64,000 bases of DNA, from contig NZ_CP044545.1 in assembly GCF_008935075.1 (NCBI RefSeq), positions 3,413,587 through 3,477,586 of the forward strand, in the 5' to 3' direction. A program made the translations under genes and the position numbers. This stretch comes from Pradoshia sp. D12 (GTDB lineage Bacteria; Bacillota; Bacilli; Bacillales; Pradoshiaceae). The notes under the pieces were generated by a model, which was given only the letters and a program-made list of their open reading frames with translations, did no database searches and was not told the origin of the DNA. Shown here one piece after another: positions 1 through 64,000 of the stretch; positions within the stretch are counted from its first letter, which is position 1; every line of letters begins with the position of its first letter.

Positions 1-794
1 GCCTTCACAATAAATGCTGCTGCACCAATTGCTTCACTGTAAATCAGATCATGATAGCTTGGATCGGGTTCAGTAAAGCCCGGAAATTTAGATGAATTCC
101 AGTCAAACTTCCCTCCATCGACTATGACCCCGCCTAATGTGGTTCCATTTCCAAGCAGCCATTTCGTAGCTGAGTGTACGACGATATCCGCTCCAAACTC
201 AATCGGACGGGATAAATAAGGAGTTGCAAATGTATTATCAATGATTAACGGAATTCCAGCTTCATGAGCAATTTCCGCCACCCGTTCAATATCAAGAACC
301 TGCAGGCTTGGATTTCCAATCGTTTCTCCAAAAATAGCTTTGGTCTTTGATGTAATCGCTTCTCTAAAATTTTCAGTGTCACTTGGATCCACGAACCTTA
401 CGTTAATACCATACTTAGGGAGAGTATTGGCAAATAAATTGTAGGTTCCGCCGTATAGAGTGGACGCAGAGATAATTTCATCACCTGCTCCCGCAATATT
501 TAGGATTGAGAGTGTTATAGCTGCAGCACCACTTGATACCGCTAAAGCTCCAATGCCACCTTCTAATTCTGCTATACGTTCTTCGAATACACTTGAAGTT
601 GGATTATGGATTCTAGTATAAATATAGCCAGTCTCAGCTAATCCAAATAAATCCGCAGCATGATCTGTGTCTTTAAATAAATAAGCATTCGTCTGGTAAA
701 TCGGCACGCTTCTCGCTCCAGTTACCGAATCCTGCTGCAATCCTCCGTGTATACCTACTGTTTCAAACCGATACTTCTTTTCTTCATTTGCCAT
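1..794 (-). CDS. O-acetylhomoserine aminocarboxypropyltransferase / Cys-Met PLP enzyme (3' end cut off by window)
   Basis: PLP-dependent enzyme of the Cys/Met metabolism (gamma-family) fold, probably making homocysteine from O-acetylhomoserine and sulfide. Visible from the start: [17 protein letters not shown] around residues 64-80, the cofactor-contacting SSGAAA near 88, the DNTFATPYL segment near 186, and the Schiff-base lysine in SATKWLLG at about residue 211. The ATG at 794 follows the riboswitch leader. About 264 codons are present of the usual 425-430; the C-terminus lies outside the window. The SAM riboswitch upstream supports a sulfur-amino-acid role. A cystathionine synthase/lyase role is possible, but the IYTRIHNPT and [11 protein letters not shown] segments fit the O-acetylhomoserine sulfhydrylase branch better. 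Confidence 0.85.
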
Positions 795-838
795 TCTACA
801 TCTCTCCATTTCATTTTAAGTAGAGAAGTGAGTAAATG

Positions 839-989
839 AAAAAACCTCTTCACATAAGAAGAGGCAGGCATTTTCCATCTCTCCTTATCTCCCGGATTTA
901 TTTGTATCCGCAGGAATTGGCACCGTGTATTATAAAAATACCGGTTGCCGGGCTTCAACGGGCCAGTCCCTCCACCTCTCTTGATAAGA
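839..989 (-). promoter_or_regulatory. SAM-I (S-box) riboswitch with terminator
   Basis: On the minus strand the leader carries the S-box signatures: CTTATCAAGAGAGGTGGAGG at the 5' side, then GGCCC-TTGAAGCCCGGCAACC, and the 3' segment GGTGCCAATTCC-TGCGG, closing near GGAGAGATG. It is followed by an intrinsic terminator with arms 858-864 and 845-851 and a T-run over 839-844. High SAM stabilises the terminator and shuts off the sulfhydrylase gene. Confidence 0.95.
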
Positions 990-1010
990 ACCAAGTATTA
1001 AGTTGTTAAA

Positions 1011-1039
1011 ACTATAGCATATGGAAAAATATGAGTCAA
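1011..1039 (-). promoter_or_regulatory. sigma-A promoter of the SAM riboswitch transcript
   Basis: Minus strand TTGACT (1034-1039), 17-bp spacer, TATAGT (1011-1016), placed just upstream of the S-box aptamer. The bases from here to 1267 hold no gene or other element I can support. Confidence 0.75.
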
Positions 1040-1267
1040 TTGATTATTCAGAATTTTCGAATTAAATAACGAGGAGCTTCTTTTACTATAATAAATGCCT
1101 CCAGTTAGCCACTTAACAATCGTCTAATCGGTTGAGATTACAGGCTATTATAGAGAATTCTACAAATCAATTAAAACTTCTGACATAGACAGCGTAAAAT
1201 AGAAACAGCACCTTTAAAAGATTCTAGTTAAATATTCATCGACATATTTCCTGAGAAATAACTGCTC

Positions 1268-1549
1268 TTATTCTGTAATTCTCTTTAATTGATCAACAAG
1301 ATAGGGAACTGAGTGGAAGGCATAGATTTTCTCGATTAGCTGGTTATCCTTGATTAAAATGAGGCATGGTACACTTTGAATTTGATATTCTTCTGCAAGT
1401 TCCTTAGCATAGTTAAGATTGACTTTTTCCAAAGAGGCATTTGGGAGGACTTCCTTTGCAATATCAAGCATTTTACCTGCTAATTGACATGTTCCGCAAA
1501 GAGGAGTAAAAGTATAGATCGCTTTATTTATCGTGGTTTGATTGTTCAT
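1268..1549 (-). CDS. yusE: thioredoxin-family protein (YusE-like)
   Basis: A 93-residue thioredoxin-fold protein with the active-site CGTC near residues 19-22 and the cis-proline segment QSVPCLIL near residue 60. It is probably a thiol-disulfide oxidoreductase of unknown partner. The start lies inside the 3' end of the upstream toprim gene (26-bp overlap), so the two are co-translated. The order toprim-thioredoxin next to gcvH and fad genes matches B. subtilis yusE-yusF-gcvH, which supports the name. Shorter than classical thioredoxin (about 104). Confidence 0.8.
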   Translation of the reverse strand: MNNQTTINKAIYTFTPLCGTCQLAGKMLDIAKEVLPNASLEKVNLNYAKELAEEYQIQSVPCLILIKDNQLIEKIYAFHSVPYLVDQLKRITE

Positions 1550-1919
1550 TTTTCATTACATCCTTCATTTGTTTTAAAAATTCGGCTTTTACATCTATAT
1601 TGGCTGCCAAAAGAACCGTTGCTAAATGATATCTTGGCGCATTAGCAACTTCACGGTATGTACGATCAATATATATGTGAGATGCATTTGGCATTTCTCG
1701 TCTTAACTGTTTTCTCAGCTTTTCTCCGGATTCATCTGCATCAGCCAAAATATACACGTCTCTCTGTTCAAGTTCGTCTACTAATTCATCCATTTTCGAT
1801 AGACTGATGGTTCCATTTGTACATCTTATATCGACAGATTCGTTAAGTACAGATTGTATTTTTTGGCGGTCGGTAGAACCTTCCACAATAATTACTTTCT
1901 CACTTTGAGCATCCTGCAT
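1524..1919 (-). CDS. yusF: toprim domain protein (YusF-like)
   Basis: A 131-residue protein that is essentially a lone toprim domain: the VIIVEGSTDRQKI glutamate motif near residues 9-21 and the DADESGEKLR acidic motif near 60-69 are both intact, so a metal-dependent nucleotidyl-transfer or nuclease-like activity is plausible. Small toprim proteins include the RNase M5 type, but that family is longer; this one matches the YusF group by context. It overlaps the start of the thioredoxin-like gene. Biological role unknown. Confidence 0.8.
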   Translation of the reverse strand: MQDAQSEKVIIVEGSTDRQKIQSVLNESVDIRCTNGTISLSKMDELVDELEQRDVYILADADESGEKLRKQLRREMPNASHIYIDRTYREVANAPRYHLATVLLAANIDVKAEFLKQMKDVMKNEQSNHDK

Positions 1920-2089
1920 GATTGATCACCTTTTATTAGGAGAGTACGTTCTATGTGATTGGACAATTGCCTTCGTCTTTTTCATTATATGTATCTTACC
2001 CTAACATAGTGGAAAGTAACAATTGATCTAAAAACATAATAAAAAGGAAAGAAGCTGACGAATGACCCCAAACTTCTCCCCTCTATTGA

Positions 2090-2473
2090 CTACTCTTCTT
2101 TAGTCGCTGTTTCGTATTGGCCAGCATCCATTAATTCATCATATTCGCTGATTTCGGATGGTTCAACAACTACCATCCATGCTTTTTCATATGGAGATTC
2201 ATTAACATATTCTGGACTATCCGCTAATTCTTCATTTACTTCAACAACTGTCCCACTGATTGGCGCATACAATTCAGATACTGTCTTAACTGATTCTACA
2301 CTGCCAAACGGTTCATTACGGGTCAATTGATCACCTATTTCCGGTAGTTCCACAAATACGATGTCTCCCAATTCTTTTTGAGCAAAATCAGTTATTCCAA
2401 TTCGAATCTTACCATCCTCTTGTTTAACCCATTCATGCTCAGCTGTATAACGTAATCCCGCTGGAATGCTCAT
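2090..2473 (-). CDS. gcvH: glycine cleavage system H protein
   Basis: Lipoyl carrier of the glycine cleavage complex; in Bacillus GcvH also passes lipoyl groups to other complexes. The 127-residue length is typical. The lipoylated lysine is in the motif [15 protein letters not shown] around residue 63, flanked by the usual [10 protein letters not shown] and [11 protein letters not shown] strands. It stands alone, without gcvT or gcvP beside it, as in B. subtilis where gcvH lies in the yus region. The start ATG is preceded by GGGGGG on the coding strand. Confidence 0.97.
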
Positions 2474-2545
2474 GATTTAATCCCCCCAAAATGTATGTAT
2501 GGTTCCTATTTATCATGACATCAAACTGGTTATTTGACAATTGTT

Positions 2546-2899
2546 TCATGCCCAGATTTTCTGGTAATTTACCTCTTTGAATCCTACTGTTACTTTTTCT
2601 CCATCAAATGCGATTGGGCGCTTGATTAGCATCCCGTCTGATGCAAGCAAGGTAAGAATTTCATCTTCAGACATATCCTTCACTTTATCTTTTAACCCAA
2701 GTTCTCTGTATTTCATCCCACTTGTGTTAAAAAATTTCTGAAGAGACAATTCACTTTTTTGATAAATTATTTCTAGCTCTTCTTTCGATGGAGGATTTTG
2801 CGCTATATCAACTTCTTGATAGGATATTCCCTTTTCATCAAACCATTTCTTTGCTTTTCTGCATGTCCCGCATTTAGGATACCAGTAAAATGTAATCAT
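2546..2899 (-). CDS. yusI: ArsC/Spx-family protein (YusI-like)
   Basis: A 117-residue member of the arsenate reductase/Spx fold. It starts with ITFYWYPKCGTCRKAKKW, giving a CXXC pair near residues 10-13, and has the family ending with KRPIAFDG near 95-102. Most relatives of this type are Spx/MgsR-like or uncharacterised thiol proteins rather than true arsenate reductases, and no ars genes are nearby. The position between gcvH and fadE matches yusI in B. subtilis. Physiological substrate unknown. Confidence 0.82.
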   Translation of the reverse strand: MITFYWYPKCGTCRKAKKWFDEKGISYQEVDIAQNPPSKEELEIIYQKSELSLQKFFNTSGMKYRELGLKDKVKDMSEDEILTLLASDGMLIKRPIAFDGEKVTVGFKEVNYQKIWA

Positions 2900-3002
2900 C
2901 GTTTTATCACCTCAATTGAAGCATACCACATTTTTTCATCTATCTTAAACGGATATACTTCTGCTCTAGAAAAGGTAACAGGTCTAACATAGCAGGAAAA
3001 GA

Positions 3003-3025
3003 AAAAGCCTGGTTTTCACCAGGCC
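3003..3025 (-). terminator. terminator of the fadN-fadA-fadE operon
   Basis: Inverted repeat GCCTGGT (3007-3013) / ACCAGGC (3018-3024) followed on the minus strand by TTTTTC, 17 bp past the fadE stop. Confidence 0.85.
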
Positions 3026-3041
3026 TCCATAGTATAAAGGA

Positions 3042-4826
3042 TTAAACAGTGTAACGCTCAGCATCAACTAACTTTTCTGAAGCTTCACGTTTAAGTGCGA
3101 TTACATTGATTGGTGTGAAACGTGTGAATTTACGTAAAGCTGATGTCATCATACGTAATGTATCACCAGTTTCTGTTGCCACTAATGTTTCTTTAGCATG
3201 CTTCTCGATTTCGCCAAATGCTTCCTGGCAGAAGATTTGAGTATAAAGAAGTTTTTGTTTGTTCTTTTCTAAGCCATCTTTTTTGATTGCTTTTTCTGTA
3301 CGAAGAACAACTGATTCCATCGCATAAACGAAAGAAGCAATATCCGCAATATTAACAAGAATTTCTTGTTCTTTTTCCAGCTCAGTACCATATTTTTGCG
3401 CAGCCAATCCTGCAATCATAATACCAATTTTCTTAGCATTTTTCACAAGATGTTTTTCTTGATCAAGTGGCTCTGTACCTGGCTCTTCAGGCATTAGCAT
3501 CATGAGTCCTTCAGAAAGTTCCTGTGCTTTTTGTAATAACGGCAATTCACCTTTTAAAGCTTTTTTCAGGAATGTACCTGGTACAAGCAGACGGTTAATT
3601 TCGTTTGTTCCTTCAAATATACGGTTAATACGAGAATCACGGTACATTCTTTCAATTTCATACTCAGCCATAAATCCATAGCCTCCATGAAGCTGAACCG
3701 CTTCATCCACAACATAATCTAAAACCTCGGAAGCAAAGAACTTATTTAAGGAGCATTCGATTGCATATTCAGCAATTGATTTTGCTACTTCTTTCCCATC
3801 TTTTACTTCTTCATCACTTAGGCGGCTCATTCTTTCCTCGAATAAACCAACTGTCCTATAGACGGAACTTTCAGCTGCGTATATTTTGGAAGCCATTGTA
3901 GAGAGCTTTTCTTTTGTTAAATTAAATGAAGAGATTGGTGTTTTAAACTGTTGGCGTTGATTAGCATACGTAGCAGCTAATTCAAATCCTCGTTTGGAAG
4001 CACCAACAGCTCCTACTCCCAATTTATAACGACCGATATTCAAAATGTTAAAGGCAATTACATGACCTCTTCCTGCTTCTCCCAATAGGTTCTCAACAGG
4101 TACTTCTGCATCCTCAAGAATTAATGTTCTAGTTGAAGAGCTCTTAATCCCCATTTTCTTTTCTTCCGGTCCAGTAGACACACCTGGATACTCTCTTTCT
4201 ACGATAAATGCAGAGAATTTGTCACCGTCGATTTTTGCATATACGACAAATACATCAGCAAAGCCTGCATTTGTAATCCATTGTTTTTCACCATTTAAGA
4301 CATAGTGAGTTCCTGCTTCATTCAATTTTGCTGTTGTCTTTGCGCCAAGTGCATCAGAGCCTGAGCTTGGTTCTGTTAAGGCATAGGCTGCTAGCTTTTC
4401 CCCGGTAGCCAATAATGGAAGGTACTTTTGTTTTTGTTCTTCGTTACCAAACAAAACGATTGGCAAGGAACCAATACCAACATGTGCTCCATGAGAAATA
4501 GAGAAGCCTCCTGCACGGGATAGTCTTTCTGAAATAAGGGCGGAACTAACTTTATCCAAGCCTAATCCACCGTATTCCTCCGGTACATCTGCGCCCAATA
4601 GACCCAGTTCTCCAGCTTGTTTCAATAGTTTTACAGAACGGTCAAACTCATGATCCTCTAAATATTCCACCTGAGGCAATACTTCATTTACTAAATAATC
4701 CTCAGTCGTTTTTGCAATCATTTTATGCTCATCTGTATAGTCCTCAGGTGTAAACATATTCTCTGCTTCAATATCCTCAATTAAAAACGCTCCGCCTTTT
4801 AACACTTCTTCTGTTTGATTAGCCAT
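3042..4826 (-). CDS. fadE: acyl-CoA dehydrogenase
   Basis: FAD-dependent acyl-CoA dehydrogenase of the first beta-oxidation step. At 594 residues it matches the long Bacillus FadE type, with a C-terminal extension beyond the classical 380-residue core. Visible: LTEPSSGSDALGAKT (FAD/substrate region, about 151-165), GEKQWITNAG, the LHGGYGFMAEYEIERMYRD stretch, and RIFEGTNEINR, where the Glu of FEGT is the family catalytic base. It is the third gene of a fadN-fadA-fadE operon (66 bp after fadA) ending in a strong terminator. Expected to be repressed through the FadR-type site upstream of fadN. Confidence 0.95.
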   Translation of the reverse strand: MANQTEEVLKGGAFLIEDIEAENMFTPEDYTDEHKMIAKTTEDYLVNEVLPQVEYLEDHEFDRSVKLLKQAGELGLLGADVPEEYGGLGLDKVSSALISERLSRAGGFSISHGAHVGIGSLPIVLFGNEEQKQKYLPLLATGEKLAAYALTEPSSGSDALGAKTTAKLNEAGTHYVLNGEKQWITNAGFADVFVVYAKIDGDKFSAFIVEREYPGVSTGPEEKKMGIKSSSTRTLILEDAEVPVENLLGEAGRGHVIAFNILNIGRYKLGVGAVGASKRGFELAATYANQRQQFKTPISSFNLTKEKLSTMASKIYAAESSVYRTVGLFEERMSRLSDEEVKDGKEVAKSIAEYAIECSLNKFFASEVLDYVVDEAVQLHGGYGFMAEYEIERMYRDSRINRIFEGTNEINRLLVPGTFLKKALKGELPLLQKAQELSEGLMMLMPEEPGTEPLDQEKHLVKNAKKIGIMIAGLAAQKYGTELEKEQEILVNIADIASFVYAMESVVLRTEKAIKKDGLEKNKQKLLYTQIFCQEAFGEIEKHAKETLVATETGDTLRMMTSALRKFTRFTPINVIALKREASEKLVDAERYTV

Positions 4827-4892
4827 TTTTCTTCCCCCTTATTTAGAGATGACTGGGCTCTCGTTGCCAATCATCTCATCGCTTATAACTTT

Positions 4893-6071
4893 TTATGCTA
4901 ATAATTCAAATACTCCAGCCGCGCCCATTCCTCCGCCAATACACATCGTTACGACTCCAAATTGCTCATTTCGTCGTTTCATCTCGTGAAGGAGACTCAA
5001 GGTTAATTTAGCTCCAGTACACCCAAGTGGATGTCCTAATGCAATGGCACCGCCATTTACATTCACCCTCTCCTCATCCAATCCAAGTTGACGAATTACC
5101 TGAATGGATTGGGAAGCAAACGCTTCATTCAATTCGAATAATCCAATATCAGATAAACTTAATCCTGCCAGCTTAAGAGCTTTTGGAATTGCTTCTACCG
5201 GACCGATTCCCATAAGTTCCGGCGGCACTCCTGCGACTGCAAAAGAACGAAATTTTAAAAGTGGCTTGAAGCCATCCGCCTCGGCTTTTTCCCGATCCAT
5301 CAGTAATACCGCTGCTGCTCCATCACTGGTTTGTGAAGCATTCCCGGCTGTTACTGTTCCTGTGAGTGAAAATGCAGGCCTCAGTCTAGCAAGCACTTCC
5401 GTTGTTGTCCCTTCTCGTACTCCTTCATCTGTTGTAAATTGAACGGAGCGCTCTTTTAATTTATTGTCTGATCCTACTTGACGAAAAGTGACATCAACAG
5501 GAACGATTTCATCTTCAAATTTCCCATCCCGAATGGCCTGTGCTGCTTTTTGGTGACTGCGTACTGCAAAGGCATCCTGGTCTTCACGGGTAATCCCAAA
5601 TTTCTTAGCAACTTCTTCAGCCGTATGTCCCATACCCATATAATATTCAGGAGCTGCTTCTGCCAGTTTCGAATTGGGACGAACTACATGTCCCATCATC
5701 GGAACCATACTCATCGATTCAACCCCACCGGAAATGACCGTTTCAGAATGTCCGAGCATAATTCGCTCTGCTCCATAAGCAATGGATTGCAGTCCTGATG
5801 AACAGTAACGATTGATCGTTATAGCGGGTACATTGTATGGTAAACCTGCCAAGGCACCGATATTACGAGTCACATTGAGCCCTTGCTCTGCTTCAGGCAT
5901 AGCGCATCCAAAGATCATATCATCAATTGGTCCATCGTAATTTTCTGCTCGTTTTAGCGTTTCCTTTACTACTAATGCACCTAAATCATCTGGTCGAACA
6001 TTTGCAAGAGTTCCTTTTTTGGCTCTGCCTACCGGGGTTCTGGCTCCGGCTACAATCACTGCTTCTCTCAT
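4893..6071 (-). CDS. fadA: acetyl-CoA C-acyltransferase (3-ketoacyl-CoA thiolase)
   Basis: Thiolase that cleaves 3-ketoacyl-CoA to acetyl-CoA. The start is ATG at 6071 ([15 protein letters not shown]) with GAGGAGG six bases upstream; an in-frame GTG at 6092 lies ahead of the Shine-Dalgarno and is rejected. The nucleophilic Cys is in [10 protein letters not shown] (about residue 90), the active-site His in [11 protein letters not shown], and the second Cys in MCIGGGMG at the C-terminus. 392 residues is the family length. It lies 37 bp after fadN in the same operon. Confidence 0.96.
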
Positions 6072-6108
6072 GCCAATCCTCCTCTTAATCACTCAAAATA
6101 CGGATCTA

Positions 6109-8499
6109 TTAATTGCGTAATGGTTTTCCTTTAACAAGCATATGTTGCATGCGCTGCTGTGTTTTTCCTTCTTGGACAAGGCTGATAAATGCTTCTCTTT
6201 CTAAATCAAGTAAATACTGTTCATCTACTTCTGTTCCATAAGGCACTTTACCGCCAGCTAAAACATAGGCAATTTTTTGGGCAATCTTCAAATCATGCTC
6301 TGAAATATAGCCTGAATACAGCATGGATTGCGCTCCTAGTAACAGAGCCGCATAACCAGGTTCTCCTGATACCGGAATTTTTTTGCGCACCGGTGGCTTA
6401 TAACCAGTATCATGTAAAGCAATAACAGCCTGTTTCGCATCGTATAACTGATGATCCGGATTAAAGCTGATTCCATCGTTACTATTCAGGAAGTTATTCT
6501 CTCTTGCTTCATCAGCGGAAGTAGATACTTGGGCAGTAGCAATCGTTTCAAACACTTTAATAGCAACTTTAGTAATATCGAAATCAATACCATTCGGTAA
6601 GCTATCCAGATGTTTAATATACAGCTCTTTATTTCCGCCTCCGCCAGGCAACAAACCGACACCCGTCTCAACCAATCCTATATATGACTCAGATGATGCC
6701 TGGATTTTTGCGGCTGGCAAGCAAATTTCAGCTCCTCCGCCAAGCGTCATATTAAATGGCGCAGCGACAACCGGTTTATTGCTGTATTTAATATTCATCA
6801 TTGCTTGCTGGAATTGACGTGTAATCATTTCTACATCAAATATATTGTCGTCCTGTACTTCCATTAAAATCATGGCCAGGTTGGCTCCAACGCAGAAGTT
6901 TTTGCCCTGGTTTCCGATAACTAATCCTTTGTAGTTTTTATCCACTTCTTCAATTGCATAATTGATCATTTGAATAATATCAAAGCCAATCGCATTATTC
7001 GGAGAATGGAATTCTAGCAAAGCCACACCATCACCAATATCAATCAGGCTCGCACCGCTATTTTTCTTAATGACCCCTTTTTGTTTCTTAATCAACTTCA
7101 GATTTATGATTTTTTCGTTTACTTCAACCTCTTGATATTCACCATTTGCATAATAAAGGGTTCCGTTATCCCCTTCTTTATAGAAGGTTGTGTTACCGTT
7201 TTCAATCATTTGTGTGATCCATTCAGGAATATTGCGTCCTTCCTCCTGCATCCTGGCAACGGATTTCTCTAGGCCAATTGCATCCCAGGTTTCAAATGGT
7301 CCAAGCTGCCAACCGAATCCCCATTTCATGGCCTGATCGATTGCAACAATATCATCGGCAATGTCGCCAAGTAGTTCTGCTGAATAGAGTAAAGTAGGGC
7401 TGATTACATTCCATAGCAATTCACCGACACGATCTTTCGCATAAATAAGCGCTTTCAATTTTCTCGCGGCGCCTTTCTCCTGCTTTACCATATCAAGCGA
7501 AGGTGCTTTTAGCTTTTTACGCTCTACATATTCCAAAGTGGATGGGTCAAGCTCCAGTATTTCTTTCCCTTTTTTCAGGAAGAATCCCTGCCCTGACTTA
7601 CTTCCCAACCAGCCGTTATCAAGCATCTTTTTCATAAATTCAGGTACTTCAAATACAGATTTTTCTTCCTCATTATCTACATTGTCATAAACATTTTTAG
7701 CTACATGCGCGAATGTATCCAGTCCCACTACATCCAGCGTACGGAAGGTTGCACTCTTTGGACGGCCAATTAAAGGACCAGTTACAGAATCTACTTCCCC
7801 GACACTGTAGCCGCGCTCCATCATTTCACGAACAGTTACCAATAAACCGTAAGTCCCAATGCGATTACCGATAAAATTCGGGGTATCTTTAGCAATTACA
7901 ACCCCTTTTCCTAAAACATCTTCTCCAAATTGTTTCATCGCTTTAACTATTTCAGGCGATGTTGCTTCTGTCGGGATAATTTCCAAAAGCTTTAAATATC
8001 TAGGTGGATTAAAGAAATGAGTGCCAAGGAAATGTTTGCGGAAATCTTCTGAACGCCCTTCCGCCATTGCCTCAATGGAAATTCCGGATGTATTTGAACT
8101 AATAATACTGCCCGGCTTTCTATATTCGTCAATTTGTGAAAACACACTTTGTTTAATATCAAGTCTTTCAACAACGACCTCAATAATCCAGTCGCAATCA
8201 TTAATTTTTGACAAGTCGTCTTCAAAGTTTCCTGGCTCAATTAAAGATAAATTTTTCTTGGAGGTTAACGGTGCAGGTTTTTGTTTAAGTAGTTTTTGAA
8301 TGGACATTTGAGCCAATCGATTACGGACTTGCTTGTCTTCAAGAGTTAGCCCCTTTTTTCCCTCATCCGCGGTAAGTTCTCTTGGAACAATATCCAATAG
8401 CTTAACCGGAATTCCAATGTTGGCTAAATGTGCTGCAATCCCTGAACCCATGACACCTGATCCAAGTACAGCTACTTTTTTAATTTTAAGGTTCAACAT
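6109..8499 (-). CDS. fadN: 3-hydroxyacyl-CoA dehydrogenase / enoyl-CoA hydratase fusion
   Basis: Bifunctional beta-oxidation enzyme with the dehydrogenase first and the crotonase domain last, the reverse of proteobacterial FadB. The NAD-binding GSGVMGSGIAAHLA is at residues 13-26 and HFFNPPRYLKLLEIIP near 160. The C-terminal hydratase domain carries NKPVVAAPFNMTLGGGAEI and LVETGVGLLPGGGG. 796 residues agrees with B. subtilis FadN. ATG at 8499 has AAAGGGGG upstream. First gene of the fadN-fadA-fadE operon, with a FadR-type palindrome 17 bp upstream of the start. Confidence 0.96.
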   Translation of the reverse strand: MLNLKIKKVAVLGSGVMGSGIAAHLANIGIPVKLLDIVPRELTADEGKKGLTLEDKQVRNRLAQMSIQKLLKQKPAPLTSKKNLSLIEPGNFEDDLSKINDCDWIIEVVVERLDIKQSVFSQIDEYRKPGSIISSNTSGISIEAMAEGRSEDFRKHFLGTHFFNPPRYLKLLEIIPTEATSPEIVKAMKQFGEDVLGKGVVIAKDTPNFIGNRIGTYGLLVTVREMMERGYSVGEVDSVTGPLIGRPKSATFRTLDVVGLDTFAHVAKNVYDNVDNEEEKSVFEVPEFMKKMLDNGWLGSKSGQGFFLKKGKEILELDPSTLEYVERKKLKAPSLDMVKQEKGAARKLKALIYAKDRVGELLWNVISPTLLYSAELLGDIADDIVAIDQAMKWGFGWQLGPFETWDAIGLEKSVARMQEEGRNIPEWITQMIENGNTTFYKEGDNGTLYYANGEYQEVEVNEKIINLKLIKKQKGVIKKNSGASLIDIGDGVALLEFHSPNNAIGFDIIQMINYAIEEVDKNYKGLVIGNQGKNFCVGANLAMILMEVQDDNIFDVEMITRQFQQAMMNIKYSNKPVVAAPFNMTLGGGAEICLPAAKIQASSESYIGLVETGVGLLPGGGGNKELYIKHLDSLPNGIDFDITKVAIKVFETIATAQVSTSADEARENNFLNSNDGISFNPDHQLYDAKQAVIALHDTGYKPPVRKKIPVSGEPGYAALLLGAQSMLYSGYISEHDLKIAQKIAYVLAGGKVPYGTEVDEQYLLDLEREAFISLVQEGKTQQRMQHMLVKGKPLRN

Positions 8500-8515
8500 T
8501 AATCCCCCTTTAATT

Positions 8516-8533
8516 TGAATGAATACTCATTCA
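8516..8533. promoter_or_regulatory. FadR-type operator upstream of fadN
   Basis: Perfect palindrome TGAATGA-ATAC-TCATTCA. It fits the known B. subtilis FadR (YsiA) box and sits 17 bp before the fadN ATG. Long-chain acyl-CoA is expected to release the repressor. The fadR gene itself is not in the window. Confidence 0.88.
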
Positions 8534-8678
8534 TTTTTATGACAAAAAAATATGGAATAAAAATCCTACATCTTTAACTATAAAAGATTTTCGAAAATTC
8601 CGCAATTAAAAAAGCCATAAAAATGGTAATTTGTTAGAAAGTTTTTATTTGGTCAAACTACTACTGGAGGTGAATTTA

Positions 8679-8807
8679 ATGGCGAAGCTTAAAAAGAATC
8701 CAAGCAAAGAAGGAGTCAGTGCGGCAAGTGTAAAAGGCAATGCTGGTCCGCACCATGAAAAACATTATAATAAGGTAAACAGCCAAAATAACCAGTTTAA
8801 AAAATAG
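8679..8807 (+). CDS. YuzL-family small protein
   Basis: A 42-residue basic peptide beginning MAKLKKNPSKEGVSAASVKG and ending NNQFKK. Ribosome binding site GGAGGTG is placed eight bases before the ATG. Sequence and length match the YuzL family of small Bacillus proteins, which resemble small acid-soluble spore proteins in composition. It lies divergently from fadN, as yuz/yus genes do in B. subtilis. Function is not established. Confidence 0.75.
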   Translation: MAKLKKNPSKEGVSAASVKGNAGPHHEKHYNKVNSQNNQFKK

Positions 8808-8865
8808 TCTGCACCTGTTTTATACTATGTACAAGGCGTACTTTTTCGCTCCTATTAAACGCACA

Positions 8866-8897
8866 TAAAATACCCCAAATCTAATGATTTGGGGTAT
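8866..8897. terminator. bidirectional terminator between yuzL-like gene and arcC
   Basis: Perfect 11-bp inverted repeat ATACCCCAAAT (8870-8880) / ATTTGGGGTAT (8887-8897), with a short T-run on the minus-strand side; serves the end of the arc operon. Confidence 0.8.
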
Positions 8898-8908
8898 GTG
8901 TTTCATCA

Positions 8909-9871
8909 TTATGCCATTACTGTCTCTTCCTGCATAGATATAATCGTTCCCGCATTTCCTTTCAATGCATCTAATGCTTTTTCGAGAGATGTAATAATAG
9001 TAGTACGGCCAGGTCTTGATTCTGCAAATTGAATAGCAGCTTCTACTTTAGGAAGCATACTGCCCGGTGCAAAGTGACCTTCTTCAGCCAATGCCTTTAT
9101 TTCATTGGTTGAAATAGATTCCAGTTTTTGCTGATTAGGCTGATTGTAGTTTATGTAGATATTGTCTACAGCAGTCAAAATAATTAATGAGTCTGCATCC
9201 ACTAATTCTGCTAACTTCTCAGAAGCAAAATCCTTGTCGATTACTGCCTCAACACCAATCAACTCGTCGTCAGATTGCATAACTGGGATACCGCCGCCTC
9301 CTGTAGAAATAACAATTTTTCCACTTTCCACAAGACTATTAATGCTCTTATGCTCCAGGATGCTGACCGGTTTCGGTGAAGGAACGACTCTTCTCCAACC
9401 TCTGCCTGCATCTTCCTTAAAGGAAGCACCAGTCTCCTGGATCAATTTCATCGCTTCCTCTTCTGTATAAAAAGGACCAATCGGTTTTGTAGGATTCTTG
9501 AAGGCGCCATCGTTTTCATCAACTACGACCCTTGTTACAATGCCCACTACATCTTTATGAATTCCTCTTTTGCTTAGGGCTTTGTCCATGGCATTTTCCA
9601 ACCAGTATCCAATCATACCTTGTGACATCGCTCCGCAAGTATCAAGTGGCATTGCTGGATTTTTCTCTGAATCAGCCGCTTTTTGCTGAAGAAGGATATT
9701 TCCTACTTGTGGACCATTACCATGCGAAATGATAATATCCATTCCATTTTCAACAAGCGTTGCAAGCTGTTCAGCTGTCTTTTCTAGTGCCAGCTGTTGA
9801 GCCTTTGCACTGGCATCTCCGGATTGAATGGCATTACCGCCTAAAGCTATCACTACTTTTTTTCTTTCCAT
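8909..9871 (-). CDS. arcC: carbamate kinase
   Basis: Last enzyme of the arginine deiminase pathway: carbamoyl phosphate + ADP gives ATP, CO2 and ammonia. The N-terminus [15 protein letters not shown] and the internal [27 protein letters not shown] and [11 protein letters not shown] segments are characteristic. ATG at 9871 is chosen because the protein then begins at the usual [14 protein letters not shown]; a start at 9916 would add 15 residues unlike the family. GGAGG lies 13 bases before this ATG, slightly long. The resulting 320 residues is close to the usual 310-315. Last gene of arcA-arcB-arcD-arcC. Confidence 0.95.
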
Positions 9872-9915
9872 AGTTGATTCAATACCTCCAAAAATCAGTC
9901 TGTATTTAGAACTCA

Positions 9916-11331
9916 TTAAATGGAAATAGTTCCATTGATCAATCCAACAATCGCCATACCGGCAAATACAACAAACGCTGCTGCAATAGCCAATTCTGTT
10001 TTCGTAAATACTTGTTTAATATTCGCTTCTTTCTGTACAGCTCTGTAAATCAGGATACCTGGTGCATATAAAAGCATGGTTAATAGTAAGTATCCAATAC
10101 CGGCTGCATAAACCATCCAAACACCATATACACTTGCCACAATACCAACAATAATGTTTTTCACGCGATCTGCGGCAGTATCTTGTAAGGAATATTTCAA
10201 TTGATAGAATGCTGTAAATGCATACGGAATTAAAATAGCTGAAGATGCCAATGAAAATGCAAAGTTATAAGCTTGCTCAGATACAAGGAATGTCAATAGG
10301 AACACTTGAATCAGACCATTTGTAATCCATAAAGAATTAGACGGAGCCCCATTTTTATTAACTTTTGCAAACCATTTAGGGAATAATTTATCCTTACCTG
10401 CTAAGTAAGGAATCTCGGATGCCAGCAATGTCCAGCCCAACCAAGCACCTAGGACAGAGACTATTAATCCAAGATTGATGAATGTTGCTCCCCATGGACC
10501 TACCATTTCTTCAAACACATATGCCATAGACGGATTAGCCAAACCGGCTACTTCTGCACGATTCATTGCACCGATAGACATAATATTAATTAATACGTAA
10601 ATGATTAACGTACTAATCAAACCAATGACAGTCGCTTTACCAACATCCTTTTTGTCTTTCGCACGGCTGGATAAAACAACCGCTCCTTCAACCCCAATGA
10701 ACACCCAAAGTGTTACAAGCATAGTGCTCTTTGTTTGGGACATAACATCACTAAATTTGAAGCCAGCACCAGTTCCCCAGAAGTCGTCTAAGAAAATATC
10801 CGCATTAAAAGCAAAAATACCAATAATGATAAATAGGAAAATAGGAACTAATTTTGCAATTGTTGTTATTGTATTTACAAGTGTTGCTGAGTGAACTCCT
10901 CGTAAAACTAAAGCATGCACAGCCCATAGCAATACGCTGGCACCAATGATTGCAGCTATGTTTTGTCCACCTTCAAACATAGGGATAAAGTAACCAATGG
11001 AAGAGAACAAAAGTGTAGCGTATGCTACGTTACCTAACCATGCAGACAGCCAGTAACCCCAAGCACTGTTGAATCCCATAAATTTACCAAATCCAGCTGA
11101 AGCATAGCTGTAAACTCCACCATCAAGATCCGGTCTTTTATCATTCAAGTTTTGGAAAGATAACGCTAGCGCGACCATCCCTATACCAGTAATTGTCCAT
11201 CCTAAAATAATTGCACCGGGAGAAGCTGCACCAGCCATATCTGAAGCAAGGTTAAATGCTCCTCCTCCAATCATAGAACCTATAACAATGGCAATTAAGG
11301 CAAATAAGCCAATCTTTTTATCTTCTGCCAT
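9916..11331 (-). CDS. arcD: arginine/ornithine antiporter
   Basis: Membrane antiporter of the APC superfamily (basic amino acid/polyamine branch) that exchanges external arginine for ornithine made by ArcB. 471 residues with about 12 hydrophobic segments. The N-terminal [17 protein letters not shown] is the family substrate-binding unwound helix, and a [22 protein letters not shown] segment lies in the middle. Preceded by GAGGTG. Located between arcB and arcC, the arcABDC order of Bacillus licheniformis. Confidence 0.93.
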
Positions 11332-11401
11332 TTTTTCTTCACCTCGTTAATTTGATAATGGTAGCAGGGAATTGTGTAGAACCAATTCCCTGCTCATCTA
11401 C

Positions 11402-12412
11402 TTATTCAATATTTCCTAATGTCAATGCCATTACAGATTTGATTGTATGCATTCTGTTTTCAGCTTGATCAAATACTTTGGAATGCTTGCTGCGGAAGAC
11501 TTCATCTGTAACTTCCATTTCAGCTAATCCGTGCTCTTCATGAATCGCACGACCATAAGAAGTTTCTAAGTCATGGAATGCCGGTAAGCAGTGTAAGAAG
11601 ATCACGTTGTCATTTCCAGTCATTTTGATCATATCCATATTCACTTGATATGGAGCTAATAAAGCGATACGTTCTGCGAACTTGTCTTCTTCTCCCATTG
11701 ATACCCAAACATCTGTGTAGATAACATCAGCGCCGGATACTGCCTCTTCAACATTAGATGTGATTGTTACACGGCCTTGGGACTCTTTTGCTAATTCCTT
11801 AGCAAGTTCAACAATAGATGCTTCTGGGAATAAAGATTCCGGTGAACAGATACGTACATCCATACCAACTTTTGCACCGCCGACAAGTAAGCTGTTTGCT
11901 ACGTTGTTACGGCCATCCCCAACGTATACGAATTTAACGCCTTTTAAGTGGCCTACATTTTCTTTCACTGTTAAGAAGTCCGCTAAAGTTTGAGTTGGAT
12001 GCCATAAATCTGTAAGACCATTCCATACAGGAACTCCGGAGTGCTCAGCCAAAGATTCCACTTTTGCATGTTCAAAGCCACGGAATTCGATACCATCAAA
12101 CATACGGCCTAAAACTTTAGCAGTATCTTCAATAGATTCTTTTTTTCCAAGTTGGATATCATCTTTTCCAAGATACTCAGGATGAGCGCCTAAATCAGTA
12201 CAAGCTACCGTAAAAGCACAACGTGTACGAGTTGATGGTTTTTCAAATAATAAGGCAATATTTTTACCTTCCATATAACGGTGAGGAATGCCTTGTTTTT
12301 TCTTTTCCTTTAACTCAGCAGCAAAATCAATCATGTGTAAGAATTCTTCTTCAGTGAAATCTTTCTCAGCCAAGAAACTTCTACCTTTAAGGTCTGGTCT
12401 TGTTTTAATCAT
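11402..12412 (-). CDS. arcB: ornithine carbamoyltransferase (catabolic)
   Basis: Converts citrulline plus phosphate to ornithine and carbamoyl phosphate in the deiminase pathway. The carbamoyl-phosphate loop STRTRCAF is near residue 57, HPTQTLAD near 135, and the catalytic HCLPAFHD near 272. ATG at 12412 has GGAGGG ten bases upstream; the longer reading from 12448 runs through that Shine-Dalgarno and is rejected. 336 residues. Operon position between arcA and arcD indicates the catabolic role, although the same fold serves biosynthesis (ArgF). Confidence 0.94.
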
Positions 12413-12460
12413 TTTATATACTCCCTCCAACGATAACCTTTTAATCAACTAAATCTTTTA

Positions 12461-13693
12461 TTAAATGTCTTCACGTACTAGAGGCATGCTCATGCAGCGT
12501 GGGCCCCCACGGCCACGAGACAATTCAGAGCTTTTGATTTCAATAACTTTTACACCATGTTTGCGTAAGCACTCGTTTGAGATATAGTTACGGTCATATG
12601 TAACAACTACACCAGGTGCAATCGCCAGTGTATTGGAACCATCATTCCACTGTTCACGTGGAGCTGCGATTTCATCTCCGTCACCACAAAGGATGATTTC
12701 AAGTTCAGGCAAGTTAAGCACTTCTTTTAAAGTCTCTTTAATGTCAGTACGGTGTGTGATATTTACATTAAATTCATCAGCGCCTTTTTCAAGGATGTAA
12801 ATATTCATTTTACCGCCAGGTCCCTGAATCATCGGATGCATTGTAAATTTATTGTAGTCTACCATTGTAAATACAGTATCCAGGTGCATGAATGCACGGC
12901 AGCTAGGTATTTCAATAGCTATTACTTTCTTGAATTGATTTTGTTTATTCAAGATGCTAAGCGCGAATTTTTCGATTGCTTTAGCAGATGTTCTTGCTGA
13001 AACACCGATTGCGACTACTTCTGGGCTTAATACCAGTTCATCTCCCCCCTCAATTGGGTTATGATAAGTACGGTCAAGCCATACAGGAACATCTTTACCA
13101 GCAAAACGTGGATGATGCTTGATAATATATTCCATGAACATGGACTCTCTGCGTCTTGCAGGTTCGCGCATGTTATTAATTGTTAAACCGTTTCCGATAG
13201 CTGCTGCCGGGTCCCGCGTAAAATACAGGTTTGGCATTGGATCTGTATAGAATGGATAATGGTCTTCCATCAATTCATACAAATGTGTTTTTTTGCTGAT
13301 CTCCAGTTCATTTTTGCGGATACCGGACATAATTTTGTCAACCATGTCTTCATTTGAAAATGATAATAAATACTCTTTAAGATTTTCAAATGTACCCTGT
13401 ACCTTTGCATTGCTTTCTTCAAGCATGCGGCTAACAAATTCCTCTTTCACTTCAGGATTTGTAAGAGATTCTGCAGCAAGCTTCTCAAGGTATAAAACTT
13501 CTATTCCTTGATCTCTTAGTGTATTAGCAAAATAATCGTGCTCTTCCTGAATAATCGGCAAATAAGGAATATCATCAAACAATAGTCTCTCCAGATATTC
13601 CGGAGTAAGATTTTCTACTTCTTTTCCGGGACGCTTTAACATTACAGTTTTTAAAGTGCCGATTTCAGAAGTAACATGAATTGGATTTGTCAT
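12461..13693 (-). CDS. arcA: arginine deiminase
   Basis: First pathway enzyme: arginine to citrulline plus ammonia. The catalytic Cys is in [12 protein letters not shown] at about residue 400 of 410. [14 protein letters not shown] and the [10 protein letters not shown] segment give the other pocket residues of the guanidine-modifying fold. ATG at 13693 ([12 protein letters not shown]) follows GGAGGAAAGG; the upstream in-frame start at 13714 would read through that site. First gene of the operon; the region just upstream carries Crp/Fnr-type boxes and an ARG-box-like palindrome. Confidence 0.97.
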
Positions 13694-13734
13694 ATTGCCT
13701 TTCCTCCTGCACACCTTATTTTTCTTACATTTTT

Positions 13735-13811
13735 AGTGTAAAGGAACGAAAAAAAGAGATTTGTGATTTTTTACACACAAAAAATGTGTAAATCCTCACA
13801 TAAATCTCTTT
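13735..13811 (-). promoter_or_regulatory. arcA control region: two Crp/Fnr-type boxes nested in a large hairpin
   Basis: Box 1 is TGTGA-N6-ACACA (13762-13777) and box 2 is TGTGT-N6-TCACA (13785-13800), centres 23 bp apart. A possible minus-strand -10, TACACT (13735-13740), would put box 1 near -41.5, the class II activator position. The whole is framed by AAAGAGATTT (13753-13762) and its complement (13802-13811), giving a long hairpin followed on the minus strand by a T-run. It can therefore also act as the argR terminator or an arcA attenuator. A Crp/Fnr gene is at 17.3 kb. Confidence 0.6.
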
Positions 13812-13827
13812 AAATAGAAAAGTTTAT

Positions 13828-13844
13828 GTATGAATATTCAATTA
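13828..13844. promoter_or_regulatory. ARG-box-like site between argR and arcA
   Basis: TATGAATATTCAATTA resembles the ArgR/AhrC half-site palindrome (TGAAT / ATTCA). It lies upstream of arcA and downstream of argR. Suggestive only; one mismatch-tolerant motif in AT-rich DNA. Confidence 0.4.
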
Positions 13845-13924
13845 ATTATTTTTAATTTCCTATTATTTCGCATAACTATGTATATTTTTTTGCATATCAT
13901 ACTTGAAATATAAAAAAATATTTC

Positions 13925-14380
13925 TTATAAATTTGCAACTGTTCTTAACCTTTCTTCCAGGGCCTCTGCTTGATGGATTGTACGGCAAATAATCATACAG
14001 GTATCATTCCCACATATAGTTGCCGCCTTCTCTTCCCACTCAAGTTCATCTAAAATTGCCCCAAATGAGTGGGCATGGCCAGGTAATACTTTTAGGATAA
14101 TAAAATATTCTATTCTTTCAATATTTAATAATGCGTCTTGCATTTTTTTACGTAGTTTCATTGTGTCATTGTACTTATGATCTCCGATAAATCCATACTT
14201 CGTCCCTCCGGTCTTAGATGGATATTTTACCAGGCTTAATTCCCGGATATCTCGAGAAATGGTGGCTTGTGTAATATGCAACCCTTGCTTAGATAATTCT
14301 TCGACCAGCTGTTCCTGAGTTTTAATTTCATTATTCTGAATTACCTGCTTAATAATAGCGAGTCTTTTTTCCTTATTCAT
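13925..14380 (-). CDS. argR: arginine repressor/activator (ArgR/AhrC family), arc-linked paralogue
   Basis: Arginine-responsive regulator: N-terminal winged helix with TQATISRDIRELSLVK (about 37-52) and C-terminal hexamerisation/arginine-binding domain. 151 residues is the family length. The arginine-binding motif, normally GDDT in AhrC and E. coli ArgR, reads GNDT at 124-127, so one of two ligand-binding acids is Asn. Lying directly upstream of the arc operon, it is more likely a catabolic arc regulator than the main biosynthetic repressor. That assignment is inference. Confidence 0.9.
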   Translation of the reverse strand: MNKEKRLAIIKQVIQNNEIKTQEQLVEELSKQGLHITQATISRDIRELSLVKYPSKTGGTKYGFIGDHKYNDTMKLRKKMQDALLNIERIEYFIILKVLPGHAHSFGAILDELEWEEKAATICGNDTCMIICRTIHQAEALEERLRTVANL

Positions 14381-14472
14381 AATAAAATACTCCTTTTACT
14401 AAGTTCTATAATTCTATTTATACTCATTTGTGCATAGATGAGCAATATATTCATACAAAAGAATATTTTGTA

Positions 14473-14500
14473 TTGACTTTCTATTCGGAATTTCTATACT
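14473..14500 (+). promoter_or_regulatory. promoter of the argS T-box transcript
   Basis: TTGACT (14473-14478), 16-bp spacer, TATACT (14495-14500), immediately upstream of the T-box leader. Confidence 0.75.
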
Positions 14501-14519
14501 ATTTGTATATAAAATAATA

Positions 14520-14758
14520 AAGATAATATTTATGATGAAGAATAGTACTTAAAATACAAATTATAGCGAGCCGGGAATGGTGAGAGCCTGGTATTAATGG
14601 TTTTAAGGAACGCCCTTCTGAAATGCTCATTCGAACAACTTTAGTAGTTTGGGCCGGACTTTTCCGTTATAAAGTTAAGGTGGTTCATTAGAACAAGCAG
14701 AGTGGTACCGCGGGTTTACAGCCCGTCTCTTAAAGATTTTTAAGAGGCGGGCTTTTTT
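14520..14758 (+). promoter_or_regulatory. T-box leader of argS (Arg CGC specifier)
   Basis: tRNA-sensing leader. The GATGAAGA/AGTA elements of stem I begin near 14533. The specifier context GAA-CGC-CC puts the arginine codon CGC at 14611-14613. The conserved T-box AGAGTGGTACCGCGG spans about 14699-14713. The terminator has arms 14721-14732 and 14741-14752 followed by seven T. Uncharged tRNA-Arg is expected to promote readthrough into argS. Confidence 0.95.
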
Positions 14759-14785
14759 TATTATATTTTACTGGAGGCTGAGGAT

Positions 14786-16471
14786 ATGGATATAAAACTA
14801 GATGTAGCTTCTCATATGAATGAAGTACTAAAAGGTGACTTAAATCTTGAAACATGCTTGTCTTTGGTCGAAACCCCAAAGAACAAAGAGCATGGAGATT
14901 TGGCATTTCCCTGTTTCACTCTCGCAAAACTGTGGAAGCAATCTCCGCAGAAAATTGCAGTAACATTAGCTGACCAACTAAAGGATGAACGTTATGAGGA
15001 TGTAAAAGCTATTGGACCGTATGTTAACTTTTTCCTCGATAAAAAGTCTATCAGTGAAAGAGTAATGAATACGATATTAACTGATCAACATCAGTACGGC
15101 ACACTTTCTCTTGGACATGGTGAAAATATCGCAATTGATATGTCTTCACCCAATATCGCCAAGCCCTTTTCGATGGGGCACCTTCGCTCCACAGTAATCG
15201 GAGCCTCTATAGCCAATATTATTAAAAAATGCGGTTATACCCCTGTTAAAATTAATCACATTGGTGATTGGGGCACTCAATTCGGAAAATTAATTGTAGC
15301 CTATAAAGCTTGGGGAAATGAAGAAAAAGTTAAAAAGAGTCCCATCAGCGAACTTTTAAAGTTATATATTATCTTTCATGAAAAAGCCGAAACAGAACTT
15401 GAGCTAGAGCAACAGGGACGTGACTGGTTCAAAAAGCTGGAAGATGGGGACGAAGAAGCCACGAAATTATGGAAATGGTTCAAAGAAGAATCCCTGAAGG
15501 AATTCGAGAAAATATATGAGCTGCTTGGCATTCAATTCGACTCTTTTAATGGGGAAGCTTTTTATAATGATAAGATGGCAGAGGTTATAGAAATAATTGA
15601 GAATAGCGGCCTGCTTGTAGAAGATCAGGGTGCCATGGTAGTCAAATTAGAGGAAGAGGGATTAACACCTTGTTTAATCAAAAAATCCGATGGTGCGACT
15701 CTTTATGTAACACGGGATTTATCAGCTGCTTTATACCGTTACCGTACCTACGACTTTGCCAAGGCTGTATATGTAGTCGGAAATGAACAATCCTTACATT
15801 TTAAACAGCTTAAAGCTGTTTTAAAGAAACTTGGATTTGACTGGGCTGACGACATTTCACATGTACCATTCGGAATGATTATGAAAGACGGCAAAAAAAT
15901 GTCGACTCGTAAAGGAAGAGTGGTCCTCCTCGAGGAAGTGCTGGCCGAATCAATCGAGCTTGCTCGTAAGAATATTGAGAATAAAAATCCTGATTTAAAT
16001 AACAAAGATGAGGTTGCAAGACAAGTAGGCGTAGGAGCTGTTATATTCAACGATTTGAAAAATGACCGTATGAATAATATTGAATTCTCGCTCGAAGACA
16101 TCCTAAAATTTGAAGGTGAAACTGGTCCCTATTTACAATATACAAATGCTCGTGCCCATTCTATTCTTAGAAAGGCCTTTACTCCTGCTAGTGCATCAGC
16201 AGGCTTGAGTGATGAATATAGCTTTGATATTGTAAAGCATTTGCTGGCATTTCCATCCGTGATTGAGCGGTCTTTCAAAAAAATGGAGCCATCCGTTATT
16301 GCTAAATACTTGATTGACTTGGCTCAATCATTTAATCGCTATTATGGACATATACGCATATTAGAGAATGACAGTGAATTGCAAAATCGCTTGGCTTTAA
16401 TAAAATCAATTACCATCGTTCTTGAAGAAGGCATGCATTTATTAGGAATGGAAGCACCGCAGGAAATGTAA
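14786..16471 (+). CDS. argS: arginyl-tRNA synthetase
   Basis: Class I aminoacyl-tRNA synthetase charging tRNA-Arg. The HIGH-like signature is in SSPNIAKPFSMGHLRST (about 120-136) and the KMSKS equivalent is GKKMSTRKGRV near residue 370. The C-terminal DALR anticodon-binding domain ends at 561 residues, normal length. ATG at 14786 has GGAGG 11 bases upstream, just after the T-box terminator. Placement between argR and arcR next to the arc operon puts tRNA charging and arginine degradation side by side. Confidence 0.97.
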   Translation: MDIKLDVASHMNEVLKGDLNLETCLSLVETPKNKEHGDLAFPCFTLAKLWKQSPQKIAVTLADQLKDERYEDVKAIGPYVNFFLDKKSISERVMNTILTDQHQYGTLSLGHGENIAIDMSSPNIAKPFSMGHLRSTVIGASIANIIKKCGYTPVKINHIGDWGTQFGKLIVAYKAWGNEEKVKKSPISELLKLYIIFHEKAETELELEQQGRDWFKKLEDGDEEATKLWKWFKEESLKEFEKIYELLGIQFDSFNGEAFYNDKMAEVIEIIENSGLLVEDQGAMVVKLEEEGLTPCLIKKSDGATLYVTRDLSAALYRYRTYDFAKAVYVVGNEQSLHFKQLKAVLKKLGFDWADDISHVPFGMIMKDGKKMSTRKGRVVLLEEVLAESIELARKNIENKNPDLNNKDEVARQVGVGAVIFNDLKNDRMNNIEFSLEDILKFEGETGPYLQYTNARAHSILRKAFTPASASAGLSDEYSFDIVKHLLAFPSVIERSFKKMEPSVIAKYLIDLAQSFNRYYGHIRILENDSELQNRLALIKSITIVLEEGMHLLGMEAPQEM

Positions 16472-16490
16472 TCCCAGCTAACCTTCAATA

Positions 16491-16537
16491 AAAAATATCG
16501 GAGAACCGCTTCTATGATACACGGTTCTCCGATATTT
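16491..16537. terminator. bidirectional terminator between argS and the convergent membrane protein gene
   Basis: Long inverted repeat (16491-16508 / 16521-16537, ATATCGG...CGATAT core, one bulged G) with A- and T-runs on the two sides. Confidence 0.85.
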
Positions 16538-16550
16538 TCTATTAAGACCA

Positions 16551-17174
16551 TTATGATTGAATTGTAAATTCAGGTACCCCTTCGAAAGCGGCTAATTCAT
16601 CAGCTGTAAATTGCACTCTAATCTCTTTTTTTTCATGAACCTGTAAATAAGCTGTTACTTGTTTTTCTTTCTTTACCGAATCGGAAACAGGAAAATGCAA
16701 CGTTACCTGCTGTGATTGATGCTCATAATTTTGCAGTATAATTTTGCATTCATACAGATTACCTTCATCCTGCTCTTCTATTGTACATTCGCTTTCCAAA
16801 TATTCTATAGCATTAGCTCCATTCTCAGCAGCATAAATATACGTTTTGGCAGAAGTACTTAATAGACTGTTAATTACAAAAGGAATAGCAAACAATAAGA
16901 CAACCAAGAATACCGGTTCAAATTTCATATATTTCTTTAAAATCTGAGGATGCTCCATAAATAGCCATTTCAAAAATAACAAGATTCCGCTGACCTGAAT
17001 GATAATGGATACAATCCAAACATAAGAGACCCCAATCTCGGCTGTAACAGGAATAGAGTACGCTTGAAACAGTTGATGGCCTATAGTTTCATCCTGACCG
17101 GGCCATTTCAGTTGTAATACTAACCCCCAAATAAATATAACTGCTCCCAGTGTATGATAGGAAGTTTTGATCAC
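16551..17174 (-). CDS. unknown membrane protein next to arcR
   Basis: Not recognised. GTG start at 17174 chosen because GGAGGGG lies seven bases upstream; the longer reading from 17237 starts before that site. The 207-residue product has hydrophobic segments near residues 10-25, 55-75 and 92-112, then a polar, probably extracytoplasmic C-terminal half with a predicted beta-rich pattern (many alternating V/T/Q) and two Cys (SECTIEEQ, YECKII). It lies 85 bp from the Crp/Fnr gene in the same direction and could be its operon partner. No catalytic motif seen. Confidence 0.65.
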   Translation of the reverse strand: MIKTSYHTLGAVIFIWGLVLQLKWPGQDETIGHQLFQAYSIPVTAEIGVSYVWIVSIIIQVSGILLFLKWLFMEHPQILKKYMKFEPVFLVVLLFAIPFVINSLLSTSAKTYIYAAENGANAIEYLESECTIEEQDEGNLYECKIILQNYEHQSQQVTLHFPVSDSVKKEKQVTAYLQVHEKKEIRVQFTADELAAFEGVPEFTIQS

Positions 17175-17259
17175 ATTACCCCTCCATCCCTTTAGTATAA
17201 TATTCCTATTATAGTAGGGAGATGGAGAGATTTTCAATTAATCAGTTCATAAATTTTCC

Positions 17260-17946
17260 TCAAATAACTTCTTCTTCAAAATATTCAGGTTTATGAATAT
17301 GAAGCATTCGATCTTTTATGGATAGAATCTGATCCTTCTTTAATTTATTTACGACCATACTTACGGTTTCTCTGGAGGTTCCGGACATAACAGAAATTTT
17401 GGTTGTTGTAATCGGACAGTTAATACGAATGACCCCTGATTCTTCTTCACCCAAATCATTCATTAAATAATCAATCGTATTCAACACTCTTACATGTGCA
17501 CTAGGGGTCATAACGTTTTTAACTCGATTTTCTTGTACCGCAAGCAACTCATTGACTTGTAGGATTACTTTTTTAAGAAGTGCAGAGTTTTTTGCCACAA
17601 TACTTTCGAATGCATCCGCTACCATATAGAAGACCCGAATATCTGTTTCTGCAACGGCACTGTGATTGTAGTCCTCATTTTTAAATAAGCCCATATAAGG
17701 AAAGACCGTGTTCTTTTTGACGTAACTTGTATATAATAAGCTACCCTGTTGATTCGATTTTTCAAGCATAACAAAGCCTTCAAGCAATATATATATCCTG
17801 AGTCTCGGATCTCCTTCAAAAAATAGATATTGACCCTTCTTATATGTTCTTTCATATATAAAAGGCTCCAGTTCTTTTATCTCTTTTTCTGATAAGCACG
17901 AAAATAGGTCAACTTGTCTTAATAATTGAATTGCTTTTGCTTTCAT
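17260..17946 (-). CDS. arcR: Crp/Fnr-family regulator (ArcR-like)
   Basis: Cyclic-nucleotide-binding-fold regulator: beta-roll domain about residues 10-125 (GQYLFFEGDPRLRIYILLEGFV), dimer helix, then a C-terminal helix-turn-helix ISVMSGTSRETVSMVVNKLKK near 178-198. No Fnr-type Cys cluster is visible, as in ArcR of B. licheniformis. ATG at 17946 has GGGTG upstream; an in-frame GTG at 17958 is the alternative. The arc operon 4 kb away has two TGTGA-type boxes, so it is the likely target. In classical arcABDCR it is the last operon gene; here argR, argS and a membrane protein gene intervene. Confidence 0.8.
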   Translation of the reverse strand: MKAKAIQLLRQVDLFSCLSEKEIKELEPFIYERTYKKGQYLFFEGDPRLRIYILLEGFVMLEKSNQQGSLLYTSYVKKNTVFPYMGLFKNEDYNHSAVAETDIRVFYMVADAFESIVAKNSALLKKVILQVNELLAVQENRVKNVMTPSAHVRVLNTIDYLMNDLGEEESGVIRINCPITTTKISVMSGTSRETVSMVVNKLKKDQILSIKDRMLHIHKPEYFEEEVI

Positions 17947-17958
17947 TCGAACACCCAC

Positions 17959-18289
17959 TTATATGTATTGTTCAGTTTACTATCAATTCTTCTATTAAAT
18001 TCAGCTTGCAAACAAAATATGTTTAGAGCTGATAACAATATAAAAATCCCTTTAAGGCAAGATTCTACTTAACCTTATTTCACTCCATTGACATTTAAAT
18101 TATTTTACAAACATACCGGATGCTGATCGATTGGACCTTATCCTTGCAGTAATATAGTATGGGAGCGAGTAACCATACGTATGATTTGAATATAGTTTCT
18201 ATTCTATTACTATCAAAATGTATAATATCTCTTCTTTAATATTATCAAAAAATTATATTAAAATAATTAAAAGTAGATAAAAAAACAAA
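17959..18289. other. intergenic stretch upstream of arcR-like gene
   Basis: AT-rich, no gene recognised. Contains a perfect 10-bp palindrome CATACGTATG near 18174. Presumably holds the regulator promoter; no convincing -35/-10 pair stood out. Confidence 0.4.
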
Positions 18290-18290
18290 A

Positions 18291-18340
18291 AAGTATGTAT
18301 TTTTAATAAATTTATTATTAAAATACATACTTTTTTTAAC
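18291..18340 (-). terminator. terminator of the PAS-GGDEF gene
   Basis: AT-rich hairpin with AAGTATGTAT (18291-18300) and its complement ATACATACTT, followed on the minus strand by a T-rich run. Confidence 0.65.
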
Positions 18341-18371
18341 TCTATACATATTTGTTTAATTGGAACGTCAT

Positions 18372-19499
18372 TTACATTCTCGCAGCACTACTTATTTTTG
18401 CCTGATTCAATTCAACATTTGCTTCTTCTATAAGAATAGAGTAATCTAAATTGTCTGTCGCTACCCGTGTAGACGCTCCCATAGATACAGTGAAATCAAT
18501 TATATTAGATGCTAATTTATTTTCATCTACAAGCTGAATAAGCCCATTTCTTAATTCGGCTTGCCTCTCTCTTATTTGTTTACCAAATAGTCCTGAAAAG
18601 ATGACAGCAAATCTGCTTCCCTCTATATGAGCTACCACTCCCTCTCCGTTCACTGCCACGCATAATTTTTTAGATACTTCCATTAATACTTGGTCACTAT
18701 AGGTAAATTCCTGATCTCTCCTATACTCCTTCGTATAATCAATTTCGATTAAATATAATGTAACAGGTGTTCCAGACTTTTTAGATTCAAGCCAAACCTC
18801 AGTTAAATAAGAATTAAAATAACGTCGATTTGGGATATTTAAAATATAATCTGTGAATGACATTTGCCGTAATTGTTCATTTTTTTCATTTAATAGTTTT
18901 ATTGAATTAAATTGGTCAGTTATCTCACTGAATACGAGTACAACTGCTTCTATATGTTTATCTGCATTTAAAACAGGATTGGCACTAACTTCGAGCCAAA
19001 TAGGCTGTTGAAATTTGAAATTTTTTATGCCTATAACTTCTTTTTCAACCGGTTTACACGTATTTAATGAAACCGATATTGGGATATCATTTTTATGCAT
19101 TAGATTTCCATTTCTGTCTACGAGTCCCCATAGGCCATCAATCAATGATACAGAAGAAGCACTTTCAGCTGCTATTCCAAGGATCTCACTCCCAACTCGA
19201 TTTATATCAATAATTTTCCCTTGGGAATCACTGATAATGATTCCATATAAAATCGAATTAATAGATTGTCCCCTCTCCATATCACCCACGTTTATTGGCT
19301 GTCTGGATATGTAATAGGATTGAAGACTAATAACAAAAATCAATAAACCAGAGAGGAGGATTGTTCCAAATTCCAAATGTTCATAATCAAATAGGATTAC
19401 TATAAAATTCAAGCCTAATAACAAGAGAAACAGAGTGAGAAATACCGGATAATATCCTATAAATAAACCCGGTAATTTTCCATATGACTTTTGTCTCAT
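18372..19499 (-). CDS. membrane PAS-GGDEF protein with degenerate GGDEF
   Basis: Signalling protein with two N-terminal membrane helices (about 15-35 and 43-62), a PAS domain (about 80-205) and a C-terminal GGDEF-fold domain starting at MSFTDYILNIPNRRYF. The active-site loop that should read GGDEF is EGSRF in the segment AHIEGSRFAVIF, and the metal-binding DxD/GD-x-x-L positions are also altered. Diguanylate cyclase activity is therefore unlikely. It may be a c-di-GMP/GTP-binding or dimerising receiver of a redox/ligand signal from PAS. 375 residues; monocistronic with its own terminator. Confidence 0.8.
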   Translation of the reverse strand: MRQKSYGKLPGLFIGYYPVFLTLFLLLLGLNFIVILFDYEHLEFGTILLSGLLIFVISLQSYYISRQPINVGDMERGQSINSILYGIIISDSQGKIIDINRVGSEILGIAAESASSVSLIDGLWGLVDRNGNLMHKNDIPISVSLNTCKPVEKEVIGIKNFKFQQPIWLEVSANPVLNADKHIEAVVLVFSEITDQFNSIKLLNEKNEQLRQMSFTDYILNIPNRRYFNSYLTEVWLESKKSGTPVTLYLIEIDYTKEYRRDQEFTYSDQVLMEVSKKLCVAVNGEGVVAHIEGSRFAVIFSGLFGKQIRERQAELRNGLIQLVDENKLASNIIDFTVSMGASTRVATDNLDYSILIEEANVELNQAKISSAARM

Positions 19500-19688
19500 T
19501 CATTCACCTTTTCTTTACATATTATTTATATAGTTCGCACTTATGTGGTTTTATATGACTATCTCTTTATTATAAAATAAAAAATAACAATAACTTCCAT
19601 GTAACATATTCTTAAACTAAATATAAAATAGTAATTTATCATTCATAAAAAACATCTATTTTGAGCCATATTAGATTGTTATTAAACA

Positions 19689-19729
19689 AAAAATACCCCC
19701 TGCCGATTTAAGATCAGCAAGAGGTATTC
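19689..19729 (-). terminator. terminator of the rodA-type gene
   Basis: Minus strand AATACCTCTTGCTGAT / ATCGGCAGGGGGTATT stem with G-U pairs, then TTTTTTG. Confidence 0.8.
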
Positions 19730-19742
19730 AATGTTAATTTCC

Positions 19743-20915
19743 TTATGAAGATGTAGAAAACATGTATTTCTTATGATGGTATCTTATGCTGAATATTAAT
19801 CCGAGCGCCATCATATTGCCGAGCAATGAACTTCCCCCATAGCTTAAAAATGGTAAAGGAATACCGGTAATCGGCAGCAAGCCGATCGTCATCCCAATAT
19901 TTTCAAACACATGGAAAGTCAGCATACAGATTACACCAACACATATATAGGTATTAAAATCATTTTTAGTTTCAAGTCCAATTTTTGTCATGTTATAGAT
20001 CAATAAGAAGAATAAGCTGATGACAATACTTGAACCAAGGAATCCGTATTCTTCTCCAATGACAGCAAATATGAAATCTGTGTGACCTTCTGGCAAGTAA
20101 ACTTCCCTATTTCCAAATCCCTTACCGGATGTGGTGCCGGATCCAATCGCTAATAGTGATTTAATTAACTGGTATCCTTCTGAGGAAGTATAGTTATACG
20201 GATCAAGCCATGCATATATACGCCCAAATTGATACTGTTTAACATGGAAATATTTCTCCATAATATTTGGATGCCATACAACGAGGTAAAAAATAACTCC
20301 AACTAACAGTGTGCCACCGCCAAATATCGGTAAAAGCAATTTCCAAGTGATACCCGATACAAAAATCATCCCAACCATAATCGCAATCATGACAAGAGAA
20401 GTACCCAAATCGGGCTGTTTCATGACAAGCAAAATCGGAATAGCTGTAGTAAGTACGATTTTACATAAAAGGATGAAGTCCGTTTGAAGTGTTTTAATCC
20501 GATGCTTCAAATGATGATTTTGGATAAGAGCCGCCAACGCCAAAATTAGAAATACCTTCATAAATTCCGATGGCTGAATTGAACCAATACCAGGAAATCT
20601 AAACCAGCTCTTTGCTCCATTGACAACTGGAGCAATACTTGTTGGTGCAATTATAATGGTCATCAATAGAAATAAGCCAAAGAAGTATAAATACCAGCTC
20701 ATTTTTTTCATTTGGTCAGCATCAAATCTCATGATCACAAATGCAAGGCTGATTCCTACGATATACCAGACAATTTGCTTTACAAGAAAGTTTTCGGCAT
20801 ATTGACCTGTCGTTTGTGCACTATATATAGCCATACAGCTTGTTATAAAAAGCAAAAATACAATAAATAGAAGACCATAATCTATTCTCGACGTGAAATT
20901 TTTATTGTTAGACAT
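19743..20915 (-). CDS. rodA: rod-shape SEDS glycosyltransferase RodA
   Basis: SEDS-family peptidoglycan polymerase with about 10 membrane helices over 390 residues. Family hallmarks: KSWFRFPGIGSIQPSEFMK near 105-123, KQPDLGTSL near 168-176, the catalytic-Asp loop YLPEGHTDFIFAVIGEEYGFLG near 277-298, and GIPLPFLSYGGSS near 360-372. The EGHTDFIF form and the length fit RodA better than FtsW or SpoVE. It stands alone, without mre or a class B PBP gene beside it, as rodA does in B. subtilis. Confidence 0.88.
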   Translation of the reverse strand: MSNNKNFTSRIDYGLLFIVFLLFITSCMAIYSAQTTGQYAENFLVKQIVWYIVGISLAFVIMRFDADQMKKMSWYLYFFGLFLLMTIIIAPTSIAPVVNGAKSWFRFPGIGSIQPSEFMKVFLILALAALIQNHHLKHRIKTLQTDFILLCKIVLTTAIPILLVMKQPDLGTSLVMIAIMVGMIFVSGITWKLLLPIFGGGTLLVGVIFYLVVWHPNIMEKYFHVKQYQFGRIYAWLDPYNYTSSEGYQLIKSLLAIGSGTTSGKGFGNREVYLPEGHTDFIFAVIGEEYGFLGSSIVISLFFLLIYNMTKIGLETKNDFNTYICVGVICMLTFHVFENIGMTIGLLPITGIPLPFLSYGGSSLLGNMMALGLIFSIRYHHKKYMFSTSS

Positions 20916-21256
20916 GATAAACCACCATATTCATTACTAGTTAGGCCAGTAGCCATTTTCTTTATTATACTTGAACAAGATAAAATCACAACTGACACGG
21001 CATCAAGAATATAATTCCTGAAAAAGATAATTATACATATAAATCATTATCAATTCCACTTTCTGCAATACAGTTCTTCTTTTTACTATTTTTAATGGAT
21101 TCTAATTGTATCAGTTTTATAGATTTGAACTACAAACATTTGCATCTGCAAGGAATCTTAAAATCGTTAATTTTTTCTATTTTCCATGATTAGTGTTAAT
21201 GAGAAAAGTAATAAGGGTACATACTACTAAAGAGCTGACTAAAGGAGTGATCTTTT
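20916..21256. other. divergent intergenic region rodA / MBL hydrolase
   Basis: AT-rich; should hold the two divergent promoters. Nothing else recognised. Confidence 0.35.
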
Positions 21257-22108
21257 ATGGAACATAAATCTAAACAAACATTCCGTCATACATATATTCC
21301 TTTAACTTCCTCTACAAGCGGAATGGGTATTGAGGTAAAAGAAGATATTTATGTCCTGAATACGCAAATTGTCAATGTGACACTGGCCGGACTTCCTAAT
21401 CAAGACAATTTTGTTCTGATTGATGCCGGTATGCCTAAAGCAGATGACGAAATTATTGAAGCAGTAAACAAACGGTTCGGTGAAGGCAGTATGCCAAAAG
21501 CGATTATTTTAACACACGGCCACTTTGACCATGTTGGTGCACTCGAAGAATTACTGGATAAGTGGGATGTGCCCGTATATGCACATGAGCTGGAAATCCC
21601 TTATTTAACCGGACAAAAGAATTATCCTGAACCTGACTATAAAGCAGAGGGCGGACTTGTTCCGGATATTGCCCGCTTCTTTCCTAATCACGGCATTGAT
21701 CTTGGCAATAAAGTGCAACCTCTTCCTGCTGATGGGAGTGTTCCTGAAATGCCTGGATGGAGATGGATCCATACGCCTGGGCATACACCTGGACATATTT
21801 CATTATACCGAGAAGATGACGGCTTCCTGATTGCCGGAGATGCATTTGTTGGTGTAAAACAGGAATCCCTTTATAAAGTCCTTACTCAAAAACAAGAAAT
21901 CAGCGGTCCGCCCCGTTATTTCACAACAGACTGGAAAGCCGCAAAAGATTCAGTCATACAATTAAACCAGCTAAATCCAAACTTTGCTGTAACAGGTCAT
22001 GGTCTTCCTCTCCTTGAGGAATATTTAAAAAAAGAGCTTAACATCCTAGCATCCAATTTTGATGAGATGGCCATTCCGAAACACAGTATTTACAAGGAAG
22101 AAGAATAG
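21257..22108 (+). CDS. metallo-beta-lactamase-fold hydrolase
   Basis: MBL-fold metallohydrolase, 283 residues. Zinc motif HTHGHFDHVG near residues 85-94, further ligands in HTPGHTPGHIS (about 174-184), GDAF (about 195) and the C-terminal GHGLPL. The family covers glyoxalase II, lactonases and many uncharacterised hydrolases; the substrate cannot be read from the sequence. GGAGTGATC precedes the ATG. Monocistronic with its own terminator. Confidence 0.88.
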   Translation: MEHKSKQTFRHTYIPLTSSTSGMGIEVKEDIYVLNTQIVNVTLAGLPNQDNFVLIDAGMPKADDEIIEAVNKRFGEGSMPKAIILTHGHFDHVGALEELLDKWDVPVYAHELEIPYLTGQKNYPEPDYKAEGGLVPDIARFFPNHGIDLGNKVQPLPADGSVPEMPGWRWIHTPGHTPGHISLYREDDGFLIAGDAFVGVKQESLYKVLTQKQEISGPPRYFTTDWKAAKDSVIQLNQLNPNFAVTGHGLPLLEEYLKKELNILASNFDEMAIPKHSIYKEEE

Positions 22109-22190
22109 GCACTTTTTTCAAATGGACACCCTTTTTGATGCCTCTATAGACAATCGAGAATGTCCTGTTAAATCACCTTCTATAAAAATA

Positions 22191-22233
22191 AAAAAAGAGA
22201 TTAGATAGTTTCTCTACCTCTAATCTCTTTTTT
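22191..22233 (+). terminator. terminator after the MBL hydrolase gene
   Basis: AAAAAAGAGATTAGA (22191-22205) / TCTAATCTCTTTTTT (22219-22233). Confidence 0.88.
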
Positions 22234-22750
22234 CATTTCTCTATTTCCGTAATCGAAGGATCCTTCAATTAACATACAAAGAGACTCAATCATAAACAGC
22301 TGATAAATTTAAAATACATTTGTCATCGGTTACTTATAAAATACGAATCAGCTGATTGTGCAGGTTCCGTATTCTAACATTACAAGAAACTTAACTGTAT
22401 ATTATTTCTCTATCCCTGTATCCTCTATCATATCCCTTTACATAATCTGTAAGATTAGAATAATTCGCACACTTTATGCTGCGATTCCATTTAATTTCAA
22501 GGATATAATAAATATTTTTACTTTGTTCGCCTTTTCCAGTGACTTACCTCTACGAAACAAACACGTTGATTGAGCCTCTTTATAGGTTAAAACTTTGTAT
22601 ATGATCCTTCTGCCTTAATAATAACTCATATCCCATTCAAATAAATGCCTACATTTTGAACTTTTTGTTAATTATTACCTATTTATTTTACACACCCCTC
22701 CATATTTCCTTTATGATTATCTTAGAAATGCTGAAAAGGAGCTGCCAAAG
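22234..22750. other. long intergenic stretch without a recognised gene
   Basis: Over 500 bp, AT-rich. A 71-codon open frame at 22358-22573 has no ribosome binding site and no family resemblance. I see no RNA or repeat element. Confidence 0.4.
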
Positions 22751-23332
22751 GTGAAAAGGATTCTATTGATAAGTTTTACAGCTATTATCATAATCTTACT
22801 TATTTACATATCCATTCTTCAATTCAATATGTATCGCTACGCAAATCAAGAACAGGAGAAAACAATTGATTATATTATTGTACTCGGGGCAAGAGTAAAA
22901 GGTGAAACACCATCTCTGTCACTAAAGTACCGTATTGATGCTGCGGCTGACTTTTTAATAAATCATCCTAAATGTATGGCAATCCTATCCGGTGGCCAGG
23001 GAGATGGTGAGGATATTTCAGAAGCTGAGGCAATGAAAAGAGGATTAGAGGAATACGGTATACCAAGCAACAGATTAATTCTCGAAGATGCTTCGACAAA
23101 CACGAAAGAAAACATATCATTTTCTAAAGAACTTATACCAAGCCACCTAAATTCTGGTGCCGTTGTAACAAATGATTACCACCTCTATCGAACAATCAAA
23201 ATAGCTGAGAAACTAGATTTAAAATTAACTGGAATCCCAGCTAAAACACCTAAAATTTCAAGGCTGAAGTCACATGTCAGGGAGTACGCGGCTATAACAT
23301 CCTATCGGCTAAAAAAAGACATTAGCTGGTGA
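22751..23332 (+). CDS. membrane-anchored DUF218/YdcF-family protein
   Basis: 193 residues: one N-terminal membrane helix (about 3-22), then a DUF218 domain with DYIIVLGARVKGETPS, the AILSGGQGDGEDISEAEAMKRGL segment, EDASTNTKENISFSK and VVTNDYHLYRT. DUF218 proteins (SanA, YdcF, ElyC) are associated with envelope integrity; YdcF binds S-adenosylmethionine, but the reaction is unknown. Start is GTG at 22751 with GGAG nine bases upstream. It ends 71 bp before the convergent thioesterase gene. Confidence 0.85.
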   Translation: MKRILLISFTAIIIILLIYISILQFNMYRYANQEQEKTIDYIIVLGARVKGETPSLSLKYRIDAAADFLINHPKCMAILSGGQGDGEDISEAEAMKRGLEEYGIPSNRLILEDASTNTKENISFSKELIPSHLNSGAVVTNDYHLYRTIKIAEKLDLKLTGIPAKTPKISRLKSHVREYAAITSYRLKKDISW

Positions 23333-23403
23333 TTGGAATCAAAAAAAAGAAATGTAGATCATGGCTGTCCCCATTTTCTGCATTTCTTTTTAGTAACATC
23401 TTG

Positions 23404-23916
23404 TTATTCCCACGGTCTTTTTGTTGTGATGTATTCAGCAAGCTCCTTACTTTGGATACGATGAAGTTTTCGTTTAGCAGCGCGAATGCTCCCTGTCTCA
23501 TTCAGTTTCTTCTCTTCCTCAGTTTCAGGGACGATGGTTGGAACACGACATGGCTTTCCTCCTTCATCTAGTGCAACAAAAGTAAGAAATGCTGTGGCTG
23601 CAATTTTACGTTCTCCACTCATTAAATTTTCAGCAATTACCTTTACAAATACCTCCATAGAGCTCTTACCAGTATAGGTCACATATGACTCCAAACATAC
23701 AGAGTCCCGGGTTGTAATGGGATTTAGAAAATCTACAGAATCTGTTGAAGCCGTAACCACCGTTTTACGGCTATGTCTCGTCGCTGAAAGTGAAGCTGTC
23801 ATATCAATATCACTCATTAACTTTCCGCCAAATAACGTATTATGATCGTTTACATCGCTCGGAAATATACGGTTTGTTTTTACAATTCTTGTTTCACTGC
23901 ATGTCTTTGTTTCCAA
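23404..23916 (-). CDS. acyl-CoA thioesterase, hot-dog fold (YkhA-like)
   Basis: Acyl-CoA hydrolase of the BACH/YkhA group. Visible: NDHNTLFGGKLMSDIDM near residues 24-40 (hot-dog catalytic Asn/Asp region), a substrate segment DSVDFLNPITTRDSV, and AATAFLTFVALDEGGKPCRVP. 170 residues, the B. subtilis YkhA length. TTG start at 23916 with GAAGG upstream. Possible role: trimming acyl-CoA pools; it lies away from the fad operon. Confidence 0.88.
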   Translation of the reverse strand: METKTCSETRIVKTNRIFPSDVNDHNTLFGGKLMSDIDMTASLSATRHSRKTVVTASTDSVDFLNPITTRDSVCLESYVTYTGKSSMEVFVKVIAENLMSGERKIAATAFLTFVALDEGGKPCRVPTIVPETEEEKKLNETGSIRAAKRKLHRIQSKELAEYITTKRPWE

Positions 23917-24120
23917 GTTGTTACCTTCTTTCCTTCTATACGCTCATTTATTCTTTTTATATCTTACTATATGGAATGTTTCAACCAATACGATTCAGTG
24001 TACAGACAATATTAGTACAATTTAAGGAATCATCAAATTTGATAAATTGTTGTATAAATTATTTAATTAAATTATGGTATGCGTATAATTCCCATAACCT
24101 TTCCTGAAGGAGGAATTTAA

Positions 24121-26247
24121 TTGAAGAGATTATTAGCCGCACTAACAGATAGGGTTACTACTAAACGCGGCATGTGGATAACGTTAATTGCATGGTTAGT
24201 AGTGACCTTAGGATTATTCTTATTTGCACCAAGTGCCAAAGATTATGATGTGTCGAGTATACAAACATTACCTGATGATGCAAAATCCGTTATTGCCAAC
24301 GAAGAACTGAACAAATATTTTAAAGATGATCAGGGGGTCCCAGCCCTTTTAGTATTCTCAGCTGAGTCAGGAAAAGCAGACACGCAGACAATAAGTCAAG
24401 CGATGGATGTGATCATTAAGGAAGATATAAAAGGAGTTAAGGAAGCTGTTCCTTTTTCTTCACTGCCTCCACAGGCACAGGTACAATTCTTATCAAAGGA
24501 TGGAACAACAGCTGTTGTACCGCTTAATTTTGAAAGCTCACTTGAGTCAAAAGAGATTCAAGCCGGTATTGAGGATATCTATGCTGCAGTAGAAGATACC
24601 ACTGCTGATATGACATTCAAGATTACTGGACCGGCGGGAATTGCCGCTGATACATTGGGCTTATTTTCAAAAGCCGACCTTGTCTTATTATTTTCAACAG
24701 TTGGATTGATTTTAGTCCTGCTAATTGTTATTTATCGTTCCCCATTATTGGCACTTATTCCGCTTTTGGCTGCTGGTTTTGTGTATATAGTAGTAGATCA
24801 GTTGCTCGGAATAATGGGGAAAGCTGGTTTGGAAATGAGCACGCAATCTCTCTCCATTATGACCATTCTCTTATTTGCAGCTGTAATAGATTATTCTCTA
24901 TTTGTCTTTGCACGATATCGAGAAGAACTGAAACGTTATACCAGCAAGCATGAAGCAATGAGTTTGGCGATGCGAGAAACAGGCGAACCTGTTTTCTTCT
25001 CAGGCGGGACGGTTTTGGCTGCCATGCTTGTCCTATTCCTAGCTAAAAATGGGGACTATCAAAGCTTTGCACCTACCTTTGCCACAACGATGTTTATCAT
25101 CATGATCGCATCAGTGACACTCGTTCCGGCTTTATTTACCCTATTTGGCCGAAAATCCTTTTGGCCTAAGGTCCCTCAGGTTGGGGAAAGCAATCAAACA
25201 AAAGCTACTTTCTGGTCCAGAACTGCAAACTTTGTTACCACCAAGCCTTTAATGGCTGGAGGAATTGTATTTGCTATTCTACTTATCTCTGCCTTAAACA
25301 TATTTAATATAAAATATGAATTTGATACAGTAAAAGGATTCCCAGAGGATATGCAATCTCGCGAAGGCTATGAGATTGTGGAAGAAAAGTTCGATAAAGG
25401 TGACTTGGCACCAACAACCGTTTTACTTAAATCTGAACAATCTATTTCAAAAGACCAAAGTGAAAAACTTGCAAAAACACTTGAAGAACAAAATCTAGTG
25501 GCAAGTATTCGCCAATCAGGTGCTACTGAAGATGGAAAAGCACTACAGTACAGCCTTTCATTTTCAGAAAGTCCATATGCATTAGAATCCTTAGATGCTT
25601 TAGAGTCCATACGAGACAAATCAGATAAGCTCTTAAAAGATGCAGACATTGAAGGGGAGCTATACTTCGCTGGAGAAACTGCTACAAAAGTGGACGATCG
25701 AACCATTAATGATCGGGATATTATCGTGATTGTCATTGCAGAAACATTACTCATTTTAGTCCTACTGTTTGTTCTGACCAGATCCTTCAAGATGCCGATT
25801 TATATGATGGGAACGATTTTGCTATCCTTCCTGGCAGCTCTAGGCCTTGGAACATTTTTAACAGATATCCTATTTGGTATTGATGCTATTAACACCCGTG
25901 TACCGCTGTATGCTTTCGTTTTCCTTGTAGCACTGGGTATCGATTATAATATTATTTTAATATCCAGATACAAAGAAGAACGTGAAAAGCACCCTGTTAA
26001 AAAAGCTGTAGAAATCGCGGTGGCTAATACAGGCGGTGTCATTTCCTCCGCTGGAATCATTCTTGCGGCCACATTCGCTGTATTAATGACACAGCCCATA
26101 GCCGTTTTATTTGTTTTTGGTTTTATTGTAGCAATAGGCATTATATTGGATACATTCCTTGTAAGAGGCCTATTACTGCCTTCTCTAATCCTGTTCTTTG
26201 AAAAAGATGCAGATCAACAGAAAGAAGTTCATTCAACTAAACTGTAA
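24121..26247 (+). CDS. MMPL/RND-family transporter
   Basis: 708-residue exporter of the MMPL branch of RND proteins. Two repeats: an N-terminal membrane helix, an extracytoplasmic domain (about 40-180), then a six-helix bundle with ILLFAAVIDYSLFVFARYREE near 246-267; the second half repeats this with FLVALGIDYNIILISRYKEE near 600-620. The Asp-Tyr pairs are the proton-relay residues. TTG start with GGAGG seven bases upstream. Size is like B. subtilis YdfJ. Substrate unknown (lipids, drugs or peptides). Confidence 0.88.
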   Translation: MKRLLAALTDRVTTKRGMWITLIAWLVVTLGLFLFAPSAKDYDVSSIQTLPDDAKSVIANEELNKYFKDDQGVPALLVFSAESGKADTQTISQAMDVIIKEDIKGVKEAVPFSSLPPQAQVQFLSKDGTTAVVPLNFESSLESKEIQAGIEDIYAAVEDTTADMTFKITGPAGIAADTLGLFSKADLVLLFSTVGLILVLLIVIYRSPLLALIPLLAAGFVYIVVDQLLGIMGKAGLEMSTQSLSIMTILLFAAVIDYSLFVFARYREELKRYTSKHEAMSLAMRETGEPVFFSGGTVLAAMLVLFLAKNGDYQSFAPTFATTMFIIMIASVTLVPALFTLFGRKSFWPKVPQVGESNQTKATFWSRTANFVTTKPLMAGGIVFAILLISALNIFNIKYEFDTVKGFPEDMQSREGYEIVEEKFDKGDLAPTTVLLKSEQSISKDQSEKLAKTLEEQNLVASIRQSGATEDGKALQYSLSFSESPYALESLDALESIRDKSDKLLKDADIEGELYFAGETATKVDDRTINDRDIIVIVIAETLLILVLLFVLTRSFKMPIYMMGTILLSFLAALGLGTFLTDILFGIDAINTRVPLYAFVFLVALGIDYNIILISRYKEEREKHPVKKAVEIAVANTGGVISSAGIILAATFAVLMTQPIAVLFVFGFIVAIGIILDTFLVRGLLLPSLILFFEKDADQQKEVHSTKL

Positions 26248-26257
26248 TTTAACCCAC

Positions 26258-26314
26258 CAATACCCGGTATTGATGACAGGATTTAAATGTCACCGATACC
26301 GGGTATTGATATTT
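26258..26314 (+). terminator. terminator after the MMPL gene
   Basis: Long hairpin, arms 26258-26278 and 26288-26308 (CAATACCCGGTATTG core), then ATATTTTAT. Confidence 0.82.
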
Positions 26315-26424
26315 TATAGTTTGGAAAAGAATAATTTGATCCGTCTTTCATTATATTCACCAAAATCAACCATTATAGAAAGTATGACTGTGTATCAATA
26401 TCCGAATCACTAGGAGGACAGGAT

Positions 26425-28758
26425 ATGACCGAACAAAATTTTGCTAAACAACAGGAAGAACAACGACTATCAACCATTATCAAGATTATTGAGAATAAAG
26501 CCAATAAGCTGAACCAATCATCAGGTGGACTCAAGGATGAAGTCATTTATATTCGCAAAACCTTTTGGGAAGATGTCACCGTCAATATGGACAATGTTGA
26601 GGATGCAGTCGAAACATTGGCGAGCATAAAACAGCAATCTGAATTACTGTCAGAAAGAGAAAGAACCCAACATCAGATTACGAAGCAACTAAAAACACTG
26701 GACCTACTTAAAGACTCCCCATATTTCGGCAGGATTGATTTTCATGAAGACGGTGAAGAACAAATAGATCAAGTCTATATTGGAATTGCTTCTCTAATGG
26801 ATCAGAACAATGAAAATTTCCTGATCTATGATTGGCGTGCCCCAATCTCGAGTCTATACTATGACCACTCACCCGGACCCGCTGAATATCAAACACTCGA
26901 AGGGTCCATCACGGGCACGATGGAGCTAAAGAGACAATATATCATCAAAAATGGAAAGCTTAAAAGTATGTTTGATACCGGCTTAACAATAGGGGATGAA
27001 CTCTTAAAAGAAGTTCTTGGCACCCGTGCGGATAATCAAATGAAGAATATTGTTGCCACGATTCAAAAAGAGCAAAATAAAATTATTCGTAACGTACAAA
27101 GTAAGTATTTGGTCGTCCAGGGTGTGGCCGGAAGCGGTAAAACTTCGGCTGCCCTTCAGCGCGTGGCTTTTTTACTATATCGTTATTTTGGGAAGATCAA
27201 ATCAGATCATATCTTATTATTTTCTCCAAATCCCTTATTCAACAGCTATATAGCCACTGTTCTGCCTAATTTAGGTGAAGAAAACATGCAACAAATTACT
27301 TTTCAGGATTATATCGAAAAGTATGTAGGTAACGAATTTGATATCGAGGATCCTTTTCAGCAAATGGAATACGTATTGAAAAATGAACAGGATGAATATT
27401 ACCAGGCTCGACTTGAAGGAATTCGTTTTAAATCCCATTTGCAGTATAAACAATTGATAGATGCCTATATTCACCATCTCAGTCGACAGGATTTAAAATT
27501 TAAAACAATTTCTTTTCGCGGTGAAACACTTATTTCGGCAAGTGAAATTGCGGAATACTTTTACTCTCTTGATAACAGGAGTCCTATCCAACTTCGTATG
27601 CAGACCATGAAGGATTGGCTTTTACAAAAGCTGGATCATAAAGAAAAACTCGAATATAAAAAAGAATGGGTAGAAGATGAACTAGAGTTACTTGAAACAG
27701 ATGAATATACCGAGACTTATTTGGAGATTCAGGCAAAAGATCGCTGGTCAGAGGACACATTTAATGATTTTGAACACGAGAAAGATGAATTGGCAAAAAA
27801 ATTAGTTCGTAAATATTTTAATCCAATAAAAAAAGCCATTAAAAATCTAAAATTTATCCATGTAAAAGCTATCTATAAGAACTTCTTCCTTAATGGCTAT
27901 AAATATATCAATGATGCAGATTATCCTGAATCATGGCCAAGGATTTGTGATTACACCTTAGACAAATGCAAACAAAACCAATTAGCCAATGAAGATGCAA
28001 CAGCTTATATTTATTTAAAGGCACAATTGGAGGGGCGAAAAACTAATAATATTATCCGGCACTTATTTATTGATGAGGCACAGGATTATTCGCCATTTCA
28101 ATTTGCTGTTCTTAAACAACTTTTTCCAAATAGTAAAATGACCATTTTAGGCGACTTTAATCAGGCTATTTATGCTCATTCGATGAATGCGCCAACCCTT
28201 CTGTCTAATGAGCTGTATGAGTCAGAGAGCTTTGAGAAGATGGTTCTGACAAAGAGCTACCGATCAACCCGTCAAATTGTTGACTTTACGAAGGAAATTT
28301 TGGGCAATGTCCAAATTGAGCCATTTAATAGAACTGGGCCAAAACCTACAATAAAAATCGTAAATAACAATTCAGAACGGACCCAGGAAATAATGAATCT
28401 GATCGCTTCTTTGGAGAACGCTGGTCATCAAACCATTGCGATTATATGCAAAACAGAAGAAGAAACTCGGAATGCCTACGTAGAATTATCAAAAAACCTC
28501 GATGTCCAGCTCATGCAAAAAAACACCTATTCGTATAATAAGGGAATATTAATTCTGCCTTCCTATTTATCAAAAGGAATTGAATTCGATGCTGTCATTA
28601 TTTTTGATGCATCAAAAGAAACCTATAGCCGCGAATTGGAGAGAAAATTATTCTATACGGCTTGTACAAGAGCTATGCACGAACTCTATCTGGTTAGCAG
28701 TGATGAAATGAGTCCATTTCTTGATGGGATACCGACTGATTTATACCATATTGATTAA
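26425..28758 (+). CDS. helD: RNA polymerase recycling ATPase HelD
   Basis: UvrD-like superfamily 1 NTPase that releases stalled RNA polymerase from DNA and helps recycling. 777 residues, as B. subtilis HelD. N-terminal coiled-coil region (about 1-110) reaches the secondary channel. Walker A GVAGSGKTSAALQR lies near residue 232, Walker B LFIDEAQDYS near 547, an arginine-finger helicase motif LTKSYRSTRQI near 612, and a C-terminal YTACTRAMHELYLV motif VI. ATG with AGGAGGACAGGAT upstream. Monocistronic. Confidence 0.92.
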   Translation: MTEQNFAKQQEEQRLSTIIKIIENKANKLNQSSGGLKDEVIYIRKTFWEDVTVNMDNVEDAVETLASIKQQSELLSERERTQHQITKQLKTLDLLKDSPYFGRIDFHEDGEEQIDQVYIGIASLMDQNNENFLIYDWRAPISSLYYDHSPGPAEYQTLEGSITGTMELKRQYIIKNGKLKSMFDTGLTIGDELLKEVLGTRADNQMKNIVATIQKEQNKIIRNVQSKYLVVQGVAGSGKTSAALQRVAFLLYRYFGKIKSDHILLFSPNPLFNSYIATVLPNLGEENMQQITFQDYIEKYVGNEFDIEDPFQQMEYVLKNEQDEYYQARLEGIRFKSHLQYKQLIDAYIHHLSRQDLKFKTISFRGETLISASEIAEYFYSLDNRSPIQLRMQTMKDWLLQKLDHKEKLEYKKEWVEDELELLETDEYTETYLEIQAKDRWSEDTFNDFEHEKDELAKKLVRKYFNPIKKAIKNLKFIHVKAIYKNFFLNGYKYINDADYPESWPRICDYTLDKCKQNQLANEDATAYIYLKAQLEGRKTNNIIRHLFIDEAQDYSPFQFAVLKQLFPNSKMTILGDFNQAIYAHSMNAPTLLSNELYESESFEKMVLTKSYRSTRQIVDFTKEILGNVQIEPFNRTGPKPTIKIVNNNSERTQEIMNLIASLENAGHQTIAIICKTEEETRNAYVELSKNLDVQLMQKNTYSYNKGILILPSYLSKGIEFDAVIIFDASKETYSRELERKLFYTACTRAMHELYLVSSDEMSPFLDGIPTDLYHID

Positions 28759-28765
28759 AGGCATA

Positions 28766-28802
28766 AAAAGACCTGAATGGGCTATAACCCTTCAGGTCTT
28801 CT
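28766..28802. terminator. terminator between helD and the convergent kinase gene
   Basis: AAGACCTGAA...TTCAGGTCTT hairpin with a GGG/CCC extension; usable from both sides. Confidence 0.75.
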
Positions 28803-28818
28803 CCATTTATGGAGTTAT

Positions 28819-30078
28819 TTATTCTTGTCCCGGAAAATAGATGGTAAAGGCTGTCCCTTCACCAGGCTTGCTTTTTACACGGATTGACCCTTTCATCGAA
28901 TCAATTATCCGATATACCGCCATCATTCCAAGACCTGTTCCTTCTACCCCTTTTGTTGAATAATAGGGCTCGCCCAAACGCTTTAATTGTTCATTGGTCA
29001 TACCAATGCCCGTATCGATGATATGTATATCTACACCTTTTCTCTTATGATCCGTGTTGATTGTAAGAGAACCCCCATGACCCATTGATTCGATTCCATT
29101 TTTTAAGATATTAACGAAACATTGCTGAAATAATTGCTTTTCTCCTCTCACTATAAAGGAAGCTACTTCAATCTGAATACGTACATTTCGCATAGTAGCC
29201 AGCGGCTGAACAATATCAGCTACTTTATTCAACTCTGCTTGAATATTGATATCTTCTTTACTGTTAATATGCGGTTTAGCAAACGCCAGAAAATCTTTAA
29301 TAATGTTATCAGCCCGGTCCAATTCGGATAGCGCAATATCAATATACTGCTCCTTTTTTTCCTTCGTAAGATTCTCATCACTTCTTAATAATTGTAAAAA
29401 TCCTTTCGTGGCTGTTAATGGATTACGAACTTCATGTGAAATTGAGGCTGCTAAATGACTGACAGACTGCATCTTTTCCGTATCAATCAATTTACTCTTA
29501 AAGTTTCTGTTTTTCTCTAGCCTTTCTATTGAATAAACAAGCCAGACCGTTCCAGTTATATACAAGAAAACATATAAAATTTGATTTAGTGTTTTAATAT
29601 CGTTAATCATTATAATTGTAAAAATCTCCATAATAGCCAAAGAGGAAATAAGCGCCGTTACAAAGGAGGCAACTAAACGCTGCCTGGTCATTAGTTTGAA
29701 GTATTGCTTTCTCATAACCATTGCAGAGAAAAGGACAAACATGCCTGAAAAAAAGTGAAACCATTCAAATGAAGAGGTGTAAAGGATAGACGCAGTAAAT
29801 GTCAGCATGTATAAACTGATACCGATTGCATACCCACCATAAAATATACCGATAACAATGGATATAGAACTAAAATTCATGATCTGAATGCCAGGAGGTG
29901 ATTCAGCAGTGAAGAATACAATATTAACAAGAATCGCAATCGCTTGACCAATTCCAACGATTAAAGGATTAATCACTCCAAGTACCCCATATTTAACATG
30001 CCAAAAGTAAATGAATTGAATAATAATCAGAATGATAAATAGATTAATAAATAACTTTGCAATGAATTCACTTGTCAT
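28819..30078 (-). CDS. orphan membrane histidine kinase (KinB-like)
   Basis: Sensor kinase: six hydrophobic segments over residues 8-185 with almost no extracytoplasmic domain, HisKA with SHLAASISHEVRNPLTATKGF (phospho-acceptor His215), and HATPase boxes (ILKNGIESM, DTGIGM, GTGLGM). The topology and VRNPLT-KGFLQLL match the sporulation kinase KinB type feeding the Spo0 phosphorelay. No response regulator lies next to it, consistent with that, and no KapB-like lipoprotein gene is adjacent. A general orphan sensor remains possible. Confidence 0.8.
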   Translation of the reverse strand: MTSEFIAKLFINLFIILIIIQFIYFWHVKYGVLGVINPLIVGIGQAIAILVNIVFFTAESPPGIQIMNFSSISIVIGIFYGGYAIGISLYMLTFTASILYTSSFEWFHFFSGMFVLFSAMVMRKQYFKLMTRQRLVASFVTALISSLAIMEIFTIIMINDIKTLNQILYVFLYITGTVWLVYSIERLEKNRNFKSKLIDTEKMQSVSHLAASISHEVRNPLTATKGFLQLLRSDENLTKEKKEQYIDIALSELDRADNIIKDFLAFAKPHINSKEDINIQAELNKVADIVQPLATMRNVRIQIEVASFIVRGEKQLFQQCFVNILKNGIESMGHGGSLTINTDHKRKGVDIHIIDTGIGMTNEQLKRLGEPYYSTKGVEGTGLGMMAVYRIIDSMKGSIRVKSKPGEGTAFTIYFPGQE

Positions 30079-30185
30079 CTGATTCTCCTTCTAAATACAT
30101 CTATACTTGAAGTTTAGAGGAAAATATATCCAAAGTAAATTATTATTTTTAGAAGTCTCAGTATATTAATCTAAACTCATAAAAG

Positions 30186-32399
30186 CTAGAACTCTATATT
30201 ATTAATCTTTTCGTAACCTTCAAAGGCGAGCCTCCAAAACATACTGCAATAATCCCCCTTCATTTCCGGGATAGAAAGTCCTGCATACATTAATTCATCT
30301 CCACCATATATTAAGGATGTATGTTTATCGAGGTATTCTTTCTCGGGATTTAACCCCCTGAGCCTCAGAATACGGAACGGTTCTGCAGACTGTGCCATCA
30401 TTCTGAAATACATCACAACCGTTTCAGATAAATCTTGACTAACAAATTGCCAAGCTGCCTGATTTCCTGCAAATGGGCTAAGTAATCGATAATACGTGCC
30501 AAATTGTATAATCGAACGAATTTCCTTATACAAGGAAATCTGGTCTTTAATCATTTTCTTTTCTAATTGACTCAGTTTGGAAAAATCCAGCTCGTATCCT
30601 AGATTTCCTGACATAGCAACATGTCCACGCATGTTTAAAGAAGTGTGACGATGCACCTGATGATTTGGGCTTGCTGACACATGAGCACCCATTGTCACCG
30701 GTGGATACACAAGGCTTGTTCCGTGCTGGATTTTTAACCTTGAGATAGCATCTGTATTGTCACTCGTCCATACTTGAGGCATATAAAACAGCATCCCTGG
30801 ATCATATCTTCCCCCTCCCCCCGAACAACTCTCAAATAAGACCGTTGGATGGCGGGTAGTCAACACCTCTAATATATAATAGAGTCCCAGAATGTAGCGA
30901 TGCCCTGTTTCTCTTTGGCGTTCTAAAGGTAAAGCAAGTGACCCCACTTCCGTCATATGTCGATTCATATCCCACTTCACATAGCTAATAGGAGCAGATA
31001 ATAAGACATTTGAAACCGATTCAATAATGTACTCACATACCTCGACTCTTGTTAGATCGAGGACCAATTGATGACGTCCTAATGATTTCGGGCGATTGGG
31101 AACTTGAATACACCAATCGGGATGATTTCGATATAAGTCACTTTCCATAGATACCATTTCCGGTTCAAACCAAAGCCCAAAGTTCATCCCAAGCCGATTA
31201 ATTTGCTCTGCCAGCTTTTTTAACCCACCAGGCAATTTTTGCTTATTTACAGACCAATCTCCAAGAGAAGTTTTAGTGTTGTTACGTTTTCCAAACCATC
31301 CATCATCCAGAACAAATAATTCAATTCCAAGATCCTTGCCTTCTTGTGCAAGCAGTAAAAGCTTGTCAGAGTTAAATTTAAAATAAGTAGCTTCCCAGTT
31401 ATTCAACAATACTGGCCGCAGACAATCTCTGTACTGCCCTCTCGCCAATCGAAAACGATATAATTCATGATAAGTTCTCGACATGTCACTGAAACCCTTA
31501 TAAGAATAAACCATAACGACTTCCGGTGTTTGAAAGATTTCTCCACTCCCCAAATGCCAACTAAAATTAAAGGGATTAATACCAATGGAAAGGCGCGTGG
31601 TTTCATACTGATCAACCTCAGCCTGCGCTATAAAATTCCCACTATAAACCAGGCTGAAACCGTATACTTCTCCATACTCTTCATTTGTATCTGGCTTTGC
31701 CAGGCACATAAAGGGATTATGCTGATGACTGCTGGCCCCACGTCTGCTCTCGATGAGATGGCTTCCGGCTGTTAAACGTTTTCTGGATAGATTACATTCA
31801 TTTGCATGGGCGCCATATAAAGTGAGCAAATCAAATTCGCTTTCTCTAAAATCAACAGAAGCACTCATGGCTTTCAGTATACTCACTGGGTTATCTCCAT
31901 GATTGATAAACCGGACTGACCGAGTGATCACATTGGATTGTTCGTATGTACTATACGTCAATATCGCCTGAAGCCCCGTTTGATTATCCATAAGGGTAAA
32001 ATCTATAGAGGTTGCTTCCTCTTCTTCTTCAATGTACGTAGCAGGTAATCCGGTTAATTTTCGTTTCCCCTTATATATGTGAAAATGTTTATATTTTAAA
32101 TCAGTAACGGCTGAACCATCCGAAAATTGAACTTGATAGGCCGGCGTACGAAAATCAGTGTTGTTTGCTGGATATTCCTGAGGCAACGTATCAAGGGAAA
32201 ACGTTCTGTCAAACCCTTCTGGTTGTGGAGAGAACAATCGGTACTTAAACTGTAATTGATTGCTTTCATTCACATCCTTGATCCTTTTCCCCCAATATAA
32301 ATGAGACAGATATGCTTGATGATAGATTTTTATCACATAGCTCATTTCACCAGCTTGCAAATGGAATATTTTCCGTTTAGGACAGTACGACACTCCCAT
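30186..32399 (-). CDS. alpha-galactosidase, GH36
   Basis: Hydrolyses alpha-1,6-galactosides such as melibiose and raffinose. 737 residues from ATG at 32399 (GGGAG six bases upstream); an ATG five codons earlier overlaps that site. Family features: central barrel with LFVLDDGWFGKRNN near residue 361-374, nucleophile Asp in YVKWDMNRHM (about 475), acid/base Asp in WTSDNTDAISR (about 544), and FESCSGGGGRYDPG. No sugar transporter or regulator lies beside it and there is no signal peptide, so it is a lone intracellular enzyme needing an uptake system elsewhere. Confidence 0.94.
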   Translation of the reverse strand: MGVSYCPKRKIFHLQAGEMSYVIKIYHQAYLSHLYWGKRIKDVNESNQLQFKYRLFSPQPEGFDRTFSLDTLPQEYPANNTDFRTPAYQVQFSDGSAVTDLKYKHFHIYKGKRKLTGLPATYIEEEEEATSIDFTLMDNQTGLQAILTYSTYEQSNVITRSVRFINHGDNPVSILKAMSASVDFRESEFDLLTLYGAHANECNLSRKRLTAGSHLIESRRGASSHQHNPFMCLAKPDTNEEYGEVYGFSLVYSGNFIAQAEVDQYETTRLSIGINPFNFSWHLGSGEIFQTPEVVMVYSYKGFSDMSRTYHELYRFRLARGQYRDCLRPVLLNNWEATYFKFNSDKLLLLAQEGKDLGIELFVLDDGWFGKRNNTKTSLGDWSVNKQKLPGGLKKLAEQINRLGMNFGLWFEPEMVSMESDLYRNHPDWCIQVPNRPKSLGRHQLVLDLTRVEVCEYIIESVSNVLLSAPISYVKWDMNRHMTEVGSLALPLERQRETGHRYILGLYYILEVLTTRHPTVLFESCSGGGGRYDPGMLFYMPQVWTSDNTDAISRLKIQHGTSLVYPPVTMGAHVSASPNHQVHRHTSLNMRGHVAMSGNLGYELDFSKLSQLEKKMIKDQISLYKEIRSIIQFGTYYRLLSPFAGNQAAWQFVSQDLSETVVMYFRMMAQSAEPFRILRLRGLNPEKEYLDKHTSLIYGGDELMYAGLSIPEMKGDYCSMFWRLAFEGYEKINNIEF

Positions 32400-32466
32400 T
32401 TTGATCTCCCTCATATCTTTTCTTCTATATATATGTACACGAAAATACCAACTTGCTCATAAATGC

Positions 32467-32495
32467 AAAAAAAAGAAGCCTTAAAATAAGGCTTC
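32467..32495 (-). terminator. terminator of the htrA-type gene
   Basis: GAAGCC...GGCTTC hairpin (32475-32495) followed on the minus strand by eight T. Confidence 0.85.
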
Positions 32496-32570
32496 AAAGC
32501 GAAATCTTCATCTATTTAAATAATGTCTTCTACCCAAGGGGGCAAGGCAGTCGACAGTTATTCTCAGTTA

Positions 32571-34031
32571 TTATTTCTCCGTTACTGTAACAGATACGGT
32601 TTTCTCCACTCCATTTCGATAAAGCTTGATTTTGACCTTATCTCCATTTGCAGCATTAGAATACAAGTATTTTCTGAACTCCCCAAGTGTAGTGACTTCC
32701 GCATCATTGATTGCCACTACCACGTCCTTAGCCTCTATACCTGCTTCAGCAGCGGGAGAACCGGTTTCCACCTGAGTTACTAACACTCCACTTGTTATCT
32801 CGGAAGGAAGATTCAATTGTTGCTGCAATACATATTGAGGTATTTCGGATATAGATTGCAAGCCTACACCAATATATGGACGTTGTACTTTTCCATCGGC
32901 AAGAAGGTCATTAACAATATCTGAAACATCCTTACTTGGAATAGCAAACCCTATTCCCTCAACCTCTTCAGATGATATTTTCATACTGTTGATACCAATA
33001 ACTTGTCCGTCGGAATTGACAAGCGCTCCGCCACTGTTCCCAGGGTTTATAGCTGCATCCGTTTGAATTGCATCCATATCCCATTCACCAGCAGATGTAG
33101 CAACCGTTACTGTACGCTGCAATCCGCTGATAATTCCCTGGGTTACGGACCCCGAGAAGTCAAGACCCAAAGGGTTACCTATTGCCAACACTGGTTCACC
33201 AACACTTAGCTTTTCAGAGTCTCCGAATTCGGCTACTTTTGTCACTTTGCTTCCATCAATTTTTAATACCGCCAAGTCTGTTAATGGATCTGTTCCAACC
33301 AGTTCAGCCGTTATCCTTGTACCTTCTGCCAAGGACACCTCAATAGTATCTGCATTCTCAATAACATGATTATTGGTCACAATAAATGCATCTTTTCCCG
33401 ATTTTTTGAAAATAACCCCAGAACCAGTCCCGCTCTCCTGGCTGTTATTGGACTCCTCATTGATTGTTGGTTGGCGGTAGTCATAGTAATTAGATGAGTT
33501 TTGTATATTCACTATACCTACAACCGCAGGAGAAACCTCCTCAATCATTTGAATTAGTTCAGAGGTTGTTTTCGTAGAGTCAACAATCTTCAGGCCATCC
33601 TCATCATTTACCTTATCATTTGTAGCAATGGCTGTTTTAACAGGTCCATCATCACCTGGCAGTACGCCTGATAAATCAACAAAACCTAAGTAAGAACCTG
33701 CTCCAAGTGCCACCATTCCACCAAGAATTGCGGTAATGACTGGTGTCAGCCATCTGGACCTTTTTTTCTTCTCTCTTTTAGATCTAACCTCTGCTTGATC
33801 ATCAGATGCTTGAAGCGGTTGTACTTCCACGCATTCATTTACTTGTTCATTATTTTCATCTGTCATATCTTCTTCCTTGGCAGAGCTTAGTTCATGATAT
33901 CCACGATATGAAATAATTTCTGTTTCAATATCTTTCTCATCTGGTAATGCAGGAATCTGAATATTATCCTGATTAGCAGTATCTATTGGTCTATCAAAAT
34001 CATCATAATCACGACGGTTATTGTTTTCCAT
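32571..34031 (-). CDS. membrane-anchored HtrA/DegP serine protease
   Basis: Envelope quality-control protease. 486 residues: acidic cytoplasmic N-terminus (1-90), one membrane helix (about 95-116), chymotrypsin-like domain with triad His222 (VTNNHVIE), Asp252 (TDLAVLKID) and Ser333 (NPGNSGGAL), and a C-terminal PDZ domain (about 395-475). ATG at 34031 has AGGAGAGG upstream; the GTG at 34049 precedes that site. Size and layout match B. subtilis HtrA/HtrB. No CssRS-type operator motif could be confirmed. Confidence 0.93.
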   Translation of the reverse strand: MENNNRRDYDDFDRPIDTANQDNIQIPALPDEKDIETEIISYRGYHELSSAKEEDMTDENNEQVNECVEVQPLQASDDQAEVRSKREKKKRSRWLTPVITAILGGMVALGAGSYLGFVDLSGVLPGDDGPVKTAIATNDKVNDEDGLKIVDSTKTTSELIQMIEEVSPAVVGIVNIQNSSNYYDYRQPTINEESNNSQESGTGSGVIFKKSGKDAFIVTNNHVIENADTIEVSLAEGTRITAELVGTDPLTDLAVLKIDGSKVTKVAEFGDSEKLSVGEPVLAIGNPLGLDFSGSVTQGIISGLQRTVTVATSAGEWDMDAIQTDAAINPGNSGGALVNSDGQVIGINSMKISSEEVEGIGFAIPSKDVSDIVNDLLADGKVQRPYIGVGLQSISEIPQYVLQQQLNLPSEITSGVLVTQVETGSPAAEAGIEAKDVVVAINDAEVTTLGEFRKYLYSNAANGDKVKIKLYRNGVEKTVSVTVTEK

Positions 34032-34178
34032 CCAAATTCCTCTCCTCACTCATTAAACTGTCTATTTAATATATTACGATAATTGTAGAATAATTGCATT
34101 TCTGCTCTTCTCACTATCTAATTTACTAACTGTATGTGTCAACAAAATGTCAAAATCTTTTCTCCTCTTAAAAAATTT

Positions 34179-34206
34179 AAAAGCTGCCTGTTCTTTGGCA
34201 GCTTTT
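34179..34206 (-). terminator. terminator downstream of the kinase gene and its repeat
   Basis: AAAAGCTGCC (34179-34188) / GGCAGCTTTT (34197-34206), T-rich on the minus strand. It lies past the inserted repeat element. Confidence 0.8.
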
Positions 34207-34227
34207 AAACATAATCATTATGTTCTG

Positions 34228-34441
34228 GGGGCCTACAGGATGTAGGCCACAAAGACGTTGCCACAGGACGTGGCGCTTTTAGTCTTCGTTCCTTAAACGA
34301 GGCTCTTCAGCACTATGGTAATCCGGCTTCAGAGCCTAGGAGTTCGGGACATAAGCATAGCCTCTTCGGGGAAGAACATCCCCTTCGAGCCTCTGTCTTA
34401 TGCTCCTCACTCCTGGGCAAGGCTCTTCAGCACTATGGTAA
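34228..34441 (-). repeat. palindromic repeat element inserted at the 3' end of the kinase gene, gene tail duplicated
   Basis: Two copies of a 21-nt stretch (34421-34441 inside the kinase gene, and 34301-34321 downstream; begins GGCTCTTCAGCACTATGG on the plus strand) lie exactly 120 bp apart. Between them is a long hairpin element (AGAGCCTAGGAGT ... ACTCCT-AGGCTCT) with GAGGAGCATAAGACAG and its counterpart CATAAGCATAGCC. Beyond the second copy come two small hairpins (34260-34274 and 34230-34248). The same modules in the same order occur after the rsgA-type gene at 55.1-55.9 kb. Confidence 0.85.
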
Positions 34442-35897
34442 ACGTTGTACCTTCTTCACTGCTATTCGTTAATACCAAATCTCCATCCATTGCATTGGCG
34501 AGCATTCTGCTGAATGGGAGTCCTAGTCCTAGACCGCGGATTTTGTATTTTTTATCTTCTCCTCGATAAAAACGTTCAAATATTAAATCCTGCTCGGCAA
34601 GCGGGATTCCCGAACCGCTGTCCTGTACATCGATTGCGACATGATCCTCATCATATTTATAAATACGGACCTCTATCGTTCCCTCTCCTTGAATAGCATG
34701 CTTGGAATTATTCAAGAGATTAATCATAATTTGCTGCAATCGCAGAGGGTCCGCCGATACTACCATATCTTCTTTTGGTTGCTGTACAGTAACTTTAACA
34801 AGTTGATCATCCTGCACAATATCCCATTGGTAAATCATTTCATTAATGACCTCACCAATTTTTACAGACTCTCTGTTAACAGGGATGGCATTGGCTGTAA
34901 AGGAGTTGAACTCCAATAAGTCTCCCACCATTTTTTGCATACGAGTCGTTTCCTGTAAGGATATGGCCAGAAACTCTTTTGCTTCTTCCCCTGTTACAAC
35001 TCCATCATTAACGGCTTGAAGCAAACCGCTGATAGACGTTACAGGCGTCTTTAATTCATGTGTTACACCTGCCAGCAATTCAGCTCGCATAGCTTCAAGC
35101 TGCTCCAATTTAATAGCCATTTCCTTAAAGGAATGGACTAAATCATAAACTTCCTGTTCATTTACCTCTTCAATAAGTTCAATATTATAATTTCCTTTTT
35201 GAACCTGCTTAGCTGCTTCAGCTACATTCTCAATCGGCTTAACCAGTCTTTTGGATAAAAAGTAAATCGCAACCCATCCGAGCAAGGCCAAACTTAAAAT
35301 CATAATCAAAAGTAATTTGTATTCCTGATCTACTGCAGTTAACTCATCCTCAGATTGCATAACGACAATCCAACTAATCACCGTATCATTCACAATCATA
35401 GGCCGCTTAACCAAATAATAATCTCTGCCACCAATATTGTTTAATTGTTTCACTTCATCCTTACTATTAAGCAGTGCAGTTGAAAATGAAGATACATTAA
35501 GGTGATTACTTGAACGATTCTCAATTACTATTTTTCCATTTACATCCACCACATAAATGGACGGATTGCCGCTGACCTCTAATAATTTTTTTCGATTGGC
35601 AAAAACCTCTGGATTCTGCTCTGTTTGAATATCAGTTCCAACCGTTTGATCCAGTATTCGCGCTGCTACTTCCTCAGCCAAATATTTATTAATATCCAGG
35701 TTCTTATTAAGAGTGGATTGCCTGATAATGATTCCTGTAAGGAATCCTATGACAATAAGTCCAATAAACAGGGTAACCAGATATCGTGTCGTCCAGTATT
35801 TCAACAAACTGACACGTTTAGTCGGATGGTTTTTCTTTTTTTGACCCAAGTGCTTCAGAAAATACATTTGCAGTTTATTATTTTTTTTCATAGACAC
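34407..35897 (-). CDS. sensor histidine kinase (YclK-like) of a two-component/ABC operon
   Basis: 496 residues: membrane helix near 32-54, extracytoplasmic sensor domain, second helix near 195-212, HAMP, HisKA with AGVTHELKTPVTS (His near 278), and HATPase boxes (LLNNSKHAI, DSGSGIP, RGLGLGLPFSRML). Start is GTG at 35897 or ATG at 35891, overlapping the response regulator by about 20 bp, so translation is coupled. The last codons (LAQE) are encoded by an inserted repeat; a duplicate tail downstream would end SLV-stop. Operon layout matches B. subtilis yclIHJK. Confidence 0.88.
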   Translation of the reverse strand: MSMKKNNKLQMYFLKHLGQKKKNHPTKRVSLLKYWTTRYLVTLFIGLIVIGFLTGIIIRQSTLNKNLDINKYLAEEVAARILDQTVGTDIQTEQNPEVFANRKKLLEVSGNPSIYVVDVNGKIVIENRSSNHLNVSSFSTALLNSKDEVKQLNNIGGRDYYLVKRPMIVNDTVISWIVVMQSEDELTAVDQEYKLLLIMILSLALLGWVAIYFLSKRLVKPIENVAEAAKQVQKGNYNIELIEEVNEQEVYDLVHSFKEMAIKLEQLEAMRAELLAGVTHELKTPVTSISGLLQAVNDGVVTGEEAKEFLAISLQETTRMQKMVGDLLEFNSFTANAIPVNRESVKIGEVINEMIYQWDIVQDDQLVKVTVQQPKEDMVVSADPLRLQQIMINLLNNSKHAIQGEGTIEVRIYKYDEDHVAIDVQDSGSGIPLAEQDLIFERFYRGEDKKYKIRGLGLGLPFSRMLANAMDGDLVLTNSSEEGTTFTIVLKSLAQE

Positions 35898-36567
35898 TTA
35901 ATTGATACCCCAATCCTCGCAGAGTTTTAATTTCTCCTTCAGATGCAGGCCAGTTTTGCAGAGACTTTCTCAGCCTTTTGATGGACAAATCTACCGCTCG
36001 GTCACTGCCGTCGTAATCCATCCCCCATACATGATCAATTAATTGATCTCTCGTAAATAATTGATTAGGATTTTGTGCCAAGAAGATGAGCAGTGAGAGA
36101 TCGCGCGGTGTTAAGTCAAGCTCTACTCCATTTAATGTAACATTATGAGCTTTCATATTAATGCACAACGCGCCAAACTGTTTCTTTTCCTTATCATCAA
36201 TGACCTGTCCAGATCTTCTCAATACTGCCTGGACACGGGCAACCACTTCATCTCCAATGAAGGGTTTAGTGATATAGTCGTCAGCTCCATCATTTAAGCC
36301 TGTGAGCTTGTAATTAATATCACCAAGTGCTGTGAGCATAATAACAGGGCATGCGCTTTTCGTACGAATTTCTTTTAATATATCCCATCCACTCATACCT
36401 GGAAGCATAACATCGAGCAAAACAAGATTCGGTTGAAACTCCTCAAATTTAGCAATGGCTTCACCACCTGTAAATACTTGTTCAACTTCGTAGTTTACTT
36501 TCTTCAAGTAAGCCTTTAAAACCTGGCTGATGGCTTTTTCATCTTCTACAATCATGATTTTTTGCAT
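35878..36567 (-). CDS. OmpR-family response regulator (YclJ-like)
   Basis: 229 residues: receiver domain with acidic pocket, phospho-acceptor Asp in NLVLLDVMLPGMSGW (about 53) and the K of DDYITKPF (about 103), then a winged-helix DNA-binding domain with LTPRDLSLLIFLAQNPNQLFTRDQL and VDLSIKRLRK. Paired with the overlapping kinase downstream; the ABC transporter genes precede it, so the pair probably controls that transporter. Confidence 0.92.
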   Translation of the reverse strand: MQKIMIVEDEKAISQVLKAYLKKVNYEVEQVFTGGEAIAKFEEFQPNLVLLDVMLPGMSGWDILKEIRTKSACPVIMLTALGDINYKLTGLNDGADDYITKPFIGDEVVARVQAVLRRSGQVIDDKEKKQFGALCINMKAHNVTLNGVELDLTPRDLSLLIFLAQNPNQLFTRDQLIDHVWGMDYDGSDRAVDLSIKRLRKSLQNWPASEGEIKTLRGLGYQLSVYEKK

Positions 36568-36648
36568 CTTTCGTACTCACTCCTCGAGGATTAAAAGATA
36601 GGACAAAAATCCCCGATAACTCGGAGATTTTCATTAAACAAAATTCAC

Positions 36649-37347
36649 TTATTGGTGCGAATGTTCGCTTATATTATTAACAATCGTTATTTGGCCTTTA
36701 GAAAGACGAATCGTTTGATCTGCAATGTCAGCAATATGCTGATCATGCGTAACGATGATGACACATTTATTTTCCTCATGTGCCAGCTGCATAAATAACT
36801 TAATGATGTCTTGAGCGGTATCCTCATCGAGGTTTCCAGTCGGTTCATCTGCTACAATTAAATCTGATTTACAGCAAAGGGCTCGTGCAATGGAGACACG
36901 TTGCTGCTGACCGCCACTCAGTGTGAGCACCTTTTGTCCAGCCTGCTTTTCATCGATGCCCACTTTTCTAAGCATCTCGAGTGCATACTGTTTTTTGTCC
37001 TTAACCTTATTTCCGGTAATCTCCATCGCTGTAGTGACATTTTGTAACGCAGTCATATAGGGCAGTAAATTATAGGATTGGAAGACAATCGAAACATATT
37101 TATTTCGAAACGTGGTATATCCAATTTTTCTAATATCTTTTCCTTCGTATAATACCTGTCCATCCTTAGGAGCATCCAGCGCACTCGCCAAGGCGAGAAG
37201 CGTAGTTTTTCCTGAACCAGAAGGACCGACAATTGCATAAAATAATCCTTTATTAAAAGAAACATTAATTTTCTTTACTATATCATGCTGTTTATTATTA
37301 TGTCTGTACCAATAACTTAGATCCTTAAACTCCAATAATGCGCTCAT
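36649..37347 (-). CDS. ABC transporter ATPase (MacB/YclH type)
   Basis: 232 residues. Walker A VGPSGSGKTTLLALAS near 40-55, Q-loop VFQSYNLLPYMTALQN, signature [15 protein letters not shown] near 146, Walker B LIVADEPTGNLDEDT, switch His in VTHDQ. The LolD/MacB pattern fits its partner, the FtsX-type permease 12 bp upstream. Together they would act as a mechanotransmission-type exporter or sensor rather than an importer; no binding protein is present. Confidence 0.92.
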   Translation of the reverse strand: MSALLEFKDLSYWYRHNNKQHDIVKKINVSFNKGLFYAIVGPSGSGKTTLLALASALDAPKDGQVLYEGKDIRKIGYTTFRNKYVSIVFQSYNLLPYMTALQNVTTAMEITGNKVKDKKQYALEMLRKVGIDEKQAGQKVLTLSGGQQQRVSIARALCCKSDLIVADEPTGNLDEDTAQDIIKLFMQLAHEENKCVIIVTHDQHIADIADQTIRLSKGQITIVNNISEHSHQ

Positions 37348-37359
37348 TTACGGTTCCTC

Positions 37360-38865
37360 CTAATCCTGTCTTGAAAGTATTGCTTTTGGCTGCAATCGAA
37401 GTATGGATAATGATGGGATCAATGTAGCCAGGATGGCAATCAGTAAACCAATACCGGTTAACATACCAAGATCGGAAGCAGTTACTTTAACATCTAGATC
37501 ATCCACTTGAGCTGTTTCCACCAGTGCCTGATTCGGTGCACCAGGAGCGTTTCCTCCTCCCATTCCAGGGCCCATGCCGCCTTCCATTTGCATTCCTTTA
37601 CCGACAAATGGATCCATTGTGGATTGTGTATCCGTTTCTACTTGTTGGGATAATAATTGATCGCCGATTTTATCAGCTGCTACATTACCAGTGACAGAAG
37701 CTATACCAAGTGCAAATACAGCAATGATTAGTATTTCTACAATAAACTGCCCTATCAACTTGCTCTTCTTTTCTCCAATGGCAAGCAGTACGCCCATTTC
37801 ATATTTACGCTCCCGTATACCAAGCATTACAATCAGTCCTAAAATAATCGCACCTGCAATAGTCACGAGATAGACAACGTTCTTAGAAAAGGATGCTACA
37901 TTGTTAATTGGTTCAACCATTTGTTGATACAACTGATCGTTGGCATCCAATTTAAATATGTCCGTATCAATAGCTCCGGTCGCTTCTGCATCCTCAATAA
38001 AAGAATCCGTATCCGCTGGGTCATTCATGTAGTAGACTGCGCTTTCGATTGTATCCTTGTAATCTTCACCCTTCAATTCATTAACAAGTGTGTATGGTAC
38101 ATATACTTTGTTATACGGATTCATGGCAGTGAAGTTCATCATACCTGAATCAGTAGATATTGAAGAAGTTTTGTAAATGCCGATTATTTCGACTTCAACA
38201 GTTGTATCTTCATCTGTTGAAGAGGTCACCTCTAATTGGTCCCCAACTACCAATTCGTTCTCTTCAGCCAGTGTCTCTTCGATAATGGCTACATTTTTAT
38301 TTAAATGGTCATCTGATAGATGAGTGCCCTCTACCATTTCGGCATCTCCATCCATAAATTCGCTTGTTGTATCTGTAAAAGCTACTCCCTGGAGACTAAT
38401 ATCGGCATCCGCCATACTTGGACTGCCGCCTCCTCCAAATCCCGGACCTTGGCCATTTTTGTTCGTTTCATTTGTTGTACTTGTTGACTCTGTTTCTATT
38501 GGATCAAAATTTCCAGCCACTCCAAATGTAGTAGAATAATAGTTATATCCTTTTATCTGTGACAAAGATAGTAATTCATTTGCATCCTCAACCGCGACAG
38601 GCTCTTCTGTTAATCTAACAGGTTCTCTGTTTTCTTGATTTTCACGCTCCTGCCGTTGCTGCTCCATTAATTTTTCTCGATCAGCACTTAGTGTGACTTC
38701 ACTGCCAAGACTCTGTTTTGCGAGCTCTGCTGATTTGTTTGCTGCTGTTTGTATCGATAAGCCAGATAAAACAAGCACACAGATAACTGTGAATACAACT
38801 AACTGTAGAATGCTCTTCCCTTTTCTGGCTTTTACACTTAAAAAAGCCCTTTTTATAAAGTTCAT
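37360..38865 (-). CDS. MacB/FtsX-type ABC permease (YclI-like) with glycine-rich loops
   Basis: 501 residues from ATG at 38865 (AAAGGATG nine bases upstream; ATG at 38874 sits too close to the site). One N-terminal helix (about 18-40), a long extracytoplasmic MacB-like domain (about 41-320), then three helices typical of FtsX permeases. Two low-complexity Gly-rich stretches are unusual: NGQGPGFGGGGSPS near 137-150 in the outer domain and a Met/Gly-rich loop near 422-446 just before the last helix. First gene of a four-gene operon: permease, ATPase, regulator, kinase. Substrate unknown. Confidence 0.85.
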   Translation of the reverse strand: MNFIKRAFLSVKARKGKSILQLVVFTVICVLVLSGLSIQTAANKSAELAKQSLGSEVTLSADREKLMEQQRQERENQENREPVRLTEEPVAVEDANELLSLSQIKGYNYYSTTFGVAGNFDPIETESTSTTNETNKNGQGPGFGGGGSPSMADADISLQGVAFTDTTSEFMDGDAEMVEGTHLSDDHLNKNVAIIEETLAEENELVVGDQLEVTSSTDEDTTVEVEIIGIYKTSSISTDSGMMNFTAMNPYNKVYVPYTLVNELKGEDYKDTIESAVYYMNDPADTDSFIEDAEATGAIDTDIFKLDANDQLYQQMVEPINNVASFSKNVVYLVTIAGAIILGLIVMLGIRERKYEMGVLLAIGEKKSKLIGQFIVEILIIAVFALGIASVTGNVAADKIGDQLLSQQVETDTQSTMDPFVGKGMQMEGGMGPGMGGGNAPGAPNQALVETAQVDDLDVKVTASDLGMLTGIGLLIAILATLIPSLSILRLQPKAILSRQD

Positions 38866-39074
38866 CTTTTTCATCCTTTCTGACAATCTATACCGGGTAA
38901 ATCCTTAGAAAAGCTTTTCTATAAAAAATCTTACGACCATAATGTGTCGATAAAATGTCAAACAAAACTAAAAATATTTGTGTAGGCGAAACTATTATAT
39001 TTGTATGAAAAGCTTTACAATTGACGTTAGAAATATTGATTATGTACAGTTGAAAAGAATATAACTATTAATAT

Positions 39075-39141
39075 AACCGCTTGATACATAGATTTTTTTA
39101 TACTTCATAGACACATAATTATCTAAGCATTTTAAGCGGTT
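39075..39141 (+). promoter_or_regulatory. inverted repeat in the MFS gene leader
   Basis: AACCGCTT (39075-39082) and AAGCGGTT (39134-39141) flank about 50 nt and end five bases before the GAGGAG ribosome binding site. A transcript hairpin could influence translation; weak evidence. Confidence 0.35.
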
Positions 39142-39156
39142 TTAGAGGAGAAACTC

Positions 39157-40323
39157 ATGGAAAATAAAAAAATATTGCCCGTTCTATTCCTGGTCATGTT
39201 TTTAGTGATGGTTGGCTTCGGGATTATCATTCCGGTCCTTCCATTTTTAGCAGAAGAGGTCGGCGGCACACCTACCCAGCTTGGCTTACTAATGGCAGTT
39301 TATTCGTTAATGCAGTTAATTTTCGCTCCGATTTGGGGAAAGATATCGGATCGAATCGGCAGAAAACCAGTCATGTTAATCGGTATATTTGGTCTGGCTT
39401 TATCATTCTTCATCATGGCCATAGCCAATTCATTATGGATAATGTTTGTGGCACGGATCATTGGTGGTATCCTTTCCTCAGCCAATATGCCAACTACCAT
39501 GGCCTATGTAGCAGATATTACGACTGAAGAAGATCGTGGAAAAGGAATGGGGATTATAGGAGCAGCGACCGGGTTAGGCTTCATCTTCGGTCCAGCAATT
39601 GGCGGGATTCTTTCAAAATCCAGCTTAAATACGCCTTTCTTAATTGCCGGAATCCTCTCTACTTTGACGTTCTTATTAGTACTTATTGTTCTTAAGGAAT
39701 CCTTAACAGCTGAACAATTAGGAAAACAAAGCTCGGGCAACAAATCGATGTGGATGAATTTTAGCGGTGCTGCTTCTATCTTGTTTGTGCTTCAATGCGT
39801 CGTATCTTTGTCTATGGCTGGTCTTGAAGCAACTTTTGCTTATTTTGCCGCTAATAAGGCTGGAATTGATACGGTCCAATTAGGATATATCTTTATGATT
39901 ATGGGATTTGGCAGTGCGATTGTGCAGGGAGGACTCATTGGAATTATGACGAAGAAATGGGGAGAAGGCCGAGTCATTCAAATCGGGCTAATCGTTTCAA
40001 TCATCGGGTTTATACTAATCCTATTTACCAATAGCTTCTGGACTGCAACACTCTTTATAACAATCTTCGGGTTAGGCAATGGACTTATTCGTCCAGCTGT
40101 CACTGCATTGCTGACAAAGACCTCAACAGGAGGACACGGCAGCTCAACCGGACTACTTTCATCCTTTGATTCCCTTGGCAGGATCATAGGCCCGCCACTT
40201 GGAGGTTTACTGTATTCATTCGCCGTTGGACTCCCTTATATTTCAGGAGCTATTCTGACTGTAGGTGCATTATTGCTTTATCAGGTTTACCATGCTCAGG
40301 CAAGAAAAGTTCAAGCTTTATAA
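39157..40323 (+). CDS. MFS multidrug-type exporter
   Basis: 388 residues with 12 hydrophobic segments; MFS motif A GKISDRIGRKPVML near 61-74, and the drug/H+ antiporter motif C-like GLGFIFGPAIGGIL near 142-155. Length and motifs fit the 12-helix DHA1 exporters (NorA, Bmr, Tet group). Divergent from the yclI-like operon with about 290 bp between them. GAGGAG precedes ATG. Substrate cannot be deduced. Confidence 0.88.
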   Translation: MENKKILPVLFLVMFLVMVGFGIIIPVLPFLAEEVGGTPTQLGLLMAVYSLMQLIFAPIWGKISDRIGRKPVMLIGIFGLALSFFIMAIANSLWIMFVARIIGGILSSANMPTTMAYVADITTEEDRGKGMGIIGAATGLGFIFGPAIGGILSKSSLNTPFLIAGILSTLTFLLVLIVLKESLTAEQLGKQSSGNKSMWMNFSGAASILFVLQCVVSLSMAGLEATFAYFAANKAGIDTVQLGYIFMIMGFGSAIVQGGLIGIMTKKWGEGRVIQIGLIVSIIGFILILFTNSFWTATLFITIFGLGNGLIRPAVTALLTKTSTGGHGSSTGLLSSFDSLGRIIGPPLGGLLYSFAVGLPYISGAILTVGALLLYQVYHAQARKVQAL

Positions 40324-40335
40324 AATTATAGTATT

Positions 40336-40366
40336 GAAGCCTTCGATTTTTTACCATCGGAGGCTT
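40336..40366 (+). terminator. terminator after the MFS gene
   Basis: AAGCCTTCGAT ... ATCGGAGGCTT hairpin then TTTTTTG. Confidence 0.85.
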
Positions 40367-40407
40367 TTTTGTTTTATAAGAGGTAATCTTAAGCGCTATG
40401 GGCAGGC

Positions 40408-40535
40408 GCTGGCTGGTTTTTTCCTCAATCCGGCTTTATTATTCCTGCTTTCCGCTGGTTTATTCACCTAATTGGCTGGTTTCTGCCTCTTTCCCGCTGG
40501 ATTTCCTGCCGAATCGGCGGGATTCCCCCTGTTAC
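40408..40535. repeat. degenerate tandem repeat, about 21-bp unit
   Basis: Five to six imperfect units around CGGCTGGTTTxTxCCT: GGCTGGTTTTTTCCT, CGGCTTTATTATTCCT, CCGCTGGTTTATTCACCT, GGCTGGTTTCTGCCT, CCGCTGGATTTCCTGCC, CGGCGGGATTCCCCCT. GC content is clearly above the surrounding DNA. It lies in the gap between the MFS gene and the second sliding clamp gene; no coding sense. Confidence 0.65.
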
Positions 40536-40802
40536 TCTCCCTAGAATATCCTAATCATCAGTTTCCTTTCCGCTATTTCACTTGCAATCTAGATTCGGTC
40601 TATATTTAGGAGGAATTTTGAGTGAATTATAGAATATAGGTATATCATAACTAACATTTTGTTAGCGGGGAGCCTTTACTTAATTTTATGCAACTTAATG
40701 GCTAGTAAGTTAACCGGAAGGATTCATGCTGAAAGAAGGAATATGATTCTTTTTGGAGAATTGAATATACATGAAACTAATTATGGACTTGGGAGACTTC
40801 TA

Positions 40803-41933
40803 ATGGAACTTACAATAAGTAAAGATTATTTCAACGAGGCATTATCCGATGTTAGCAGGGCAGTGACAACAAAATCGCTTTTACCAATTCTAACAGGCAT
40901 AAAGTTGGTCGCTAAGGAGGATTGTTTAATTCTGATTGGCAGCAATTCCAATATTGCAATAGAAAAAATAATTCCTTTAGAAATGAACGGTATCCGGATA
41001 TTAAACATAGATGAAACTGGCAGCGCAGTTCTTCCAGCTAAATATTTATGTGAAGTTGTAAAAAAATTATCTGATGATATTCATATAAAGGTAACTGGAA
41101 ATAACGTAGCTAAAATTCAATCTGATGAAGTCATGGTATACCTAAATGGATTTAATCCTGGCAAGTATCCCACTTACCCTTCAATAAAGACAAACCATTT
41201 TATACAGATACACAGCTCTGCCTTAATGGAAATAATCAAACAAACTACATTTGCAGTCTCCAAAAGTGAAACAAGACCTGTTCTAACTGGTGTGAATATG
41301 TCGTTTAAAGAGAATAAGCTAACCTGTGTTGCGACCAATTCCCATCGACTGGCTTTAAGGAAAGTACCAATAAACTCACAAATTGAAGCTTCTTTCATTG
41401 TTCCTGGTGCCAGCCTTACTGAGCTCACAAAACTAATGAATAATGAAAAAGATCTTATACATATTTACATATTAGACAATTATATCGTATTCAAATCGTC
41501 GACTACCTCATTATATTCCAGACTTATTGAAGGTAATTTCCCTGGCATCTCTAAACTTATACCAGCCGATTCGAAAACCGTCATGATACTAGATACAGTA
41601 AAGTTATTAAAGGGGATAGATCGGGCTCGGCTGTTTGCAAGTGAATGGAAAAATAACAATATATTGATTGAAATGATAGATGGTAAACAAATAAAGATTG
41701 CATCAAACTCAACAGACATGGGGAAAATCGAAGAAATAATGGATATCAGAATGGTTCAAGGTGAAATTAATTTAAGTATATCTCTTGATGGAGAATTTCT
41801 ACTCGATGCTTTAAAAGCCATAAAAGAAAAAGAAGTAAAATTAAGTTTTGGCGGATCCTTAAGACCCGTCTTGATTGAACCAGTTAACAATCCGTCTCAT
41901 CTTCACCTTATATCCCCTGTACGATCGTATTGA
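40803..41933 (+). CDS. second DNA polymerase III beta sliding clamp (DnaN paralogue)
   Basis: Full-length clamp, 376 residues, from ATG at 40803 (MELTISKDYFNEALSDVSRAVTTKS) with GGGAG eight bases upstream; the earlier in-frame start at 40659 adds 48 residues unlike the family. Three clamp domains are recognisable: LPILTGIKL near 25, RPVLTGVNMSF near 158, ATNSHRLALRK near 175, and the C-terminal LISPVRSY (usual LILPVRTY). No dnaA, recF or gyrase gene is nearby, so this is an additional copy as found in some Bacillus species. It ends at its own terminator. Confidence 0.88.
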   Translation: MELTISKDYFNEALSDVSRAVTTKSLLPILTGIKLVAKEDCLILIGSNSNIAIEKIIPLEMNGIRILNIDETGSAVLPAKYLCEVVKKLSDDIHIKVTGNNVAKIQSDEVMVYLNGFNPGKYPTYPSIKTNHFIQIHSSALMEIIKQTTFAVSKSETRPVLTGVNMSFKENKLTCVATNSHRLALRKVPINSQIEASFIVPGASLTELTKLMNNEKDLIHIYILDNYIVFKSSTTSLYSRLIEGNFPGISKLIPADSKTVMILDTVKLLKGIDRARLFASEWKNNNILIEMIDGKQIKIASNSTDMGKIEEIMDIRMVQGEINLSISLDGEFLLDALKAIKEKEVKLSFGGSLRPVLIEPVNNPSHLHLISPVRSY

Positions 41934-41951
41934 TGTAAATCTATTTCTTAG

Positions 41952-41995
41952 AAAAAAAATAACGGCTGCTTGTACACGGCAGCCGTTATTTTTTA
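41952..41995. terminator. bidirectional terminator after dnaN paralogue
   Basis: AAAAATAACGGCTGC (41955-41969) / GCAGCCGTTATTTTT (41979-41993); also serves the convergent YkuS-like gene. Confidence 0.88.
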
Positions 41996-42235
41996 TTGAA
42001 TTCTGTTTTCAACTGCCTGACATACTTCCTCAGCAGTAAGACCATCAGCGTTGATCACTGAAGCTTTTGTTGCTGTATCCTGCATACCCATTACGTTAAT
42101 ATCCAGGCCGGATACAACACAGCAGTCACACCCTTGTGTGTCATTTTCCTGTTTTAATTCGATTACATTATGTCCTTTATCACGTAAAGCTTGTTGAACG
42201 TCTGATAAAGATTGCTCCACACCAATTTTAGCCAT
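41993..42235 (-). CDS. UPF0180 family protein (YkuS-like)
   Basis: 80-residue small protein from ATG at 42235, with AGGAGGTGGATG upstream. Sequence pattern [22 protein letters not shown]...[18 protein letters not shown]...ITA-type ending [18 protein letters not shown] matches the YkuS/UPF0180 family. The GCDCC cysteine pair is notable, but no function is known. Confidence 0.85.
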
Positions 42236-42437
42236 AACATCCACCTCCTTCTTATGTAAATTGTCCATTAAGGCGACAAATTATACCAAAAATGCAGAAG
42301 GTCAATCGAAATATTGGTATATATATTATTATTACTGGTATAGCATTTAGTATTACAATCATGTTAATATTTGAGCAAAACTATTTACTTATAACCAATT
42401 TAAGACTATTATTCTATAAAAAGGAAAGAAAAGTGGT

Positions 42438-42722
42438 GTGAAAATGAAGTCAACTGGGATTGTTAGAAAAGTCGATGAACTCGGCAGAATTGTACTGCCG
42501 ATTGAACTTAGAAGAACTCTTGATATTAACATAAAAGATTCTATAGAGATTTTTACGGATGAAGACAAAATTATCCTGCAAAAATATACACCGGGTAAGG
42601 CTTGTGCCATTACAGGTGAAGTCAGTAATCAGAATATTTCATTAGCCAATGGAAAGATTGTGTTAAGTCAGGAAGGATTACGAATACTAAATTCAGAATT
42701 AAATCGAGTGATTGAAAGATAA
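42438..42722 (+). CDS. AbrB-family transition-state regulator
   Basis: 94 residues. N-terminal swapped-hairpin AbrB domain KSTGIVRKVDELGRIVLPIELRRTLDI (about 4-30), then DSIEIFTDEDKIILQKYTPG and an AbrB-type C-terminal half CAITGEVSNQNISLANGKIVLS. Start could be GTG at 42438 (giving MKMKSTG, parallel to AbrB MFMKSTG) or ATG at 42444. It could be AbrB itself, Abh or another paralogue. Terminator follows directly. Confidence 0.88.
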   Translation: MKMKSTGIVRKVDELGRIVLPIELRRTLDINIKDSIEIFTDEDKIILQKYTPGKACAITGEVSNQNISLANGKIVLSQEGLRILNSELNRVIER

Positions 42723-42750
42723 AAGGCGATTCTTTATCGCCTTTTACCTC
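42722..42750 (+). terminator. terminator after abrB-like gene
   Basis: AAAAGGCGAT ... ATCGCCTTTT stem with trailing T. Confidence 0.78.
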
Positions 42751-42775
42751 GAATTCAAGAGAATTTTATACTTAC

Positions 42776-42959
42776 TTACTTACTAGCATCGACTGTAATA
42801 TGTTTAAATGCTTGGAAATTAAAGAGTCCTTGATTTGTTAATTTAAGTTGCGGACTAACTGGCAGTGCCAAAAAGGATCACATTAAAAAGGATTAACATC
42901 CTTTGAGGCACCGAGTTGTTCTAATCCTTTATGCAGCCGTCCAACTTTCTGATTTATCA
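42776..42959 (-). pseudogene. relic of an adenine deaminase C-terminus
   Basis: Minus-strand reading gives KVGRLHKGLEQLGASKDVNPF then, after a frameshift, LM-stop-SFLALPVSPQLKLTN and QGLFNFQAFKHIT, ending at TAA 42776-42778. NPF..LSFLALPVIP-LKLT-GL is the known C-terminal signature of bacterial adenine deaminase (AdeC/YerA). The fragment covers about 60 of nearly 580 residues, has one frameshift and one in-frame stop, and has no start. The rest of the gene is absent: the terminator of the betaine operon begins right behind it. Confidence 0.7.
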
Positions 42960-42970
42960 TGCAGGCAAAA

Positions 42971-43009
42971 CAAAAAGCATGAGTCCAGTAAAGTACCGAA
43001 CTCATGCCC
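42971..43009 (-). terminator. terminator of the betaine transporter operon
   Basis: GCATGAGT ... ACTCATGC hairpin (42978-43008), minus-strand TTTTTGTTTTG follows. Confidence 0.8.
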
Positions 43010-43044
43010 TAAATCATCTGCAAAACAATATGTCATTTACTCAA

Positions 43045-44784
43045 TTATTCTTTCACTAGATCCTCGATTGAATCTATATCCATGTAAGTAGGAACAACGA
43101 GTCCACTCTTGGCACCTTTTAGATTTGGACCCAGATCGGTTAAATCTTCCTTATACTTATCATAGTAGGCATTATGAGTTAATGGCAGCCAAGCCGCAAC
43201 CATGGCATCTGCTTTTTGATTGGCAATTGATGCAAACATCGGCCCAATTTCTACCTGCTTTAATTCCGGACTATATCCATGCATTCTTAATACTTCACCA
43301 ATAACATTTGTTGATGCGATCTCTGACTCCCAGGCAACATAGATTAGACTAATACTTTGTCCTTCTCCCTTTTCTGCACCTGTCAGCCATTGATCCACCT
43401 TATTTGGATATTTTTCAATCCATTTGGCGGCTGCCTCTTTTGGTGTCATTCCTCCTTCCATGTCCACCATTACCTCTTCCATATCAGCTGGAGTCCAGTA
43501 AAATTGATCTAAGATTTGTTCTGCTCCAGGCAACTCTTCTTTCAAGCCTTTTCGGACCAATGTATGGATGTTTTCACTTTGGCCATATACATTCTTGGGA
43601 TCATCTAAATATTTCAGATCATATTTTTGGAACTTCCAATGCGGTGTCCAACCTGTCAGAATAATTGGATCCTGATTATCGTAAGCTTTTTGAAGCTCAG
43701 CAACCATAGCAGCAGATGATCCTTCCTGCAAAGTCCAGTCTTCTTTCAGTCCATATTTCTTCAACACTTCTTCAGTTGCTGACATAATTCCTGCTCCAGG
43801 CTCAATACCCACAATTTTATAATCCACCTGATTGCCCACATAAGCATCATCTTTTGTACCTGTTTCTGCAGAAGAAGATAATGCTATATATGCGTATCCT
43901 CCAAGGAAAATTAAGATGATGAAACTATAAACCCATTTCTTAGCAATTACTCTTTCATATACAGGAGTTCTGAGGTTTTGCGATAATCTGTCTAAAATAA
44001 TTGCAATGATAACAAGTGCTAAACCAGCTTCGAATCCTTCACCTACTGCTATTTGCGAAACGGCACGGTATACCTCGGCACCCAATCCAGGCGCACCAAC
44101 AAGGGATGCCATAACCACCATAGATAAAGAAAGCATGATACTTTGGTTGATTCCGGCCATTATCGTTGAAACAGCCAATGGCAGTTGGACCTTTGTGATT
44201 TTCTGCCACGTGGTGGAACCAAAGGCTTGAGAAGCTTCTATTAAATCTGCCGGAACCTCCCGGATTCCTAAGTTCGTCATTCGAATCGTCGGCGCAACAG
44301 CGAAAATAAAAGAGGCCACGATTCCCGGAACGACTCCAATTCCAAAGAAAAGGATGGCAGGAATCAGATAAACGAAGCCAGGCATCGTTTGCATGAAATC
44401 CAGAATCGGCATTACAATTCTCTTCACCGTATTACTCTGTGACGCCCAAATACCAATTGGGACTCCGACAATAACCGTAATCAGTACGGATGCCAAGACT
44501 AATGCCAATGTTTGAATCATAGCATCCCATAATCCTAAATTATCAATCAATAATAATCCTATAAACGTTAATAATGCCATGCCCCAATTATTTGTATATA
44601 AAACTAGCAGAGTAATCAGGATAATTAACAGAATGGAAGGTCCTAAGCCCAGTACTTCCACACTTGTATCAATAATAGTTTGAATGAACATCGAAATCCA
44701 ATTAAATAGTGGTCCACATACTTCTGTTACCCAATCAATAAAACGATCTACTCCAGAAGCTATCGGTAATTTTTCTAGGTTCAT
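43045..44784 (-). CDS. glycine betaine/proline ABC transporter, permease fused to binding protein
   Basis: 579 residues. N-terminal permease half (about 1-290) with the EAA loop EVPADLIEASQAFGSTTWQKITKVQLP and seven or eight hydrophobic segments. C-terminal substrate-binding half (about 310-579) with aromatic ligand positions such as ILTGWTPHWKFQKYDL. Fusion of the OpuAB and OpuAC functions is as in lactococcal OpuABC, while B. subtilis OpuA has separate proteins. It overlaps the ATPase stop by 4 bp (ATGA). An osmoprotectant importer; exact ligand (betaine, carnitine, proline betaine) not resolved. Confidence 0.9.
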   Translation of the reverse strand: MNLEKLPIASGVDRFIDWVTEVCGPLFNWISMFIQTIIDTSVEVLGLGPSILLIILITLLVLYTNNWGMALLTFIGLLLIDNLGLWDAMIQTLALVLASVLITVIVGVPIGIWASQSNTVKRIVMPILDFMQTMPGFVYLIPAILFFGIGVVPGIVASFIFAVAPTIRMTNLGIREVPADLIEASQAFGSTTWQKITKVQLPLAVSTIMAGINQSIMLSLSMVVMASLVGAPGLGAEVYRAVSQIAVGEGFEAGLALVIIAIILDRLSQNLRTPVYERVIAKKWVYSFIILIFLGGYAYIALSSSAETGTKDDAYVGNQVDYKIVGIEPGAGIMSATEEVLKKYGLKEDWTLQEGSSAAMVAELQKAYDNQDPIILTGWTPHWKFQKYDLKYLDDPKNVYGQSENIHTLVRKGLKEELPGAEQILDQFYWTPADMEEVMVDMEGGMTPKEAAAKWIEKYPNKVDQWLTGAEKGEGQSISLIYVAWESEIASTNVIGEVLRMHGYSPELKQVEIGPMFASIANQKADAMVAAWLPLTHNAYYDKYKEDLTDLGPNLKGAKSGLVVPTYMDIDSIEDLVKE

Positions 44785-45989
44785 TGACTTTCCTCCTTAT
44801 CTTGGAGTACATCTTTGTTACCAGCCAATGCTCCAATGACAACACCACGTACAAGAACACCCTTCAATCTGTTAGCTTCATCAACGATTGCTAATGGGAT
44901 TTGTGCATTTGCCATATCGTCGAGCAAATCAGATAGAATCGTATTTTCCAATGCTGTTGGCACTTCTTTTGTCATGACCTCTTCTATAGGGATTTTCTTT
45001 AGAATAGCTTCTCTTGCCTGGTCGGCGGAGAGCGCCCCAAGCAGTGTCTGCTTGCGGTCTACGATAAATATACTGGAGTATCCCCTGTCTTTCATAATTT
45101 GTAAGGCAACACGAGGACCTCTGTCAATTGTAATACGTTCCGCCCGAGTCATAATCGAAGACGCAGTCAGAACATGTGACAAATCGATATCTTCAATAAA
45201 TCGTTCAACATAATCATTGGCAGGATTCATCATGATTTCCTCAGGAGTTCCCACTTGAATTACCCTGCCATCACGCATCAAAGCGATCCGGTCACCTATT
45301 CTTAAAGCTTCATCCAAGTCATGCGTAATAAACACAATTGTTTTTTTGTAATTATCCTGGATCTCCAGCAGCTCATCCTGCATGCTTTTGCGGATAAGTG
45401 GATCAAGGGCACTAAATGCCTCATCCATAAGAAGAATATCTGTATCACTGGCCAAAGCCCTCGCAAGTCCAACACGCTGTTGCATCCCGCCGCTCAATTG
45501 GGATGGATATTGATCTTCATATCCTTTTAGGCCAACTACTTCGAGTGATTCCATTGCCTTCTGTTTTCGTTCCTGTTCAGGTATTTTTTGAATTTCCAAT
45601 CCATACTCTGTATTCTCCAGGATAGTTTTATGAGGAAATAGGGCGAAGTTTTGAAACACCATACTAATTTTCTTTCTTCTAGTTTCACGTAATTCAGCCG
45701 GTGACATGTTAACTATATTCTCATTATCAATCAAAATCTCACCGGATGTCGGGGCAATTAGACGGTTTAACATTCGAATCAACGTGGATTTCCCACTCCC
45801 CGATAATCCCATAACTACAAAAATTTCTCCTTCATAGATATCAAGATTGGCATTATTAACCCCAATCGTACATCCTGTTTTCTTTAAGATATCTTTTTTT
45901 GAAGAGCCCTGCTTCAATAATTCAAGTGCAGATTGTGGAGATTTTCCAAACACTTTTACAACATTTTTTATACTTATTTTTGGCTGCAA
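44781..45989 (-). CDS. opuAA: osmoprotectant ABC transporter ATPase with CBS pair (OpuAA-like)
   Basis: 402 residues. TTG start at 45989 chosen because AAGGAG lies seven bases upstream and the product then begins MQPKISIKNVVKVFG; a frame opening at 46028 precedes that site. Walker A GLSGSGKSTLIRMLNR, signature LSGGMQQRVGLARAL, Walker B ILLMDEAFSALDP, switch VFITHDLDEA. Two C-terminal CBS domains (about 280-395) are the ionic-strength/ligand sensor of OpuA-type transporters. First gene of a two-gene operon with the fused permease-binding protein. Confidence 0.93.
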   Translation of the reverse strand: MQPKISIKNVVKVFGKSPQSALELLKQGSSKKDILKKTGCTIGVNNANLDIYEGEIFVVMGLSGSGKSTLIRMLNRLIAPTSGEILIDNENIVNMSPAELRETRRKKISMVFQNFALFPHKTILENTEYGLEIQKIPEQERKQKAMESLEVVGLKGYEDQYPSQLSGGMQQRVGLARALASDTDILLMDEAFSALDPLIRKSMQDELLEIQDNYKKTIVFITHDLDEALRIGDRIALMRDGRVIQVGTPEEIMMNPANDYVERFIEDIDLSHVLTASSIMTRAERITIDRGPRVALQIMKDRGYSSIFIVDRKQTLLGALSADQAREAILKKIPIEEVMTKEVPTALENTILSDLLDDMANAQIPLAIVDEANRLKGVLVRGVVIGALAGNKDVLQDKEESQ

Positions 45990-46112
45990 ACAACCACTCC
46001 TTCTATGTATTTTTTTGAAACAAACCATTTTCCCCTACTTATTACTATATCCTATTTCGGGAAAATCTAAACTTTTTTGCTCCTTTATACCCTTTTGCAT
46101 AAGAATTGACAC

Positions 46113-46143
46113 TAAAAAAGCCCCTCTTTTATGAGGGGCCAGA
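46113..46143 (-). terminator. terminator of murB
   Basis: Minus strand GCCCCTC-ATAAAA-GAGGGGC hairpin followed by TTTTTTAG. Confidence 0.85.
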
Positions 46144-46161
46144 CATTCAATTTATCAAATT

Positions 46162-47076
46162 CTATTCTTCTTCACCAATTATTTTTACTTCTGTTTCCAG
46201 GCTGACGCCAAAATTAGCTTTAACCGTGTCCTGAACATGCTTAATTAATGCCAGATAGTCAGTAGCAGTAGCATCTCCAGTGTTAATAATGAACCCAGCA
46301 TGCTTTGTAGAAACCTGTGCTCCACCAATTTGAGCCCCTTGCAAACCGCTATCCTGAATCAGTTTACCTGCAAAATAGCCCGGCGGACGTTTAAATACAC
46401 TTCCGCAGGAAGGATACTCAAGCGGTTGCTTGGACTCCCTTAAAAAGGTTAACTCATCCATTTTTTCTTTAATTTCTTTTACATCTCCCGGTACTGGGGC
46501 AAAACGGGCTTCTAAAACGATATAGTTTTGCTTGGCAATCAAACTGCTGCGGTAAGTAAGCTCCATCTCATCTTTCGTCAATGTAAGAAGCTCACCCTTC
46601 TCATTTAACACGATCGCTGACTCAATCACCTGGGAGATTTCTCCACCGTAAGCACCAGCATTCATATACACAGCTCCACCGACTGAACCGGGGATTCCGC
46701 ACGCAAACTCTAGTCCCGTCAGCTTCTGTTCTAAAGCAAAGCGTGATACATCAATAATGGTTGCTCCGCTCTGGGCAATAATTTTCCCATCTTCCATATA
46801 AATCTTATCCAAATGATTTAGAATCAGGACAATTCCTCTTATTCCACCATCTCTAACAATTAAATTCGACCCATTTCCTAAAATAGTCAACGGTATATCA
46901 TTCTTATTTGCATAAAGTATCGTACTTTGAACCTCTTCATAGGTTGTAGGCAACACCAAAAAGTCTGCATTCCCACCCGTTTTAGTAAATGTATATTCAC
47001 GTAAAGGTTCATCCTGTTTAATATGTTCTGCCTGAATAATCTGCTGCAATTCTTCAATTGTTTTTTGTTTATTCAT
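46162..47076 (-). CDS. murB: UDP-N-acetylenolpyruvoylglucosamine reductase
   Basis: Flavoprotein that reduces enolpyruvyl-UDP-GlcNAc to UDP-MurNAc. 304 residues, type II MurB length. FAD-binding [16 protein letters not shown] near 66-81, [18 protein letters not shown] near 138-155, catalytic Arg in ELTYRSSLI, proton donor in [11 protein letters not shown] (Ser in CGS), C-terminal Glu in ETEVKIIG. Single gene with its own terminator, as in several Bacillus genomes outside the division cluster. Confidence 0.96.
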
Positions 47077-47340
47077 ACTCTCAACCTTCTGAATTTATAT
47101 TTGTCATATCTTATTATATACATGATTCACTCTGGTAAATCACTGCAAATGGTTGGAAATCGCTAAAACTACATTCATGAGTAAAACGATAATCCTGTTA
47201 GTGAGATATCTTTAGAACAACCTCATTGACTATCATACTATAAATATGCCCTATAAAAAAATAGTTATATCTATACCAAGATACATCGAGTTAATTAAAT
47301 GAACCATTTTTCTTTATGTATATGACATATACCTAAACTA
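47077..47340. other. intergenic region upstream of murB
   Basis: AT-rich spacer between murB and the end of the amino-acid importer operon; expected to hold the murB promoter. Nothing else recognised. Confidence 0.35.
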
Positions 47341-47352
47341 ATGTGCAAAAAG

Positions 47353-47383
47353 CATCATCCCTCCTTAAGGATGATGCTAAGTA
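47353..47383 (-). terminator. terminator of the amino-acid importer operon
   Basis: AGCATCATCC ... GGATGATGCT hairpin, T-rich on the minus strand. Confidence 0.82.
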
Positions 47384-47389
47384 CACACT

Positions 47390-48052
47390 CTAAGCCCTTT
47401 TAATCTCTAATGTTCTTGCAACTAAGGATAAACCGTAATTAACCACAAAATACATAAGTGCAACGAGAATCAGGATGGGGTAAATATAGTTCCCGTTTTG
47501 CGCGTAAATAATCTGGCCGTTATGTGTCAGTTCTGGCAATGCAATAATAACCGCTAATGATGTATCTTTTAACAAGGAAATAAACTGACTAACAATAGGT
47601 GGAACCATGTTCCGCAAGGCCTGTGGCAAAATAATATGAATAAGTGTCTGTATGTAATTTAAACCTGATGAACGAGCTGCTTCTATATGTCCTTTTGGCA
47701 CTGAGTTTAGGCCACTTCTGATAATTTCTGAAATCATGGCAGATTCAAAAATGGTTAACGCCATAATGGCCGCAGTCGTTACACTCATATTCAAGGACCA
47801 GCCTCTGCTTGGATCCTGTAAACCAAAATAAACAAAGAAAATAATTAGGATTAGTGGCAGATTTCGGATCGTTTCTACGATAACCGCCACAATCTTTGAT
47901 AACAATGGTACCTTGGCATAACGGATTATTCCTAATATCCCCCCGATAATAAAACTAAGGATAATAGAAATTACAGCAACCTTTAGCGTAACAAGAAATC
48001 CATCTACTAAAAATTTAAGATTATCGGGCGTATATGCTCCTGCAAAATCCAT
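47390..48052 (-). CDS. glnP: polar amino-acid ABC permease (GlnP-like)
   Basis: 220-residue HisM/GlnP-type permease with about five membrane helices and the EAA motif GHIEAARSSGLNYIQTLIHIILPQALRN near 130-157. Last gene of a glnQ-glnH-glnM-glnP ordered operon. Ligand likely glutamine or another polar amino acid; the exact specificity is inference from order and family. Confidence 0.85.
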   Translation of the reverse strand: MDFAGAYTPDNLKFLVDGFLVTLKVAVISIILSFIIGGILGIIRYAKVPLLSKIVAVIVETIRNLPLILIIFFVYFGLQDPSRGWSLNMSVTTAAIMALTIFESAMISEIIRSGLNSVPKGHIEAARSSGLNYIQTLIHIILPQALRNMVPPIVSQFISLLKDTSLAVIIALPELTHNGQIIYAQNGNYIYPILILVALMYFVVNYGLSLVARTLEIKRA

Positions 48053-48064
48053 GATTACGCCTCC

Positions 48065-48712
48065 TTACGAGCTTTTTGCCAGGTGTTTTTCTAAATACCC
48101 TACACCTAAACTGAGTGGAATGGTGATAACCAAATAGAATATAGCAACAAAAATATAGACATCAAATACAACAAATGTGTGGAGAGAGATCAAATCAGCC
48201 TGATACATTAATTCACCGCCAGCAATGACAGCCAAAATGGATGAATTTTTGACTAAATTAATAAATTGATTGCCTAATGGAGGAATAACAACTTTTATAG
48301 CCTGAGGCAAAACAATCATTCTCATGGCCTGCCCATAGGTTAAGCCTGATGAACGGGCTGCTTCCATTTGCCCTTTGTGAATTGAAAGAATCCCTGCACG
48401 AATGGCCTCTGCTATAAAAGCCGCCGTATAGATCGTTAATGCTAATGATCCCGCCGCAAAGCCTGGCATTTTCGCCCCATAATAAAAGAGAAATGCAATG
48501 ATCAACAAAGGGATATTTCGTACAAATTCAACATAGGCAGTCCCAATCCAATTAAGTGGCTTGAAAGGCGCAATCCTCATGACTGCGATCACTGCTCCTA
48601 AAAAAAAGCTTCCTACGAGGGCTAATAAACTTATTTGTATCGTCTTTAGAAAACCCTCTAAATACATATCCATATTTTCTGCGAGTATAGAAAAATCCAG
48701 CAATTGATTCAC
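48065..48712 (-). CDS. glnM: polar amino-acid ABC permease (GlnM-like)
   Basis: 215 residues, second permease of the heterodimer; EAA loop GQMEAARSSGLTYGQAMRMIVLPQAIKV near 113-140, closely parallel to its neighbour. Twelve bp separate it from the glnP-like gene. GAGGAG precedes the ATG. Confidence 0.85.
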   Translation of the reverse strand: MNQLLDFSILAENMDMYLEGFLKTIQISLLALVGSFFLGAVIAVMRIAPFKPLNWIGTAYVEFVRNIPLLIIAFLFYYGAKMPGFAAGSLALTIYTAAFIAEAIRAGILSIHKGQMEAARSSGLTYGQAMRMIVLPQAIKVVIPPLGNQFINLVKNSSILAVIAGGELMYQADLISLHTFVVFDVYIFVAIFYLVITIPLSLGVGYLEKHLAKSS

Positions 48713-48762
48713 TCCTCTTAATCAATCAGGATGAGCCTGTATGCCCATCCTGATTGGAGAAA

Positions 48763-49572
48763 TTATTTATTTTTGATCCATTTATTAAGTATCTCATCAT
48801 AAGTTCCGTTATCTTTAATTGTTTTTAGAGCTTTATTTAATTCATCCACTAATTCTGTATTACCTTTTTTAACAGCGATTCCATATGGCTCTTCCGTAAA
48901 TTGTCCGCCAACTAATTCATACGAAGGATCTTCATCAACCATTCCATACAGGATGGCATCATCCGTTGTTAAAGCATCTCCTTGTCCGGATTTAAGTGCT
49001 GTAAAAGCTTCTGCATAGTTTTCATATTGCAGAACTTCTGCATCCGGTGCTTTTTCAGCTATATTTATAGCAGAAGTAGAACCTTTAACGGCAAGAACTT
49101 TGGTACCCGCTTTTAAATCATCTATGCTTTTAATTTTGCTTCCCTTTTTAACAAGCAATGATTGACCTGCTTCAAAATAAACATCTGTGAAATCTACTTC
49201 CTTTTTACGCTCCTCTGTAATTGTCATAGTGGCAACAACAGCATCAATCTTTCCATTCTGCAGCAATGGCACACGTGTTTTAGAAGTCACTTCTACGAAC
49301 TCTACTTTATTTTCATCCCCAATTACCTCTTTAGCCAGTGCTTTTGCAATGTCCACATCAAAGCCTTCTACTTTACCAGTGCTCGTATTTTTCAATCCAA
49401 ACAGGCGTGTATCATTTTTCACGCCAAATACGATTTTATCTTTATCCTTAATTTTTTCCAGACCCTTTTCAGATGATCCTCCGGTTGTTTCTTCTTTACT
49501 ACCGCAGGCTGCCAACATGAATACAGCAATGATTGAGAGTATTGATACCTTCCAAAACTTTTTTAATGACAT
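48763..49572 (-). CDS. glnH: amino-acid-binding lipoprotein (GlnH-like)
   Basis: 269 residues: signal peptide with lipobox LAAC (Cys23), then a type II periplasmic-binding fold with VEGFDVDIAKALAKEV, TSKTRVPLLQNGKIDAVVATMTITEERKKEVDFTDVY (ligand Arg/Thr/Asp region) and EPYGIAVKKGN. Lies between the ATPase and permease genes of the same importer. Family length about 260-275. Confidence 0.9.
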   Translation of the reverse strand: MSLKKFWKVSILSIIAVFMLAACGSKEETTGGSSEKGLEKIKDKDKIVFGVKNDTRLFGLKNTSTGKVEGFDVDIAKALAKEVIGDENKVEFVEVTSKTRVPLLQNGKIDAVVATMTITEERKKEVDFTDVYFEAGQSLLVKKGSKIKSIDDLKAGTKVLAVKGSTSAINIAEKAPDAEVLQYENYAEAFTALKSGQGDALTTDDAILYGMVDEDPSYELVGGQFTEEPYGIAVKKGNTELVDELNKALKTIKDNGTYDEILNKWIKNK

Positions 49573-49587
49573 TCTTTTTCCCCCTTA

Positions 49588-50316
49588 TTAATGATTTAAA
49601 ATACGGCTTAAGAACGAACGAGCCCTTTCTTCCTGTGGATTCGTAAAGAATTCAGCCGGTGTGGATTCTTCTAAGATTTTTCCTTCATCCATAAAGACAA
49701 TACGATTAGCAACCTCTTTCGCAAAGCCCATTTCATGCGTGACGACAACCATCGTCATACCTTCCTTCGCCAGCGCTTTCATAACATCCAATACTTCACC
49801 AATCATCTCAGGATCGAGAGCGGAGGTTGGTTCATCAAAAAGCATAACTTCCGGATTCATCGCTAATCCTCTTGCAATAGCTACACGTTGTTGCTGCCCG
49901 CCGGAAAGCTGGGCAGGATATGCATTTGCCTTATCAGGAATCCCTACTTTTTCAAGATATAGTTTTGCAGTCTTTTCGGCTTCCTCTTTAGATTTACCCA
50001 ACACTTTCATAGGAGCCAATGTTATATTTTGAAGAACTGTTTTATGAGGATATAAATAAAAATGCTGAAATACCATACCGATATCACGACGAAGCTCGTT
50101 GATATTTGTCTTTTTATCCGTCACCGAAATACCATTTACTTTTAAAGTACCGCTATTAATCGCTTCGAGACGATTAATGCATCTGAGCATCGTACTTTTA
50201 CCAGATCCCGAAGGACCAATTACGACTACTACTTCTCCCTTTTCAATTTGTAGATTTATATCTTTTAGAACATGAAAATCACCAAAATACTTATTTACAT
50301 GATCAAAGACAATCAA
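49588..50316 (-). CDS. glnQ: amino-acid ABC transporter ATPase (GlnQ-like)
   Basis: 242 residues. Walker [19 protein letters not shown] near 32-49, signature [16 protein letters not shown], Walker [16 protein letters not shown], switch [12 protein letters not shown]. Typical HisP/GlnQ. First gene of the operon; GGGGGAAG lies before its ATG, and a strong promoter is at 50385-50413. Confidence 0.93.
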
Positions 50317-50384
50317 AATACTTCCCCCTTGCTGATATTTGCAGCAATATTTTATATTTTCTGATATTATATGGACTACTTAGA

Positions 50385-50413
50385 ATTATATGTATATAAA
50401 GTTTGTCCGTCAA
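50385..50413 (-). promoter_or_regulatory. promoter of the glnQHMP-type operon
   Basis: Minus strand TTGACG (50408-50413), 17-bp spacer, TATAAT (50385-50390), about 70 bp upstream of glnQ. The rest of the gap to 50809 holds only the desR-side terminator. Confidence 0.75.
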
Positions 50414-50686
50414 TCAAATTAAAACAGAATTTTCCGTTTTTGGAATAATTATACTTAGATAGGATCCATTAAATAACCTCTTATTATCATGACAATATAC
50501 TATTTTTTTCTGAAAATATGTTTATGTGCGTAGTGGTTTAATCATTCTAATAGAATTTATTGAAGTAGCAAATTCATCTCATCTAGATGTAAAACTTGCT
50601 GTACTAAGAAATGTCATACTCTGAGGTAATAGAAATGTAGATCTAAAGATGTTTAAAAGGAATATTTCCTCCGATAAATGAAAAAG

Positions 50687-50730
50687 CAAAATAGGAACAT
50701 GTTACTACATTTGTTCAATCCTATTTTACC
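50687..50730 (-). terminator. terminator of the des operon
   Basis: AAAATAGGA ... TCCTATTTT hairpin with a secondary AACATG/TGTT pairing, T-rich on the minus strand, about 80 bp past the response-regulator stop. Confidence 0.65.
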
Positions 50731-50809
50731 TATATTTCATCATATAATTTAGATTTTACTGGTATATTATAACATTATCAATTATATTTTTTAAAAATTA
50801 TAACATATT

Positions 50810-51409
50810 CTACTTAAACCAGCCTTTTTCTTTAAATCGAGAGATAGCTTCTATTCGATTATTGACGTCCAGTTTATCAAGTATGACAGAGATATAGTTT
50901 CGAACCGTCCCTGTTGTTATAAATAGTTGATTGGCAATTTCCTTCGTATTTTTCCCATCAGCTATTAAGCCCAAAACCTGCTGTTCACGTTCCGTAAGAG
51001 GGTTTTCCTCTTCATAAATCATGTCAACCAGTTCGGGTGCATAAATACGTCGTCCATCCATAATAACCCTGATAGAGTTGGCCAGTTCTTCACTCGGACT
51101 GTCCTTTAACAAATACCCGCGTACATCCGCTTTTCGTGCCCTTTCAAAATAACCTGATCTCGCAAAGGTTGTAAGTATAATTACTTTGCATGCGCTTCCT
51201 TTTAATTCTTCTGCGACATCGAGTCCACTTTTTCCAGGCATTTCTATATCCATCACACAAACATCTGGCTTATGCTGTTTGATCATGGATATAGCTTCCT
51301 CTCCATTTTTAGCTTTACCAACTACCGTCATATCTGGTTCTAAATCTAACAATGCGCCTAATGCACCAAGCAGCATTCTTTGATCTTCAGCTATTACGAT
51401 TTTAATCAT
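50810..51409 (-). CDS. desR: NarL/LuxR-family response regulator (DesR-like)
   Basis: 199 residues: receiver with Asp54 in VCVMDIEMPGKSG, and a C-terminal LuxR-type helix-turn-helix NPLTEREQQVLGLIADGKNTKEIANQLFITTGTVRNYISVILDKL region. It overlaps the kinase gene by 4 bp and lies in one direction with a lipid desaturase, the des-desK-desR order of B. subtilis, where DesR activates des on cold shock. Confidence 0.92.
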   Translation of the reverse strand: MIKIVIAEDQRMLLGALGALLDLEPDMTVVGKAKNGEEAISMIKQHKPDVCVMDIEMPGKSGLDVAEELKGSACKVIILTTFARSGYFERARKADVRGYLLKDSPSEELANSIRVIMDGRRIYAPELVDMIYEEENPLTEREQQVLGLIADGKNTKEIANQLFITTGTVRNYISVILDKLDVNNRIEAISRFKEKGWFK

Positions 51410-52539
51410 GCCATTACCTCCTGTTGAACGTTCCGCTCTATCAGTGGAATTTTAAAAATTAATTCTGTTCCTGAATTAACCCGAATATCAAGGCTTCCAT
51501 TCACAAATTCAAGCCGCTCCCTCATTCCCTTTAATCCATTCCCTTTCCCCATTTCTTTTTCAACAATTCCTGTTCCATTATCCTGAATAATCATTGTTAA
51601 TTCTGTATGCGTTTTTTTAATATCGAGTCTGCATTCATTAGCCCTGCTATGCTTCACGATGTTAGTAATAGCTTCCTTTAAACACATACTCAATACATTT
51701 TCCACAAGCAGCGGAATCTTCTGGATACTCTCTTCTCCTTCAACATAAAATTCCATTTGAGCTGCTCTCAATATTTGCTTGATACGGATTAATTCATCCT
51801 CCATTTTGGTGCCCCTCATATCAGCTACAATGTCACGCACTTCTTTTAATGCTGTTCTTGCAGTCACTTGAATATCTTTCAATTCATTCTTTGCCTGCTC
51901 CGGATTTATTTGTACCAGCCTACCGGCCAAATCACTTTTCAGTCCGATCAACGAGAGTTTCTGACCAAGAATATCATGTAAGTCCCTTGCAATTCGCTGG
52001 CGTTCCTGAAGCTTAACTAAATCTGATATTTGTTTGTGAGCATCTTTCAGCTCAGCCTCCAGCCTTTCTCTTTTGTGAATATTATAGGAGCTCAATGGAA
52101 GTAAAATAACACCAATTACACATATTAAAATAAAAGGAAATTGTGAAAAGAAGAGTGGATTCTGAGTAATGAATCCCCAATTAACCGTCAGTACTGTGCC
52201 TCCAACATGAATACCATATAAAATAAAGAAACCTACCTTATTCTCAACAGTTCCAATATAATAAGCCAGAAAGAGCGAAAAATAAACAAACCCAAATATT
52301 AATGACATAGCGATACAAATCGCCATTTGGATTCCTACCCAGAAATAAACAAATCCACCTTTCGAAATAGCTGAAATACGATTGCTTATAAAAAATAACA
52401 GAATAAGAATGATTCCTAACACAATCATAAAAATGGATTTTGCATGAAAAATAAAATAGAAAGGGAGAATACTAAATACGAGCCAAACATAAAGATTCAG
52501 TCCTTTATTAGTTGGAAATAACTGATTCAAAGCATTCAA
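51406..52539 (-). CDS. desK: membrane fluidity sensor kinase (DesK-like)
   Basis: 377 residues: about five membrane helices in the first 155 residues with hardly any outer loop, a coiled-coil linker, HisKA_3 motif RQRIARDLHDILGQKLSLIG (His near 187), and a HATPase domain with NIVKHSRANE and NGTGIVEKEMGKGNGLKGMRERL. This is the thermosensor architecture of DesK. Start ATG preceded by GGGGGAGAGGAC. Coupled to desR by a 4-bp overlap. Confidence 0.92.
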   Translation of the reverse strand: MNALNQLFPTNKGLNLYVWLVFSILPFYFIFHAKSIFMIVLGIILILLFFISNRISAISKGGFVYFWVGIQMAICIAMSLIFGFVYFSLFLAYYIGTVENKVGFFILYGIHVGGTVLTVNWGFITQNPLFFSQFPFILICVIGVILLPLSSYNIHKRERLEAELKDAHKQISDLVKLQERQRIARDLHDILGQKLSLIGLKSDLAGRLVQINPEQAKNELKDIQVTARTALKEVRDIVADMRGTKMEDELIRIKQILRAAQMEFYVEGEESIQKIPLLVENVLSMCLKEAITNIVKHSRANECRLDIKKTHTELTMIIQDNGTGIVEKEMGKGNGLKGMRERLEFVNGSLDIRVNSGTELIFKIPLIERNVQQEVMA

Positions 52540-52632
52540 TTGTCCTCTCCCCCTCCATTAATTTTACTTCAGCATATACCAGTAAATAAAAAAAATACAG
52601 TAAATTTACTGTATTTTTTTGTAACATCTAAA

Positions 52633-53643
52633 TTATGACTTTACCTTACCAGCACGCCTATTTATGTCTTTAAAGCTCACAAAGCCTTTACCTTTTTCAT
52701 CCCATAAGCGAAAACGGATTGCCTTTAAGCTTGAAGATATCGTAATGGTTGTAGCTTGCTGTAAAGGAGCAGTCTCATTATGGACTTTTTCAAGATGATA
52801 ATTTGGTACTCTTGGGCTTAAATGATGGACATGGTGAAACCCTATATTCCCCGTCACCCATTGAAGAATTCTTGGAAGCTTATAATAGGAGCTTCCGTCG
52901 ATTGCCGCTTTGACATAGTCCCAATCTTTTTCTTCCTCAAAATATGAATCTTCAAATTGATGCTGTACATAGAATAACCAGATTCCAAGAGCACCTGCAA
53001 TAAACAAGATCGGCAATTGAATCAATAAAAATTCTTTCCAACCGATGAGCAAGCACATAGATGCATATATGACGACGATAGATAGATTGGTAATATACGT
53101 GTTTATGCGTTCTTTTCTTCTGGCACCCTTACGATTGAAACGATTTGTAACTAAAAATAAATAGATAGGACCTAACCCAAACATGACAATTGGATTCCGA
53201 TATAGTCGATATATTAACTTTTCCTTAAACGAGGCCATCTTGTATTCCTCGACAGTCATGATCCAAATGTCTCCGGTTCCACGCTTATTCAAATTACTGC
53301 TTGTCGCATGATGAATGGAATGACTTCTTTTCCACTGTTCATATGGAAACATGGTAATAACTCCAGTTATCGTCCCTAAAATGTCGTTCCATTTCCTATT
53401 TTTAAAAAAGGATTGATGGCAGCAATCATGGAAGATAATAAATAATCTAATAACAAATCCGGATGTAAGTACCGCAAAAAACAATGTCAGCCAATACGAA
53501 ATCTCCAGGCTTTGATAGGCAGCAAACCAAAGAATTAAAAATGGAATAAATGTATTTAGAATTTGTTTTACGCTTGATTTTGTATTCGCCTTTTCATAGG
53601 GAGCAATTTGTTTTCTTAAGGATATATTCTTCTCCTTGGACAT
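52633..53643 (-). CDS. des: membrane acyl-lipid desaturase
   Basis: Di-iron desaturase inserting a double bond into membrane phospholipid acyl chains. 336 residues from ATG at 53643, GAGGTG seven bases upstream; a much longer frame opening at 53781 is rejected. All three His boxes are present: HDCCH near 69-73, HSIHH near 106-110, HHVHH near 271-275, with four hydrophobic segments. Upstream of desK-desR in the same direction. A palindrome at 53728-53741 is a candidate DesR site. Confidence 0.95.
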   Translation of the reverse strand: MSKEKNISLRKQIAPYEKANTKSSVKQILNTFIPFLILWFAAYQSLEISYWLTLFFAVLTSGFVIRLFIIFHDCCHQSFFKNRKWNDILGTITGVITMFPYEQWKRSHSIHHATSSNLNKRGTGDIWIMTVEEYKMASFKEKLIYRLYRNPIVMFGLGPIYLFLVTNRFNRKGARRKERINTYITNLSIVVIYASMCLLIGWKEFLLIQLPILFIAGALGIWLFYVQHQFEDSYFEEEKDWDYVKAAIDGSSYYKLPRILQWVTGNIGFHHVHHLSPRVPNYHLEKVHNETAPLQQATTITISSSLKAIRFRLWDEKGKGFVSFKDINRRAGKVKS

Positions 53644-53727
53644 TTTATTCACCTCTATAACAATATTTATTCTTAATGTTATAGAATAGTTCAACTCCAA
53701 ACTAGTCATAAACGTCAATAGGTGAAC

Positions 53728-53741
53728 ATGACATATGTCAT
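53728..53741. promoter_or_regulatory. candidate DesR operator upstream of des
   Basis: Perfect 14-bp palindrome ATGACATATGTCAT, 85 bp before the des start, with a related half (AGTCATAAACGTCA) 25 bp closer to the gene. DesR is known to bind a palindromic region upstream of the des promoter; assignment here is by position and symmetry. Confidence 0.5.
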
Positions 53742-53775
53742 ATACAAACATTTTTGAATAAACTGAATAATTCAT

Positions 53776-53804
53776 TTGCAAATCAAAAAAAATTAAACTA
53801 TAGT
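53776..53804 (+). promoter_or_regulatory. promoter of the rsgA-type leader transcript
   Basis: TTGCAA (53776-53781), 17-bp spacer, TATAGT (53799-53804); transcription would start near 53811, about 28 nt before the leader ORF. Confidence 0.7.
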
Positions 53805-53838
53805 TAATGTAATCACTTACTTAAAGGAGGAATGTATT

Positions 53839-53907
53839 ATGGAACCTCAAATAGCAAACATCGTTAATGTCAATTTCATATCACAGCCCTCTGGTAAGGA
53901 TGCATAA
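53839..53907 (+). CDS. 22-residue leader peptide of the rsgA-type gene
   Basis: Reads MEPQIANIVNVNFISQPSG-KDA. The ribosome binding site AAAGGAGGAATG is among the strongest in the window, with ideal spacing to the ATG. It is followed within 40 nt by an intrinsic terminator. Codons for Gln-Pro (53882-53889, CACAGCCC) double as the sequence complementary to the terminator left arm. It is a regulatory leader, not an enzyme; no known leader peptide family is recognised. Confidence 0.7.
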   Translation: MEPQIANIVNVNFISQPSGKDA

Positions 53908-54040
53908 AATTCCTTTATTTTAACATGATTGAATTTGCATATTTCCGTGGGCTGTGTGCGCCCACGGTTTTTATTTGTCCGAATCTGTCTATAACACAGA
54001 AACGACATAAAGGAGACCAACGTATTTGGCCTCCTTTTTA
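53882..54040 (+). promoter_or_regulatory. attenuator: antiterminator segment plus two tandem terminators
   Basis: Terminator 1: CCGTGGGC (53945-53952) / GCCCACGG (53960-53967) then TTTTTATTT. CACAGCCC (53882-53889), inside the leader ORF, is the exact reverse complement of GGGCTGTG (53949-53956) and so can capture the terminator left arm. Terminator 2: AAAGGAG (54009-54015) / CTCCTTT (54031-54037) with inner CCAA/TTGG pairing, then TTATTTTG. A ribosome stalled early in the leader would leave 53882-53889 free, favouring readthrough; one translating through would cover it and favour termination. Confidence 0.75.
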
Positions 54041-54077
54041 TTTTGCAATCAAAAACAATCATTTGGAGGAATTTAAA

Positions 54078-55115
54078 TTGAATTTAAAACAATTAGGCTG
54101 GAATAAACATTTTGAAGAAGCTTTCAAACAATATAGCAATAAAGAATATACAGTAGGCCGTATAGCTTTGGAGCATAAAGGTATGTATCGTGTTTTCTCA
54201 GCTGATGGTAATCTTTTAGCTGAAGTTACAGGCAAAATGCGTCATGAAGCAAAGGAAAGCTCAGATTTTCCTGCAGTCGGTGATTGGGTTACCATCACTT
54301 CCCGAAAAGATGAGCAAAAAGCAACCATCCACGCCGTACTGCCAAGAAAAAGTAAATTCTCAAGAAAGAAAGCTGGAGTGACAACTGAAGAGCAACTTGT
54401 CGCAGCCAATATCGATACCATTTTCTTAGTCAATGCACTAAACACCGATTTTAATATGCGCAGGCTGGAACGTTACTTATTGATGGCTTGGGAAAGCGGA
54501 GCAAATCCTGTCATTATTTTAAGCAAATCTGATTTATGTGATGATGTTGATCAAAAAATCAGAGAAGTAGAGGCAATCGCATTAGGTGTACCCATTCATG
54601 CTATCAGTGCGGAAAACAGGATGGGTTTAGAGCAATTAGACCCTTATATCCAAGAAGGTAAAACAGTTGCTTTACTTGGTTCATCTGGTACCGGTAAATC
54701 AACATTAACAAATGTACTATACGGCGACAGCATCCTAGAGGTTAAATCCATTCGGAAAGATGATGATAAAGGGAGACACACAACTACACACCGAGAACTA
54801 GTTATCCTTAATGGAGGAGGGATCATAATTGATACTCCCGGAATGAGGGAATTACAATTATGGGAAGCCGACGAAGGAATCAGTCATAGTTTCACTGATA
54901 TAGAAGAATTAGCTTCACAATGTAAATTCACAGACTGTAAACACAAAACCGAACCAAGTTGCGCAGTACAGGAGGCAATATCCAATAAAACGCTGAGTAA
55001 AGAACGCTTTGCCAGTTACCTAAAACTCCAACGCGAACTCGCCTACCTAAACCGAAAAGAAAACCAACGCGCCGCACTCGCGGAAAAAGCTAAATGGAAA
55101 AAAACAAAAGGCTGA
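54078..55115 (+). CDS. RsgA-type circularly permuted ribosome GTPase
   Basis: GTPase of the RsgA/YjeQ family, which checks 30S subunit assembly. TTG start at 54078 with GGAGGA seven bases upstream; 345 residues, longer at the N-terminus than housekeeping RsgA (about 295). OB-fold region about 45-110, then permuted G motifs: G4 LSKSDL near 152, G1 GSSGTGKST near 200, switch RHTTTHREL, G3 DTPGM near 251, and the zinc site CKFTDCKHKTEPSC near 284-297. It is probably a paralogue of the housekeeping gene (no prpC/prkC or rpe nearby). Expression is gated by the upstream attenuator. The 3' end abuts a tandem repeat array. Confidence 0.9.
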   Translation: MNLKQLGWNKHFEEAFKQYSNKEYTVGRIALEHKGMYRVFSADGNLLAEVTGKMRHEAKESSDFPAVGDWVTITSRKDEQKATIHAVLPRKSKFSRKKAGVTTEEQLVAANIDTIFLVNALNTDFNMRRLERYLLMAWESGANPVIILSKSDLCDDVDQKIREVEAIALGVPIHAISAENRMGLEQLDPYIQEGKTVALLGSSGTGKSTLTNVLYGDSILEVKSIRKDDDKGRHTTTHRELVILNGGGIIIDTPGMRELQLWEADEGISHSFTDIEELASQCKFTDCKHKTEPSCAVQEAISNKTLSKERFASYLKLQRELAYLNRKENQRAALAEKAKWKKTKG

Positions 55116-55905
55116 AGGGCCCCGCTCAGCCGCGACAAGCGTAAGAAGAGGCGCGCAGGGAGAACGATTCTTCCTCCCGTAGCGGCTAGGCCCTGAAGCT
55201 AGATTAAGCAAAAAGCGGAGACGGCTTGCCCAGAAGCGAGGAGCATAAGACAGGAACTCGGAAGGAGGTGTTCTCCCTCCTGTAGAGTTCATACTTATGT
55301 CCTGAGCTTCTAGCCGTCGAAGCTAGATTAAAACAAAAGGCTGAAACGACTGGGTTAAGGATCGAAGACTAAGTTCGCCACATCCTGTGGCAACGTCTTC
55401 GTGACCTACATCCTGTAGGCCTCCGACAAGCATAAGAGGAGTCATGTAGGGAGGCGCTCTATAAAGGACCAAAGGCTATGGGCGCCACGTCCTGTGGCAA
55501 CGCCTTTGTGACCTACATCCTGTAGGCCTCCGAAGTGGCTATCCTTATGACTCGAGGGACTAGGAGTTGAAGCTGGATTAAAACAAAAAGCTGAGACGAC
55601 TTGCCCAGAAGCGAGGAGCATAAGACAGGGGCTCGGAAGGAGGTGTTTTTTCCTCCTGCAGAGACCATGCTTATGTCCTGAGCTTCTAGCCGTCGAAGCT
55701 AGATTAAGCAAAAAGATGAAGGGCCTAGCTCAGGAGCGAGGAGCATAAGACAGGAGCTCGGAAGGAGGTGTTCTCCCTCCTGTAGAGGTCATGCTTATGT
55801 CCTGAGCTCCTAGGCCCTGAATCTGGATTAAGCAAAAGGCTGAAGGGCTGGGTTAAGGAACGAAGACTAAATTCGCCACATCCTGTGGTAATGTCATCGT
55901 TCTTT
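55101..55905 (+). repeat. tandem array of palindromic elements separated by copies of the rsgA-type gene tail
   Basis: The gene tail AAAACAAAAGGCTGAA (55101-55116, containing the stop) recurs at 55330-55345 exactly, and as variants TTAARCAAAARG at 55204, 55580, 55704 and 55828. Between copies lie GC-rich long hairpins of about 100 bp (e.g. GACGGCT 55220-55226 / AGCCGTC 55312-55318; AGGGCCTA 55720-55727 / TAGGCCCT 55811-55818) with conserved GAGGAGCATAAGACAGG and CATGCTTATGTCCTGAGC. The 55330-55576 unit is larger and holds two copies of a two-hairpin module. The array ends within a partial module near 55905. Confidence 0.9.
55376..55532. repeat. two copies of a two-hairpin module
   Basis: CGCCACRTCCTGTGGCAACG followed by YCTTYGTGACC-TACATCCTGTAGGCCTCCG at 55377-55426 and 55483-55532. 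Each contains the small hairpins GCCACNTCCTGTGGC and CCTACATCCTGTAGG. A further copy is at 34230-34275 (minus) and a partial one at 55874-55896. Confidence 0.85.
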
Positions 55906-56118
55906 TTCTTTTGTACTACCTTATCTTTCTGAGTGAACTGCCCACTCAAATCAAACCTCTCTTATACAAACCCTCTTACATAAAAAAATTACAAAATTCT
56001 CCTCCCAGTGCAGAATATTCAATCATTTAACCAAAATATGTTAAAATCATCATGACAAAATGATTATCCATATTTACAAGATAAAAGGCAGGCCTTTGTA
56101 CAGAAAGAGGAGATTTAA
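55906..56118. other. spacer between repeat array and DUF4272 gene
   Basis: Returns to AT-rich composition; contains the ribosome binding site AGAGGAG of the next gene. No further element recognised. Confidence 0.35.
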
Positions 56119-56763
56119 ATGAATAGTCCAATAGGAAGAAAAAAGCGGACAGAAAAATTATTAAAAGAGATGGGAATCCCAATAAATACACACTTACATA
56201 CATTAGAAAGTGAAAATAGCCTGCATTTTAAAGATATTGAACAGGTGATTGACCGAATTATTGCCATCACTATAGTATCGGCTAAAGGCAGCGGTGCCCC
56301 CGATGAAACGATCGACGAATTTTTAGAGAGTTACAATGCGAAAGAATTATTTTCTCCTGAGGAAAAAGAGTTCATTGAGAATGAAGAACCTGACCAGGAC
56401 GAATATAACACCTACTCCTGGAAAATTGAATGTAACTCTGCCCTTTTATGGGCCATTAATCTGATACCCGATCTTCCATTCCCACATACTTTATCCGATG
56501 TAGAAACACTTTATGATCTTGTATTGCATTCTACCAAGGAAGAGCTATTGGAACGGGCTTCCTATCGGGACAAAAATGAAATACTGGATGCACTCGATCT
56601 TTTGTACAGACTCCATTGGGCTATTGCCGAAACTCGTATGAATAATGAAGAATTTCCGATTGAAATTAGTCCCGGTGTTGTTTACGAGAGAAGATATGCT
56701 CTAAATTGGATGATTAATATCTTGGATGAGGAATGGGACGATATATCAATGGATACAATCTAA
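56119..56763 (+). CDS. DUF4272 domain protein
   Basis: 214 residues, soluble, acidic. RKKRTEKLLKEMGIPINTHLHTLESE at the N-terminus and the LLWAINLIPDLPFP and ALDLLYRLHWAIAETRMN...GVVYERRYALNWMI segments are the DUF4272 pattern. No membrane segments or catalytic motif. AGAGGAG precedes the ATG. DUF4272 proteins have no established role; some occur near toxin-immunity loci, but nothing here points to one. Confidence 0.82.
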   Translation: MNSPIGRKKRTEKLLKEMGIPINTHLHTLESENSLHFKDIEQVIDRIIAITIVSAKGSGAPDETIDEFLESYNAKELFSPEEKEFIENEEPDQDEYNTYSWKIECNSALLWAINLIPDLPFPHTLSDVETLYDLVLHSTKEELLERASYRDKNEILDALDLLYRLHWAIAETRMNNEEFPIEISPGVVYERRYALNWMINILDEEWDDISMDTI

Positions 56764-56826
56764 ACCTATACTATATTCGATCAATTCAGATGGGGATGCC
56801 TTGGCTTGCAGTTTCGTCACTACTTG

Positions 56827-57735
56827 TTACGAACTTACCATATCCCCTCCATTTGGATGAAGGATTTGCCCCGACATATAGCTCGAATCATCTGATGCTA
56901 AAAATACATAGCTGGGGGCAATTTCAAATGGTTGGCCTGCTCGCTTCATCGGTACCTCAGGAGTTAATGTTCCAAAAGTCTTTACCTCTTCAGCTGAAAA
57001 TGAAGACGGAATCAGCGGTGTCCAAATTGGTCCTGGAGCTACACCATTTACCCGAATCCCCTTTTTTATTAAAGAAAGAGAAAGCGAACGCGTAAATGTA
57101 ACAACCGCCCCTTTCGTTGCTGAATAATCCAATAGCTTAGGGTGACCATTATATGCTGTTACGGAAGCTGTATTTATAATAGAAGACCCACGCTGGAGAT
57201 GTGGCAGGACAGCCTTCACCATAAAAAAATAGGAATAAATATTCGTACGAAATGTTAAATCAAGTTGTTCCTCCGTAATATCCTCAATCCGTTTTTGAAC
57301 AAACTGTACAGCATGATTATTTACCAAAATATCGATCTTTCCAAATTCGTCCAAACATTGACGAACGGCAGCCACTGACATATCCTCATGGGTAAGATTT
57401 CCACATATAAGCAGGCACTTAACCCCTAGCTTCTCGATTCTTTCTTTTGTTTCCTCGGCATCCTCATGCTCATACAGATATACAATAGCAACATTCGCAC
57501 CCTCTTTCGCAAAAGAATAGGCGACCGCTCTGCCAATACCTGAATCTCCTCCTGTAATAAGCGCAGTCTTCCTCTCCAGCTTTCCGCTCCCTTTGTAGTA
57601 TGGATTTTCAGATATAGGTCTAGGATTCATTACATATTCCAACCCCGGATGCTCGCTTTGATGTTGAGGAGGAAAAGCAATCGGTACATCTTTACAATAT
57701 CTTTCCTTCCTTAAATACTTATAGTATGGATACAT
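56827..57735 (-). CDS. short-chain dehydrogenase/reductase
   Basis: 302-residue SDR with the N-terminal extension typical of the YhdF/YhxC general-stress group. Cofactor motif ITGGDSGIGRAVA near 60-72, DILVNNHAVQ (usual NNAA/NNAG) near 135, catalytic Ser in INTASVTAYNGH, YSATK near 204-208, and C-terminal SGQILHPNGGDMVSS. Substrate unknown; probably NADP-dependent aldehyde or alcohol oxidoreduction. Convergent with the DUF4272 gene. Confidence 0.88.
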   Translation of the reverse strand: MYPYYKYLRKERYCKDVPIAFPPQHQSEHPGLEYVMNPRPISENPYYKGSGKLERKTALITGGDSGIGRAVAYSFAKEGANVAIVYLYEHEDAEETKERIEKLGVKCLLICGNLTHEDMSVAAVRQCLDEFGKIDILVNNHAVQFVQKRIEDITEEQLDLTFRTNIYSYFFMVKAVLPHLQRGSSIINTASVTAYNGHPKLLDYSATKGAVVTFTRSLSLSLIKKGIRVNGVAPGPIWTPLIPSSFSAEEVKTFGTLTPEVPMKRAGQPFEIAPSYVFLASDDSSYMSGQILHPNGGDMVSS

Positions 57736-57870
57736 ATAATTCAGACCTCCCGAATTTTAGCCTCACTATTATGCGTATAGCAGAAAAGTGTCCTATATGC
57801 ACCCTGGGGTTATATATTTATTAAAATAGCCTATCAAGAGACAGGTGGCTTCCTATAATCCCTTTAACAT

Positions 57871-57898
57871 AAAAAAGACACCCACTCTGGGTGCCCTT
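57871..57898 (-). terminator. terminator of the P450 gene
   Basis: Minus strand GGCACCC-AGAGT-GGGTGTC then TTTTTTA. Confidence 0.82.
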
Positions 57899-57901
57899 CA
57901 T

Positions 57902-59158
57902 TTAAATACTTTTTACATTTTGGATAATGAATCCACTTTTTGGGTAGGTTGGTATTCTGGTCTTACTGATTGCTAAGTCCTGTTCGGGTACTTCATAATC
58001 AATATCTTTAACTAGAAAATCAACAGTTGTTTGCAAAATCTTGACGGTAGCCCATTCCCCTGCACAACGGTGTCCCTTATCATAATCTCCGCCGCCTTGT
58101 GGAATAAAGGCAAATGGGCTGTCCTTCCATTCTCTAAATCGCTCAACGTTAAATGTATCTGGATCATCCCAAAGATTCGGATGATGATTGGTTCCGTATA
58201 GATCCAAAAGAACCAATGTCCCTTTTTTGAACGGATATTCATTCCAATAAAAGTCTTTGCGGACTCTGGCTCCTAAAAATGGTGCAAAAGGATAATAGCG
58301 ACGTACTTCCTGTACAAACATTTTATTGTACACTTCATTATTGGTTTTCAATAATTTACGTACCTCAGGATAATCATGCATCGCTATAGCACAGAATACA
58401 ACAAAATAACAATTAGCCACCACAGGTCGAATGATATTAATTAATTCGACCGCAGCCAATTCCGGTTCCAACAATTCACCAGTCAAATCACGATGATTAG
58501 CTATGATCGATAAAGCAGTACCTTGCTCAGCTCTTAGTTTCCCATCCCGTACTTGTCCAATAATATCAGCAACCCACTTATCTGAGTCTCTTCTTGCCCA
58601 TCTGCCTTTTTGGTATCTTGGACCCACTCCACCAATAGAATCAACTAAATTAAACATTTCTTCTGCTCTCTTTTTTACTTCCTTTTCTTTTAACGGAACT
58701 CCAGCCCACTCACAGGCAATCCTGTAAAGAACTTGTTTAGCCTCTTCCATTAAAATCACTTTTTTACTCTTTTCCCATTTAGGGATAACCGACATCCATT
58801 GTTTTTTTGTGATTTCCTGGAGTTTGTCCAAACTTTGGTGTGTCATAATCGACATGAACATCCCTTTACGATGTCGGTGTTCTTCTTCATCCAGCGTTTG
58901 TACACCATTTTTACCAAAAAGAGATTTCTGAATTCTCATCGGAATTGCCGGTTTACGAATAAATCGATCTTCATCATAGAAGGCTCTTCCAGCTTCCTCT
59001 CCTGTCATACAAATAACCTTCTGTCCCAGAAGGCGAGTCTGAAATATGTCCGAATTGAATTGCTTTCGCCTGTTAGAAATAAATTCGTACCCTTCTGATA
59101 ATAGGGTAAGGGTGTTATCAACGGTTTTTTCACGAGGAATTTCTTTTATACCTTTCAT
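57902..59158 (-). CDS. cypC: fatty-acid peroxygenase, cytochrome P450 CYP152
   Basis: Uses hydrogen peroxide directly to hydroxylate fatty acids at the alpha/beta carbon. 418 residues, as B. subtilis CypC (YbdT). Haem-ligand Cys in DKGHRCAGEWATV near residue 364. The CYP152 hallmark Arg-Pro (about 242-243, ELINIIRPVVANC) replaces the usual P450 acid-alcohol pair and binds the substrate carboxylate. FGKNGVQTLDEEEHRHRKGMF is the B'/C region. No redox partner gene is needed or present. Confidence 0.94.
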   Translation of the reverse strand: MKGIKEIPREKTVDNTLTLLSEGYEFISNRRKQFNSDIFQTRLLGQKVICMTGEEAGRAFYDEDRFIRKPAIPMRIQKSLFGKNGVQTLDEEEHRHRKGMFMSIMTHQSLDKLQEITKKQWMSVIPKWEKSKKVILMEEAKQVLYRIACEWAGVPLKEKEVKKRAEEMFNLVDSIGGVGPRYQKGRWARRDSDKWVADIIGQVRDGKLRAEQGTALSIIANHRDLTGELLEPELAAVELINIIRPVVANCYFVVFCAIAMHDYPEVRKLLKTNNEVYNKMFVQEVRRYYPFAPFLGARVRKDFYWNEYPFKKGTLVLLDLYGTNHHPNLWDDPDTFNVERFREWKDSPFAFIPQGGGDYDKGHRCAGEWATVKILQTTVDFLVKDIDYEVPEQDLAISKTRIPTYPKSGFIIQNVKSI

Positions 59159-59276
59159 ATCAACAGCTCCTCATATATAGTCCATAATAAAACAGGATAC
59201 CCCTCAGAAAAGTATATAAACATACTATTCATGCATGCCATTTCCGTTCTGTACCAACTAGCTGCCCTAATAGAAA

Positions 59277-59303
59277 TAAGACTTACGTAATCCGTAAGTC
59301 TCT
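59277..59303 (-). terminator. terminator after the 4HBT gene
   Basis: AGACTTACG (59279-59287) / CGTAAGTCT (59293-59301), weakly T-rich on the minus strand. Confidence 0.65.
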
Positions 59304-59305
59304 AA

Positions 59306-59704
59306 TCAATTTTCAATATATACATGCTGGGAAAGTTCATGTTTTAAATGTTGCGGTATAGGTTCTGTTTTCTGAGTCTCCAAATTAAAATTAACATATA
59401 CTGCTGTCCCTTTGGCACAAACCTGACCATTCTGGTGAATCTCCTCATACAGCTCCAAGCTTGTATTTCCAATGTGTTTAACCCATGTGAAAACTTCGAC
59501 ATTTGTACCGAAATATATTTGTCTACTATAATCTATATTCATATTTAGAATGATCATTTTCCATTTCTGAAATGAGAGATCTGGAGTAAACAGTTTAAAA
59601 ATCGGGTTCCTTGCTGCTTCAAGCCAAATGGGAATCGTCGTATTATTGACATGGCCAATGCCATCTGTTTCAGAAACTCTCGGCTCTATCGTTTTCTTAT
59701 ACAT
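59306..59704 (-). CDS. 4HBT-type acyl-CoA thioesterase
   Basis: 132-residue hot-dog thioesterase: VSETDGIGHVNNTTIPIWLEAAR near 10-32 holds the 4HBT catalytic Asp position, and GTAVYVNFNLETQKTEPIP the C-terminal strand. It overlaps the start-side neighbour's 3' end by 8 bp, so it is co-translated with the iron alcohol dehydrogenase. Acyl-CoA substrate unknown. Confidence 0.85.
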   Translation of the reverse strand: MYKKTIEPRVSETDGIGHVNNTTIPIWLEAARNPIFKLFTPDLSFQKWKMIILNMNIDYSRQIYFGTNVEVFTWVKHIGNTSLELYEEIHQNGQVCAKGTAVYVNFNLETQKTEPIPQHLKHELSQHVYIEN

Positions 59705-60866
59705 ACCGGCCTCCCGCCTCCCTACTCAAAGGCACTCCTTTATATGCATGCTGATAAATGTTCAATATATCATCCTTATTTAAAGGGAGCGGACTTCTGG
59801 CCAGCAGCCTTGTCTGTTTGTTCGCATCATCGGACAATCCTACCAACGAGGCTTCCTTCACACCATATTCTTTCAATGTGACAGGCAATCCAACGTCCTC
59901 TATCAATTGATGAAACACCTCGAATGGCGTCTGCTTTTCATCTCCCAGCATCGTTACTAGATGACTCATTTTATCCTGGCAATGTTCCTTAATATAGTCC
60001 ATTACATAAGGCAGCAATACAGCATTCGATTCACCATGAGGCAGTTTGTATTGACTTCCTAGTGGATACGCAAGTGCATGGACACCGGCTACACCTGCAT
60101 TGTGAAAAGCCAGGCCAGCCAGATAACTCCCATGGCTCATTGCTGATCTTGCTTCCGGGGTCTCACCATTTTGTACAGCCCTGCGGATTGCCCCTCCAAT
60201 AAGCTTAATTGCTTGAATGGCAATCCCATCCGTCACATCATTCGCTCGGACTGAAAGATATGACTCTATCGCATGTGTCAAAGCATCCACACCGGTAGCA
60301 GCCGTAATTCGTCTTGGTACAGAAACAGTCAGCTGCGGATCGACAATTGCCAGATCAGACAACAAATACTTATGGGTAATGACATCTTTTGTTCCATCAA
60401 GTGATAACACGGCAATATCCGTCACTTCACTTCCAGTCCCCGAGGTGGTCGGGATTAATATTTTTTGTTTCCCTTTACGGAGGATTGGTTTTGTCCCAGT
60501 TAAATTTAAATAGTCGGCAACATCCCCTTCATTGTCAGATATAACCGCGGCCAGCTTAGCTAAATCCAATACCGATCCTCCGCCAATACCTACAATACAA
60601 TCAAAATCTTCTATTCTTGCAAAATCGACCAATCGTTGAGCACAAGCAAGAGTCGGCTCTGGCTCTACATCTGTGTAAATTTCAACTCTATATTTTGATT
60701 GCAATGGAGTCATATAAGGTGTAAGCAATCCAATATCAAGTAATATTTGGTCAGTGATTAGCAGGATTTTATTACTTTTCATAGATTGCAAACCTTCATC
60801 CAGTCTCTCCATTGAACCCCAGCCGATAAAAGTTTGACTTGGTAATTTAATAGTAGACAACACCAT
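59697..60866 (-). CDS. iron-containing alcohol dehydrogenase
   Basis: 389 residues. NAD-binding GIGGGSVLDLAKL near 95-107, TTSGTGSEVTDIAVL near 140, and metal ligands Asp in VDPQL, and His in DALTHAIESYLS, HNAGVAGVHALAYPLG and LPHGESNAVLLP. ATG at 60866 has GGAGG five bases upstream; a GTG one codon earlier is the alternative. Acts on an alcohol/aldehyde pair that cannot be specified; paired with a thioesterase. Confidence 0.9.
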   Translation of the reverse strand: MVLSTIKLPSQTFIGWGSMERLDEGLQSMKSNKILLITDQILLDIGLLTPYMTPLQSKYRVEIYTDVEPEPTLACAQRLVDFARIEDFDCIVGIGGGSVLDLAKLAAVISDNEGDVADYLNLTGTKPILRKGKQKILIPTTSGTGSEVTDIAVLSLDGTKDVITHKYLLSDLAIVDPQLTVSVPRRITAATGVDALTHAIESYLSVRANDVTDGIAIQAIKLIGGAIRRAVQNGETPEARSAMSHGSYLAGLAFHNAGVAGVHALAYPLGSQYKLPHGESNAVLLPYVMDYIKEHCQDKMSHLVTMLGDEKQTPFEVFHQLIEDVGLPVTLKEYGVKEASLVGLSDDANKQTRLLARSPLPLNKDDILNIYQHAYKGVPLSREAGGRYV

Positions 60867-61092
60867 CACAGCCTCCTTTTCTCTATTAATGACTCTTTAC
60901 TGAAAATCTAAAGACTTCTTTTACATACTTCGTTATAAACCGTCTATTTCCTGTTATATTTTTAACAACTACACAATTTTCTTCCAATTAAATATAAATT
61001 TTACATCTATTATCTATTTTAATATGATAGAAGTAACCACTTTCCCATCGATATAAAACTAATATGCCAAGGATTGCAGGAGATGAAGATGC

Positions 61093-61917
61093 ATGAAAAT
61101 CAAGAAAGTCCTTAATAATAATGCCGTTATTGTCATGGATGAAAATCAGGAAAAAATTGCGCTGGGTCCAGGAATTGCATTTAATAAAGGGAAAAACGAT
61201 ATCATCAATAGGAATAAGATCGATAAACTATTTGTTATCAAAAACAGTGATCATTTTGATCAGCTTTTGCCCCAAATCCCCAGTGAGCATATGATTCTAA
61301 CACAGGAGATTATTCATTATGCTGAGGATTGCCTTCAAGTAAAATTAAATCCCCATATCTTTATTGCTCTCGCAGACCATCTTACGTTTGCGATTGAACG
61401 CCATGAAGATGGTATATTTATAAAAAATAAACTTATCCCCGAAATAAGAGTTTTATATAAAAAGGAGTTTGACATAGGCATTTGGGCGATCAATCATGTT
61501 AAGGAGAAAATAGGTATACAAATGCCCATAGATGAAGCTGCCTTTATCGCGCTCCATCTGCATACGGCATCTATTCCGTCTGGAAATCTGCAAGTCTCCC
61601 TGCGCCAAACTTCTATTATTAATGAAATTGTACATATGATCAGGGACTATTTTTCTATCAGTTTAGAAGAAACAGGACTTTCCTACGAGCGCTTAATAAC
61701 TCATTTTCGCTACACCCTGTATAGAGTCAATGAAGCTCCTGAACGCACAATGGATGAAGAAATGCTAATGATGATAAGCAGTAAGTTTCCTTCCTCTTAC
61801 CAATGTGCTAAAACAATCGCAGAACATCTATCTACACAGCATGGCATACATCTTCCCTCTGAGGAAATTGGCTATATTACGATTCATATTGAGAGATTGC
61901 GAGGCAGAAAGGGATGA
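61093..61917 (+). CDS. BglG/LicT-family transcription antiterminator
   Basis: 274 residues: RNA-binding CAT domain (about 1-56, MKIKKVLNNNAVIVMDENQEKIALGPGIAF), then PRD1 (about 70-165; His in ALADHLTFAIER and LHLH) and PRD2 (about 175-274; THFRYTLYR and ITIHIERL). PTS phosphorylation of the PRDs controls binding to a RAT hairpin that prevents termination. Convergent with a PTS EIICB gene, its likely partner. I found no convincing RAT site between the EIIA and EIICB genes; it may lie beyond the window. Confidence 0.92.
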   Translation: MKIKKVLNNNAVIVMDENQEKIALGPGIAFNKGKNDIINRNKIDKLFVIKNSDHFDQLLPQIPSEHMILTQEIIHYAEDCLQVKLNPHIFIALADHLTFAIERHEDGIFIKNKLIPEIRVLYKKEFDIGIWAINHVKEKIGIQMPIDEAAFIALHLHTASIPSGNLQVSLRQTSIINEIVHMIRDYFSISLEETGLSYERLITHFRYTLYRVNEAPERTMDEEMLMMISSKFPSSYQCAKTIAEHLSTQHGIHLPSEEIGYITIHIERLRGRKG

Positions 61918-61980
61918 TTATGTTATTTATTGCTGATAGCTTTGACCGCTTCTCTCATAGTTGAACTTGTAATACTAAAA

Positions 61981-62013
61981 AAAGCTCTTTCCATATCGAC
62001 TGGAAAGAGCTTT
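61981..62013. terminator. bidirectional terminator between antiterminator and PTS genes
   Basis: AAAGCTCTTTCC (61981-61992) / GGAAAGAGCTTT (62002-62013). Confidence 0.85.
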
Positions 62014-62126
62014 CGTTTGAGTTGCATTATAGGCTAGATGCCTGCAAAAAATGAAGCTAAGTTGCCAATTTAATAGGATCCACTTGAAATTCTATGATTG
62101 TATCTTTCATTTAAAACGATTATGAA

Positions 62127-63581
62127 CTAGTTCTTTACTAATTTTTTTAATTCATCAGCAACAAACTGAACGTTTGTACCGACAATAACCTGCAGACTTT
62201 CCCTTCCGGTTATCTTAATACCATGTACACCGGTTGATTTAATTTTATTTTGATCAACCGCTTCCATATTTTTGACTTCCAGTCTAAGGCGAGTTGCACA
62301 ATTATCAACAGAAACGATATTTTCTTTCCCACCCAATCCTGTATAAATCTCAGCAGCTAAACTAGCATATTTATTTTCAATAGAGGCCGCAGCAGATTGC
62401 ATTCCATTTGCCTCATTCTCCAATTCTTCTCCTCTTCCAGGTGTATTAAGATTAAATTTCACAATAATGAATCGGAACAAGAAATAATAAATGACTGCAA
62501 AAATTAATCCCTGGACAATCAGCATATAAGGCTGATTTGCAAGCGGTAATTTGAAACTTAGGGCAAAGTCTATAAAACCAGCACTGAATCCAAACCCCGC
62601 TGTCCAATGAAAAGTGGCGGCAACCGCTAGAGAAATTCCTGTCAATACAGCATGGACTAAGTATAATAATGGGGCTGCAAACATAAAAGCAAACTCAAGA
62701 GGTTCTGTCACACCTGTAAAAAATGCAGCAAAGCCTGCAGCAAGCATTAAGGAAGCGATCTGTTTCTTATGTTTTGTTTTCGCCGTATGATACATAGCCA
62801 ATCCAGCAGCAGGTAACCCAAACATCATTACCGGGAAGAATCCGGCCTGATACATTCCAGTGACACCTTTTACACCTTCACCTTTCCAGAAGTTACTGAT
62901 ATCATTAATGCCCGCAACATCAAACCAGAATACTTGGTTTAACGCATGGTGTAGACCGGTTGGTATTAATAATCGATTGAAGAATCCGTAAAGACCGGCA
63001 CCTACAGCTCCCAATTTAGAGATACCTTCACCAAATGAAATCAGTGTTGTATAAACAGGAGGCCAAACAAAGAGTAAAACGATAGAGACAACCAGCATGG
63101 CTAAGGCTGTCATAATTGGTACCAAACGTTTACCGCTAAAGAAAGCCAATGCATCCGGAAGCTTGACATGACTGAATCTGTTATACATGGAAGATGCTAT
63201 AATACCTGATATGATTCCGACAAATGCATTTTTGATTTTATCAAAGCCTGGTTGCACATTTTCTAATTCAATCCCTTTTAACATCGCAACCGTCTCCGGT
63301 GCCAGCAGGGTCGTTACAACTAAAAAGGCAACTAAGCCACTTAAAGCAGCTGAGCCATCCCGATCCTTTGACATTCCAAGCGCCACACCGACTGCAAACA
63401 GGATTGGAATACTGTCTATAATTGATGATCCGGCTTTGATTAAGAAGGCTGCCACAGGACTCTCAGCACCCCAGCCACTCGGGTCAATCCAGTAACCAAG
63501 TCCCATCAAAACAGCAGCAGCAGGCAAAACTGCGACAGGCAACATTAACGAGCCGCCCAGCCTTTGTATATACTTCTTCAC
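62127..63581 (-). CDS. PTS transporter EIICB, N-acetylglucosamine/glucose family
   Basis: 484 residues: EIIC membrane domain (about 1-370) starting MKKYIQRLGGSLMLPVAVLPAAAVLMGLGYWIDP with SGKRLVPI, PTGLHHALNQVFWFD and GVTEPLEFAFMF, then a linker and EIIB domain with phosphocysteine in VDNCATRLRLEVKN near 430. The LHHALNQVFWFD form and overall pattern fit GlcNAc porters (NagP/NagE) better than PtsG. GTG start with GGAGGG upstream. The EIIA is a separate upstream gene rather than fused. Confidence 0.88.
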   Translation of the reverse strand: MKKYIQRLGGSLMLPVAVLPAAAVLMGLGYWIDPSGWGAESPVAAFLIKAGSSIIDSIPILFAVGVALGMSKDRDGSAALSGLVAFLVVTTLLAPETVAMLKGIELENVQPGFDKIKNAFVGIISGIIASSMYNRFSHVKLPDALAFFSGKRLVPIMTALAMLVVSIVLLFVWPPVYTTLISFGEGISKLGAVGAGLYGFFNRLLIPTGLHHALNQVFWFDVAGINDISNFWKGEGVKGVTGMYQAGFFPVMMFGLPAAGLAMYHTAKTKHKKQIASLMLAAGFAAFFTGVTEPLEFAFMFAAPLLYLVHAVLTGISLAVAATFHWTAGFGFSAGFIDFALSFKLPLANQPYMLIVQGLIFAVIYYFLFRFIIVKFNLNTPGRGEELENEANGMQSAAASIENKYASLAAEIYTGLGGKENIVSVDNCATRLRLEVKNMEAVDQNKIKSTGVHGIKITGRESLQVIVGTNVQFVADELKKLVKN

Positions 63582-63650
63582 TTTACTCCCTCCACTTCTT
63601 TTAATTAGTGAGCTAGACTACGCTTTCAAGCCATAAATTTGACCAGATTT

Positions 63651-63664
63651 TGAAAACGTTTTCA
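63651..63664. promoter_or_regulatory. cre site (CcpA) upstream of the PTS EIICB gene
   Basis: Perfect palindrome TGAAAACGTTTTCA matching the cre consensus, 70 bp before the EIICB start and downstream of the EIIA stop. Indicates carbon catabolite repression. Confidence 0.85.
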
Positions 63665-63723
63665 AAATAATGCACTTTCCTAAAGTTCTCATCACCTCCT
63701 TTCATGTATAATAAAAAATAGTT

Positions 63724-64000
63724 TTAGATTGTCATAATAACCGTTTCACCTTGTGTACACGTTCCCTTACTGCCGTAGGTAATTTCCTTATCGCTATTCA
63801 TCACTATAATTGGAGTAACCGTACTTTCAACTCGCTCCTCTAAATACGCCCAATCCACCTCTATCAACAATTGTCCAGCTCTCACCTGTTCTCCTTCTTT
63901 AACAGAAGGCTGAAATCCTTCTCCATTTAAGGCAACAGTTTCAAGACCAATATGAATTAAGACCTCAATACCAGATTTACTGCGGATCGCAATGGCATGT
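63724..64000 (-). CDS. PTS EIIA component, glucose family (5' end beyond window)
   Basis: The C-terminal 92 residues of a Crr/EIIA-Glc-type domain: HAIAIRSKSGIEVLIHIGLETVALNGEGF contains the phospho-acceptor His (IHIG), followed by VKEGEQVRAGQLLIEVDW and the ending TPIIVMNSDKEI...GETVIMTI. The start lies outside the window. Upstream of the EIICB gene in the same direction, so it probably supplies its phosphate. Confidence 0.88.
   Translation of the reverse strand, partial: HAIAIRSKSGIEVLIHIGLETVALNGEGFQPSVKEGEQVRAGQLLIEVDWAYLEERVESTVTPIIVMNSDKEITYGSKGTCTQGETVIMTI

Follow-up and report, generated by a model that had tools for sequence, protein, structure and literature searches.

A target-duplicating hairpin repeat as the probable origin of a histidine kinase gene end in Pradoshia sp. 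D12

The odd 3′ end of a sensor histidine kinase gene in Pradoshia sp. D12 can be explained by a repeat that is common in Bacillales, unnamed as far as our searches went, and has inserted there. We consider it likely that this gene end consists of a MITE-like hairpin of Bacillales, here called B, inserted with duplication of its target, together with Bacillaceae-1, here called A, and that arrays of such units arise by repeated insertion. The kinase, RsgA, PrmC and other proteins take their stop codon and a short new tail from these repeats. Positions refer to the window, the whole stretch of 64,000 nucleotides analysed.

The 3′ end of the kinase gene

The kinase ORF (34407..35897, minus strand; 496 amino acids) ends TIVLKSLAQE, with its stop codon at 34407-34409. 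Positions 34300-34321 and 34420-34441 form an exact direct repeat of 22 nt (100% identity, spacing 120), which reads TTACCATAGTGCTGAAGAGCCT on the minus strand. A preliminary description of this DNA had noted the exact copy 120 bp downstream correctly but gave its length as 21 nt, and took it to be kinase sequence. In fact it comprises 10 nt of kinase, representing a copy of the target, and 12 nt of element head, because the GCTGAAG within it belongs to the element: the element itself begins with GCTGA(A/G)(A/G), exactly so in 52 of the 61 units parsed. A search with the 13-mer GGCTCTTCAGCAC, allowing up to two mismatches, found two matches, an unremarkable count that was equalled in 19 of 100 shuffles.

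In the direction of the gene, all on the minus strand, the layout is as follows. The kinase is homologous to its relatives up to L490 (34428-34430), and KSLAQE-stop (34407-34427) is encoded by the element. The first target copy, TTACCATAGT (34432..34441), consists of kinase codons from the FTIV region, which is similar in relatives. It is followed by the B unit, a 111-nt hairpin running from the head GCTGAAGAGCC to the tail GAAGCCGGAT (34321..34431), which scores 117.2 bits against a B model built partly from that same unit. The second target copy, again TTACCATAGT (34312..34321), lies between the B unit and the next head, and its first T is shared with the B tail. The head GCTGAAGAGCCT of a terminal A-type unit (34300..34311) completes the second 22-nt repeat, and leads into the A module (34232..34298), which matches the Rfam family RF01690, Bacillaceae-1 RNA, at 77.1 bits against a gathering cut-off of 35. 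The locus thus contains two units of different type, B and then head plus A. A terminator-like inverted repeat, TTTAAAAGCTGCC..GGCAGCTTTTAAATTTTTT, was seen by eye 3′ of the array (34170..34210). The segment 34325-34435, offset by 4 nt from the B unit, has a folding energy of -57 kcal/mol (z = -6.8 against 200 shuffles), while the A module folded alone is only weakly better than shuffles (z = -2.2).

Read in the kinase frame, the downstream copy does give TIVLKSLV followed by TAA (34293-34295), as previously described. This was interpreted as the stranded ancestral tail, an interpretation that we do not retain: the sequence after TTACCATAGT is the head GCTGAAGAGCCT running into the 5′ end of A, TTTAAGGAACGAAGAC, as it does at other loci, and the TAA lies inside the A module.

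A search of 61 genomes with the kinase gave some match in all 61, and we compared the ends of 16 close homologues (40-72% identical, the gene itself being left out). The C-terminus is LP (13) or IP (1) plus a short tail in 14 of the 16, and neither in the other two. None of the 16 ends in SLV, as orthologues had been expected to do, and none ends in LAQE, an ending that the preliminary description had named as contrary evidence if found without the repeat; the nearest is a 54% identical relative ending LPLNQE. Alignment to the relatives stops at query residue 490 in 13 cases, at 491 in two and at 487 in one, and the codon of residue 490 is the CTG inside GCTGAAG. We therefore conclude that KSLAQE is element-encoded, and that an element of a dispersed family does lie at the very end of the ORF and has rewritten its C-terminus, as first suggested. 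By residue 490 the alignment to several NCBIfam kinase profiles has come close to the profile end, so that the catalytic domain looks complete; the kinase presumably still works. A scan of genome contigs with the kinase found no relative. As a candidate for the real old tail we considered VLPRT*, read after A from the joined flanks, but a similar reading arises in 979 of 5000 shuffled right flanks and it is therefore not evidence.

The kinase can be named no more closely than its family, no cut-off being reached among the best 25 of 82 NCBIfam matches. Genes for a response regulator, the kinase and an HtrA-type protease are consecutive (32571-36567, minus strand), with the element between the kinase and the protease gene, and the neighbourhood may represent a CssRS-HtrA-like set. 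The window also holds three further RF01690 matches, and strong Rfam matches to a T-box leader (14523-14733, plus strand) and a SAM riboswitch (882-990, minus strand).

Units, target copies and arrays in the genome

Searches of the genome (G000) gave 60 BLAST matches to the element, 46 matches to RF01690 (45 of them above the cut-off) and 68 to the B covariance model. All 46 A and 68 B matches fall in 29 loci, of which 28 hold a B-model match. We read 26 of these arrays, two of them in the window, and later three more. The usual plan is a repeated spacer-B followed by a spacer and a unit with A, often the last in the array; by eye, the last part of 14 of the 26 arrays is an A module, bare or decayed, with no target copy after it. 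The array loci are not evenly spread, and a 1.43-Mb stretch (1.36-2.79 Mb, 36% of the genome) has none, and when 29 places were drawn at random, 17 of 200000 sets had a gap as large. Of the 11 arrays to one side of this stretch, 10 have minus-strand orientation.

The arrays were parsed into 61 full units, of which 39 lack A. The B alignment and model were made from 37 of these 39, after removal of an exact duplicate and of L036_2, which has a truncated tail. The aligned units are 109-116 nt long. Their ends pair as GCU/AGC and the next stem covaries, so that terminal inverted repeats of the MITE kind are present; the consensus fold has 26 pairs, 15 of which show compensatory two-sided changes among the 37 units. 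An ungapped comparison of units with and without A, which could not split several of them sensibly (for example L037_3 and L042_1), places A either in the apical loop of B or in its 5′ arm, where it substitutes for 9 nt in L035_2. Three units hold two A modules. One of the units in the array at rsgA (55353-55526) carries a Bacillaceae-1 module in its 5′ arm and another in its loop, and the same is seen in two units of L040.

The spacers between units repeat the host flank of their own locus. The host part that is copied consists of the 5-11 nt before GCTGA(A/G)(A/G), and differs by locus: TTACCATAGT, ACGAAAA, GACAACCAAAA, TATAGT. Using a table of spacers and flanks made by hand, we compared the first spacer with its own flank at 23 of the 26 loci, omitting L037, L038 and L045, in which the first unit is partial, single or atypical. 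The mean suffix match is 5.3 nt, compared with 2.04 nt for shuffled loci, and none of 20000 permutations was as good; the match is at least 5 nt in 17 of the 23. Five of the 23 have no suffix match at the last base: L035, L041 and R have A against G, L033 has an added G, and L034 fails outright. L036 matches over 3 nt, and its array has AAAATAAAAA on both flanks by eye. Many flanks are A-rich and many spacers are close in sequence to TAAAAA, where matches are cheap; no common consensus explains the kinase TACCATAGT, TATAGT in L048, ACGAAAA in L044 and GACAACCAAAA in L039, and at the kinase the 9-10 nt copied are codons of the FTIV stretch. The length of the target copy is variable, and later spacers in L042, L046, L048 and L050 no longer match the flank.

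We propose that B would be a non-autonomous transposable hairpin, with imperfect terminal inverted repeats and a preference for A-rich sites at gene ends. It would insert with duplication of a target of about 5-11 nt, often landing at or just after a gene's stop codon and in the sense direction of that gene. Arrays would grow as further, different B copies enter the same junction of target and head, the target being copied each time; at the kinase, the A-type unit would then be the older and B the newer. A transposase or another enzyme would carry out the insertion in trans. A pattern search of this genome with head and tail revealed neither a transposase nor a long element that shares these ends: all 15 head matches are in known loci, as are 65 of 67 tail matches, and the remaining two tails are one-mismatch matches elsewhere.

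Gene ends, congeners and spread in Bacillales

The arrays favour gene 3′ ends. In a scripted count, 9 of 26 arrays lie at a co-oriented stop against an expected 12.6% (p = 0.003), where reading frames had at least 90 codons, the array had to start between 25 nt after and 40 nt before the stop, and the expectation is the share of allowed positions calculated from the 51 ORFs called in the window. Hand curation places 14 of 26 at gene ends (p = 5e-7) by adding L033, L035, L040, L043 and L047, of which L035 and L043 concern short ORFs and L040 is outside the strict range. With L230 the count is 15 of 29, which leaves about half of the loci elsewhere. The preliminary description had proposed that a scan of genome copies against stop codons would reveal such a preference, and specifically for gene ends containing GCTGAAG; the preference for gene 3′ ends is supported, while the supposed target motif is the element's own end.

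In three other genera (G039, G021 and G011), 12 of 60 copies begin 3-9 nt beyond a co-oriented stop, where the layout of this window would predict 1.5%; the 60 stretches are the best-scoring among the places listed, with neighbours merged and two G011 places passed over. In G021, TAAGAAAA precedes 13 of 20 copies and AAGAAAA precedes 19 of 20. Because TAAGAAAA is there whether or not the copy is at a gene end, the stop and flank in this genome may come with the element or be a preferred target. The same sequence precedes 3 of 20 copies in G039 and 2 of 20 in G011.

Since the head (xGCTGA..) carries early stops, an insertion a few codons before a stop would leave a short new tail, such as KSLAQE* in the kinase. 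The stop is immediate in one frame (xGC TGA) and usually comes within about 12 codons in the others; in L040, the reading runs 67 nt into the element. The gene for an RsgA-type GTPase (53925..55115, plus strand) behaves like the kinase, as had been noted: its last residue and stop (G, TGA; stop at 55113-55115) are supplied by the head of a multi-unit array of the same family (55111..55904, plus strand), identified by the B model and RF01690. The array has B matches at 55111-55204, 55215-55328, 55405-55578, 55590-55704 and 55715-55828, and A modules at 55353-55419, 55460-55526 and 55851-55904. The protein ends KTKG*, where relatives have QRRR* or QKRR*. Similarly, PrmC ends GEIKS* (relatives AEIKE* or AVIKE*), and the element encodes the ends NLKG* in an HTH gene, LKGLDQE* in a glxK-like gene and SAEATGQLRQA* in a FecE-like gene. 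In the era, nif3-like and qoxD-type genes the stop is intact and the array lies 3′ of it.

Two congeneric genomes were compared using the B model and Rfam. Neither has B or A at its kinase locus, in agreement with the expectation that orthologues lack the element, and the same is true for 8 of 9 other genes compared (16 loci): era, nif3-like, fecE-like, rsgA, prmC, glxK-like, HTH and qoxD-type, with orthology less sure for the FecE-like and glycerate-kinase-like genes. Five gene-end arrays (L035, L040, L043, L046 and L230) were left out of this comparison. The ninth gene is pheT, whose loci in both congeners hold B and A, which implies that some insertions are older than the species split. An array at the pheT 3′ end is common to three species of the genus (L045 in G000, L086/L097 in G001 and L098 in G002), and is an old insertion at the gene's stop that has probably been passed on vertically.

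Counting this genome, B matches occur in 88 of 120 genomes and 53 of 74 genera, and A matches in 63 of 120 genomes and 43 of 74 genera. Copies per genome within the order range from zero to at least 38 for A and from zero to at least 31 for B. In the three other genera B has the form GCGGAAGCGCC..GGCGCTGGAGCTAGAC or close to it. By eye, many B copies in G021 (L190-L209) continue with a similar tail, ACTAAAACTGAGT..ACTTTCTTATC, and a few in G039 (L170-L189) continue with GTCGACTACCTTGTATGAAC; these are perhaps genus-specific 3′ modules. The 213-nt stretch had no match in a plasmid collection.

A is also found inside hairpins other than B. Another hairpin repeat, in G091, has at least six full-length copies without A and at least seven that a gap of 60-100 nt divides in two (40 of 53 candidates scored); direct comparison of copies shows that in L136 A occupies the place of AAGCGACG, which otherwise stands between GAGCGA and AGGAGGCTCC. 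A further repeat, in G096, has at least 18 full-length copies without A and at least ten split copies (40 of 190 candidates scored); here L243 and L241 have a plain loop, and in L141 (the same place as L239) the loop is replaced by A. Rfam matches A in L136, L141/L239, L129/L240 and L242, and not in L233, L235, L237, L241, L243 or L244. The B model has no match in the G091 and G096 hairpins (11 loci, L244 left out). We also calculated the duplex energy of the sequences flanking A at 16 other loci, as a sign of A at a hairpin apex, and 1 of 16 reached z <= -3; the claim of loop replacement therefore rests on the direct comparisons in G000, G091 and G096. G119 offered no A-less partner for such a comparison, and L244 was without a seed.

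Because A replaces loops of non-B hairpins in two genomes, the "Bacillaceae-1 sRNA" appears to be at least partly a nested repeat module, which suggests that its counts, and guesses at its function, need care. We put forward more tentatively, as an idea that we hold to be somewhat less probable than not, that Bacillaceae-1 is a second-order mobile module of 67 nt, which replaces apical loops or an arm position of unrelated Bacillales hairpin repeats; its B host would meanwhile spread through insertions at gene ends that duplicate the target, and would form arrays by entering its own junction again, giving many proteins element-encoded C-termini. As a guess, recombination or template switching at hairpins might account for the way in which A changes loops.

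Alternative explanations and known systems

An alternative that is compatible with insertion is that the elements are selected RNAs of the 3′ UTR (a terminator, a stabiliser or a protein-binding site such as a CsrA sponge), with mobility incidental. This is possible, though we think it doubtful. The stem covaries across the whole B unit, the units are in sense orientation at gene ends, and RF01690 is curated as an sRNA whose reverse complement is reported to match a CsrA-binding motif. However, about half of the loci are away from co-oriented gene ends, congeners lack the element at 8 of 9 genes compared, the number of copies varies widely within the order, and compensatory changes could also be produced by hairpin correction during replication.

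Local tandem duplication or replication slippage, in which one unit and its flank are duplicated in place and no transposition occurs, is unlikely. Heads mostly vary from unit to unit, but the two kinase copies share one and the same 12-nt head within the repeat, and this would also fit a longer local duplication at the kinase locus alone. L039 and L043 contain local unit duplications, with identical or near-identical units in one array. Nevertheless, mean B divergence within loci (0.26, 23 pairs) is close to that between loci (0.28, 718 pairs), and only 5 of 25 B units have their nearest relative in the same locus, yet the spacers are locus-specific; at the kinase, moreover, the two units differ in type. 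From the combination of locus-specific spacers and divergent units we conclude that repeated insertion, not slippage, is the main rule, with L039 and L043 as partial exceptions.

Slightly less probable again is single-strand, hairpin-directed transposition of the IS200/IS605 or REP/RAYT type in place of a target-duplicating transposase. The long hairpin, the small size, the tandem or nested copies, and, in another genus, a short sequence conserved just 5′ of the foot would all suit it, but the spacers copy locus-specific sequence, which neither system is known to yield. REP/RAYT repeats are described as palindromes tagged at one end by GTAG or CGTC (PMC3733652). The foot here is GCTG/GCGG-like, all 37 aligned units beginning GCTG, GCTA, GCGG or GATG and ending GAT or GAC, and we do not assign them to that class. 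Finally, insertion into the GCTGAAG of a kinase ending in SLV, with the old tail left downstream, is barely credible: its reading-frame arithmetic is correct, but SLV-TAA is head plus the Bacillaceae-1 5′ end, the same at other loci, and no relative compared ends in this way.

Target-duplicating insertion of B thus being preferred, it can be set beside systems already described. In the open-access literature, as far as its accessible parts go, we recognised no description of the B family and no treatment of A as a nested module. Bacillaceae-1 (RF01690) was published as an RNA that is probably not cis-regulatory (Weinberg 2010, PMC2864571). Rfam lists it as an sRNA gene, CsrA binding has been proposed for its other strand, and it has been counted with the most abundant sRNA families without being given a function. 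In the genomes studied here, by contrast, it belongs to dispersed composite repeats and takes the place of loops in other hairpin repeats. Bhal-1 and Bcr1 of Bacillus, as far as published description allows comparison (PMC2267715, in part), are intergenic stem-loop repeats, and Bhal-1, at 74 bp, is about the size of A. Bacterial MITEs resemble B in being small, non-coding and present in many copies, with imperfect terminal inverted repeats and target copies, but differ in that B has no matching transposon ends in this genome and a variable length of target copy.

The pneumococcal BOX elements and MITEs appear to be the closest analogue in behaviour. According to the part of the account available to us (PMC3049150), BOX, with RUP and SPRITE, comprises short modular non-coding repeats of Streptococcus with tandem inner modules, terminal inverted repeats and target duplications; repeats of this type insert into one another, and many are at the extreme 3′ ends of genes, where they supply the stop in 36 cases. 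On this published description, BOX and the B/A repeats are alike in modularity, target copies, nesting and the supply of stop codons at gene ends. BOX differs in belonging to another genus, in its module sizes and in its arrangement of boxA and boxC around boxB, whereas in the repeats described here whole B units recur with spacers copied from the host, and the inner module is an Rfam family.
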